Assembly (NCBI GenBank): GCA_035765895.1
Contig: DASTWL010000004.1
Location: forward strand, 1-38,377
Direction of reading: 5' to 3'
Length of the DNA: 38,377 bases
Source of the DNA: Verrucomicrobiia bacterium
GTDB lineage: Bacteria; Verrucomicrobiota; Verrucomicrobiia; Limisphaerales; DSYF01
Each line of letters begins with the position of its first letter. Positions within the stretch are counted from its first letter, which is position 1. The notes beneath the pieces are model-generated. The model was not told the DNA's origin and did not search any database. It saw only the letters and a list, made by a program, of their open reading frames with translations. The position numbers and the translations under genes were made by a program. Shown piece by piece: positions 1-38,377 of the stretch.

Positions 1-93
1 ACGCACCCAATTCAATTTTCCGGTCGAAATCTTTCACCCTCTGCTCGCCTCGTCCTCACACCCGCTCCCACATGACAGGTTCTTCAGGACCGA

Positions 94-807
94 CTAACTC
101 AGATGCCTCCGCCGCCGATGCCAGCCCAAGCCCAACAGGCCGAGGCCAAACAGGCTGAACATGCTTGGCTCGGGAACCGCTTGCGGAGAAAACATGATGG
201 AGTCCAAACCGAAGAACGAAGAAGGTAAAACTGTGAACTTTAATTCTGCAATTGTGCCGGCGTAGTCGCTGATATCGCCTGCCATCGTTACAGTTTGGCC
301 CGCTGATGCGATCGGAACAAGCTCGATGGGCGTCGTGTTGAGCGTTACCAGAAGATCGTTAATATCCTGCAAATAGGGATACTGCACAAGAAATTGGATT
401 GAATGCATTCCCGCTGGAACCAGTCCTGTCTGGGAAATAGACGCACTTTGGTTATAAACAGGATCGTAAGTGTTAACGCTGAGCTGAATGCTATAAGCGC
501 CTTGGATGGGGGGATAGTTAATGGTGTTACCAGAAATCAGAACAACGGAGGTTACATCAAGCCCAGGCGAACCCCAAACGGCATCACATGCAATGCCGTC
601 TTCACGAACAGTCCAACCCGGTAAAGCGTCGGCCGCAGAAATAGGGTTGTCAGCATCTGACGGTATATACCCTGCAGGTGGAGGCGAAATCACGGCGGCT
701 TCAAAATCCAAGTTTTGAAAACTGCCCTGCCCAAATGCTATCTGAGCCCAAAAAGTGAACAAAACAACTGAAACGCTTTGTTTTATCTTAAAGTTGGGTG
801 TGTTCAT
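94..807 (-). CDS. PEP-CTERM sorting-domain secreted protein
   Basis: This 237-residue protein has an N-terminal signal peptide, with a hydrophobic stretch at about residues 9-24 ending near AFGQ. Its C-terminus carries a full PEP-CTERM signal: VPEPS at about 211-215, a Gly/Leu-rich transmembrane segment, then a basic tail WHRRRRHLS. In this family the signal is recognised by an exosortase, and the protein is cleaved and moved to the surface or into an exopolysaccharide matrix. The middle is rich in Ser, Thr, Asn and Tyr, contains 'NLDFEAA' near the N-terminus, and looks like a beta-sandwich of the kind found in other PEP-CTERM proteins; its ligand is unknown. The gene starts 24 bases after the end of the large broken gene upstream on the same strand, so the two may be co-transcribed. 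No exosortase gene lies in the window. No Shine-Dalgarno motif precedes the ATG. The sorting signal is seen directly; matrix attachment is inferred. Confidence 0.88.
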   Translation of the reverse strand: MNTPNFKIKQSVSVVLFTFWAQIAFGQGSFQNLDFEAAVISPPPAGYIPSDADNPISAADALPGWTVREDGIACDAVWGSPGLDVTSVVLISGNTINYPPIQGAYSIQLSVNTYDPVYNQSASISQTGLVPAGMHSIQFLVQYPYLQDINDLLVTLNTTPIELVPIASAGQTVTMAGDISDYAGTIAELKFTVLPSSFFGLDSIMFSPQAVPEPSMFSLFGLGLLGLGWHRRRRHLS

Positions 808-1704
808 AATAGATGATTTTATTGAAGCCAGTTAATGTAAAACATTGTAAAGCGTCGTGGAATAAACCGGGGCTCCATGATTTGTAGAAAGCAATGCCAT
901 GTCCGCATTGATCGTGTTGATGTAGTTGGCCAGCGGAGTGGCCGACTCACCATTATGAGCAGGACCGACAAGAACGGCTTCATTGTTGATGATGGCCCAC
1001 ATTGGGTCGGATGAATCGCCGCCATACCAGCCAAAGTAGTAATTCGTGCTATCGGGAGGGTTCGTGTAATCGCCGAAGTTGATCCCCGCAGTCGTCACCC
1101 CGCCGATTCCAGATGAAGCGGTAGTAAATGTGGTGCCGACACGGTGTCGGCACACGAAAGACAAATCATTTCCTGAACACGAAACCAACGGCATTGCCTC
1201 TGCAAAACGCGGGAAATCTTCGGCAAATAAAATGACATCAAAATCAGTATCAGTATGAAGCGGCGGCTGGTATTCGCTTACCTGCTCAACAACTGTATTG
1301 GTGAAGTAGGTTCCGTCCGGATTAAACTAAACCATCTTTTGCCCCGGCGCAAAAAAGCTACCGACGTGGCCCGCTGTTATGGCATGCCTCGGGGAAATCG
1401 GGGTGCAAACGTAGGCGGCAGTGTTGACGTTCGTCATGTTGGTAAACGTCCGTCCCAGCGCGGCAACCGAACACAGGTAAATGTTCGTTACGTCCCGCAA
1501 CCAGAAGTTCGTTTGCAGGATCGGCAGGTTGGTTCCTCCCCATGTATTGTTAAATGGGCCTTCCGGATCGCCCCCTGCGTCATACGGTGGCAGATCAAAA
1601 TATGCACTGCTCACGGACGCGTTGGTGCGGCTGGTGAGCATGTGCAGCATGTTGTCCACCAGCGATTCTGCTTTGCCCGGATAACGCAGATAGGGTGAGA
1701 ACAC

Positions 1705-2512
1705 CGCAGCCAAGGTGTGGTCGCCGCCCGCCGCAATCAGCTTCACGGTGTGCAGGGTCGCGGGCACATCGCACTGCCCGGCGCTGTTATCGCCCCATGC
1801 CTCAATGCTTCCGTCCTCGCGCAACGCCACGCTGTGCCCGGTTCCACCCGCAATCGCCATCGCGTTGGTGAGCGTCGCCGGCACATTGGTTTGCCCGTGG
1901 TCGTTCAGACCCCACGCCACCACCGTGCCGTCCGCCTTGATCGCCAGGCTGTGCATCCGCCCCGCCGCCACCGCCACCACGTTGCTCAGTCCCGTGGGAA
2001 CATTGGCTTGCCCCTCGGAGTCCCAGCCCCACGCCACCACGGTGCCATCGTTCCGCAGTGCCAGACTATGCAACAAGCCGGCGGCAACCGCCGTCACGTT
2101 GGTTAAATTGGCAGGAATATTCAACTCGCCATAGGTATTGTCGCCCCACACTTGGATCGTGCCATTGGTGAGCAAGGCCACGTTGTGGAACCAGCCCGCT
2201 GCCACGGCCTTCACGCCGGCCAGATTCGCCGGCACCGGCTCGCTCACGGCCGGATTCAGCGCCCGGCCCCAAACCGTCACCGTCCCGTCACCACGCACGG
2301 CAAGGCTGTGTTCGTTGCCCGCCGCCACCGCGACCGCGTTGGTCAGGTCGGCGGGGACATCCGCCCAATCGTAACCCCATTGTGTTACGCTGCCGTCTTC
2401 ACGCACCGCAACGGAGTGAAACTCGCCCGCCGCAATCGCAATGGCGTTGGTCAAGTCCAGCGGATACTCGCTCTCCCCGTCATCATCGGCACCCCAAGCC
2501 ACCGCCGAGCCA
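1705..2512 (-). repeat. Second block of seven RCC1-like coding repeats
   Basis: A second run of seven RCC1-like units lies between the second Ig-like domain and the protease domain. Typical units read AAGLLHSLALRNDGTVVAWG. Units here are shorter and more regular than in the first block, with 'NVPA/T.LTN' linkers. It probably forms a second complete seven-bladed propeller next to the protease. Confidence 0.8.
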
Positions 2513-3074
2513 TCGGCAAAAGAGGGCTCATAGTGAACCACCCATGTCCCCGCCTGGTTCGTCCCGGCGGCGTTCCAAACCTTCACCGAATATTCGCCGT
2601 CCACCGGATTGGTCTGCCACAAAGGCGTGGCGTTCGTGGGCACAACCGAATAATTCGTGTAGGTGGCATCGGCAATGGCCGCGCCATCCTTGAACCACTG
2701 ATACTGGAGGGGGAATTGCGCGGTGCCGTTGGCCGAAGCCGAAACAGACATCGGAAACCAAGTCGTAAAGGTGTAGCTGCCCGGCTGCGGCGTGACGGAG
2801 TCAATGGTGGGCGCCTCAAGCAACGTTAATGTGGCGTTGGTTGTCATTACCGAGCCCGCACCGGTCGAGATGAGCGCGCGGTAATTGCCGATATCATTTG
2901 AGGAGACGTTGGACAAGGTAAGCTGCGCGTTGGTCTCGCCGGACAGATTCACGCCGTTAAACTGCCATTGGTAATGCACTCCCGCCAGTCCGATGCCTGC
3001 GGCCGTAAATTGGGCCGTCGCCCCCGGCGCGGCGAATTGATCTGTTGGCTGGGTCAGGGTCAGTGGCGTCAACC

Positions 3075-3897
3075 GGCCCGTGCGAATGGCCAAGGCATGA
3101 TTATCGCCTGATCCAATCGCTACAATCTGTCCTTGTGCATCTGTGTATGGAAAATCAGCCAAGTCTCCCCACACGACGACTGAGCCATCGGACTGTAATG
3201 CCGTGCTGTGATAACCACCCGCTGAGACGGCCACCACGTTGGACAGCCCGGTCGGAACCATCGCCTGTCCGTAATTGAACAGGGAGCCACTGTTTGTCCA
3301 CCCTGCGCCCCACGCGACCACTGTGCCATCGGCCCGCAATGCCAGCGTGTGGCCTCCACCCGCCGCCACCGTCGTCACATTGCTCAACCCCGCCGGAACG
3401 TTGGTAACATTCCATCCAACGTAGCCATTGTTACCCCAAACCCTAACCGTCCCGTCCTGAAGCAGCGCCACAGCGTGCTCCCAACCTGCGGCTACCGCTT
3501 TAGCCGCCGGCAAACCAGTGGGCACATTGCATTGGCCATAATTGTTTGTCCCCCACGCGGTGACCGTGCCATCCGTTCGCAATGCCAAAGTAAACCCATC
3601 ACCAGCAGCGGCCATGATCGCGTTGGTTAAATCAACGGGCACAGGGCCATTCGTCGTGCCCCACACTGCCACTGTGCCGTTGCTTCGAACGGCAACCGCT
3701 TGTTCCCATTTCGCAGACAACTGCCTGATATCTGTAGTCCCAGCCAAGACATTCGTCGAACTCCCCCACGAAGTCACCGTGCCGTCATTATGCAAAACTA
3801 AAGAAAAATCAAAACCGCCGGCCACCGCCGCCGCGCCCAGCAAAGACGTCGGCACCGCCAGTTGGCCGCCATGATTCACTCCCCACGCTAATACCAT
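3075..3897 (-). repeat. First block of seven RCC1-like coding repeats
   Basis: Seven consecutive units of roughly 35-50 residues share the pattern A(A/G)G..H..AL..DGTV..WG, the RCC1 (regulator of chromosome condensation) signature. RCC1 forms a seven-bladed propeller, so seven units fit one complete propeller. The DNA repeats are diverged, which argues against a recent duplication. Confidence 0.8.
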
Positions 3898-6032
3898 CCT
3901 GTCGCTTGGATTGCTGCCATTGGTGTATTCCTGCCAGTTTGTCAGCCAGTCACCGTCGGGGTCGTCGGCTGCCGTCGCGTCCAGATTGCCGAAGTATTGC
4001 CGCTCCCATGCGTCCGGCAGGCCATCCGCATCTCCGTCGAGGCTGATGCCATAAGAGCCGTTCCAGCCAATCAGGCCGCTATACTTGAAGGTCAGACTGA
4101 TCGCGGTCTGGCCCGCCACCCCCAAAGTGCTGGCGGGCGCCTGCAACCGTCCGCTCGCGGGCACATCTCCCATCGAGGTTCCATAATCGGGATAGTCCGC
4201 CACCGGATTGCCCCAGTAACAGTGATAGTTGGGGTAATTGTCATTCCAGGAGACATCAACGGCACTCAAATAGGAATAAGCGGGCAAAAGGGCGTTGAGA
4301 ACAGCATCCAGGAACAGCACTTCGTCGGTGCCCACCGCAAAAGAATCCACCGTCGTGGTGAACGAGTTGACATCCTCCGTTCCCGCCTCGCCGGACAGAA
4401 TGGTGGCGCAGTTGTTGAACGTGACGTAGGCCGGATTCCATTCGACGGTCGAGCCGCCGCCGTCCTGATAAACACAGGCCAGGCAGTTGCTGAACTGGCT
4501 GTCGTAAAGGTTCACACTCAATTCGCCCGCGCCGGCCTGGCAGATGCCGGCATTGCAATTCTCAAACCGCCAGCCCGACAGGTAGATCGAGTTGTCGCCG
4601 GAAAGACTCAACGCGGCGTCCAGATAGGAACATTTTCCACCCCCAGACACATAACCCAAGCCCCCATCGCCCACCACCAGCCCGGTGCCGGCGGCAATGC
4701 CTGGATTTCCGGTGCTGCCGCTGATGACCTCCCCGACCGAATCATCATCCTGGCTGGTGAATACAATCGGCTCGCCGTAGCCGCCCCCATTAAAACTGCC
4801 GGTGATCAGCCGACCGGGACCGGATGAACCCCCGTCCGCAAACTTGACGACAACCCCGGATTCGTAATTGACCGTGTCAAAATAAACACCCCCCGCAACC
4901 AGGTAGGTGCCTTCCGTCAGCGTGATCGCGCTGTCACTGTCCACGATCACGTAATCCAACACGTAGCCCGGCTGGGTGGCGAGGTCCGCCCGGGCCAGTT
5001 GAATGGGTGCCTGGATTGCCGCCTGCGCCAGACGCACCGGCGGCAGCGGCAGCGTCGGTGATACCCGGTGCAAAATCGAATCGGCCGAGGCCATCCGGTT
5101 TGTGGCGCCCGGACTTGCCCGCAACTGCTCCAGTTGCGTTCGCACCCGGCGATAGGGCAGTCCCTCAGTCAAGAATACCCGCCCCGCCTGATGCTCCCAA
5201 ATTTTGTAAACGGGTGTCTCGCCTACCCGGTCCCGGAATGCAGCGTTGTTGGTCAGACCGCGCGCCACGCCGTTGGTGAGCACGAACGCCCGACCCCGCA
5301 CCATCTTCATCGCGCCGAATTTCAGCGTGCGGTCCGTCAAATTGTCCTGCCGGTTCGTCGTGACCGCCTCCGCCTCCGGATCCGAAGTGTCGAAAAACTC
5401 CGTCCATAACTGCAAACGCGCGGTGTCGGCATTCAGTCCCGGATAGTCCTCCGGCGGCGGCGGGGCCGCCCGGAACACCAAATCGGCTTCCAGTCCGCTC
5501 CGCCGGTAGGTCACCAAAAGATCGGCCGAGCAGCCCTCGAAAGCATTCGTGTAAATGACTTGATTGCCGGAGGGCAGCAGCAGGCCGACGGAGTTGGTCA
5601 ACCGGCCGATCAACACGTTGTTCGTGCCGTCATAATAACTGATGCCCAGGGACGGCTCTTCAAATGCCGGCCATCCGGAGTGACCAGTTCAATCACGCCC
5701 TCGTGAATGTCGCTGGGAAAATAAACCTTGTGCTGGCCCTGCACCGCCGCCGCGCCGCCGGCTGGGAGAATTGTAATCCCCTCTTTCGATTCCTGGAGCT
5801 GACCTTGTGCGTTGGTGAAGTATAAACCGCTGCACAACTCCACATACGCGCGGTTGGTGACCAACATCACCTGACCATTGGCGTTGGTCTGCGCCACCAC
5901 CTTCTGCCAGACCCGGTGGTTCAGCCCGCGTTCGCCAATTACGTAACGAGCGGATTGTGCTTCAGAATGATTGAATGAGAACGCCGCGACCAGAACACAA
6001 GCCGCCCACCGCACCGCCTGCGAACCTTTCAT

Positions 6033-6355
6033 AAGCTGGGCCTGGTTTGTTTTTCAACCGAAGTCTGCGTGGTTGACAAAGCGTTTCCTATGCCGGTCGC
6101 GCGAAAACTGCCAACCGCAGGTTGGCCTTTTCTGCCCGTTTTTTGCCCAGATATATCGCAGTTCCACCCCACCCCTGGCGAATTCTCCGGGGACAACCAG
6201 CCAGTGGGCAATCGGCAATGCAAATGTCAAAAAGACCAACCCAAACGCGCCATGCCCCCTCTACTGGCCACCAAGCGATCCGGCGGGTTTACACAAAAAA
6301 CGTGAATGCTTTGGCGCTTTGTGTAGTCTTAATCCCCGAAACAACAAATCACCTC
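6033..6355. other. Intergenic region between divergent genes (323 bases)
   Basis: No convincing gene was seen here. It must hold the promoters for the broken protease gene (leftward) and the thuA-like operon (rightward). The one clear structure is a perfect inverted repeat, CCAACC-GCA-GGTTGG, at 6111-6125, which could be a small operator or chance. A TTGACA at 6073-6078 has no matching -10 box at normal spacing, so no promoter is claimed. Confidence 0.5.
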
Positions 6356-7252
6356 ATGAAACCACTTTATCAGGGCTTGTGGATCGTCTGCGCCGCGCTG
6401 GCGCTGGCGGGCTGCTCCTCCACCAAGGCCAAAACCGCCATGGCCCCCAAACACGTCCTCGTCGTCACCACCACCACCGGCTTCCGTCACAGTTCCATCC
6501 CGACGGCGGAAAAGGTCCTGGGCGAACTGGCCCAGACCAGCGGCGACTTCACCGTGGAATTTGCCCGGGTCGAACCCAACGATCCCCAATTCCGGGGCGC
6601 CAACGGCCAGCCGGACCCGGAAAAGGTCAACGCCGCCATCAAGGCCGTGCTGGCCGAGAAGCTGAGCCCGGCGGCGCTTTCGCACTACGACGGCGTCATC
6701 TTCGCGAACACCACCGGCGACCTGCCGTTGCCCGATCCGCAGGCCCTGCTGGACTGGATCAAGGCCGGGCACGCCTTCATGGGGATGCATTCCGCCACGG
6801 ACACGTTCCCCGGCTTTCCGCCCTACACGGCCATGATCGGCGCCCACTTCCTGCGGCACGGGCCCCAGGTCGAAGTGGAAGCCATCAACCAGGATCCCAA
6901 CTGCCCGGCCTGCCGGCACCTCGGCAAAACGTGGACGGTGTTTGACGAGATTTACCAGATGAAGGATTTCGACCGCGCCAAAGTGCACGGGCTGTTGTCG
7001 CTCGACCGGCTCATGTTGAACGGCGAGGACATCAAGAATCACAAGGCGACGCCGGGCGATTACCCGGTGGCATGGACCCGCGAATACGGGAAAGGCCGCG
7101 TGTTCTACACCTCGCTCGGCCACCGGGAGGACATGTGGGACCCCACGTGGACCGAAAGGGACGGCAGCCGGCGGAATTCGCCCGAAATCGCCAAGCAATA
7201 CCAGCAGCACATCCTCGGCGGCATCCGCTGGGCGCTCGGACTGGACAAATAA
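6356..7252 (+). CDS. ThuA-like domain lipoprotein
   Basis: The 298-residue product begins with a lipoprotein signal peptide: a hydrophobic run ending in the lipobox LAGC at about residues 17-20, then a Ser/Thr/Lys linker. The rest is a ThuA-like domain, a glutamine-amidotransferase-like fold named after the trehalose-utilisation protein. Typical family motifs are TTGFRHSSIP near the start, FANTTGDLPL, GMHSATDTFPGFPPY, the GAHFLRHGP segment, and PVAWTREYGKGRVFYTSLGH near the end. In Verrucomicrobiota and Planctomycetota these proteins are often encoded beside Gfo/Idh/MocA oxidoreductases and are thought to act on sugars or keto-sugars; the reaction is not established. The frame is open further upstream, but the ATG at 6356 is preferred because it places the signal peptide at the N-terminus. 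The next gene starts 26 bases downstream. Location: the outer face of a membrane, probably periplasmic. Confidence 0.88.
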   Translation: MKPLYQGLWIVCAALALAGCSSTKAKTAMAPKHVLVVTTTTGFRHSSIPTAEKVLGELAQTSGDFTVEFARVEPNDPQFRGANGQPDPEKVNAAIKAVLAEKLSPAALSHYDGVIFANTTGDLPLPDPQALLDWIKAGHAFMGMHSATDTFPGFPPYTAMIGAHFLRHGPQVEVEAINQDPNCPACRHLGKTWTVFDEIYQMKDFDRAKVHGLLSLDRLMLNGEDIKNHKATPGDYPVAWTREYGKGRVFYTSLGHREDMWDPTWTERDGSRRNSPEIAKQYQQHILGGIRWALGLDK

Positions 7253-7278
7253 ACCGCGGCACGCTTTTCTTTTTGCCC

Positions 7279-8637
7279 ATGAACCAAGCTCCCAACGACT
7301 TCAACCGCCGCGAATTCCTGAAGGGCGGCTCGCTCGCCACGCTGATGACCATGCTGGGCGGCGTCGAACTCATCGCCCAAACCAACAAGGTCGCCGAGGA
7401 ACTGTCGAGCACCGCCAAAGTGCGCGTCGCCGTCATCGGCCTCGGCACGTGGGGCCGCGAGATTCTCAAGACCCTTGCCCGCGAACCACAGGCCGAGGTG
7501 GCGGCCATTTGCGACACCTACGCCGCCTCGGTGCGGAAATGCTCGGTGGACGCGCCGGGCGCCAAACAGGTGGCGGATTACCAGACCATCCTGGCCGACA
7601 AGACCATTCCGGCGGTGGTCATCGCGACGCCGTCGCACCTGCATCGCGAAGTGACGATTGCAGCCCTGAAGGCGGGCAAGCACGTTTACTGCGAAGCGCC
7701 GCTGGCGCACACCATCGAAGAGGCCAAGGCCATTGCCCTCGCGGCCAACGCGGCGCCGAAGCAGGTGTTTCAAGTTGGCCTGCAGATGCGCTCCGACCCG
7801 CAACGGCACTTCCTGCTGCCATTCGTGCATTCCGGCGCGCTCGGCACCTCCGTGCTCGCCCGCGCGCAATGGCACAAGGCGCAGAGCTGGCGGTCGGCGT
7901 CGCCAAATCCGGACCGCGAAAAGGCGCTGAACTGGCGGCTGCACCGCGAAACCTCGCCGGGGCTCCTCGGCGAAATCGGCATTCACCAGCTCGACCAGGC
8001 CGGCTGGTTCCTGAACCAGCGCCCCACGGCGGTCACCGGCTTCAATTCCCTGATCAAATGGAAGGACGGCCGGGACGTGCCGGACACGGTGCAGGCCATC
8101 ATGGAGTTTCCGGGCGGCGTGCGGCTGCAATACGACGCCACGCTCGCCAATTCGTTCGACGCGGATTACGAGGTTTATTACGGCACTTATGCCGCCGTGA
8201 TGCTGCGCGAGAACAAGGCCTGGATGTTCAAGGAAGTGGATTCGCCGCTGCTCGGCTGGGAGGTCTATTGCCGCAAGGACAAATTCTTCCGCGAAACCGG
8301 CCTCTCGCTGAAGGCCGGCGGCTCGAAGCAATCCGACCTCACCGCGCCGGTGGATGCCCCCGTGCCGTTCGAGGCCACGCCGCTTTACAATTCGCTGGCG
8401 GCGTTTCTCTACAACGTCTTCGAACAGGAGGCGGCCATTCGGGAATTTACCGACGCCTTTGGCGATGATCCCGCCGCGCTGCTGGAGCACCTCAAGAGCG
8501 AGGTGGAGCCCAAGCGCAAGCCGGGTGCCACCGCCCTCGAAGGTTTTCAAGCCACCGTCACCGCGCTCAAAACGAACGAAGCCGTCCTCAGCGGTCAACG
8601 GCTCGAGTTCAAGGATGAGTGGTATCAACTGTCGTAA
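7279..8637 (+). CDS. Gfo/Idh/MocA-family oxidoreductase, Tat-exported
   Basis: This 452-residue protein has a twin-arginine signal, NRREFLKGG at about residues 9-17, followed by a hydrophobic stretch, so it is probably exported folded with its cofactor. The Rossmann nucleotide-binding motif VAVIGLGTWGRE follows at about residues 55-66. The usual EKP motif of the family reads EAPLAHT here (Ala codon 7696-7698), so the canonical Lys is missing. A GEIGIHQLDQ segment at about residues 233-242 supplies the conserved His and Asp of the substrate pocket. Relatives oxidise or epimerise sugars, inositols or glycosides using NAD(P), sometimes with the cofactor tightly bound and recycled; the substrate here cannot be told from sequence. 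It lies between a ThuA-like lipoprotein (26-base gap) and a YceI-like protein (33-base gap), suggesting one periplasmic carbohydrate-modifying operon. The ATG at 7279 is chosen because the Tat motif follows directly. Confidence 0.9.
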   Translation: MNQAPNDFNRREFLKGGSLATLMTMLGGVELIAQTNKVAEELSSTAKVRVAVIGLGTWGREILKTLAREPQAEVAAICDTYAASVRKCSVDAPGAKQVADYQTILADKTIPAVVIATPSHLHREVTIAALKAGKHVYCEAPLAHTIEEAKAIALAANAAPKQVFQVGLQMRSDPQRHFLLPFVHSGALGTSVLARAQWHKAQSWRSASPNPDREKALNWRLHRETSPGLLGEIGIHQLDQAGWFLNQRPTAVTGFNSLIKWKDGRDVPDTVQAIMEFPGGVRLQYDATLANSFDADYEVYYGTYAAVMLRENKAWMFKEVDSPLLGWEVYCRKDKFFRETGLSLKAGGSKQSDLTAPVDAPVPFEATPLYNSLAAFLYNVFEQEAAIREFTDAFGDDPAALLEHLKSEVEPKRKPGATALEGFQATVTALKTNEAVLSGQRLEFKDEWYQLS

Positions 8638-8670
8638 ACGAACCGCCGTGCAACCTTGTATCATAACAAC

Positions 8671-9327
8671 ATGACTCCCAAATTCGCCCTGCTCGCCGTC
8701 AGCCTGCTCGCCGCCCTGTCGCTGCCGGCGGCGGAAATGACCAAACTCACCTCCACACCCGGCAGCAACAAGATCCGCGTGGAAGGCACCTCGTCCGTGC
8801 ACGACTGGCAGATCGAGAGCGCCATCATCGGCGGCAGCGCCGAGGTGGGACCGGGCTTCCCACTGACGCCGGGCGCCCCGGTCAAGCCCGGCCCCGTGGA
8901 CGCCAAGGTGACGATTTTCATCCCCGTGCATTCGCTCAAGAGCCTGGAAAAGGACGGCAAGCCTTACAGCACGGCCATGGACAACCGCATGTATGACGCG
9001 CTGCGCGAAGCCGACAACAAGCGCATCACCTACACGCTCACCGAACTGAACCTCAAGGAAGCGCCCAAAACGGCCGAGGCACCCTATCAATTCGAGGCCA
9101 AGGGTGAACTCTGCGTCGGCGGCGTGACCAACAAAATCACCATGCCGGTCAACGTCACCGTGCTCGGCGAGAACAAGGTCAAGTTTGCCGGAACCGTCAC
9201 CGTGAAGATGACCGACTTCAAAATTGAACCGCCCGCGCTCACGGTGCTCGGCCTGGGCATCAAGACCGGCGACGACGTGAAGCTGTTCTTCGAGTGGATC
9301 GCGTCCAAACGCACCCCGGCCAATTAA
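8671..9327 (+). CDS. YceI-like periplasmic lipid-binding domain protein
   Basis: The product is 218 residues with a clear signal peptide (residues 1 to about 21, ending LSLPAAE). The mature part matches the YceI-like family, an eight-stranded lipocalin-like barrel that binds isoprenoid or other amphiphilic molecules in some members. Family features visible are VEGTSSVHDW near the start, the central DNRMYDALREADNKRITY segment, and the closing KMTDFKIEPPALTVLGLGIKTGDDV. It is last in the thuA/Gfo-Idh operon, 33 bases after the oxidoreductase stop, and is followed by a strong hairpin. A TTG fifteen bases upstream is in frame, but the ATG gives a better signal peptide. Its role beside the oxidoreductase is unknown; binding a lipid-linked or quinone-like partner is only a guess. 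Confidence 0.86.
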   Translation: MTPKFALLAVSLLAALSLPAAEMTKLTSTPGSNKIRVEGTSSVHDWQIESAIIGGSAEVGPGFPLTPGAPVKPGPVDAKVTIFIPVHSLKSLEKDGKPYSTAMDNRMYDALREADNKRITYTLTELNLKEAPKTAEAPYQFEAKGELCVGGVTNKITMPVNVTVLGENKVKFAGTVTVKMTDFKIEPPALTVLGLGIKTGDDVKLFFEWIASKRTPAN

Positions 9328-9334
9328 CTGGTGG

Positions 9335-9364
9335 GCCACTCACCTTAAAGCCACTCACCTTAAA
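9335..9364. repeat. 15-base perfect tandem duplication
   Basis: The unit GCCACTCACCTTAAA occurs twice with no gap (9335-9349 and 9350-9364), between the YceI-like stop codon and the terminator hairpin. It looks like a recent slippage duplication or a small variable-number repeat. Confidence 0.95.
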
Positions 9365-9369
9365 ACGAC

Positions 9370-9396
9370 AAACGGCGCCCAAACGGGCGCCGTTTT
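9370..9396. terminator. Bidirectional hairpin terminator
   Basis: An 11-base perfect stem (9370-9380 with 9385-9395) encloses the four-base loop AAAC. It runs into a short T tract on the plus strand and TTTG on the minus strand. It sits between two convergent transcription units, the thuA/Gfo-Idh/yceI operon and the arabinose operon, and probably terminates both. Confidence 0.82.
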
Positions 9397-9426
9397 GGTT
9401 TCCAGCCAGTCGCGCAACGGTCCGGC

Positions 9427-10983
9427 CTACTGCAGCGCCAGCACCACCACCGACTTGGGCGGCAGCGAAGCAGCAAAGCCCTGCCCGGAGAGTCTGGCTC
9501 CGTCGAAATCAGCGGGGTTCACCGCCTCCGGCTGCTCAAAGGTGTTGTGCGCATTCATCGTGGCCGCGGTGAGCACGCGCCCGGTGACCGTCGTGGCCTT
9601 CAGCCCCTCGACGTTGCAGGTCACGTCCGCGGCGGCGTTCGGATTCAAGTTGCACAGCGTCACGTGCACCACGCCCGCCCGGTCGCGCGACGCGGAAACG
9701 CTCACGGACGGAATTTTCTCCCCGCCGAGTTCGTAGTCGGCGCAATGCAGTTCCGTCGGCAGCAACGTCGCGTCCTGGTGCACGGCATACATCTCGAAGA
9801 CGTGATACGTCGGCGTCACAATCATCTTTTCCTTGTCGGTCAGGATCATGGCCTGAAGCACGTTCACCATCTGCGCGATGTTCGCCATTTTTACGCGGTC
9901 GGCGTGCCGGTTGAAAATGTTGAGCGTCACACCGGCCACGAGGGCATCGCGCAGCGAGTTCTGCTGGTAGAGGAAACCGGGATTCGAGCCCGGCTCGACG
10001 TCATACCACGCGCCCCACTCATCCACGATCAGGCCGATGCGCTTGCCGGGATCAGTCTGGTCCATGATGGCGCTGTGGCGCTGGATCAGGTCGTCCATCT
10101 CCAGACAGCGGCGCAGCGTGGAAAACCACTGCGATTCGGCAAACGCCGTGGCCGAACCCTTGTGGCCCCAGTTGCCGGTGGGCAGCGTGTAGTAATGCAG
10201 CGACAGCCCGTTCATGCCGCGGCCGACGTTCTTCATGAGCACTTCCGTCCAGTGATAATCCGCCGCATTCGCGCCGCAGGCGATGCGGTAGAGCGGATTC
10301 TGGCCGTCGTAGTTTTTCACGAACGTGTTGTAGCGGCGGAAATTGTCGGCGTAGAACTCGGGCGTCATGTTGCCGCCGCAGCCCCAGCTCTCGTTGCCCA
10401 CGCCGAAGAACCTCACCTTCCACGGCTTTTCCCGGCCGTTCTGCCGGCGCAAATTGGCCATCGGTGAACTGGCGTCGCTCGTCAGGTATTCCACCCACTC
10501 CATCATCTCCTGCACCGAACCGCTGCCGACGTTGCCGCAGATGTAGGCATCGCAGCCCACCTGCTCGCAGAGGTCCATGAACTCGTGCGTGCCGAAATGG
10601 TTGTTCTCCACCACGCCGCCCCAGTGCGAGTTGTAGATGGACGGCCGCTTTTCGCGCGGCCCGATGCCGTCCTTCCAGTGATACTCGTCGGCGAAACACC
10701 CGCCCGGCCACCGCAGCACGGGCACGTGCAGCTTTTTCAGCGCGGCCACCACGTCGTTGCGGATGCCGCGCGTGTTGGGAATCGGACTGTCCTCGCCGAC
10801 CCAGATGCCCTCGTAGATGCAGCGGCCGAGATGTTCGGAAAACTGCCCGTAAATGTTCCGGCTGATTTGCGCGCCGGGTTGATCGGCTTCGAGCGTGAGC
10901 GTGGCGGTGTTGGATTGGGCCGGGGCGGAGGCAACCATCAGCAACGAGGCTGCAACGACACAGAGAAGGGATGGAGTTTTCAT
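9427..10983 (-). CDS. Exported alpha-L-arabinofuranosidase, GH51 family (short form)
   Basis: The 518-residue product has a signal peptide (residues 1 to about 22, ending SAPAQS) and a compact two-domain GH51 layout: a catalytic TIM barrel, then a C-terminal beta-sandwich. Family motifs include [19 protein letters not shown] near the start and [15 protein letters not shown]. The acid/base Glu is in [11 protein letters not shown] (about residue 197) and the nucleophile Glu in [10 protein letters not shown] (about residue 321). It should remove terminal L-arabinofuranosyl residues from arabinan, arabinoxylan or arabino-oligosaccharides. It is last in the arabinose operon, 110 bases after araD, and ends at a shared terminator. 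The frame extends 39 codons further upstream into araD, but the ATG at 10983 starts the signal peptide. Export means arabinose is released outside the cytoplasm, matching the symporter and mutarotase in the divergent operon. Confidence 0.94.
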
Positions 10984-11093
10984 AAAGCGTGCCTGGTTGA
11001 CAATTGCCGGAACAAGGTCCGGGGAATTGGGGTCCAGGGAATGCGGCCAGGTTTTGTCTTCATTCTCCTGATCTTGATTTCCCTGACAATTAT

Positions 11094-11798
11094 TTAACAC
11101 CCGGGCTGACCGTAATACGCGCCGGGACCGTGTTTGCGGTTCCAGTGCTTTTTCAAAATATGCGCCGGCAAGGACTCTGCCTTCGGATTCAGCAGCAACA
11201 TTTCAAACGCCATCTGGGCGCAGGCTTCGAGCGCGATGGAGTTGTCCAGCGCCTTCTGCGGCGTCTTGCCCCACGTGAACGGCGCGTGGCCGTGCAGCAA
11301 CACGCCCGGCACGTCGTCCGGATTGAGGCCGCGTTGCTTGAAACATGCCTCGACGACCACGCCGGTGTTCGCTTCGTAACCGGTGTCGATCTCGGCTTGG
11401 GTCAGCAAGCGCGCGCATGGCACCGTGCCGCCGAAATGATCCGCGTGTGTGGTGCCGTAGCAGGGCAGTTCGCGCCCCGCCTGCGCCCACGCCGTCGCGT
11501 GCCGCGAGTGTGTATGCACCACGCCGCCAATATTCGGGAACGCGCGGTAGAAATGCAGATGTGTCGGCGTGTCCGAGGACGGACGCGCCTTGCCCTCGAT
11601 GACTTTGCCATCGGCGATGTTCAGCACGACGATGTCTTCGGGCGTGAGTTTGGCATAATCCACGCCGCTGGGCTTGATGGCCATGACGCCCGCCTGGCGG
11701 TCCACGCCGCTGACGTTGCCCCACGTGAGAATGACCAGCCCGGAATCAACCAGCGCCTTGTTGACCCGGCAGACTTCCGCTTTCAGTTCGTCAAACAT
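11094..11798 (-). CDS. araD: L-ribulose-5-phosphate 4-epimerase
   Basis: This 234-residue protein is close in length and sequence to Escherichia coli AraD (231 residues). It interconverts L-ribulose 5-phosphate and D-xylulose 5-phosphate, the last step of L-arabinose catabolism, by a zinc-dependent retro-aldol mechanism. Visible features are [10 protein letters not shown] (phosphate loop, about 25-34), [10 protein letters not shown] (about 42-51), [15 protein letters not shown] (about 74-88), the metal ligands in [10 protein letters not shown] (about 95-104), the HADHFGG segment and the later zinc His in [10 protein letters not shown] (about 168-177). Class II aldolases of the fuculose type share the fold, but the HADHFGG and HGHAPFTWG stretches point to AraD. 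It lies between araB (77-base gap containing a palindromic repeat) and the short arabinofuranosidase. No Shine-Dalgarno motif is visible. The protein is cytoplasmic. Confidence 0.96.
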
Positions 11799-11811
11799 AC
11801 AATTTTATGTT

Positions 11812-11870
11812 GCCACAGAGACTCAGAGCACACAGAGGAAAATGTCGTCCAAACTCTGTGCCTCTGTGGC
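11812..11870. repeat. Palindromic CACAGAG-type intergenic repeat
   Basis: Between araD and araB lies an imperfect inverted repeat. The outer arms are GCCACAGAG (11812-11820) and CTCTGTGGC (11862-11870), and the inner arms CACAGAG (11831-11837) and CTCTGTG (11854-11860). The left arm carries one extra partial unit. It has the look of a dispersed REP-like element rather than a terminator, since no T tract follows. Folded in the mRNA it could affect araB/araD balance. Confidence 0.75.
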
Positions 11871-11875
11871 CAGTT

Positions 11876-13606
11876 TTACTTCCGCGCTTTGTCACGAATG
11901 GCAATTAGTTCCTTCATCACGTTGTGCAGATTGCCGTTCCACTGCTTGGTGCCGAAGGCGTCGTGGAGTTGCTTGTAGAGCGCGTAGAGCTTTTTGTAAA
12001 CCGCGTGGGCCTTCGGGTTCGGCTTGTAAACGGTCGGCTTGAGGCCGGTCATCTTCTTCTGCGCGGTGGCGAAGTCCTTGTGCGCGCCGGCCACGACGGC
12101 GGCGGCGATGGCGGACCCGAGCGCGCAGGTTTGCGCCGAACGGCTGATCTTCATCGGGCGGCCCGTGATGTCCGCGTAGGTCTGCATGACGAGCGGGCTT
12201 TTCTCCGCGATGCCGCCGCAGTTCACCACTTCGGAAATCTTGCAGCCGTATTCCTCGTAGCGGTTGATGATGGTCAATGCGCCGTAAGCTGTCGCCTCGA
12301 TGAGCGCGCGATAAACTTCCGCCGGGGTCGTGTAAAGCGTCTGGCCGATGAGCAGGCCGGTGAGTTGCTGGTCCACGAGCACCGTGCGATTGCCGTTGTT
12401 CCAATCGAGCGCCAGCAAACCACTTTCGCCGGGCTGAAGTTTCAACGCGGCGGCGGAGAGGTCTTCATGCGTGGCGGAGCGCGGAGCATTGCTCCGCGAG
12501 TTGGTTGACTTTGCCGCAGCTTGCGGAGCAATGCTCCGCGCTCCGGGTTCAATGTAATTCACCCACCAGTTGAAAATATCTCCCACCGCGGATTGGCCCG
12601 CTTCGATGCCGAAGTAGCCGGGCACCACGCTGCCATCCACAATGCCGCACACGCCGGGAATGTCCGCGAGCTTGGCGGTGTTCACGCGCACGCTGATGTC
12701 GCACGTGCTGGTGCCAATAATCTTCACGAGCGTCCCGGGCTTAACGCCCGCGCCAATCGCGCCGGTGTGCGCGTCGAACGCACCGACCGTCACCGGAATG
12801 CCCGCCGACAGGCCGGTGCGTTTGGCCCAATCCGCTGTGAGCGTGCCGACGGCGGAATCCACCGCGAGCACGCGCTTCGGCAAACGGTCACGCAACGCGC
12901 CGAGTTTCGGGTCGAGTTTCGAGAGGAATGCCTTGTCGGGATAACCGCCCCATTTGGCGTTATACATCGCCTTGTGACCGGCGGCACAGATGCCCGCGAT
13001 GAACTTGTCCGGATGCAGCGTGTCCGTCAGCGCGGCGGGCACGAAGTCGGAGAGTTCAATCCACGAATGTGCAGCGTTGAAGACTTCCGGCGCAGCGCGG
13101 AGGCATTTCAGGATTTTGCTGAAGAACCACTCGCTGGAATAGGTGCCGCCGCACTTGGCGAGATATTGCGGGCGCATCTTCTTCGCGAGCGTGGTGATCT
13201 CGGCGGCTTCGGCGATGCCGGTGTGGTCCTTCCAGAGCCACGCCATCGCGGCGGGATTGTTGGCGAACTTCTTCTGGAACACGAGCGGCTGGCCGTTGGC
13301 ATCCACGGGCAACGGCGTGCTGCCGGTGGTGTCCACGCCGATGCCAATGACCTGGCCGGCATGGAAGCCTTTGACAGTTTTCTTCGCCATGGCGAGCGCC
13401 TGTTTGATGGTGACTTCGGCGCCCTGGAGATAATCCGCGGGATGCTGCCGGGCGAGGTTCGGATCGCGGCTGAGGATGACGCCGGCGGTGCCGTGCGAGT
13501 AACCCCAGACGGCAGTGGCGACTTCCGCGCCGTTGGCGACGTTGACGATGAGGCAGCGAACGGAGTTCGTGCCGTAGTCCAGACCGATGGTGTATTGCGC
13601 GCTCAT
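11876..13606 (-). CDS. araB: Ribulokinase
   Basis: The 576-residue product is an FGGY-family sugar kinase that phosphorylates L-ribulose to L-ribulose 5-phosphate with ATP. AraB markers are YTIGLDYGTNSVRCLIV at the N-terminus, IGIGVDTTGSTPLPVD, the GGTYSSEWFFSKILK segment, the catalytic-base region in VGAFDAHTGAIGAG, KIIGTSTCDI, and PGESGLLALDWNNGNRTVLVD. E. coli AraB has about 566 residues. The extra length lies at about residues 354-377, where the linker reads GARSIAPQ...SRSNAPRSA and is encoded by a palindromic DNA repeat (12475-12545) inserted without breaking the frame. It follows the large arabinofuranosidase (165-base gap with a hairpin) and precedes araD. The ATG at 13604-13606 is preferred over an upstream in-frame start because the kinase fold begins right after it. 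The protein is cytoplasmic. Confidence 0.95.
   Translation of the reverse strand: MSAQYTIGLDYGTNSVRCLIVNVANGAEVATAVWGYSHGTAGVILSRDPNLARQHPADYLQGAEVTIKQALAMAKKTVKGFHAGQVIGIGVDTTGSTPLPVDANGQPLVFQKKFANNPAAMAWLWKDHTGIAEAAEITTLAKKMRPQYLAKCGGTYSSEWFFSKILKCLRAAPEVFNAAHSWIELSDFVPAALTDTLHPDKFIAGICAAGHKAMYNAKWGGYPDKAFLSKLDPKLGALRDRLPKRVLAVDSAVGTLTADWAKRTGLSAGIPVTVGAFDAHTGAIGAGVKPGTLVKIIGTSTCDISVRVNTAKLADIPGVCGIVDGSVVPGYFGIEAGQSAVGDIFNWWVNYIEPGARSIAPQAAAKSTNSRSNAPRSATHEDLSAAALKLQPGESGLLALDWNNGNRTVLVDQQLTGLLIGQTLYTTPAEVYRALIEATAYGALTIINRYEEYGCKISEVVNCGGIAEKSPLVMQTYADITGRPMKISRSAQTCALGSAIAAAVVAGAHKDFATAQKKMTGLKPTVYKPNPKAHAVYKKLYALYKQLHDAFGTKQWNGNLHNVMKELIAIRDKARK
12475..12545. repeat. Palindromic repeat element inserted in frame inside araB
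   Basis: Two perfect 23-base inverted arms (12475-12497 and 12523-12545) flank a 25-base spacer. Each arm contains a smaller near-palindrome, GCGGAGCATTGCTCCGC or its complement. This double-hairpin layout is typical of REP or MITE-like elements. It is translated in the araB frame as two similar short peptides (RSIAP and RSNAP) joined by a Gln/Ala/Lys/Ser-rich spacer. Confidence 0.88.
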
Positions 13607-13715
13607 GGGTGGCTGATGGTTTTCTGAAAAGGCGTTTGGCTCAATCAATCATTCCGGTCCGCGAACCGTCGGCCCGCGTGCCCGGCTCAACAAACTCATT
13701 CTCTCACAATCCGAA

Positions 13716-13750
13716 CCCGCCGCTCCGCCCGGGAGGAGCGAAGCGGCGGG
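13716..13750. repeat. Hairpin-forming inverted repeat between abf and araB
   Basis: CCCGCCGCT (13716-13724) pairs with AGCGGCGGG (13742-13750), with CTCC/GGAG pairing inside, in the 165-base gap downstream of the large arabinofuranosidase and upstream of araB. There is no T tract, so it may stabilise or partly attenuate the polycistronic mRNA, or be another REP-like unit. Confidence 0.7.
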
Positions 13751-13771
13751 CGCCGGAAACTTGGGTGACGC

Positions 13772-16144
13772 TCACTTGGCCGCCGGAAGGCGCAGCACGG
13801 TCAGTGAGTTGCCCGGGAAAACGCGGGTGAATGTGTTGCCCGTGATCGACAAGGGCTCGGTCTTGGGGGCCACGCGCTGCGGTTCGTCGAGCGAGTTTTC
13901 CGCCTTGGGATCGGCGTCGGTGAGCACGATGGCCTCCGCGTTGCCCGTGAGGTTGCGCGTCCCGTCGAGTTGGATCTGGGTTTCCGTCGGCGCGGACGAA
14001 GCGTTGACCACCTTGACGATGATTTCGCCCGTCCGTTCATCCCGCGTGGAACTGGCGAACAGGCCCCGGGTGGTCTGGCGCGGATTCTTGACGTCGTGAA
14101 TCACGCGGCCATCCAGCGAACACTTCACACTCGTGCCGCGCACCTCGACCTTGATGTCATACCAGCGGCCGGTTTCGATGTGGCCGCGTTTGCCATCCAC
14201 GGTCTCGTCGAGTTCGAGGGCGTTCTGGGTGTTGTCCCAGCCGCCGATGTTCCACCACACGCGGTCCTCGTCGTCGTTGATGTGGAACAGAATCAGGAAG
14301 CCTTCGCGGCCGGAAATTTTCCGGGCCTTGAGTTCGAGCGTGTAATCCGTCCAGGACTTGTCGCCGGCCAGGGCGCGGATGAATTCACTTTCCGCCGTCT
14401 GGCGCAGCGCGCCATCGGCCACGGTCCAGGCGCCCCCACCGAGCATTTTCCAGCCGTCGGCGTTCTTGGTGAAGTCCGAGGCGAACAGCACCTTGCCGTC
14501 CGGAGCGGTCACCTTGACGTCCTTGAACTCGGCCGCGGTGTTCCACGTGCCGACGCCGATGCAGCCAGTCGGCAGGGGCTCCTGCGCGGTGGCGGCCTCG
14601 ACGTCGGTGGGCAGCGTCACGGTGCCGCGGTATTGGCTGAAGAGTTTTTGCACGTAGTAGCTGGGCAATCCATACCACCGCGAACTGTCAAAGTTGATCA
14701 GGTCGGGATTCCACTGGCGGTGGTTGATGTTGACGAACAGCGGGGCGTAGCAGGCCATGCTGACGATGTCGGAATTGCGCTCGATGCCGGTCATGAACGC
14801 GGCCTCGCCGATGGCCGCGCGCAGGTTGCCCTTGCCGCCGTTGCGGGTGACGGCGTATTCGCCGACGAAGACCTTCGGCCCTTTGCGGTCGTAGTCGTCG
14901 TAACGGTGCGCCTGCTGCATGAAGAACTCGGGCGTGTTGTAGTAGTGCTCGTCCACCAAGTCGGGCTTGGGCGTCGTGGGATAACCGCCCTGCCAGTGGT
15001 TGGCGACGAGCTTCATCTCCGGATGCTTGTCCTTGATGGCCTTCACGAACAGGGGCCAGCGCTCGTGGTAGGCCGCGCCGCCGTTTTCGTTGCCGATTTC
15101 CATGTATTGCAGATTGAACGGCGCGGGGTGGCCGTTTCGGGCGCGCAGGCCGCCCCAGACGGTGTTGGTGGGGCCGTTGGCATATTCAATCGCATCGAGC
15201 GCGTCCTGCACCCACTGGCCCATCCGGTCCATCGGAATGACTTCGCGGTGCGACATGCCGACGTTGATGTCGAACAACGGCGTGGCGCCGAGGTCCTCGG
15301 CCATTTGCAGGTATTCGTGAAACCCGAGCCCGTGCGTGGCGTAATAGCCCCAGATGTTCCAGAGCGGCGTGCGCACGTCGATGTCGCCGATGGTGTTTTT
15401 CCAGTGATACATGTGGGCCATGTCATCGCCTTCAACCCAGCAGCCGCCGGGAAAGCGGACGAATGACGGATGCAGATCATCCAGCGATTCGGCGAGGTCC
15501 GGGCGCAGGCCGTGGTTCTTCCACGTCTTGTCCGGCAGGAGTGACACCATGTCGAGGAAGAGCGTGCCCCGGCCATCGCATGTCAACTCCAGCATCGCCT
15601 TGGAATCCGTGTCCTGGGCACGGAGTTTCACGGTGTAATACTTCCATTCACCGGCGATCCCGCGGATTTCGCCCGTGGCAATTTCCCGGCCGCCGCTCAG
15701 CAATTTGACGTTCAGCGGCCCGTTGAACCCGTCCTCCGCGCGAGCGGCGAGCTTGAGCGTGTAGCTGTCGCCCTTGACGATGTTCATGCCCCAGTAACCC
15801 GCGTTGCTCAACCGCGCCTGGCCGTCGAGCTTGATCCGGAGGCTCCGGCGGTTGAACGGATTCAACGGCCGGCTGGAATCGATGGCCGCCTCGCTGCGGC
15901 CGCCGCTCACATTTTCGAACTTCCAGTATTCCGGCTGGTCGGCGTCCTCGAAGGAACGGTTGCGCACGAGTTCCGGGTAGATGCCGCCGTCGGCGGAGAG
16001 GTTGATGTCTTCGAAGAAAATGCCCCACAGGGTGGGCGAGATGGCGTGGCCGGGCCGGTCCACCTGCACGGTGATTTTGGCCGGCGCCGCCGCCAGCGCA
16101 CCCGCGGCGAGCAGGGATCCAATGACGATAGCTTTCAGTTTCAT
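13772..16144 (-). CDS. Exported alpha-L-arabinofuranosidase, GH51 family (long form with extra domains)
   Basis: The 790-residue protein has a signal peptide (1 to about 20), an N-terminal beta-sandwich that looks like a carbohydrate-binding module (about 60-195), and a GH51 catalytic barrel (about 200-505). Key motifs are WGIFFEDINLSADGGIYPEL, RFPGGCWVEGDD, the acid/base Glu in MEIGNENGG (about 351) and the nucleophile Glu in VFVGEYAV (about 428). The C-terminal GH51 beta-sandwich is split: after LFSQYRGTVTLP (about 508) comes a LamG/DUF1080-like domain of about 185 residues (with GAWTVADGALRQ and RVWWNIGGWDN), and the GH51 C-terminal domain resumes at FASSTRDERTGEIIVKVVN (about 695). It should release arabinofuranose from larger polymers, with the extra modules aiding binding. 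It lies 64 bases after araA and upstream of araB in the arabinose operon. Confidence 0.93.
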   Translation of the reverse strand: MKLKAIVIGSLLAAGALAAAPAKITVQVDRPGHAISPTLWGIFFEDINLSADGGIYPELVRNRSFEDADQPEYWKFENVSGGRSEAAIDSSRPLNPFNRRSLRIKLDGQARLSNAGYWGMNIVKGDSYTLKLAARAEDGFNGPLNVKLLSGGREIATGEIRGIAGEWKYYTVKLRAQDTDSKAMLELTCDGRGTLFLDMVSLLPDKTWKNHGLRPDLAESLDDLHPSFVRFPGGCWVEGDDMAHMYHWKNTIGDIDVRTPLWNIWGYYATHGLGFHEYLQMAEDLGATPLFDINVGMSHREVIPMDRMGQWVQDALDAIEYANGPTNTVWGGLRARNGHPAPFNLQYMEIGNENGGAAYHERWPLFVKAIKDKHPEMKLVANHWQGGYPTTPKPDLVDEHYYNTPEFFMQQAHRYDDYDRKGPKVFVGEYAVTRNGGKGNLRAAIGEAAFMTGIERNSDIVSMACYAPLFVNINHRQWNPDLINFDSSRWYGLPSYYVQKLFSQYRGTVTLPTDVEAATAQEPLPTGCIGVGTWNTAAEFKDVKVTAPDGKVLFASDFTKNADGWKMLGGGAWTVADGALRQTAESEFIRALAGDKSWTDYTLELKARKISGREGFLILFHINDDEDRVWWNIGGWDNTQNALELDETVDGKRGHIETGRWYDIKVEVRGTSVKCSLDGRVIHDVKNPRQTTRGLFASSTRDERTGEIIVKVVNASSAPTETQIQLDGTRNLTGNAEAIVLTDADPKAENSLDEPQRVAPKTEPLSITGNTFTRVFPGNSLTVLRLPAAK

Positions 16145-16208
16145 ACGCGTTGGGGATTGAGTTGCGAGTTCAGTTTGGAGCGCTCGGACAGGTCATTTGC
16201 CCGGCCGT

Positions 16209-17720
16209 TCAGGCCACGAAGCCGTGTTTCAAACCATGGGCGACCTCGTTCCATTCCAGCTCCTGCTTGAACTGGCGGACGCGGGTTTCGCGGTCAATCA
16301 CGACGAGTTCGAGCCCGGCGATATTCGCGAAATCCTCGATCATTTCCGTGGTCACCGCCTGGCTGAAGCCCGTGTGATGCGCGCCGCCCGCGTAAATCCA
16401 GCACGCGCAGGCGTCCGCAAAATTCGGCCGGGGCACCCACACTGCGCGCGCCACCGGCAGCTTGGGCATGGCCTGCGGCGCCGCCACCACGTCCACTTCA
16501 TTGACCAGCATGCGGAACCGGCTGCCGAGGTGCACCAGCGAGGCGTTCAAGCCGGGGCCCGCCGGCGTGTTGAACACGAGGCGCGCCGGATCCGCCTTGC
16601 CGCCGATGCCGAGCGGATGCACTTCGAGCGCGGCCCGGCCGTCGGCAATGCTGGGGCAGATTTCGAGCATGTGCGCGCCCAGCACGAGCTGGTTGTCCGG
16701 CTCCAAATGATAGGTGTAGTCCTCCATGAACGACGTGCCGCCCTTGAGCCCCAGCGCCATGACTTTCATCGCACGGACCAGGGCCGCCGTCTTCCAGTCG
16801 CCTTCGCCACCAAAACCGAAGCCGGCCGCCATCATGCGCTGCGAGCCAATGCCCGGCAGTTGCGCCAGGCCGTGCAAATCTTCAAACGTGTCGGTGTAGC
16901 CCTTGAAGCCGCCTTCGGTGAGGAAGTGCCGGATGCCGAGCTCGATGCGCGCCGCGGCGCGCACGGATTTGTGGCGCCGGCCGCCTTTGCGCAGGTCGGC
17001 CGTCATCGTGTAGGTGGCCTCGTATTCCTGGCAGAGCGCGTCCACTTCCTTTTCGGAAACGGCGTTCACGCGCTGGACGAGGTCGCCCACGCCGTGGGTG
17101 TTGACCGAAAAACCAAACTGCATCTGCGCGGAAACCTTGTCGCCTTCGGTCACGGCCACTTCGCGCATGTTGTCGCCGAAGCGGACGAACCGGGCGCCCT
17201 GCCAGTCGTGCCAGGCCGCCGCCGCCCGCGCCCACGCGCCGAGCCGCGCCTGCACGGCCGGATCCTGCCAGTAACCGACGACGACTTTGCGGTCCTTGCG
17301 CAGCCGGCTCCAGATGAAGCCGTGTTCGCGATCGCCGTGCGCGGCCTGATTGAGATTCATGAAATCCATGTCAATCGTGGCCCACGGAATGTCGCGATTG
17401 TGCTGGGTGTGCAGATGCGCCACCGGCTTGCGGAGCTGTTTGAGGCCGTTGATCCACATCTTGGACGGCGAGAACGTGTGGCACCAGGTGATGAGGCCGA
17501 TGCAGTTGGGCGCGTTGTTGGCGGCCTGGCACACGGCGGTGACATCGTCAGGCGACGTCATGACGGACTTGAAGACGACCTTGACCGGAATGGCGCGGGC
17601 GGCATTGAGCGCCTGAGCCACTTCACGCGAGTGCACGGCGACTTGTTTGAGGGCCTGGGGACCGTAGAGGTGCTGACTTCCGGTCACGAACCACACTTCG
17701 AGCTGCTTGAGTTTGAGCAT
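16209..17720 (-). CDS. araA: L-arabinose isomerase
   Basis: This 503-residue protein (E. coli AraA has 500) isomerises L-arabinose to L-ribulose, the first cytoplasmic step of the pathway. It begins [20 protein letters not shown], which aligns with the AraA N-terminus and supports the ATG at 17718-17720 over a GTG seven codons upstream. The manganese ligands can be placed: Glu in [14 protein letters not shown], Glu in [11 protein letters not shown], His in [12 protein letters not shown] and His in [11 protein letters not shown]. The substrate-contact region [10 protein letters not shown] and the [12 protein letters not shown] segment are intact. It is the first gene of the leftward arabinose operon, and the 286-base region upstream separates it from the divergent mutarotase/symporter operon. 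Regulation is probably by the ROK protein encoded at 21140-22312. The protein is cytoplasmic and multimeric in known relatives. Confidence 0.97.
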
Positions 17721-17813
17721 AGATCTTAAAAGATTTGGCACGCCAATCAGGGTGCGGGGCTGGCGTGAAAAGTCAGCATGACGGCAAACCGGGCAGGCGT
17801 CGAGATATTTCTT

Positions 17814-17831
17814 GCGTTAGTTAAGTAATGC
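17814..17831. promoter_or_regulatory. Candidate operator palindrome in the ara control region
   Basis: GCGTTAGTTAAGTAATGC is an imperfect 18-base palindrome with 14 of 18 symmetric positions. It is AT-rich inside a GC-rich spacer and lies 94-111 bases upstream of the araA start. It is a candidate site for the nearby ROK regulator; no second copy was found in the window, so the assignment is weak. Confidence 0.35.
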
Positions 17832-17961
17832 AGGTAACAGTGCGCCCATCAGCGCATTTTTTCAGCCCGGTCGGCGACGCACCCCGACGTCCGCGCGATG
17901 GAGGCTGGATTTGTGGCGCTCGTTACGATAAGGAGTCGGGTGACTCCAATGGCGGCTGCGA

Positions 17962-17989
17962 CTGACGCACTCGCGTTTCAACCTATAAA
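17962..17989 (+). promoter_or_regulatory. Possible sigma-70-type promoter of the mutarotase/symporter operon
   Basis: CTGACG (17962-17967) and TATAAA (17984-17989), separated by 16 bases, resemble -35 and -10 boxes. The ATG follows 17 bases after the -10 box, so the 5' leader would be only about ten bases and nearly leaderless. The -35 box matches the consensus at four of six positions. Confidence 0.35.
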
Positions 17990-18006
17990 AGCGACGACCA
18001 ACAAAC

Positions 18007-19173
18007 ATGAAGACACATTTGCCAAGAAAGTCTGTCCCGCTCCTGTTCAGCGCCGGTCTGGGCCTCGCCCTGCTGGCCGGATGCGCCTCTCACAAGTGCT
18101 GTTGCAGCACTGGCGCAGATGCCATCACCAAGGCGCCGTTCGGCACGGCGGACGGGCAGGAGGTGGACCTCTACACCTTGAGCAACAAGCGGGGCGCCGT
18201 GGCCACCATCATGAACTACGGCGGCATCGTCACTTCGCTGAAGGTGCCGGACGAGAACGGCAACCTGGTGGACGTCGTGCTGGGCTATGACAATCTCGAC
18301 GGCTACCTGACCAACAGCCCCTATTTCGGCGCACTGATTGGCCGCTACGGCAACCGCATCGCGAAGGGGAAGTTCACCCTCGACGGCGTGGCCTACAGCC
18401 TCGCGACGAACAATTACCCGAACGCGCTGCACGGCGGCGTCAAGGGCTTCGACAAGCGCGTCTGGACCGCCACCCCCATGGAAACCAAGGACGGCCCGGC
18501 CTTGAAGCTCACTTATCACAGCGCGGACATGGAGGAAGGGTATCCCGGCAACCTGAACGTGACCGCCGTTTACACGTTGACGGACGACAATGCGCTCAAG
18601 CTCGTCTTCACCGCCACCACGGACAAGGACACCATCGTCAACCTGACGCATCACTCGTATTGGAATCTGAGCGGCCGCGGGGACATTTTGGACCACCTCG
18701 TTTACATCAACGCGGACAAGTTCACGCCGGTCGATGCCACACTGATTCCCACCGGCGAACTGCGTCCGGTCCAAGGCACGCCGTTCGACTTCACCAAGCC
18801 CACGGCCATCGGCGCCCGCATCAACGCCGATGACCCGCAGATCAAATATGGCCCGGGCTACGACCACAACTGGGTGGTCAACCAGAAGAAGCCCGGCCAG
18901 CTCACGCTGGACGCCCGCGTGACCAGCCCCGACAGCGGCATCACCATGGAGGTTTATTCCACCGAGCCGTGCCTGCAGTTTTATGCCGGCAACTTCCTCG
19001 ACGGCACCATCACCGGCAAAGGCGGGCGCGTTTACAATTTCCGCAACGCCTTCTGCATGGAGCCACAGCACGCGCCGGATTCACCGAACGAGCCAAGCTG
19101 GCCGTCGGTCGTGCTCAAGCCCGGCCAGACGTATCACAACACCATCATCTACAAGTTCACGGCCCGGAAATAA
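18007..19173 (+). CDS. galM: Lipoprotein aldose 1-epimerase (mutarotase)
   Basis: The 388-residue protein is a GalM-type mutarotase that interconverts alpha and beta anomers of aldoses. Catalytic features are clear: NALHGGVKGFDKRVW (about 139-153), the catalytic His in THHSYWNLSG (about 217-226) and the catalytic Glu near FCMEPQHAPDSPN (about 351-363). It starts with a lipoprotein signal peptide ending LLAGC, followed by a Cys-rich stretch (HKCCC). It is therefore probably lipid-anchored outside the cytoplasm, unlike the soluble cytoplasmic GalM of E. coli. It is divergent from araA and 18 bases upstream of the symporter gene, so in this setting it most likely equilibrates L-arabinose released by the exported arabinofuranosidases before uptake. 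Substrate preference cannot be read from sequence. The start at 18007 is the only one giving the lipobox. Confidence 0.94.
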   Translation: MKTHLPRKSVPLLFSAGLGLALLAGCASHKCCCSTGADAITKAPFGTADGQEVDLYTLSNKRGAVATIMNYGGIVTSLKVPDENGNLVDVVLGYDNLDGYLTNSPYFGALIGRYGNRIAKGKFTLDGVAYSLATNNYPNALHGGVKGFDKRVWTATPMETKDGPALKLTYHSADMEEGYPGNLNVTAVYTLTDDNALKLVFTATTDKDTIVNLTHHSYWNLSGRGDILDHLVYINADKFTPVDATLIPTGELRPVQGTPFDFTKPTAIGARINADDPQIKYGPGYDHNWVVNQKKPGQLTLDARVTSPDSGITMEVYSTEPCLQFYAGNFLDGTITGKGGRVYNFRNAFCMEPQHAPDSPNEPSWPSVVLKPGQTYHNTIIYKFTARK

Positions 19174-19191
19174 CCCCAAACCTGAAACCTC

Positions 19192-21018
19192 ATGAATAGC
19201 TTCCTCATGCCCATGCTGGCGGTCGGTCAGTCCCAAGCCACCCTCACCGGGCTGGATTGGGCGGCGATCGCCGCCTATTTTGGCATCCTCCTCTGTGTTG
19301 CGTGGTGGGTGGTCAGCAAGAACAGGGATACGGCCGCTGATTACTTCCTCGCCGGGCGCAACCTGGGGTGGTGGGTCATCGGCGCATCCATCTTTGCGTC
19401 CAACATCGGCTCCGAGCACATCGTTGGCCTCGCCGGATCCGGCGCGAAAAACGGGGTGGCGCTCGCCCATTACGAACTGCATGCCTGGTGTCTCCTCGTG
19501 CTCGCCTGGGTGTTTGTGCCGTTCTACGCCCGCTCGATGGTTTTCACGATGCCGGAGTTCCTGGAGAAACGATTCTCCACCAAATCCCGTTACGTCCTCT
19601 CCATCGTTTCAATCGTGACGTTCATCGTCTCGAAAATCGCGGTCGGAATTTTTGCCGGCGGCGTCGTATTTGGCACTCTCTTGCCGGAAGTGCATATCGG
19701 CAACATTGGTAGCTTCTGGATTGGTTCCATCTCCGTCATCCTGCTCACCGGTATCTACACGATGATCGGTGGTATGCGCGCCGTGGCATATACGGATGCC
19801 GTTCAGGTGATCGTGCTCATCGGTGGCTCGGCGCTGCTCACCTTCTACGGTTTGAGCACTCTTGGCGGTGGTGAAGGCATTTCCCACGGCTGGAGTGAAA
19901 TGCGCAGGCTTTGCGGTTCAGACATGCTCAACCTTTGGAAACCGCTCGTTCCCGCCGGTCAGCTTTCAACCTGGTCCCCGGTAATTGATAAGGATGCCGC
20001 CGGAAATATTGTGAAGCAGGCCTGGTATTTCAACAGCAACTTCCCCTGGCTCGGCATGGCCATCTGTGCGCCGGTTATCGGTCTCTGGTATTGGTGCACC
20101 GACCAATATATCGTTCAACGCGCACTCGGCGCTCCGAACCAAAAGGTCGCCCGCGAAGGCAGCATCTTTGCCGCATTCCTGAAGTTGTTCCCCGTTTATT
20201 TGTTCATCATCCCCGGCCTGATTTGCTATGCGCTGGTTAAAAGCGGCACGGTTCCCACTCTCACGGCGGCGTTTAATGATCCCACGGGCGAAGGGTCGCA
20301 AGGTGCCTTTCCCATGATGGTGAAGTATCTCTTGCCAGCCGGATTGCGCGGGATTGTGGTGGCGGGCCTGCTTTCCGCGTTGATGGGATCGCTCGCCGGT
20401 GTGTTCAATGCCTGCTCGACCCTCTTCACGGTGGACATCTATGAAAAACTCCGCCCGAAAGCGTCGCAAAGCGAAATCGTCCGCATGGGCCGTATTGCCA
20501 CGGCAATTATGATCGCCATCGCGATTGCCTGGCTGCCGGTCGTAAAGGGCGCCAAGGGCCTTTACGATTATCTGCAATCGGTCCAAGGCTACCTGGCGCC
20601 GCCTATTTTTGTGGTGTTCTTTTTCGGCGTGTTCTGGAAGCGGCTTAATGCGAAAGGTTGTTTGTGGTCCATGATCATCGGTTTCGTCGTCGGCATGTTC
20701 CGCATGCTGGTGGATACGCCGGTAACCATGTCTCAGGGGAAGTTTACTTATGCGGAAGGCTCGTTCCTCTGGATTATTAACAACATCAACTTCCAGTATT
20801 TCAGCATTCTCATCACCATCATTTCGGCCATCGTCATGGTGGTGGTCAGCTACCTGACCCCGCCGCCGGATGAAGCCCAAATCAGGGGCCTGACCTTTGC
20901 CACCGCCACGGCCGAGGACAAGGCTGCAACCCGAGCAAGCTGGGATTGGAAGGATGTCACAGCGTCCTGCATCATCATGGTGTGCATCACCTTTGCCTAC
21001 CTTTATTTCCGAGGTTAA
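19192..21018 (+). CDS. SGLT-type sodium/sugar symporter
   Basis: The 608-residue protein belongs to the solute:sodium symporter family and resembles bacterial SGLT proteins such as the Vibrio galactose carrier. About 14 hydrophobic segments are visible. SGLT hallmarks are the first-helix and sodium-site region GASIFASNIGSEHIVGLAGSG (about 66-86), the TMIGGMRAVAYTDAVQ helix (about 190-205), the WYWCTDQYIVQRALGA segment (about 302-317) and GLLSALMGSLAGVFNACSTLF (about 400-420). The C-terminus has a hydrophilic stretch and a final helix ending FAYLYFRG. It sits 18 bases after the mutarotase and is divergent from araA, and no other arabinose transporter is present, so L-arabinose is the likely cargo, though galactose or xylose cannot be excluded. 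A strong terminator follows at 21033-21069. Its base composition is slightly less GC-biased than its neighbours, as expected for membrane-protein codons. Confidence 0.93.
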   Translation: MNSFLMPMLAVGQSQATLTGLDWAAIAAYFGILLCVAWWVVSKNRDTAADYFLAGRNLGWWVIGASIFASNIGSEHIVGLAGSGAKNGVALAHYELHAWCLLVLAWVFVPFYARSMVFTMPEFLEKRFSTKSRYVLSIVSIVTFIVSKIAVGIFAGGVVFGTLLPEVHIGNIGSFWIGSISVILLTGIYTMIGGMRAVAYTDAVQVIVLIGGSALLTFYGLSTLGGGEGISHGWSEMRRLCGSDMLNLWKPLVPAGQLSTWSPVIDKDAAGNIVKQAWYFNSNFPWLGMAICAPVIGLWYWCTDQYIVQRALGAPNQKVAREGSIFAAFLKLFPVYLFIIPGLICYALVKSGTVPTLTAAFNDPTGEGSQGAFPMMVKYLLPAGLRGIVVAGLLSALMGSLAGVFNACSTLFTVDIYEKLRPKASQSEIVRMGRIATAIMIAIAIAWLPVVKGAKGLYDYLQSVQGYLAPPIFVVFFFGVFWKRLNAKGCLWSMIIGFVVGMFRMLVDTPVTMSQGKFTYAEGSFLWIINNINFQYFSILITIISAIVMVVVSYLTPPPDEAQIRGLTFATATAEDKAATRASWDWKDVTASCIIMVCITFAYLYFRG

Positions 21019-21032
21019 TCATTTAGCCGCAT

Positions 21033-21069
21033 CACCCCCGCAGCTCACTGCTGCGGGGGTGTTTTTTTT
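21033..21069 (+). terminator. Rho-independent terminator after the symporter gene
   Basis: An 11-base perfect stem, CACCCCCGCAG (21033-21043) with CTGCGGGGGTG (21051-21061), has a seven-base loop and is followed by eight T residues (21062-21069). It lies 14 bases after the symporter stop codon and ends the mutarotase/symporter operon before the convergent ROK gene. Confidence 0.96.
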
Positions 21070-21139
21070 GCAACGGCAGCCGGGCGGGCGGGCGGCATGC
21101 TGTTGACTCACCGCTGCGCCCGCCCTTGGCGCCCCTTGT

Positions 21140-22312
21140 TCAAGCGGTGGCAAACTTGCGCCGGCCATCGGCCGGCACCAACAAACGGTCCACACCCGCC
21201 GCAACCAGCCCGGCGATGCGGCGATGGGGCGCGCCTTCGCACACCACCTCACCAAATCGGCCCCACAGCGAACCCTGGCGGATGCCATCGGCCAGATGCT
21301 CGAGCACGCGCGGCGGCATTTCAGCCAGACTGCCCGTCACAACCACGCGCCGAATGCCGAGCACGTTTAGCGCACCCGCAATGACGCTCGCCGCCGCATC
21401 GAGGCTTTCCGCCAGCCACGGACGGATGCCCTGGGTTTGCACATGCTCGAGCAACGCAGCCCATTCCTCGGGCTGGCCGCGGTTGGCCTCGACGAAGCTG
21501 CGCAAGAGCCCCGCGCGCGAGAGCTTGGTTTCCAGGCAGCCCGTGGCGCCGCAACCGCACTGGCGATGGTTGCCCGGAATGGGCGTGTGACCGAACTCGC
21601 TGTTCAAGGGGAGCGGACTGTGAAACAACCGGCCACCCTCGATGATTGCGCCGCCGACGCCGTGCCCAAAATCCACGAGCAAAAAATTCTGACTCTGAGA
21701 GCCGCCATAAAGATGCCCCAGCGCGGCAGCCCGGTTTTCCTGCACCAAAATCACCGGCACGTCCCACACCTGGCTGATCAGCGCGGCGAGGTCGGCCTTT
21801 TCGGTCCAGTGCAGATTGGGCGAAAAAATCACGCGGCCGGCCTTTTCGTCCACGATGCCCGGCGTGCTCACGAGCACGCCCCACAGGTCGTCGGCGGTCA
21901 GCTTGCGCGCCACTGCATGGGCCTGCCGCAGCCAGCCGTGGGCGGAGTCCGTGGTGGGACGCGTCAAATCCCAACGGTCCTGCACCGGAGCCCCCACGGG
22001 CACGAGCGCGAAGCTCGTTTCCACCACATCGAATTGAATCGCCAGAAACCGTGGCTGGGTGGCGTCCAGATGCACCATGCGGCCCGGCCGGCCCGCACGG
22101 TCGCGCGGCGCACCGTTGTCCTCCACTTCCCGGGCCACCCCCAGTTCGATCAGTTCATCAATGATTTTGCCACAGGTGGGCTGGCTGATGCCGGCGGCTT
22201 TGGCGAGCTGCGCGCGCGACGCGGCGCCGGTGCGCATCAACAGCCACAACAACGTCCGCTCATTGCTGCGGCGTAAGGAAGAAGGGAGCGCCCGTGTTTT
22301 GGTGTCCACCAT
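21140..22312 (-). CDS. ROK-family transcriptional regulator (likely arabinose repressor)
   Basis: The 390-residue protein has an N-terminal winged helix-turn-helix (about residues 16-64, with SRAQLAKAAGISQPTCGKII as the recognition region) and a C-terminal ROK sugar-binding domain. The structural zinc motif is present as EFGHTPIPGNH followed by CGCGATGCLE. Where ROK sugar kinases carry the catalytic Asp (ENDAN), this protein has QENRAAALG, so it should bind a sugar but not phosphorylate it, as in NagC, Mlc and XylR regulators. It is convergent with the mutarotase/symporter operon and close to araA, and no AraC-type protein is nearby, so it is the likely regulator of L-arabinose use; the effector is inferred. 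The frame continues 25 codons upstream, but the ATG at 22310-22312 gives the normal N-terminus. A perfect inverted repeat at 22356-22376 could mediate autoregulation. Confidence 0.92.
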   Translation of the reverse strand: MVDTKTRALPSSLRRSNERTLLWLLMRTGAASRAQLAKAAGISQPTCGKIIDELIELGVAREVEDNGAPRDRAGRPGRMVHLDATQPRFLAIQFDVVETSFALVPVGAPVQDRWDLTRPTTDSAHGWLRQAHAVARKLTADDLWGVLVSTPGIVDEKAGRVIFSPNLHWTEKADLAALISQVWDVPVILVQENRAAALGHLYGGSQSQNFLLVDFGHGVGGAIIEGGRLFHSPLPLNSEFGHTPIPGNHRQCGCGATGCLETKLSRAGLLRSFVEANRGQPEEWAALLEHVQTQGIRPWLAESLDAAASVIAGALNVLGIRRVVVTGSLAEMPPRVLEHLADGIRQGSLWGRFGEVVCEGAPHRRIAGLVAAGVDRLLVPADGRRKFATA

Positions 22313-22355
22313 GGAAAAGCCTTTGCTAACCGGCAGGATAGTTTTTCGTCCCCGG

Positions 22356-22376
22356 GGGCAAAGCACAATTTTGCCC
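22356..22376. promoter_or_regulatory. Candidate operator upstream of the ROK gene
   Basis: GGGCAAA-GCACAAT-TTTGCCC is a perfect inverted repeat with seven-base arms and a seven-base spacer. It lies 44-64 bases upstream of the ROK start codon, a typical position for an autoregulatory operator. It differs from the palindrome near araA, so the two sites may bind different proteins. Confidence 0.45.
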
Positions 22377-22388
22377 GTGAAATCCAAT

Positions 22389-22420
22389 AAAAAAACGCCG
22401 CGAGCGAACCCGCGGCGTTT
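22389..22420 (-). terminator. Rho-independent terminator of the AsmA-like gene
   Basis: AAACGCCGCG (22393-22402) pairs with CGCGGCGTTT (22411-22420) around an eight-base loop. On the minus strand the hairpin is followed by seven T residues (complement of 22389-22395). It lies 20 bases after the stop of the AsmA-like gene and insulates the ROK promoter downstream. Confidence 0.93.
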
Positions 22421-22440
22421 TGGGGAAAGGCGATTTCGGG

Positions 22441-23211
22441 CTACTTCTTTTTGAAAATATCCGTGACGCTCTTCAACGTCTTGCTGGCCTCGCCCGCCGC
22501 CTTCCCGGCCGTGTCACCGGCAGTGCCCAATGCCTCTTTGCCCAGCTTGCCCACCTCTTCGGCCAGAACAGGAGCAATCTTGCCGGTCAATTCGGACATC
22601 ACGCGTTTGATGAGGTCGCCCGCCGTGATCCCGTCTGGTCCGGTGCCCAGATCGGTCAGCTTGATGTCGGGAATCACCAGCGGAATGGTTTTCCCGCCCA
22701 AACCCGGCGGCGCGTAATTGACCTTCGCGCCGGTGAGGATGAATTCATCGACCTCCAGCTTCTTGGACGGCTGGCTGGCGGCGGTCGCATTGGTCGTCGT
22801 GCTGCTGCCGCCGGTCGCGGCTTCCACGTTGTCCAGAATCTTGGTCAGGTTGTTGTTCTTCGGCCCGCCCTCAATGGTGATTTCAGGCGACTCCACCACG
22901 ATGGACTTGATCACGATTTTGTCCGACAGCAACGAGCCGGGCTGGAGGGAAAGGCTCGCACTGCCGAGCTTGATGGCGGTGGGCGCCTTGTAGCCGGCGG
23001 GATTGCCGACTTCCAAACCCTTGATTTTACCGCCGCCGCTCAGCAATGAAACCGAAACGCTGTCGAGCTTGATGGATACCTGGGTCAGTTTTGGCCCAAA
23101 CGTCTCCACGCCCTTTTTGATGCCACTATCGAGGAACAGGCCGATGGCCACCACGGCGACCACCAGCAGCACCACGATCACCACGACAATTCGAAGAAGC
23201 CACTTTTTCAT
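22441..23211 (-). CDS. AsmA-like membrane-anchored protein
   Basis: The 256-residue product has a short basic N-terminus (MKKWLLR) and one long hydrophobic helix (about 6-26) that should act as an uncleaved membrane anchor. The rest, about 30-200, is a periplasmic beta-rich region with repeating motifs like those at the N-terminus of AsmA/DUF748 proteins (VSVSLLSGGGKIKGLEVGNP and IVIKSIVVESPEITIEGG). A Ser/Thr/Ala linker splits it at about 135-150. The C-terminal 50 residues form an Ala/Gly/Lys-rich amphipathic stretch ending IFKKK. AsmA-like proteins are linked to lipid transport and outer-membrane assembly; this short member has no assigned role. The real start is the ATG at 23209-23211; a TTG three codons upstream is less likely. 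It is a single gene with its own terminator. Confidence 0.75.
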   Translation of the reverse strand: MKKWLLRIVVVIVVLLVVAVVAIGLFLDSGIKKGVETFGPKLTQVSIKLDSVSVSLLSGGGKIKGLEVGNPAGYKAPTAIKLGSASLSLQPGSLLSDKIVIKSIVVESPEITIEGGPKNNNLTKILDNVEAATGGSSTTTNATAASQPSKKLEVDEFILTGAKVNYAPPGLGGKTIPLVIPDIKLTDLGTGPDGITAGDLIKRVMSELTGKIAPVLAEEVGKLGKEALGTAGDTAGKAAGEASKTLKSVTDIFKKK

Positions 23212-23763
23212 GAGCGACAAATAAACCCGAACCCCGCTTCAAGCCAGCAGTTTTCACCATAACGCCAAACCACGCTCGGCAGCGCAACGCCAGCGCGAAC
23301 CGCATAGCGCCTGGCCGCACGGCAAAAGATACGCTCAGCTTTTTTACGGCCTGGCTGCGGCCGGCTAATACTTTTGCGAACTTCTTGCACACCGCCCCTG
23401 GCGCAACTCCTTGGGTCTGACCGAGAAGTTGACCAACTGCCCGCCAGACGCCGGTAGCGTGGCAATTGTCACCAGGAATCGACACTTGCACACCGGTGCT
23501 TCAACCGTATTTTTACGGAGCTTTTCCGGAGGATTCTCTGGGCACGGAGTTTCTTCGGATAGGCACCATAATCATGACCACGACGACAAAACAACCGTCA
23601 GCCTGCGGCCGCACGCGCCTTGACCGGCTCGGGCAGCCGTCCGGGTCGGTTGTCGTCCCGGTCACCAAGATTTTTCACCCTTTCCCGGTCTTGACCACGT
23701 TCGGACGCATTGCGAATCCAGCCGCGTTGGTGCCAGGCGAAGGTTACCAACACAACGGACGCA
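23212..23763. other. Intergenic region (552 bases) without a supported gene
   Basis: This gap separates the leftward AsmA-like gene from the rightward fibronectin-III gene. No confident RNA or protein gene was seen. A weak hairpin, CCGTA-TTTT-TACGG, lies near 23507-23520. A minus-strand frame from 23819 to 23598 with a GTG start would encode a 73-residue single-helix membrane protein, but it overlaps the next gene and is not called. Confidence 0.5.
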
Positions 23764-24318
23764 ATGATGACTAGCCAACGGAACCGCGCCACCTCCTTCC
23801 GGCTGTTGATCGGCCTCACCTTGGGCCTCGCGGCGGTGATGCTGTCTCCCTGCGCCCGGGCGGAAAAGTCACTGACGCTCGCGTGGAACCCCAGCCCGGA
23901 CGTGGGCGTGACCGGCTACTATCTTTATACGCGCGAGGAAAATGCTCTCACGCCCACGAAGACAGACATCGGCCTCAACACCCAGGCCAGCGTCTCGGGG
24001 CTCAAGGAAGGTTTGAAATACACGTTCACCGTGACGGCGTATAACGCGTTCGGCTTGGAAAGCGCGCCCTCGAACGAAGCGGTATTTACCGTGCCGGTTC
24101 CCTTGCAACTGCGGTCACCAACCTCGCCCACGAGCGCCCGCTCCGTCCGCTTTCCGGCGGCCCCAGGGCGGTGGTATGAATTACAAGCCTCAACCGATCT
24201 CCAAACGTGGAACACCATCTGGCAGACCGGCGTGGCCAACACCTATTCGTGGGTGGAGTTCCAAGATCTCCAAAGCCCGAAGTTCCAAAGCCGCTTCTAC
24301 CGGCTGAAAGTCCACTGA
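23764..24318 (+). CDS. Small secreted fibronectin type III protein
   Basis: The 184-residue product has a signal peptide (about 1-34, ending CARAE) and one fibronectin type III domain (about 35-115). Typical strands are LTLAWNPSPDVGVTGYYLYTR, then GLKEGLKYTFTVTAYNAFGLES and APSNEAVFTVP. The last 60 residues form a separate module (WYELQASTDLQTWNT...SRFYRLKVH) that also closes the 2,803-residue protein encoded at 29250-37661. It has no enzymatic motif and is probably a surface or matrix adhesion protein, but no partner is known. Two adjacent ATG codons (23764 and 23767) could start it; neither has a Shine-Dalgarno motif. It is convergent with rfbB, with only 16 bases between the stop codons and no clear terminator there. 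Confidence 0.82.
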   Translation: MMTSQRNRATSFRLLIGLTLGLAAVMLSPCARAEKSLTLAWNPSPDVGVTGYYLYTREENALTPTKTDIGLNTQASVSGLKEGLKYTFTVTAYNAFGLESAPSNEAVFTVPVPLQLRSPTSPTSARSVRFPAAPGRWYELQASTDLQTWNTIWQTGVANTYSWVEFQDLQSPKFQSRFYRLKVH

Positions 24319-24334
24319 CCGCGCCTCGGCCGCG

Positions 24335-25360
24335 TTACGCGTGGGAACGCAAAACGGCCTGCACCCATTCCTGGTGGCCGAGATACCATTTCACCGTTTC
24401 GCGGATGCCGCGCTCGAACGTGTAGGCGGGTGACCAGCCGAGATCGCGCTGCAGCTTCGCGGAATCAATGGCGTAACGACGGTCGTGCCCCGGACGGTCC
24501 TTCACAAACGTGATCAACTGGCGCGAATCGCCGCCCAGTTGCGGCGCCAGTTCGTCCACCAGGTCGCAAATCAGCTCCACGATGCGAAGGTTGGGCCATT
24601 CGTTGTTGCCGCCGATGTTGTAGGTGTCGCCATTCTTGCCCGCGGTCAACACCCGCCACAGCGCGGCGGCATGATCCTCAACATAAAGCCAGTCGCGCAC
24701 GTTCATGCCATCGCCGTAAACGGGAATGTTCTTCCGCGTCAGTGCGCTCTGAATGACAACGGGGATGAGCTTCTCCGGAAACTGGTAGGGCCCGTAGTTG
24801 TTGGAGCAATTTGTGATGACGGCCGGCAATCCGTAGGTGTGATGGTAGGCACGCACCAGCATGTCGCTGGAGGCCTTGCTGGCGGAATACGGCGAATTGG
24901 GTGCGTAAGGCGTCGTCTCGGTGAAGTAGCCGGTTGCCCCCAGCGAGCCATAAACTTCGTCGGTCGAAACGTGATGGAACCGCACGTCCGAACTGCCGGC
25001 CCGGGCAGGCAGCCAGGCTTCCCGACACGCCTCCAGCAAATGGAACGTGCCCACGATGTTGGTGTGAATGAAATCTCCCGGCCCCGTGATGGAACGGTCC
25101 ACGTGGCTTTCCGCGGCCAGGTGCAGCACGTGCGTGATCTGGTGGCGCTGCACGACGTCGCGCACCGCCGCCTTGTCCCGCAGATCCACCCGCTCAAAGC
25201 GGTAGCGCGGATGCTGCGTGAAATCCGCCAGGTTCTCCAGCCGGCCGGCGTAGGTCAGGCAGTCCAGGTTGACCAGCACGGTGATTTCCGGCCGGTCAAT
25301 GATGTGGCGGATCAAATTCGAGCCGATGAAACCGGCGCCGCCCGTGACAAGTAGGTTCAT
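24335..25360 (-). CDS. rfbB: dTDP-glucose 4,6-dehydratase
   Basis: The 341-residue protein is an extended short-chain dehydrogenase that converts dTDP-D-glucose to dTDP-4-keto-6-deoxy-D-glucose, step two of dTDP-L-rhamnose synthesis. It has the NAD motif [15 protein letters not shown] (about 5-19), the catalytic Thr/Asp/Glu in [12 protein letters not shown] (about 130-141) and the Tyr/Lys pair in [10 protein letters not shown] (about 158-167). The DNCSNNYGP-like stretch reads [18 protein letters not shown] and matches RmlB. Length is normal for the family. It is last in a four-gene rfb set, 31 bases after rfbD. The other members of the pathway lie directly upstream, so the assignment is firm. 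The protein is cytoplasmic. Confidence 0.96.
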
Positions 25361-25391
25361 GCAATGATCAAAAGTTCAACGTCCCGCCCAT

Positions 25392-26273
25392 TCAGCAAGA
25401 TTCGAGCGCCAACTGCAACGCTGCATCCCAGTCTGGCAGACGAATTCCAAACGTCTGCTGCAACAGCGCGCAGTCCAGCACGGAGTTCGCCGGCCGTTTC
25501 GCGGGGGTTGGATATTCCGTGGTGGGAATGGCCATCACCTCGCGGGCCCGCCGTTGTTCCGCCGGCATGAGTTCGACAATGCGGCTGGCAAAGCCGTGCC
25601 ACGTTGTCTCCCCCGCACAGGCGAGATGATACGTCCCGCCCGCGCCTTCCCAGCGCGGGCTGGTCAGCAGCCCATGCGCGATGGGGGCCACCGCTTCGGC
25701 AATCGCCCGTGCCCACGTCGGCGTGCCGCGCTGGTCATTGACCACCTTGAGCGCGTCGCGTTCGCGGGCCAGCCGTTGCATCGTGAGCAGAAAATTCCGC
25801 CCCCGCGTTGCATACACCCAGCAGAGGCGAAAAATCAAATGTCGTTCGCCGGCCGCGCGCACCGCCAGTTCGCCTTCCAGCTTCGACTGGCCGTAAACGT
25901 TGAGCGGGTTGGTCGGGTTGGACTCGAAATACGGACCCTGCTTGGTGCCGTCGAAAACGTAATCGGTTGAAAAATGAATCATCCACGCCCCGGCTTGACG
26001 CGCGGCCTCCGCCAGCACGCCGGGCGCCACGCCGTTGATCTGATGCGCCAGCTCCGGCTCGGATTCGGCGCGGTCCACCGCCGTATAGGCCGCGGTGTTG
26101 ATGACCAGCGCCGGTTTCAGTTCCGCCACCAGACTGGTCAGCACGTCCGCATCCGCGAGGTCCGCCTCCTCACGGCCCACGACCTTCAGGCTCCCCAACG
26201 GGGCGAGCGCGCGGCGCAATTCCCAGCCGACCTGGCCGTTCTTCCCGATCAGCAAAATGCGCGGCGCGTTCAT
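25392..26273 (-). CDS. rfbD: dTDP-4-dehydrorhamnose reductase
   Basis: The 293-residue protein is RmlD, the last enzyme of the pathway, which reduces dTDP-4-keto-L-rhamnose to dTDP-L-rhamnose using NAD(P)H. Visible are the nucleotide motif LLIGKNGQVGWELRRAL (about 6-22), VINTAAYTAVDRAESEP (about 58-74), FSTDYVFDGTKQGPY (about 99-113), the Tyr/Lys pair in NVYGQSKLEGE (about 123-133), and the GTPTWARAIAEA segment. Its start codon overlaps the rfbC stop by four bases (ATGA), suggesting translational coupling. Length is typical. The protein is cytoplasmic. Confidence 0.95.
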   Translation of the reverse strand: MNAPRILLIGKNGQVGWELRRALAPLGSLKVVGREEADLADADVLTSLVAELKPALVINTAAYTAVDRAESEPELAHQINGVAPGVLAEAARQAGAWMIHFSTDYVFDGTKQGPYFESNPTNPLNVYGQSKLEGELAVRAAGERHLIFRLCWVYATRGRNFLLTMQRLARERDALKVVNDQRGTPTWARAIAEAVAPIAHGLLTSPRWEGAGGTYHLACAGETTWHGFASRIVELMPAEQRRAREVMAIPTTEYPTPAKRPANSVLDCALLQQTFGIRLPDWDAALQLALESC

Positions 26274-26824
26274 GAGCAGGTGAACAATTCCGCCGGCGCA
26301 AACTCACGGAGCCGTTTGCCGCGCGTGTCCTTGGGCGACAACACCGGATCCGGCACGGGCCAGGGAATGGCCAGTTCAGGATCATTCCAGAGCAACGTGT
26401 GCTCGTGCGCCGCCGCGTAAAAGTCGGTGCACTTGTAATGAAAAAGGACCGTTTCGCTCACGACCTGAAAGCCATGCGCAAAGCCGGGCGGCACAAAAAC
26501 CTGCCGTTTGTTCTCGCGGCTCAACTGAAACGCCTCCCACTGCCCGAACGTCGGCGAGTCACGGCGGAGGTCCACCACCACGTCGTAAACTTCACCCTGC
26601 AACACGGTGATGAGCTTGCCCTGCGCCGCCGGGTTCTGGAAATGCAGTCCGCGCAAGATGCCGCGCCGGGAAAAAGACACGTTGTCCTGCACAAAGGGTG
26701 TGGTCCCGAGCCATTCTATGTAGCGGCGGGTGTTCCACAGCTCCATGAAGTAACCCCGCTCGTCGCCGAAGACGTCGGTTTCAAAGACGCACACGCCGGC
26801 CAGTTGGGAAGGGATTTGCTTCAT
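26270..26824 (-). CDS. rfbC: dTDP-4-dehydrorhamnose 3,5-epimerase
   Basis: The 184-residue protein is RmlC, a cupin-fold enzyme that epimerises C3 and C5 of dTDP-4-keto-6-deoxyglucose. Family residues are FGDERGYFMELW (about 20-31), the catalytic His in LRGLHFQNP (about 58-66), VVVDLRRDSPTFGQW (about 80-94), VPPGFAHGFQV (about 112-122) and the catalytic Tyr region FHYKCTDFYAAAHE (about 127-140). The frame is open 23 codons upstream into rfbA, but MKQIPSQ at 26824 is the normal N-terminus. It starts two bases after the rfbA stop and overlaps rfbD by four bases, so the three are co-translated. The protein is cytoplasmic. Confidence 0.95.
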   Translation of the reverse strand: MKQIPSQLAGVCVFETDVFGDERGYFMELWNTRRYIEWLGTTPFVQDNVSFSRRGILRGLHFQNPAAQGKLITVLQGEVYDVVVDLRRDSPTFGQWEAFQLSRENKRQVFVPPGFAHGFQVVSETVLFHYKCTDFYAAAHEHTLLWNDPELAIPWPVPDPVLSPKDTRGKRLREFAPAELFTCS

Positions 26825-26826
26825 CG

Positions 26827-27711
26827 TCACATTGCGGCCCGGCCCTGCCTGGCTTCGAGCACCACTTCGGCCAGATAATCGCGGTATTCGCACTTGGGCA
26901 GTTCCACGACCAGCGATTCAAGCTGGGCAAGCGAGATGGCGCCGCGTCGGAAGGCGGCTTCCTCAGGGCAGCCGAGCTTGATGCCGGTGCGCCGCTCAAT
27001 CGTTTGCACGTAGGCCGAGGCTTCGTGGAGGCTGCTGCTGGTTCCGGCGTCAAGCCACGCGAAGCCGCGCGGGAGCCGGTGCACGTTCAAGCGGCCGCGC
27101 CGGAGATACTCGACGTTTACATCGGTGATTTCGAGTTCGCCGCGCGCGCTGGGCTTCAGGTTGTTGGCGATGGCCACCACTTCGTTGTCGAAGAGATACA
27201 GGCCCGGCACCGCGTAATTGCTCTTGGGCTGCTTGGGTTTTTCCTCGATCGACAACGCCCGCCCTTCGGCGTCGAATTCCACCACGCCGTAACGTTCGGG
27301 GTCGTTGACGTGGTAGCCGAAAATGACTGCTCCGTCGTTGAAGCCGGCGAAGGCCTTTTGAAAGACTTCCGATCCGGAGAAAATATTGTCGCCCAGAATC
27401 AGGGTCACCGGATCCTTGCCGATGAAGGACTCCGCAATGCGGAAGGCCATGGCAATGCCGTTGGGCTTCTCCTGCTCGCGGTATTCGATGTGCAGTCCCC
27501 AACGGCTGCCGTCACTCAGCAGTTGCCGGAAGCGCGGCAGGTCATGAGGCGTCGAAATCAGGCAAATTTCGCGCACGCCGCCCTCGACGAGCGTCGCCAG
27601 CGGATAATACACCATCGGCTTGTCGTAAACCGGCTGGAGCTGTTTGCTGGCCACCAGCGTCAAAGGATACAAGCGCGAGCCTGCGCCACCGGCGAGAATG
27701 ATGCCTTTCAT
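26827..27711 (-). CDS. rfbA: Glucose-1-phosphate thymidylyltransferase
   Basis: The 294-residue protein is RmlA, which joins glucose 1-phosphate and dTTP to make dTDP-glucose and is normally feedback-inhibited by dTDP-L-rhamnose. It has the nucleotidyltransferase signature GIILAGGAGSRLYPLT (about 3-18), SKQLQPVYDKPMVYYPL (about 22-38), LILGDNIFSG with the catalytic metal Asp (about 108-117), VVEFDAEGRALSIEEKPKQP (about 142-161) and the AWLDAGTSSSLHEAS segment (about 218-232). Length is close to the usual 290 residues. It is first of the rfb set, 74 bases downstream of the L-2-hydroxyglutarate oxidase gene and two bases upstream of rfbC. The protein is cytoplasmic. Confidence 0.96.
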   Translation of the reverse strand: MKGIILAGGAGSRLYPLTLVASKQLQPVYDKPMVYYPLATLVEGGVREICLISTPHDLPRFRQLLSDGSRWGLHIEYREQEKPNGIAMAFRIAESFIGKDPVTLILGDNIFSGSEVFQKAFAGFNDGAVIFGYHVNDPERYGVVEFDAEGRALSIEEKPKQPKSNYAVPGLYLFDNEVVAIANNLKPSARGELEITDVNVEYLRRGRLNVHRLPRGFAWLDAGTSSSLHEASAYVQTIERRTGIKLGCPEEAAFRRGAISLAQLESLVVELPKCEYRDYLAEVVLEARQGRAAM

Positions 27712-27785
27712 GTTGGTGCGTGGATGCTAATGGAACGAAACGGGCCAGGGCAATTCCTTCCGCATGGCAACCCGCGCCGGGCACA

Positions 27786-28997
27786 TCAAACGGGGACCGT
27801 CGTGCGGGTCCTCAGTGACGGCAATTTCGCGGCGATCGTCCGCCCAATCTCCAAAGAAGCCGTGGCCGCCGGCGAGGGTGCATTGCAGACGTGGATGGCG
27901 TTCCGTTCCTCGACGAAAAGGAAATCATCGACCAACCCACCATCCGGCTGCAAGGCCTGGGCCCGCACGCCCGCGTGGGTTGGCACCACGTCGGCTTCCC
28001 GCACTTCGGGGATGAGCTGCTGCAGGCTGCGCACGAACTGCGCCTTGCTGAAGGAGCGGCGCATTTCCATCCAGCCCTCGTCCCAATTTTTCCGGGCCAG
28101 CTTCCAGAAGCCGCCGTAGGTGAGCGTTTCCCAGGAGTCGCGCAGGGAGACATCCGTCTTGTGATAGCCCTCCCGCTTGAAGGCGAGCACGGCGTTCGGG
28201 CCGGCATGCACCGAGCCATCGATCATGCGCGTAAAGTGGACGCCCAAGAACGGAAACGCCGGATTCGGCACCGGATAGATCAAGGTTTTCACCAAGTGCC
28301 GCCGCTCCGGCACCAGTTCGTAATACTCACCCCGGAACGGCACAATCCGCGCCTGCGTGCGCACCCGCGCCAGCCGCGCCACCCGGTCGCTGTGCAGCCC
28401 GGCGCAATTGATGAGAAAGCGCGCCTCGAAGTCCCCACGGCTGGTCTGGATCCGGTGACTTGGTGCTGACGATGTGACGCGGGCGACCCGGGTTCCCAGT
28501 TCAATTTGCCCGCCGCGGGCGCGGACCAATGCGGCCAACTTCGCGCACACCGCCCGGTAGTCCACGATGCCGGTCGTGGGCACTTTAAGACCCGCGAGAC
28601 ACCGGACATGGGGTTCCGTTTCACGGACTTCATCGGCGGTCAGCCGCCGGACCGGCAATTCATTTTCCAAACCGCGTTGAAACAATTTCTCGAGCTGGGG
28701 TAGTTCCGCCTCGCGCGTGGCGACGATCACCTTGCCGCACACATCGTGGCGGATGCCCTGCGCGCGGCAAAATTCCACCATGCTGCGGGAGCCGGCCCGG
28801 GCGAACTTCGCCTTGAAACTGCCGGGCTTGTAATAAATCCCCGAGTGAATGACGCCGCTGTTCCGGCCGGTTTGATGTTGCGCCAGTTCAGACTCCTTCT
28901 CCAACAAGATGAGGCGCAAACCCGGCTGGCGCTCCAAGAGACTGTGGGCCGTCGCCAGCCCGACGATGCCACCGCCAATGATGAGACAATCGTGCAT
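27786..28997 (-). CDS. lhgO: L-2-hydroxyglutarate dehydrogenase/oxidase
   Basis: The 403-residue protein is a DAO-family flavoenzyme that oxidises L-2-hydroxyglutarate to 2-oxoglutarate and passes electrons to the membrane quinone pool in E. coli LhgO. The FAD-binding motif CLIIGGGIVGLATAHSL is at about 4-20. Family-specific stretches are QHQTGRNSGVIHSGIYYKPG (about 40-59), TADEVRETEPHV and VPFRGEYYELVPE, and the C-terminal THAGVRAQAL segment. It is the most upstream gene of a leftward run with rfbA, rfbC, rfbD and rfbB; the 74-base gap leaves co-transcription open. No biochemical link with rhamnose is known, so the linkage may be chance. It is divergent from the giant gene at 29250. Confidence 0.93.
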   Translation of the reverse strand: MHDCLIIGGGIVGLATAHSLLERQPGLRLILLEKESELAQHQTGRNSGVIHSGIYYKPGSFKAKFARAGSRSMVEFCRAQGIRHDVCGKVIVATREAELPQLEKLFQRGLENELPVRRLTADEVRETEPHVRCLAGLKVPTTGIVDYRAVCAKLAALVRARGGQIELGTRVARVTSSAPSHRIQTSRGDFEARFLINCAGLHSDRVARLARVRTQARIVPFRGEYYELVPERRHLVKTLIYPVPNPAFPFLGVHFTRMIDGSVHAGPNAVLAFKREGYHKTDVSLRDSWETLTYGGFWKLARKNWDEGWMEMRRSFSKAQFVRSLQQLIPEVREADVVPTHAGVRAQALQPDGGLVDDFLFVEERNAIHVCNAPSPAATASLEIGRTIAAKLPSLRTRTTVPV

Positions 28998-29249
28998 GGA
29001 TAAATTTTGGTGCCGTTACGCCGCCTTGATCCGCAAGTCCATTGTAGGGACGGCTAAAATTGGATGGCAATTTGAAAAGCGTTGCTGATGGAGCTGAAAT
29101 GCACCGGTGAATGCACGGGAGCCATCCTGCTCGTCGGCAAAGAAACCCCGCCCTGAAATCCGGGCGGCGTGTTTGACTCGACCTTCCGTTGAGACGGTCC
29201 GGGGTTTTCCGGATTGCTTGAATTTCCCGGCCGCGAGTAGTCTTTCCCC
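28998..29249. other. Divergent spacer between lhgO and the giant secreted-protein gene
   Basis: These 252 bases must contain both promoters. A TTGACT at 29173-29178 could be a rightward -35 box but lacks a clear -10 partner. Short frames in this stretch are compositionally unconvincing, and no operator-like palindrome stands out. Confidence 0.45.
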
Positions 29250-32200
29250 ATGCCTTCCAAGATGCACTCCGGTGCGTTTCTTCCGTTCCTTCTGCTGTTC
29301 ACATTGGCGCTCAGCCACGCCGAGGGGCAAACCTCCAACGCCGACCTGACATTGTCCTTCAGCAACTCGCCCCCGATGGTCAGTCTGGGGCAGTATTTCA
29401 CGGTGACCGTCGCGGTTTTTAACAACGGCCTCGACCCGGCGGCCAATGTGGTCGTGTCCAACTGGCTGCCGGCCAATGCCACCTTCGTCGGTGCCGTGGC
29501 GAGTCAGGGCAGCGTGACCCAAGCTGCGGGCGTGGTCGCCTGGACCCTGGGTTCGCTGGCCTATAATCGTGGCGCAGCGCTGACGATTGAATTGCAGGCC
29601 AGCCAGCTGGGCAGCTTGACCAATTTCGCCCAGGTCAGCGCCGCCACGCCGGATTCTGTTTCAACCAACAACCAGGCCACGTTTGTCACTGGTGTAACCG
29701 CCGCCCGGTTTTATGGGGTTGGCCGCACGCACGTGGGTTACAACACGCCCACGCTAACGTTGATGACAAACAACCAGGTGCTGGTCGTGGGCCAGCATCT
29801 GGGTTACACCGCCGACCTTTACAATGTTTCCACGCGCTCGTTTGTGCTGCCCCTTGGCAGCACGGTAGGAGCACATGAAAATGGTTCGGCAACGTTGTTG
29901 AAGGATGGCACCGTGCTCGTGGCCGGCGGTCTCAATGCCACCGGCGCGAAAACGGCTGAGATTTACAACCCCGTCACGCAGCTCTTCCATCAGGTAGGCG
30001 ACATGCTGAAATATAGCGCCGGTCATACCGCGACGCTGCAACCGGACGGCACCGTGCTGTTTTGTGGCGGCTCGCTGACGACCAACGAACTCTACACGCC
30101 GGCGTCGCAGAGTTTCAGCTTTGCGCCCAGCCTGTCCTGCCCGTTTGACGGCATCCTGCTCCCCACGGGCAAGTATCTCTACTTTGGCTACGGGCGCGCC
30201 TACCTCTACGACCCGGCCACGGGAAACTCGGTCGAAACGAGCGGCTTTCTCCAACCGCGGGCATATCACACGGCCACGCTGCTGCCCAATGGCAAGGTGC
30301 TGATTGCCGGCGGACAAGGCACGTGGGGCGCCACCTACAACACGCTGGCCAGTGCGGAACTCTACGATCCGTTGACGGACACCTTCACCTGGACCGCCAA
30401 TCTGAACAGCACGCGGCGGTTTCACTCGGCGCGCCTCCTGCCGGACGGCACCGTGCTGCTGGCCGGCGGCGATTCCCCGCAAAGCTATCCGAACTCGCTG
30501 ACTACGGCGGGAATCTACGACCCCAATGGCGCCCCCGGCGTTCCCGGAGTGCTAGTGCACGATGCGAGCGTGCTTGAGGGTAATGCCGGCACGAATTATC
30601 TGAGCTTCGCCATCTCGTTGACCAGCACCTCGGCATTTCCCGTAACCGTCCAATACGCCAGCGTCGATGGCACCGGCAAAACCTACCAATGGGGCGGCGG
30701 TATCCCTGACTACCTCGCCGTGACCGGTGCGGTGACCTTTCCGCCCGGGACCACCAATCTGACCGTGCAGGTGCCGGTGCTGGGCGACACGGTGTTGGAG
30801 CCCGACGAAACGCTGTTCCTGAACCTGAGCGCGCCCGAGCAGGCTTGGCTGGCGCGCGCCAGCGCCACCGGCACGATTCTGAATGACGACACGCCGCCCG
30901 AGCTGACGCTGAGTCCGGTCGCGCTGGTCGAAGGCGACTCGGGCTTGTCGAACGCCGTCTTCGCGGTCCAGCTCTCGTCACCCTGCCTCAGCACGGTCAC
31001 CGTGGATTATTTTACCAGCGACGAGACCGGGCAGGCAGGGACGGATTACCTGGCGACCAGCGGCACGCTCACCATCAGTCCCGGCACCACGAACCTGACA
31101 CTCGCCGTGCCGGTGATCGGCGACCTGATCGCCGAGCCGGATGAAACCTTCCGGCTCAATCTGACCAACGCACAGAACGCCGTCATCGCGACCGGCAGCG
31201 CGGTCGGCACCATTCTCAACGACGATGGTCTGGCCGGAAAACTGCACCACTTCGACTGGGCGGCGATTCCGAGCCCGCAGACGCAGACCATTGATTTTCC
31301 AGTCACCCTCACCGCCCGCGATGCGTTTGGCGGACTCGTCACAAACGTGCCCTGGCCGGTGCAGTTTTCGGCGCGCACCACCAACGTGCTGGCCACCAAT
31401 CTGGATTTCGAACAACCGAATCTCGCGGGCTGGGTGCCGTTCAACAACACCTCCGATCCGGGACGCAAATTTCAACAGGCGCTCTACGACGTCGCGGGGC
31501 TTGGCCAGCCTTCGACCGCCTTCCGCACCATCGCGGGCGGCGGCACGAATGGCATCGCGCAAGGGGTCTGGCTCGCAGGCGGCCTGACCTACACATTTTC
31601 CGTGAACGTGGTGCAAAGCATGGAGGGCTATGACATGTCCTGTCTCGGCGCGGCCATCTATTTGCAGGTCGGCTCAACCAATGTCTCGTGGGGCGTGGGG
31701 GGCGGTTTTTGCACCGGTGCCATTGTCCGTCACACACTCAGCCTCGCCTTCACCGCCCCCACCAACGGGCTTTACCCGCTGCAACTGTTCGTCAGCCGGG
31801 ACTACCTTTTTGGCGACGCCGTGGCCGTCTATGCCGATGACGTGCACATCGGCTTCCCGCTGCTCACCCCAACGGTCGCCACCAACTTCACCAACGGCGT
31901 CTGGTCTGGCTCCCTTGCCGCCCTGCAATCGGCGTCCAACGTGGTGCTGGTGGCCGATGATCATGCGGGACACATCGGCAGCAGCAATCCCTTCAATATC
32001 ACCTCGGCCATCGATCTGGGGTTGAGCGGCACGGCGCAAGTCCTGGGCGCACCGCCGCTGCGCACCGGGATGCTGCTTGGGTTCAACCTCCTGGCCACCA
32101 ACCACGGTCCAGCGCTGACCACCAGCGCCCTGGTGCAATACGCGTTGCCCACGAATGTCAGCTTCGTCACGGCCACCAACAGTCAGGGTGCCGTCACGAA

Positions 32201-35200
32201 TCCGGCCGGCGTCGTGCAATGGACCATCGGCACTCTCCCGGCCGGCGCCACCGCCACCGCCAGCCTGGTGGTGCGGGCGGACGTCCCGGGACTCGTGACC
32301 AACGTCTTCACGCTGAACAACGAATTCTTGGAGCTGAACCCGGCCGACAACACGCTCCAGTTGACGAATGCCATTCTGCCGCCGCTGCTCGCCATTGCCC
32401 CGGCCAGCGGCACGGAAGCCGTCGCGGCCAGCACGGGTCTGGTGTTCAACGTCAGCCTGTCCGGGCCGAGCGGCCAGCCGATCGCCGTGGACTATTTCAC
32501 GAGCGATGGCAGCGCAACCAACGGCGTGGATTACCTCGGCACGAATGGCACGGTCCTGTTCCCGTCCGGCGTCACCAACGCCGCGATCCAGGTGTTCCCG
32601 ATCGACAACATTCTGGATCAGCCCAACCGCATCTTCACCGTGACACTGACCAACCCGGTCAACGCCGACCTCAGCGTCACGAATGCCACCGGCACGATTC
32701 AGGACGACGATCCGCCGCCGGTGGTTTGGATCGCGGACACGTCGCTGTTGGAGGGGGACGCGGGCACAAAAAACGCCATCTTTCCCCTCACCCTGTCGAA
32801 GCCGGCCGTTTACGACGTGGTGGTCACGTATCTCACCCAGGACGGCACCGCCACGGCCACCAATGATTACGTGGCCACGCCGCGCAATGGCAGCACCGTC
32901 ACGATTCCAGCAGGAACGACGAATGCCGCCATCCTGGTGCCGGTGAACGGCAACACGGTCAACGAACCGGATGAAACCTTCCTCGTCCGCCTGACCGCGG
33001 CCGCGAATGCCACACTGGGAACGAACCTCGCCACCGGCACCATCCTCAACGACGACGCCGTGCCCGGCCGGTTGGATCACTTCGTCTTCAGTCCCGTGCC
33101 TTCACCGCAATACACGAACCGGCCGTTCCTGCTCACGGTCAAGGCGGTGGATTATCTCGGCAACCCGGCGAGTTTCAGCGGCTCCGCCCTGCTCACCGCC
33201 CAGAGCGACGCGTTTTTCACCCCGTGGCTGGCCGACGATTTTGAGGACGGGGATTTGCCGGGCTGGACCAACAATTATCCCGCGCTCCTGTCGGTTTCCA
33301 ATGTCAATGACACGGCGGCCACCGGCGCACGCAGCGTGCGGCTCACGGGGCGCGCTTCCCTGCCCGCGTCCGTTTACGGGCTGCGCCAAGCTATCAGCAA
33401 TTGTTTCCCCACCGACCTCTCGTTCCGGGTGCGCGCCGCGCAAACCACCGCCAATTGCGGCCGCTTCGACGCCGTCGCCAACGGCAGCACCGTGGTGGAC
33501 TTTTACCTGAACAGCAAGGGGCTGATGGGTCTCGCCGCCGGCAACAAGCAACCGTCCTTTCCCTACGAATCAAACCGCTGGTATCGGGTGGACTTGAAGC
33601 TGAACTGGAACACCCGCCGGGTGGACTGCCGGATCGACGGCGCGCTCGTGGTGACGAATGTCGAATTCCCGAGCTATCCGTATTCGGGGCTGAACACCCT
33701 GGTGCTGCAGAACACCGACCCGGCCACTTCGTGGTTTGACGACATCCATTGGGACGAGTTCGACCACACCAACCTGCTCGTGTTCCCCAGCAACCTCACG
33801 AGCTTTGTCAACGGAGCGTGGAGCAACACGGTCAGCGTCGCCCTGCCGGCCACCAACAGTTACTTCACCATTGCGGACGCCAGTGAGCACGTCGGCCAGA
33901 GCGGCTTCTTTGATGTGCTCCGTCCCGGGCTGCGCCTGGACATCCCGACGGCGCTCACGGAGGGCGACCAGTCGGTGACCGGCCGGGTCAGCATCCCGTT
34001 TGCGCTCACCCAACCCCTGACCGTCACGTTCACTTCAAGCGTCCCAGCCCAGGTGACCGTGACGCCGAGCGTGGTGATTCCCGCTGGCCAGACCAATGCC
34101 GCGCTCGTGCTCAACGTTTTGGATGACGCGCTCCTCAACGGCCCTCGTTGGATTGCCCTCACGGCCCGCGCCACAAACTACGTCGATGGCGCCGTCACGT
34201 TGCTCGTCCAGGACAATGAATCCGCCGCCCTGAACCTCACTCTGCCAGGCACGGCCGCCGAAACAGCGGGCACGCTCGTCAACGCGGGGCACCTTTTCGC
34301 CAGCGCGCCACCGACCGAAACCCTCATGGTCAATCTCGTTTCGAGCGATCCCGCGTCGGTCACGGTGCCATCGTCCGTGGCCCTTTACGCCGGCACAACG
34401 TCCGCCGTGTTCAACGTCACGCTCGTGGACAATCAAAAAATCGACGGCCCGCGCGAGGTGAATATCACGGCTTCTTTGAGCAACTGGAGCCCCGCAACCA
34501 ATGCCATCGAGGTGACCGACAACGAAGACACCTACCTGCGTCTCGCCGGTCCGGGACAGTTGAGCGAAGGAAGCGGGCCCGTGCTTTACTCGGTGAATCT
34601 TTCCGGAACGCTGGCCAGCAATCTCACGGTGACTCTGAAATCAAGCGATGCGAGCCGCCTCGCGGTGCCCGCCTCCGCCACGATTCCCGCCGGACAAACT
34701 TCCGGCTATTTTCTGGCCGGCGTGGTGGATGACACCAACTACAACGGCTCCGAAACGATTGCGGTGAGCGCCGCCGCTTCCGGCTTCACGAGCGCTTCGA
34801 CCAACGTGCTCCTGCTGGACAACGAAGTGCATCACTTTGCGTTTGCGTCAATTCCCAGTCCGCAAACCAGCAGTGTTCCGTTCAGTGTCACCGTTTCGGC
34901 ACGCGATGCTTTTGGCGGACCGATTACGGCTTACAACGGCCCCGTCAGTTTGACCACGCTGGGCAGCGGCGGGCCGATCCTTTTCCAGCCGACCAACGTG
35001 GTGCTCAGTGCGGGACAATGGACCGGCAACGTCACACTCTTCACCGCAGAACCGCTCGTGCATTTGCAGGCCGACGATGGCGGCGGCGTTTCCGGCTCGA
35101 GCGCGGCTTTCGCGGTCGTGCCGCCGAACGTGTATTTGCTGAACCTCGCGGCAGCCGATCTGGTTTACAGCCCCATCTCCCAACGGCTGTGGGCGCTCGT

Positions 35201-37661
35201 CAGCAGCAATGGAACGCTCGTGCCCATTGATCCAATCCTGGACCAGGCTGAACCCGGCGTGCCCATTGGCAACGCCGGCTTCGTGCAGCTTGCCACGTCC
35301 GGCGACGGCCTTTACGTGCATGCCGCCAACAATGGCACGAACGGCTGGGCCCAGGCGCAACCGGGCGCGGGGATTTATCGTTTCAACACGCTCACACGCT
35401 CCCTCGACCTGATGTGGACCAATCAGGGTTACTCCGTGCTGGACGTCGAGGCCATGCCCGGGAATTCGGCCACCGTCGCCGTCTCCTGGTATGAACCCGG
35501 CTACAGTCCCTACGAACGGGGCGTGTATGTTTACGACAACGGCGTAGCGCGCACCAACGGCGGCGGCGGAGACAGCATCGAGTGGGGCGAATCACCCACG
35601 CGGCTCTACGGCAATCTGCTTTCGTTGAGCCCTTCCAGTTTCTATGTGATGGATGTGGACGCCTCGGGACTGACCACCAAAAAGAGTTATTCCCCCTCGA
35701 TCATCGGTGCGCAATTTGCCGCCGCGGGCGGCTTCGTTTTTGCCGGCGGCGGCGTGGCGGATCCCGAGCGCGGGATTCCCGTGGGCGGCACGGGCGGCGG
35801 TTCGGTTGCGGGTAGTTCGGCCGCCGGACGCTTCTGGCAATTTCAAGCCAACCCCGGACGTCTCACCGCCTTCGATCTGGCCACGCTGCTGCCCATCGGT
35901 TCCACCCTGATGCCGGGAGTCAGCAACACGTCCGGCAAACTCATTCCGTGGGGCACGAACGGCCTCGCCTTCCGCGCGAACAATGCCACTCAAGTCGCGA
36001 TTGCGCGCACCCGCTTTGTCCCGGCCGGTGCGCCCGCAGATCTGGCCCTCGGCGTCGCCACCGTCGGATTACCGGCGCTCGTGACCAACAACTTCAGTTG
36101 CATACTGACCGTTTCCAACGCCGGGCTGAACACGGCCACCAACGTGGTGCTGGCCCAAACATTACCCAGCAACGCGCGTCTCGATGCCGTCACGACCAGC
36201 AGCGGCACGTGGACGCAATCCACGGGCGGCCTGGTCTGCTGGCTGGGCCAGCTCTCCGGTGGCGCCAGCGCCGTGGTGAATTTGTCCTTTGTCGGAACCA
36301 ATGCCGGCCTCGCCCTGCTCCGCGCCAGCGTCACCAGCGACTCGCCCGATCCCACCCGCACCAACAACGTCGCTTCGCTGCCCGTTTCCGTCGGTCGCAT
36401 GCCCGGCCGTGACACCGTCACCGAAATTCGTCAGGTCACCAGTGACATTGCCTGGAACGCCGCCGCCCATCAGTTGTTTGCCAGCATCCCCAACGCGCAG
36501 CGGGATCTGGGCAATTCGCTCGTGAGTTTCGACCCTTTGGCGGGAGTATATTATGCGCCCATCCCCACGGACACCGAGCCGGACAAACTCACCGTGGCTG
36601 CGAACGGCCAGTATGTGTATGCCGGTTTGGATGCGGACAGCAGTATTCAGCGCATCGACGTCAACAGCCGCGTCGCGGACCTGAAATTCCCGACCGGCTT
36701 CGGCAACGTCAATGACATCGCGGTGCTGCCGGATGATCCCCACGCGGTCGTGGCCACCGTGCACACGACGCTCGTAGTGTATGATGACGGCGTGCCGCGG
36801 GCGAACCTCGTCGGCCCAACGGAATACAACCAGCCGTATTTCCTGGCACTGCCCTCGTCAACAACCTGCTATTCCACGTATCCGACCGGCTTTCGGCGCA
36901 TCGGCATTGACGCCAATGGGGCGACGCTGCTTTCCGATACCCGTGACACGGTCGTGACTTACTCGGACTGGGAAATCAAATACGGCGCTGGTCGCCTGTT
37001 TACCCCGGGCGGCCGCGTCTTTGATCCCGCGGCCGGCACCAACATCGCCACGGTTCCCTATAGCGGCCTGGTGATTCCGGATGAGAGCGACGCGCGCGTC
37101 TTCTACCTCGGCGGCGGCGGCTCAACCTGGACACTGTCCGCGCTCAACATCACCAATCTCTCACTTGCGGGCTCGCTCACCATCACGAATGTGTCCGGCT
37201 CCCCCACGCGATTGATCCGTTGGGGCACGGACGGCCTCGCCTTCCGCACCACCGGCGGACAAATTTTCCTCATCCGCACCACGCTGGCTGACGACCGCGA
37301 CCAGGATGGGCTCGCCGACACGTGGGAGCTGGGGTATTTCGGATCCATCAATGCGCCCGGCAGCGGCGCGAACGACGATCCCGACCAGGATGGCTTTACG
37401 AACCTGCAGGAAGAACACGCCGGAACCAACCCGCTCGTGCGCGATGTCGTCACCCTGCTCAATGGCCAGCGCACGCCCGACGGTGGCATGCAGTTCGATT
37501 TTAACGGCCCGCCCGGATTCACCTGCCGCATCGAATGCTCCACCAATCTGACGGACTGGATCCCGATCACGAATTTTACGAGTTCGAGTGGGTTGATCCC
37601 GATCCAGGACTCCATCGATCCGAACGCCGGCCAGAAGTTTTACCGGGCAGTTGTTTATTGA
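29250..37661 (+). CDS. 2,803-residue secreted multidomain protein (DUF11, kelch, Calx-beta, nested lectin-like domains)
   Basis: A signal peptide (about 1-27) is followed by DUF11 (30-147), a kelch/galactose-oxidase-like propeller with 'LLPDGTVLLAGG' repeats (150-430) and two Calx-beta domains (430-658). Then come an Ig-like module split by a jelly-roll domain (663-920), a second DUF11 (923-1040), two more Calx-beta domains (1047-1270) and a second split module holding a LamG-like domain (1274-1555). About three diverged Calx-beta-like domains (1560-1860), an unsplit copy of the module (1860-1960), a YncE-like propeller (1960-2257), a third DUF11 (2260-2383), another propeller (2390-2683), a calcium-type repeat with DGLADTWELGYFG (2682-2730) and a short C-terminal module ending FYRAVVY complete it. 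Boundaries are by eye. Acidic 'LNDD' and 'EPDET' motifs suggest calcium binding. It is probably a surface adhesin or polymer-binding scaffold. No protease, sortase or PEP-CTERM signal is seen. A second in-frame ATG lies at 29262. Confidence 0.88.
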   Translation: MPSKMHSGAFLPFLLLFTLALSHAEGQTSNADLTLSFSNSPPMVSLGQYFTVTVAVFNNGLDPAANVVVSNWLPANATFVGAVASQGSVTQAAGVVAWTLGSLAYNRGAALTIELQASQLGSLTNFAQVSAATPDSVSTNNQATFVTGVTAARFYGVGRTHVGYNTPTLTLMTNNQVLVVGQHLGYTADLYNVSTRSFVLPLGSTVGAHENGSATLLKDGTVLVAGGLNATGAKTAEIYNPVTQLFHQVGDMLKYSAGHTATLQPDGTVLFCGGSLTTNELYTPASQSFSFAPSLSCPFDGILLPTGKYLYFGYGRAYLYDPATGNSVETSGFLQPRAYHTATLLPNGKVLIAGGQGTWGATYNTLASAELYDPLTDTFTWTANLNSTRRFHSARLLPDGTVLLAGGDSPQSYPNSLTTAGIYDPNGAPGVPGVLVHDASVLEGNAGTNYLSFAISLTSTSAFPVTVQYASVDGTGKTYQWGGGIPDYLAVTGAVTFPPGTTNLTVQVPVLGDTVLEPDETLFLNLSAPEQAWLARASATGTILNDDTPPELTLSPVALVEGDSGLSNAVFAVQLSSPCLSTVTVDYFTSDETGQAGTDYLATSGTLTISPGTTNLTLAVPVIGDLIAEPDETFRLNLTNAQNAVIATGSAVGTILNDDGLAGKLHHFDWAAIPSPQTQTIDFPVTLTARDAFGGLVTNVPWPVQFSARTTNVLATNLDFEQPNLAGWVPFNNTSDPGRKFQQALYDVAGLGQPSTAFRTIAGGGTNGIAQGVWLAGGLTYTFSVNVVQSMEGYDMSCLGAAIYLQVGSTNVSWGVGGGFCTGAIVRHTLSLAFTAPTNGLYPLQLFVSRDYLFGDAVAVYADDVHIGFPLLTPTVATNFTNGVWSGSLAALQSASNVVLVADDHAGHIGSSNPFNITSAIDLGLSGTAQVLGAPPLRTGMLLGFNLLATNHGPALTTSALVQYALPTNVSFVTATNSQGAVTNPAGVVQWTIGTLPAGATATASLVVRADVPGLVTNVFTLNNEFLELNPADNTLQLTNAILPPLLAIAPASGTEAVAASTGLVFNVSLSGPSGQPIAVDYFTSDGSATNGVDYLGTNGTVLFPSGVTNAAIQVFPIDNILDQPNRIFTVTLTNPVNADLSVTNATGTIQDDDPPPVVWIADTSLLEGDAGTKNAIFPLTLSKPAVYDVVVTYLTQDGTATATNDYVATPRNGSTVTIPAGTTNAAILVPVNGNTVNEPDETFLVRLTAAANATLGTNLATGTILNDDAVPGRLDHFVFSPVPSPQYTNRPFLLTVKAVDYLGNPASFSGSALLTAQSDAFFTPWLADDFEDGDLPGWTNNYPALLSVSNVNDTAATGARSVRLTGRASLPASVYGLRQAISNCFPTDLSFRVRAAQTTANCGRFDAVANGSTVVDFYLNSKGLMGLAAGNKQPSFPYESNRWYRVDLKLNWNTRRVDCRIDGALVVTNVEFPSYPYSGLNTLVLQNTDPATSWFDDIHWDEFDHTNLLVFPSNLTSFVNGAWSNTVSVALPATNSYFTIADASEHVGQSGFFDVLRPGLRLDIPTALTEGDQSVTGRVSIPFALTQPLTVTFTSSVPAQVTVTPSVVIPAGQTNAALVLNVLDDALLNGPRWIALTARATNYVDGAVTLLVQDNESAALNLTLPGTAAETAGTLVNAGHLFASAPPTETLMVNLVSSDPASVTVPSSVALYAGTTSAVFNVTLVDNQKIDGPREVNITASLSNWSPATNAIEVTDNEDTYLRLAGPGQLSEGSGPVLYSVNLSGTLASNLTVTLKSSDASRLAVPASATIPAGQTSGYFLAGVVDDTNYNGSETIAVSAAASGFTSASTNVLLLDNEVHHFAFASIPSPQTSSVPFSVTVSARDAFGGPITAYNGPVSLTTLGSGGPILFQPTNVVLSAGQWTGNVTLFTAEPLVHLQADDGGGVSGSSAAFAVVPPNVYLLNLAAADLVYSPISQRLWALVSSNGTLVPIDPILDQAEPGVPIGNAGFVQLATSGDGLYVHAANNGTNGWAQAQPGAGIYRFNTLTRSLDLMWTNQGYSVLDVEAMPGNSATVAVSWYEPGYSPYERGVYVYDNGVARTNGGGGDSIEWGESPTRLYGNLLSLSPSSFYVMDVDASGLTTKKSYSPSIIGAQFAAAGGFVFAGGGVADPERGIPVGGTGGGSVAGSSAAGRFWQFQANPGRLTAFDLATLLPIGSTLMPGVSNTSGKLIPWGTNGLAFRANNATQVAIARTRFVPAGAPADLALGVATVGLPALVTNNFSCILTVSNAGLNTATNVVLAQTLPSNARLDAVTTSSGTWTQSTGGLVCWLGQLSGGASAVVNLSFVGTNAGLALLRASVTSDSPDPTRTNNVASLPVSVGRMPGRDTVTEIRQVTSDIAWNAAAHQLFASIPNAQRDLGNSLVSFDPLAGVYYAPIPTDTEPDKLTVAANGQYVYAGLDADSSIQRIDVNSRVADLKFPTGFGNVNDIAVLPDDPHAVVATVHTTLVVYDDGVPRANLVGPTEYNQPYFLALPSSTTCYSTYPTGFRRIGIDANGATLLSDTRDTVVTYSDWEIKYGAGRLFTPGGRVFDPAAGTNIATVPYSGLVIPDESDARVFYLGGGGSTWTLSALNITNLSLAGSLTITNVSGSPTRLIRWGTDGLAFRTTGGQIFLIRTTLADDRDQDGLADTWELGYFGSINAPGSGANDDPDQDGFTNLQEEHAGTNPLVRDVVTLLNGQRTPDGGMQFDFNGPPGFTCRIECSTNLTDWIPITNFTSSSGLIPIQDSIDPNAGQKFYRAVVY
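31240..31995 (+). repeat. SPQ module copy 1, interrupted by a jelly-roll domain
   Basis: This Ig-like module starts LHHFDWAAIPSPQ and ends VLVADDHAGHIGSSNPFNI. About 155 residues beginning 'NLDFEQPNLAGW' and ending 'YADDVHI' are inserted in its middle. It follows a pair of Calx-beta domains. Confidence 0.7.
33067..33925 (+). repeat. SPQ module copy 2, interrupted by a LamG-like domain
   Basis: This copy starts LDHFVFSPVPSPQ and ends FTIADASEHVGQSGFFDV. About 180 residues beginning 'DDFEDGDLPGW' and ending 'WFDDIHWDEF' interrupt it at the same point as copy 1. The inserted domain resembles concanavalin/LamG-like folds. Confidence 0.7.
34827..35130 (+). repeat. SPQ module copy 3, uninterrupted
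   Basis: This copy starts VHHFAFASIPSPQ and ends HLQADDGGGVSGSSAAFAVV in about 100 residues with no inserted domain. It defines the module's natural borders. Confidence 0.7.
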
Positions 37662-37883
37662 CCGATCGGTAAGGGCGGGATCGCACAGCTTGAAGGTGTG
37701 CCCAACGCGGTTAAGAGAAGTTTGCCCGGCACCCGCCGACAGCGGGGGGGATGCAGCCCGCCCTTTCCGTTGGCGACGCCACCGATTGGCAAGCCGCGCC
37801 GCCCAAAAGTTTGCATTTGAGTCGCCGAACAGTCGCCCCTTCAACCGGGCGAGCAATTCGGAAGAAACCCAGAAGCTGACCTA

Positions 37884-38377
37884 TTACGGAACCGGCAGAA
37901 CCGTCCGAAATCCGCGATCGGGCGCGGCGCTGCTGCGCGACGCGGCCCGTCGATAGGCCACACGGCAGTTGAAGGAATCACTTCCGTAGGCACCGCCACG
38001 CACCAAGCGGGCGGCGTCATCCGCCAGCATGCCAAGCGGCCCGCGGGTGTCGTCGTCGGAGGCAGCAGCTTGTGAATACCACGTGCTGTCATATTTGTCC
38101 CAACACCACTCCGCGACGTTGCCCGTGGTGCCAGAAAGCCCATAGCCATTGGCGGGGAAATAGTTTACGGGTGCCGTGTAAGGCACCACTCCGTCGTTGA
38201 AGTTGGTGTTGAAACCCCGTGTTGCGCTCACGTCGTAGGCATAGGCAGTCGTGCTGTAATAATTGGCGCGCTCATGGGAAATGGTGTCGGTATCCGCCCA
38301 GGAAAAACGCCGCCCCATAATGCCCGCTCGGGCCGCCTTTTCCCACTCCGCTTCCGTCGGCAAACGATAGCCAGCGT
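37884..38377 (-). CDS. Formylglycine-generating enzyme/SUMF1-type domain protein (partial)
   Basis: Only the C-terminal 164 or so residues are present; the gene runs off the right edge of the window. The sequence has the classic family progression: GYRLPTEAEWEKAARAG, then FSWADTD, NYFPANGYGLSGTTGNVAEWCWD, VRGGAYGSDSFNCRVAYRR and GFRTVLPV. Members of this fold include sulfatase-activating enzymes, EgtB-like and PvdO-like proteins, and many uncharacterised secreted proteins in Verrucomicrobiota. True sulfatase-activating enzymes need a paired Cys near the C-terminus. Here a Cys follows AEW and another sits in FNCRVAYRR, so activity cannot be settled from the fragment. It is convergent with the giant gene, with a 222-base gap that contains no recognisable gene or strong terminator. 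Confidence 0.88.
   Translation of the reverse strand, partial: AGYRLPTEAEWEKAARAGIMGRRFSWADTDTISHERANYYSTTAYAYDVSATRGFNTNFNDGVVPYTAPVNYFPANGYGLSGTTGNVAEWCWDKYDSTWYSQAAASDDDTRGPLGMLADDAARLVRGGAYGSDSFNCRVAYRRAASRSSAAPDRGFRTVLPVP

Follow-up and report, generated by a model that had tools for sequence, protein, structure and literature searches.

The closest described systems to the gene analysed here are the chymotrypsin/trypsin-like serine proteases of the S1 family (PA clan) and the bacterial pseudogenes that arise through nonsense mutations and frameshifts. With the S1 proteases, the C-terminal domain encoded by this gene shares the His-Asp-Ser order and the AxxH-like, D and GDS motifs, although its family does not match any Pfam or NCBIfam protease model and has a strongly conserved SPRH sequence before the predicted catalytic His. 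The gene also encodes RCC1 repeats that exceed the curated Pfam cut-offs (293 bits for PF13540 and 266 bits for PF25390). Bacterial pseudogenes (for example PMC522871, PMC2916853) present a stop or frameshift that is disabling in comparison with intact homologues while the remainder is well preserved, as expected of a young pseudogene, and the present gene shows no notable difference from them, except that its only paralogue is broken too. The gene is located in a window of 38,377 nucleotides (the whole stretch of DNA that was analysed) from a Verrucomicrobiia bacterium, and we consider it probable, with good confidence, that it is a recent pseudogene, in which a lineage-specific trypsin-like protease without a Pfam model, fused to RCC1 and Ig-like domains, has been disabled by a frameshift near position 5650 and by a nonsense mutation that replaced a conserved aromatic residue.

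The gene (832-6032, minus strand) is best explained as once having specified a secreted protein some 1,730 residues long. This would have begun with a signal peptide and an N-terminal domain that is common among Limisphaerales (Verrucomicrobiota), continued with two sets of RCC1 repeats on either side of an Ig-like domain, and ended in a trypsin-like serine protease. At present it is read as two open frames on the minus strand. The first (5610-6032) has an ATG start, a signal-peptide-like N-terminus and the first 127 or so codons of the N-terminal domain; according to tblastn of homologues, true homology stops at about 5649-5652, after which the frame closes out of register. The second (1330-5651) contains the rest of the N-terminal domain, the RCC1 repeats, the Ig-like domain, the further set of RCC1 repeats and the protease up to the TAG, with Pfam matches to RCC1_2 (E 8.4e-90) and Ig_3 (E 1.3e-5). 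An RCC1-like propeller (1705-2343, minus strand; PF25390, residues 1092-1304) is located directly before the protease domain. This second frame starts at a GTG at 5616, without a signal peptide, and the signal-peptide-like start at 6032 belongs to another frame.

The second frame ends with GHVGSFFAPGQKMV-TAG, the stop (1327-1329, minus strand) standing immediately after SFFAPGQKMV. Beyond it, the same frame continues as FNPDGTYF through 164 sense codons to a TAA at 832-834 (minus strand), the natural end of the protein, which in the alignment coincides with the ends of homologues; the 165 further open codons that the preliminary description had counted after GQKMV are thus these 164 and the TAA. 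A rough estimate from the local base composition gives a probability of about or below 1e-3 for an open stretch of 164 codons by chance, and the question is settled by homology to intact proteins of other genomes, because of which the downstream part is assigned to the same domain. Intact homologues from other genomes of the order Limisphaerales read straight across the site, with Trp at this position in the three closest (L020, L021 and L042) and Phe in the other 15 shown, and none of the homologues in the alignment has a stop there. The alignment to intact homologues, which had been proposed together with the first description of the stop, therefore gives Trp or Phe at the TAG and no protein that ends at this point. 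It also fits the guess of a TGG to TAG change, given the Trp of the closest homologues, and the view that the TAG interrupts a trypsin-like protease after the His and before the Asp and Ser is upheld by the frame and by homology across both halves.

The assignment as a protease was at first made from motifs, because neither half matches a Pfam family meaningfully. No Pfam or NCBIfam protease model matched any of 18 family members, and a sequence search of the PDB, including a profile search, returned no credible relative. When 320 genomes of this order were searched, residues 24-254 of the domain read through the TAG aligned to intact proteins with E-values of 5.9e-21 (L020) and 9.3e-21 (L021), and tblastn aligned the two halves in a single frame for many further homologues; identity over the domain to the three closest is 31-39%. 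Residues S106-H109 (SPRH), H115, D156, G231 and S233 are invariant in the 18 sequences of the family alignment (A1). The N-terminal half of the domain (1330-1602, minus strand), supported by this alignment, contains the invariant SPRH and His, with the predicted catalytic His within ISPRHAITAGHV (codon 1366-1368), and the C-terminal half (835-1326, minus strand), supported by the alignment, the models and the fold comparison described below, contains the predicted Asp (1243-1245) and the predicted Ser (1012-1014, in GGDSSDP). GGDSSDP had been named as the Ser region from the start, and its Ser is indeed invariant; the FDVIL proposed for Asp marks the right region but not the right residue, the invariant Asp being the D two residues before that of FDVIL (TDFDVIL). 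The His-Asp-Ser order was found in the 18 homologues, with a GDS motif in all but L029, which has GTS instead.

Two AlphaFold models of the domain are of low confidence (mean pLDDT 45 and 52). Foldseek searches with both of these low-confidence models nevertheless returned PDB lists made up almost wholly of S1 chains, and VIA-align of a low-confidence model against trypsins gave a Z of about 10 over residues 59-253, with 149-152 residues aligned at an rmsd of about 4. The residue replaced by the TAG is position 107 of the low-confidence model, inside a predicted strand (104-108). The models thus suggest that the protease domain likely has a trypsin-like (chymotrypsin) fold and that the TAG falls inside it.

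This sequence family (alignment A1; loci L020-L045 and L110-L120) was found here solely in Limisphaerales; a scan of the collection used a narrower alignment, which reached the larger subfamily only. Its members carry SPRH followed by His, then Asp and mostly GDS, and occur alone or fused to Ig-like domains. The intact stand-alone secreted proteins L020 and L021 and the Ig-fused L022 and L028 have the same domain with the same triad residues as the window gene, but their frames are open, with Trp or Phe where the window has TAG. An Ig-fused homologue in another genome (L044; G024, contig C13, about 1421-1459) has a frameshift that separates its Asp part from its Ser part and constitutes a third broken copy. 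The family without a Pfam model is a modest by-product of the analysis, and its intact members could be expressed and assayed.

An open frame with conserved triad residues downstream of a stop is what would be expected if the TAG were read through, in a programmed or leaky manner (by a suppressor tRNA or recoding), to give a little full-length protease. We regard this as very improbable. The 46 tRNAs that were found cover all 20 amino acids, and the anticodon CUA is not among them (the genome is 96% complete, so a tRNA could have been missed); TAG, moreover, ends neighbouring genes, for example the PEP-CTERM gene (94-807, stop at 94-96) and an alpha-L-arabinofuranosidase gene (9427-11100, stop at 9427-9429); the same two observations sustain the earlier opinion that a reassigned code is unlikely. 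The stop is conserved in no homologue, and the base that follows it is T (U in the message), a +4 U having been reported to reduce read-through in E. coli (PMC5289835). There is no ATG, GTG or TTG in the same frame between the TAG and 1194, so that a restart after the stop could yield a fragment with the Ser but without the Asp. Finally, read-through at 1327 would be of no help because the gene is already out of frame from 5650.

This second lesion is a frameshift at 5644-5653 (minus strand), about 1,440 codons upstream of the TAG, where the window is a net one base short in comparison with homologues, in a short C run. The protein of the only paralogue in the genome, on contig C61, matches the window in two pieces that lie in different frames (residues 33-135 at 5655-5963 and residues 137-389 at 4855-5652), and the homologues that cover both sides of the site (8 of 8) are continuous themselves and all match the window with a break there. 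The two-piece match and the eight continuous homologues therefore place a frameshift near 5650, which closes translation after about 140 codons; a codon-usage path switches frame at 5664/5670. The statement that everything was intact apart from one codon consequently does not hold. Of the three causes that had been offered for the TAG (a recent nonsense mutation, an error in the sequence or read-through), the first has the strongest support, as the Trp of the closest homologues fits it, but it is not the sole defect of the gene. The best explanation of the data is that either lesion alone, frameshift or TAG, abolishes the complete protease.

The C61 paralogue (L003, 2964-8506) is 67-77% identical to the window gene (about 70% identity in DNA). 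Its frame breaks in a run of seven Gs (L003 4128-4134), where it is one base short in comparison with eight continuous homologues. This tract is a plausible slippage site, and in principle the C61 gene could be switched on and off there. A broader reading, in which a trypsin-fold family without Pfam or NCBIfam models, alone or fused to giant secreted RCC1/Ig proteins, has been lost repeatedly (two copies here and one in G024), perhaps with on/off switching by homopolymer slippage, seems to us improbable. Protease homology in C61 reaches as far as GHVGSFFQPGQ, some three codons short of where the window gene has its TAG, and runs directly into a segment of 74 bp that is 96% identical to an intergenic segment of the window upstream of the gene (6269-6342, minus strand). 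From its sequence, the junction resembles a scar left by deletion or recombination; the genome yielded no trace of the lost protease half. The 74-bp segment was considered as a dispersed repeat, which was rejected, there being two copies only, and a recombination junction at the window TAG itself, sought as a break in composition, was also rejected: a dip in GC3 at 1263-1113 recovers, with no clean step.

The loss of homology in C61 so near to the TAG, with cuts only a few codons apart in the two paralogues, is what would be expected if the truncated protein were the working form, selection having dropped the protease and kept the RCC1/Ig part. This possibility is nonetheless a very slight one, since the frameshifts far upstream in both copies mean that the translated product no longer includes the RCC1/Ig part, and since the open downstream half indicates a young TAG in the window and hence independent cuts. 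In a simple neutral simulation (0.05 indels per substitution), 492 bases were still open with a probability of 0.14 at 5% divergence and 0.02 at 10%; set against the DNA difference of about 30% between the paralogues, these low probabilities indicate that the TAG is young relative to their split. As the TAG thus arose well after the duplication, the truncations of the window gene and of C61 are taken as separate events, and their position within a few codons of each other may be due to chance. A contig scan with the protease domain found no relative, and the 58 nearest relatives have no match to this domain, so that no close strain dates the TAG.

The part downstream of the TAG retains a coding-like codon pattern, which fits a very young lesion and equally an error. 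An assembly or consensus error, in which the gene would be intact and the TAG (perhaps also the frameshift) would be a wrong base call or a mixture with a minor strain in a metagenome-assembled genome (MAG), is unlikely, although it is the likeliest of the alternatives. The TAG is a departure of one codon within a domain whose other parts are well preserved, the assembly is split into 96 contigs, and the relatives of this genome in public collections are Limisphaerales MAGs. The gain or loss of one base in a run of C or G is a typical sequencing error, and both frameshifts, in the window and in C61, are one base short in such runs. On the other hand, errors would be expected anywhere, yet when about 95 kb on five contigs were scanned coarsely by codon usage, all within-gene frame breaks fell in the window/C61 pair, the C61 truncation is a rearrangement and not a base error, and the other long genes of the genome are open. 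The other giant RCC1/Ig genes are open for 1,711-2,806 codons or have normal ends. Frame switches in C14 (L046, 11.1-12.9 kb) were rejected as further lesions, being a row of separate small genes, and in-frame stops were rejected as a general trait of giant genes, the ends in C14, C15, C33 and C89 being ordinary C-termini. Decay fits the clustering of lesions in two related genes better than random error does, with the reservation that the numbers are small and that the window was picked for its lesion.

Sequence comparison establishes both lesions, the preservation of the rest of the gene and the twofold damage to its only paralogue; from this we infer that the lesions exist in the cell and that the gene is non-functional. 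The gene thus has disabling lesions in comparison with intact homologues, more than one of them, and both copies in the genome are decayed. Because of the second lesion and the doubly broken paralogue, it is regarded as an ordinary decaying pseudogene, and not as a gene one codon away from function and perhaps read through. The frameshift probably came first and would have relaxed selection on the remaining sequence, after which the TAG would have appeared. The window gene is most likely an ordinary, recently decayed gene. It matters mainly for annotation: when its paralogue and the other parts of the gene are taken into account, a tempting candidate for read-through is explained by ordinary decay.

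A stretch of 111 bp around the start of the window gene (5959-6069) also has a copy, 86% identical, at L003 2636-2746, upstream of the C61 paralogue and outside the paralogue's own start, which suggests a past duplication and deletion in C61.

Follow-up and report, generated by a model that had tools for sequence, protein, structure and literature searches.

An inverted repeat inside a ribulokinase gene raises the question whether it belongs to that gene or is a mobile element that landed there and is now read as protein. The repeat occupies positions 12475–12545 of the 38,377-nucleotide stretch of DNA analyzed here (the window). Its host gene, araB (11876–13606, minus strand), encodes an L-ribulokinase of 576 amino acids. 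The open reading frame is intact and full-length, scoring above cut-off with NF003154 (673 bits versus 428) and TIGR01234, matching PDB entry 3qdk with E=1e-118 and aligning with proteins of order relatives. The element is read through in frame as GARSIAPQAAAKSTNSRSNAPRSA, i.e., it encodes the middle of the segment ...NWWVNYIEPGARSIAPQAAAKSTNSRSNAPRSATHEDL... in the minus-strand product. araB clusters with an araA-like L-arabinose isomerase gene (16209–17741, minus strand) and a downstream araD-like L-ribulose-5-phosphate 4-epimerase gene (11094–11798, minus strand), both taken from the open reading frame list, named by eye, and with homologues near araB in two relatives (G002, G045). AraB shares 78–79% and AraA 76–79% identity with the respective proteins of the two nearest relatives. 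Between araB and its G002 counterpart, we counted 83, 56 and 216 differences at the first, second and third codon position, respectively, so that most are at the third. This substitution pattern, together with a conservation of AraB on a par with that of AraA, fits a working gene.

The element is an inverted doublet of 71 bp. Its left REP (12475–12497, plus strand) consists of a CGGAGC foot and the palindrome GCGGAGCATTGCTCCGC, its right REP (12523–12545, minus strand) agrees with the reverse complement of the left REP at 23 of 23 positions, and a spacer of 25 nt (12498–12522) separates them. In each arm, a GGAGC tag precedes the 17-nt palindrome GCGGAGCAWTGCTCCGC (12481–12497 and 12523–12539). 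For the 81-nt region, we calculated a folding energy of −38.1 kcal/mol as single-stranded DNA (z −9.4) and of −55 kcal/mol as mRNA (z −9.2), and none of 200 shuffles matched the fold. The earlier note had described two perfect, hairpin-forming 23-base arms within a ribulokinase that matches on both flanks and keeps its frame; all of this is borne out, AraB continuing in frame around a stop-free element. The mRNA hairpin could slow translation or be a putative RNase III target ahead of araD. We abandoned the idea that the arm is purpose-built to lack stops in all six frames, as 49% of shuffled arms were likewise stop-free.

This architecture resembles that of REPINs, i.e., two inverted REPs and a spacer on a scale of 71–110 bp, with a predicted large hairpin and a RAYT gene nearby (Bertels and Rainey 2011, PMC3116915). 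The araB element shares the inverted REPs, spacer, spacing scale, large hairpin and RAYT proximity, and its 23-nt unit with an 8-bp stem lies within the REP size range (hairpin palindromes of about 20–40 nt). It differs from REPINs in being intragenic rather than extragenic, in being the sole copy of its subtype in its own genome and in its foot, which reads GGAG(C)GC; the guide tetranucleotides GTAG and GTGG are absent from the hairpin foot, and neither end of the element carries a CGTC tag. Because of this foot, we file the element as a REP/REPIN variant and not as a canonical member. Our preferred reading, to which we assign a probability of about 0.86, is that the insert is a REPIN of a GGAG-tagged family of Verrucomicrobiota subdivision 3 that was mobilized in trans by a RAYT, entered araB after the split from the sequenced relatives, and is now translated as some 18 additional residues. 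What counts against it is the single doublet of the subtype in this genome, the lack of an adjacent RAYT gene there, the noncanonical guide, the missing view of an empty site within the genus, the mismatch between element length and net gain (see below for both) and the draft state of the assembly.

The association with RAYT genes is seen in other genomes. In three species (L087, L095, L103), a RAYT gene is bracketed by copies of the araB-type palindrome, as is characteristic of REPs, with the nearest copy a few to about 50 nt upstream and about 10–16 nt downstream. The RAYT of L095 scored 98 bits with NF047646, the NCBIfam model of the REP-associated tyrosine transposase (cut-off 80), and TnpArep 4er8 is its only solved relative by sequence. 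All three RAYT genes moreover contain a translated in-frame REP or REP remnant (L095:3210–3259, L087:5544–5562, L103:789–802), located between the N-terminal part and the Y1 domain and missing from related RAYTs. The RAYT genes of the source genome had no araB-subtype palindrome, and other hairpins were found there instead.

In the 4.6-Mb source genome, the two arm sites in araB are the only exact matches to the palindrome. A search allowing up to three mismatches gave background apart from these two true sites (35 versus 18 for the control); one near match had two mismatches and the others three. Among the 293 genomes of the order, 17 contained the araB-type palindrome and none the reversed control pattern, and while the source genome has one doublet of this subtype, others carry up to seven exact palindromes. 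The 21-mer that includes the foot was found in 39 stretches within a collection of genomes of 84,980 species. Nearly all were labelled Verrucomicrobia, Limisphaerales or Pedosphaera, the exceptions being one Acetobacteraceae-labelled genome (two stretches) and two genomes labelled only 'bacterium'. Many of these stretches are complete doublets with arms identical to those in araB and with varied spacers.

The source genome hosts a related family of its own. RAYTs of the same clade, both elsewhere and on contigs C58 and C72 of this genome, are often framed by different hairpins, mostly with a GGAGCGC foot; the RAYT loci L169, L170 and L172 had no such flanking hairpin. The RAYT at C58:10696–11657 (L166; 57% and 59% identity in two stretches) has a GGAGCGC doublet on each side. 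A pattern of the GGAGCGC foot and hairpin end matched 61 sites in the genome versus 7 for the control. These form 21 pairs less than 150 bp apart, all facing inward, with doublet lengths of 65–120 bp that cluster at 65–68 and 114–120. The base preceding GGAGC varies (C, T, A or G). The source genome thus harbors REPINs, and within the GGAGCGC family the araB element represents a foreign or orphan subtype. We infer that it came from another lineage, or that former sister copies and their transposase were lost. Further sites of the hairpin type flanking the C58 RAYT are spread over the genome.

Terminal inverted arms and a length of 71 bp would also suit a small MITE or another miniature element that an unrelated DDE transposase mobilizes, in which case the RAYT association would be coincidental, and HUH cleavage of the araB element is a prediction. 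However, copies of this very palindrome immediately enclose a RAYT gene in each of three genomes, other RAYTs of the clade sit between other GGAGCGC hairpins, and the spacers vary among copies, unlike a fixed MITE core. We consider such an origin improbable, though it fares best among the alternatives to the REPIN.

To place the insertion relative to other AraB proteins, we aligned the best orthologues among order genomes; the AraB query matched at some similarity in 54 of 58 genomes, many of these matches being other sugar kinases. The insert segment was absent from all aligned AraBs of about 57–79% identity, and the four distant AraBs in the alignment have a different, shorter sequence at this position. 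The gap amounts to 19 and 18 codons versus the two nearest orthologues, the remainder of the alignment being gap-free. It falls within a length-variable loop flanked by 'NYIEPG' and 'THEDL', a placement made by alignment to relatives and 3qdk only; an AlphaFold single-sequence model of AraB was discarded (mean pLDDT 35.8). No close araB was found in the same-genus genome G001, and the empty site is therefore not visible at genus level. Since 71 bp is not a multiple of three and the net gain is 54–57 bp, the site must have lost or exchanged bases unless the original loop was shorter. Third positions differ from G002 at 39% of codons, whereas the 46 arm bases show no mismatch, which suggests that the insertion is much younger than the split from G002; the arms could also have stayed equal by conversion or selection on the hairpin. 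A recent age, translation of the insert and a retained kinase activity of the insert-bearing AraB are probable on the REPIN reading.

These data bear on several statements of the earlier note. It had put AraB about ten residues above the length of the E. coli protein, which understates the extension, given the net gain of 18–19 residues versus order relatives. It had counted a peptide shared by all relatives together with a motif occurring nowhere else in the genome as evidence against a mobile repeat; the motif is indeed confined to araB in this genome, but the peptide is not common to all relatives, since close AraB proteins lack it. Its view of a REP-like mobile palindrome inserted in frame is supported, as relatives lack the peptide and further genomes of the order hold copies of the element, which flank a RAYT there. 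The search for a REP-associated transposase that it had suggested led to the three species named above and, in the source genome, to a related RAYT with other palindromes. That the repeat is an intrinsic coding feature of araB or a regulatory RNA hairpin, made by local duplication and inversion and never mobile, would agree with its sole occurrence in this genome and with the very strong mRNA hairpin. This reading is largely refuted, as many other genomes have the palindrome and the arms at loci unrelated to araB and no other aligned AraB has the element; we regard it as very improbable.

For the REPIN reading, two inverted REP copies would be mobilized in trans by a RAYT, an HUH/Y1 enzyme. 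By analogy with TnpA-REP, known from work on E. coli, Stenotrophomonas and Marinomonas (PMC8266576), foot and hairpin of a REP folded as single-stranded DNA would be recognized by the RAYT, which would then cut next to this REP and transfer it; RAYT-driven transposition of the araB element is inferred from this analogy. The doublet would have landed in the variable AraB loop with the frame kept, and a net gain of 54–57 nt, smaller than 71 nt, would reflect either a previously shorter loop or bases lost on insertion. Frame-breaking insertions would have been removed by selection.

In-frame doublets were also found in other genes. In G012, a genome of another family, araB-type doublets lie in frame in valyl-tRNA synthetase (ValS, L027) and alanyl-tRNA synthetase (AlaS, L024). 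Three further genomes from different families (G006, G005, G013) have in-frame GGAGCGC doublets with other hairpins at this ValS position. The AlaS position has such a doublet in G005 and long inserts of a different nature in G017 and G013. The loci with GGAGCGC-footed doublets in these loops are L226, L227, L228 and L230 for ValS and L210 and L218 for AlaS. The other relatives compared at these two positions had no insert. The ValS, AlaS and RAYT sites are probably loops that tolerate insertions, into which elements may have entered repeatedly, or once with a later change of hairpin. The mitochondrial byp elements are hairpins in genes that are skipped during translation, and a compact GC-rich hairpin inside a conserved gene might likewise be skipped in araB, with no peptide made. 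Bypassing would relieve the constraint on the frame, so that the open, stop-free frames kept in araB, ValS, AlaS and RAYT despite differing element lengths count against skipping, to which we give hardly any credence. An assembly or binning chimera, suggested by the draft state of the assembly (96 contigs) and the single copy of the subtype, is just as remote, given that AraB is in frame on both sides, that the element lies well inside the contig and that the genome is an estimated 96% complete with 0.05% contamination.

Translated REPs have precedents. According to Di Nocera et al. (2013, PMC3733652), dimers of GTAG and CGTC REPs inside open reading frames encode 20–30 residues, including in the verrucomicrobium Opitutus terrae, and tRNA synthetase genes are struck by intragenic REPs in other species. 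Common to those cases and ours are translated in-frame dimers and tRNA synthetase targets, whereas here several hairpin subtypes occur at the same ValS and AlaS loops. The same source summarizes Rickettsia palindromic elements, in-frame palindromes in genes for likely functional proteins; CGTC forms the end of the R. conorii repeats, and a dedicated transposase is apparently lacking for repeats of this type. The araB element is alike in its in-frame palindromes but differs in lacking CGTC and in that its palindrome flanks RAYT genes. The relevant passages of that paper do not mention araB, and GGAG does not occur in its text. Published REP feet are GTAG, GTGG, CGTC and, for one class, CnGA; we did not find a GGAG foot in the REP literature searched. 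The GGAGCGC foot with its perfect hairpin resembles the 3' part of the GTAGGAGCG foot of Xanthomonas and Pseudomonas REPs such as GTAGGAGCGC... (Nunvar et al. 2010, PMC2817692), but GTA is not conserved in the GGAGCGC family. It may descend from the Xanthomonas-type foot by loss of GTA. Translation of REP doublets within genes is hence already on record for REPs of the GTAG and CGTC types, those of Rickettsia among them (PMC3733652); new here are the GGAG tag and its RAYT clade, the araB case, and the recurrent in-frame insertion at the same tRNA synthetase loops in several families.

REPINs are usually regarded as extragenic passengers, and here one lies in a core sugar kinase. Tentatively, and at clearly less than even odds, we propose that Verrucomicrobiota subdivision 3 has a GGAG-guided REPIN-RAYT branch that has placed translated loops, time and again, at the same tolerant positions of the essential enzymes ValS and AlaS and even of the branch's own transposase, with araB as a fresh, lineage-private example. 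If true, these genomes would have a lasting source of new protein linkers, of which a part may be retained for use. With the araB case come relatives whose site is empty, sister lineages that hold its likely transposase, and two tRNA synthetases with comparable inserts. This combination makes testable at which rate protein segments are added, whether they are neutral and whether a RAYT works with a GGAG guide instead of GTAG.

Some further repeats were seen alongside. The ValS of G012 has a second in-frame insert (L027:885–953), AGFQRASSPAATQHAGGTAALPG, with the ends GGGAGCGCTGGC...GCAGCGCTCCC, which looks like another GGAGCGC doublet. The AlaS of the same genome has an in-frame SPGVSPVNISGGETPPNTGETPA segment (L024:583–672) with the inverted ends GGCGTCTCGCC and GGCGAGACGCC, possibly a different type of palindromic repeat. 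At L081:2698–2714, a single araB-type palindrome apparently encodes PRGAMLRAPH within a His-rich part of a protein that looks LarC-like by eye. Within the window, divergent direct repeats of about 97 nt at 1793–3786, spaced by multiples of three, are probably repeat units of a large protein.
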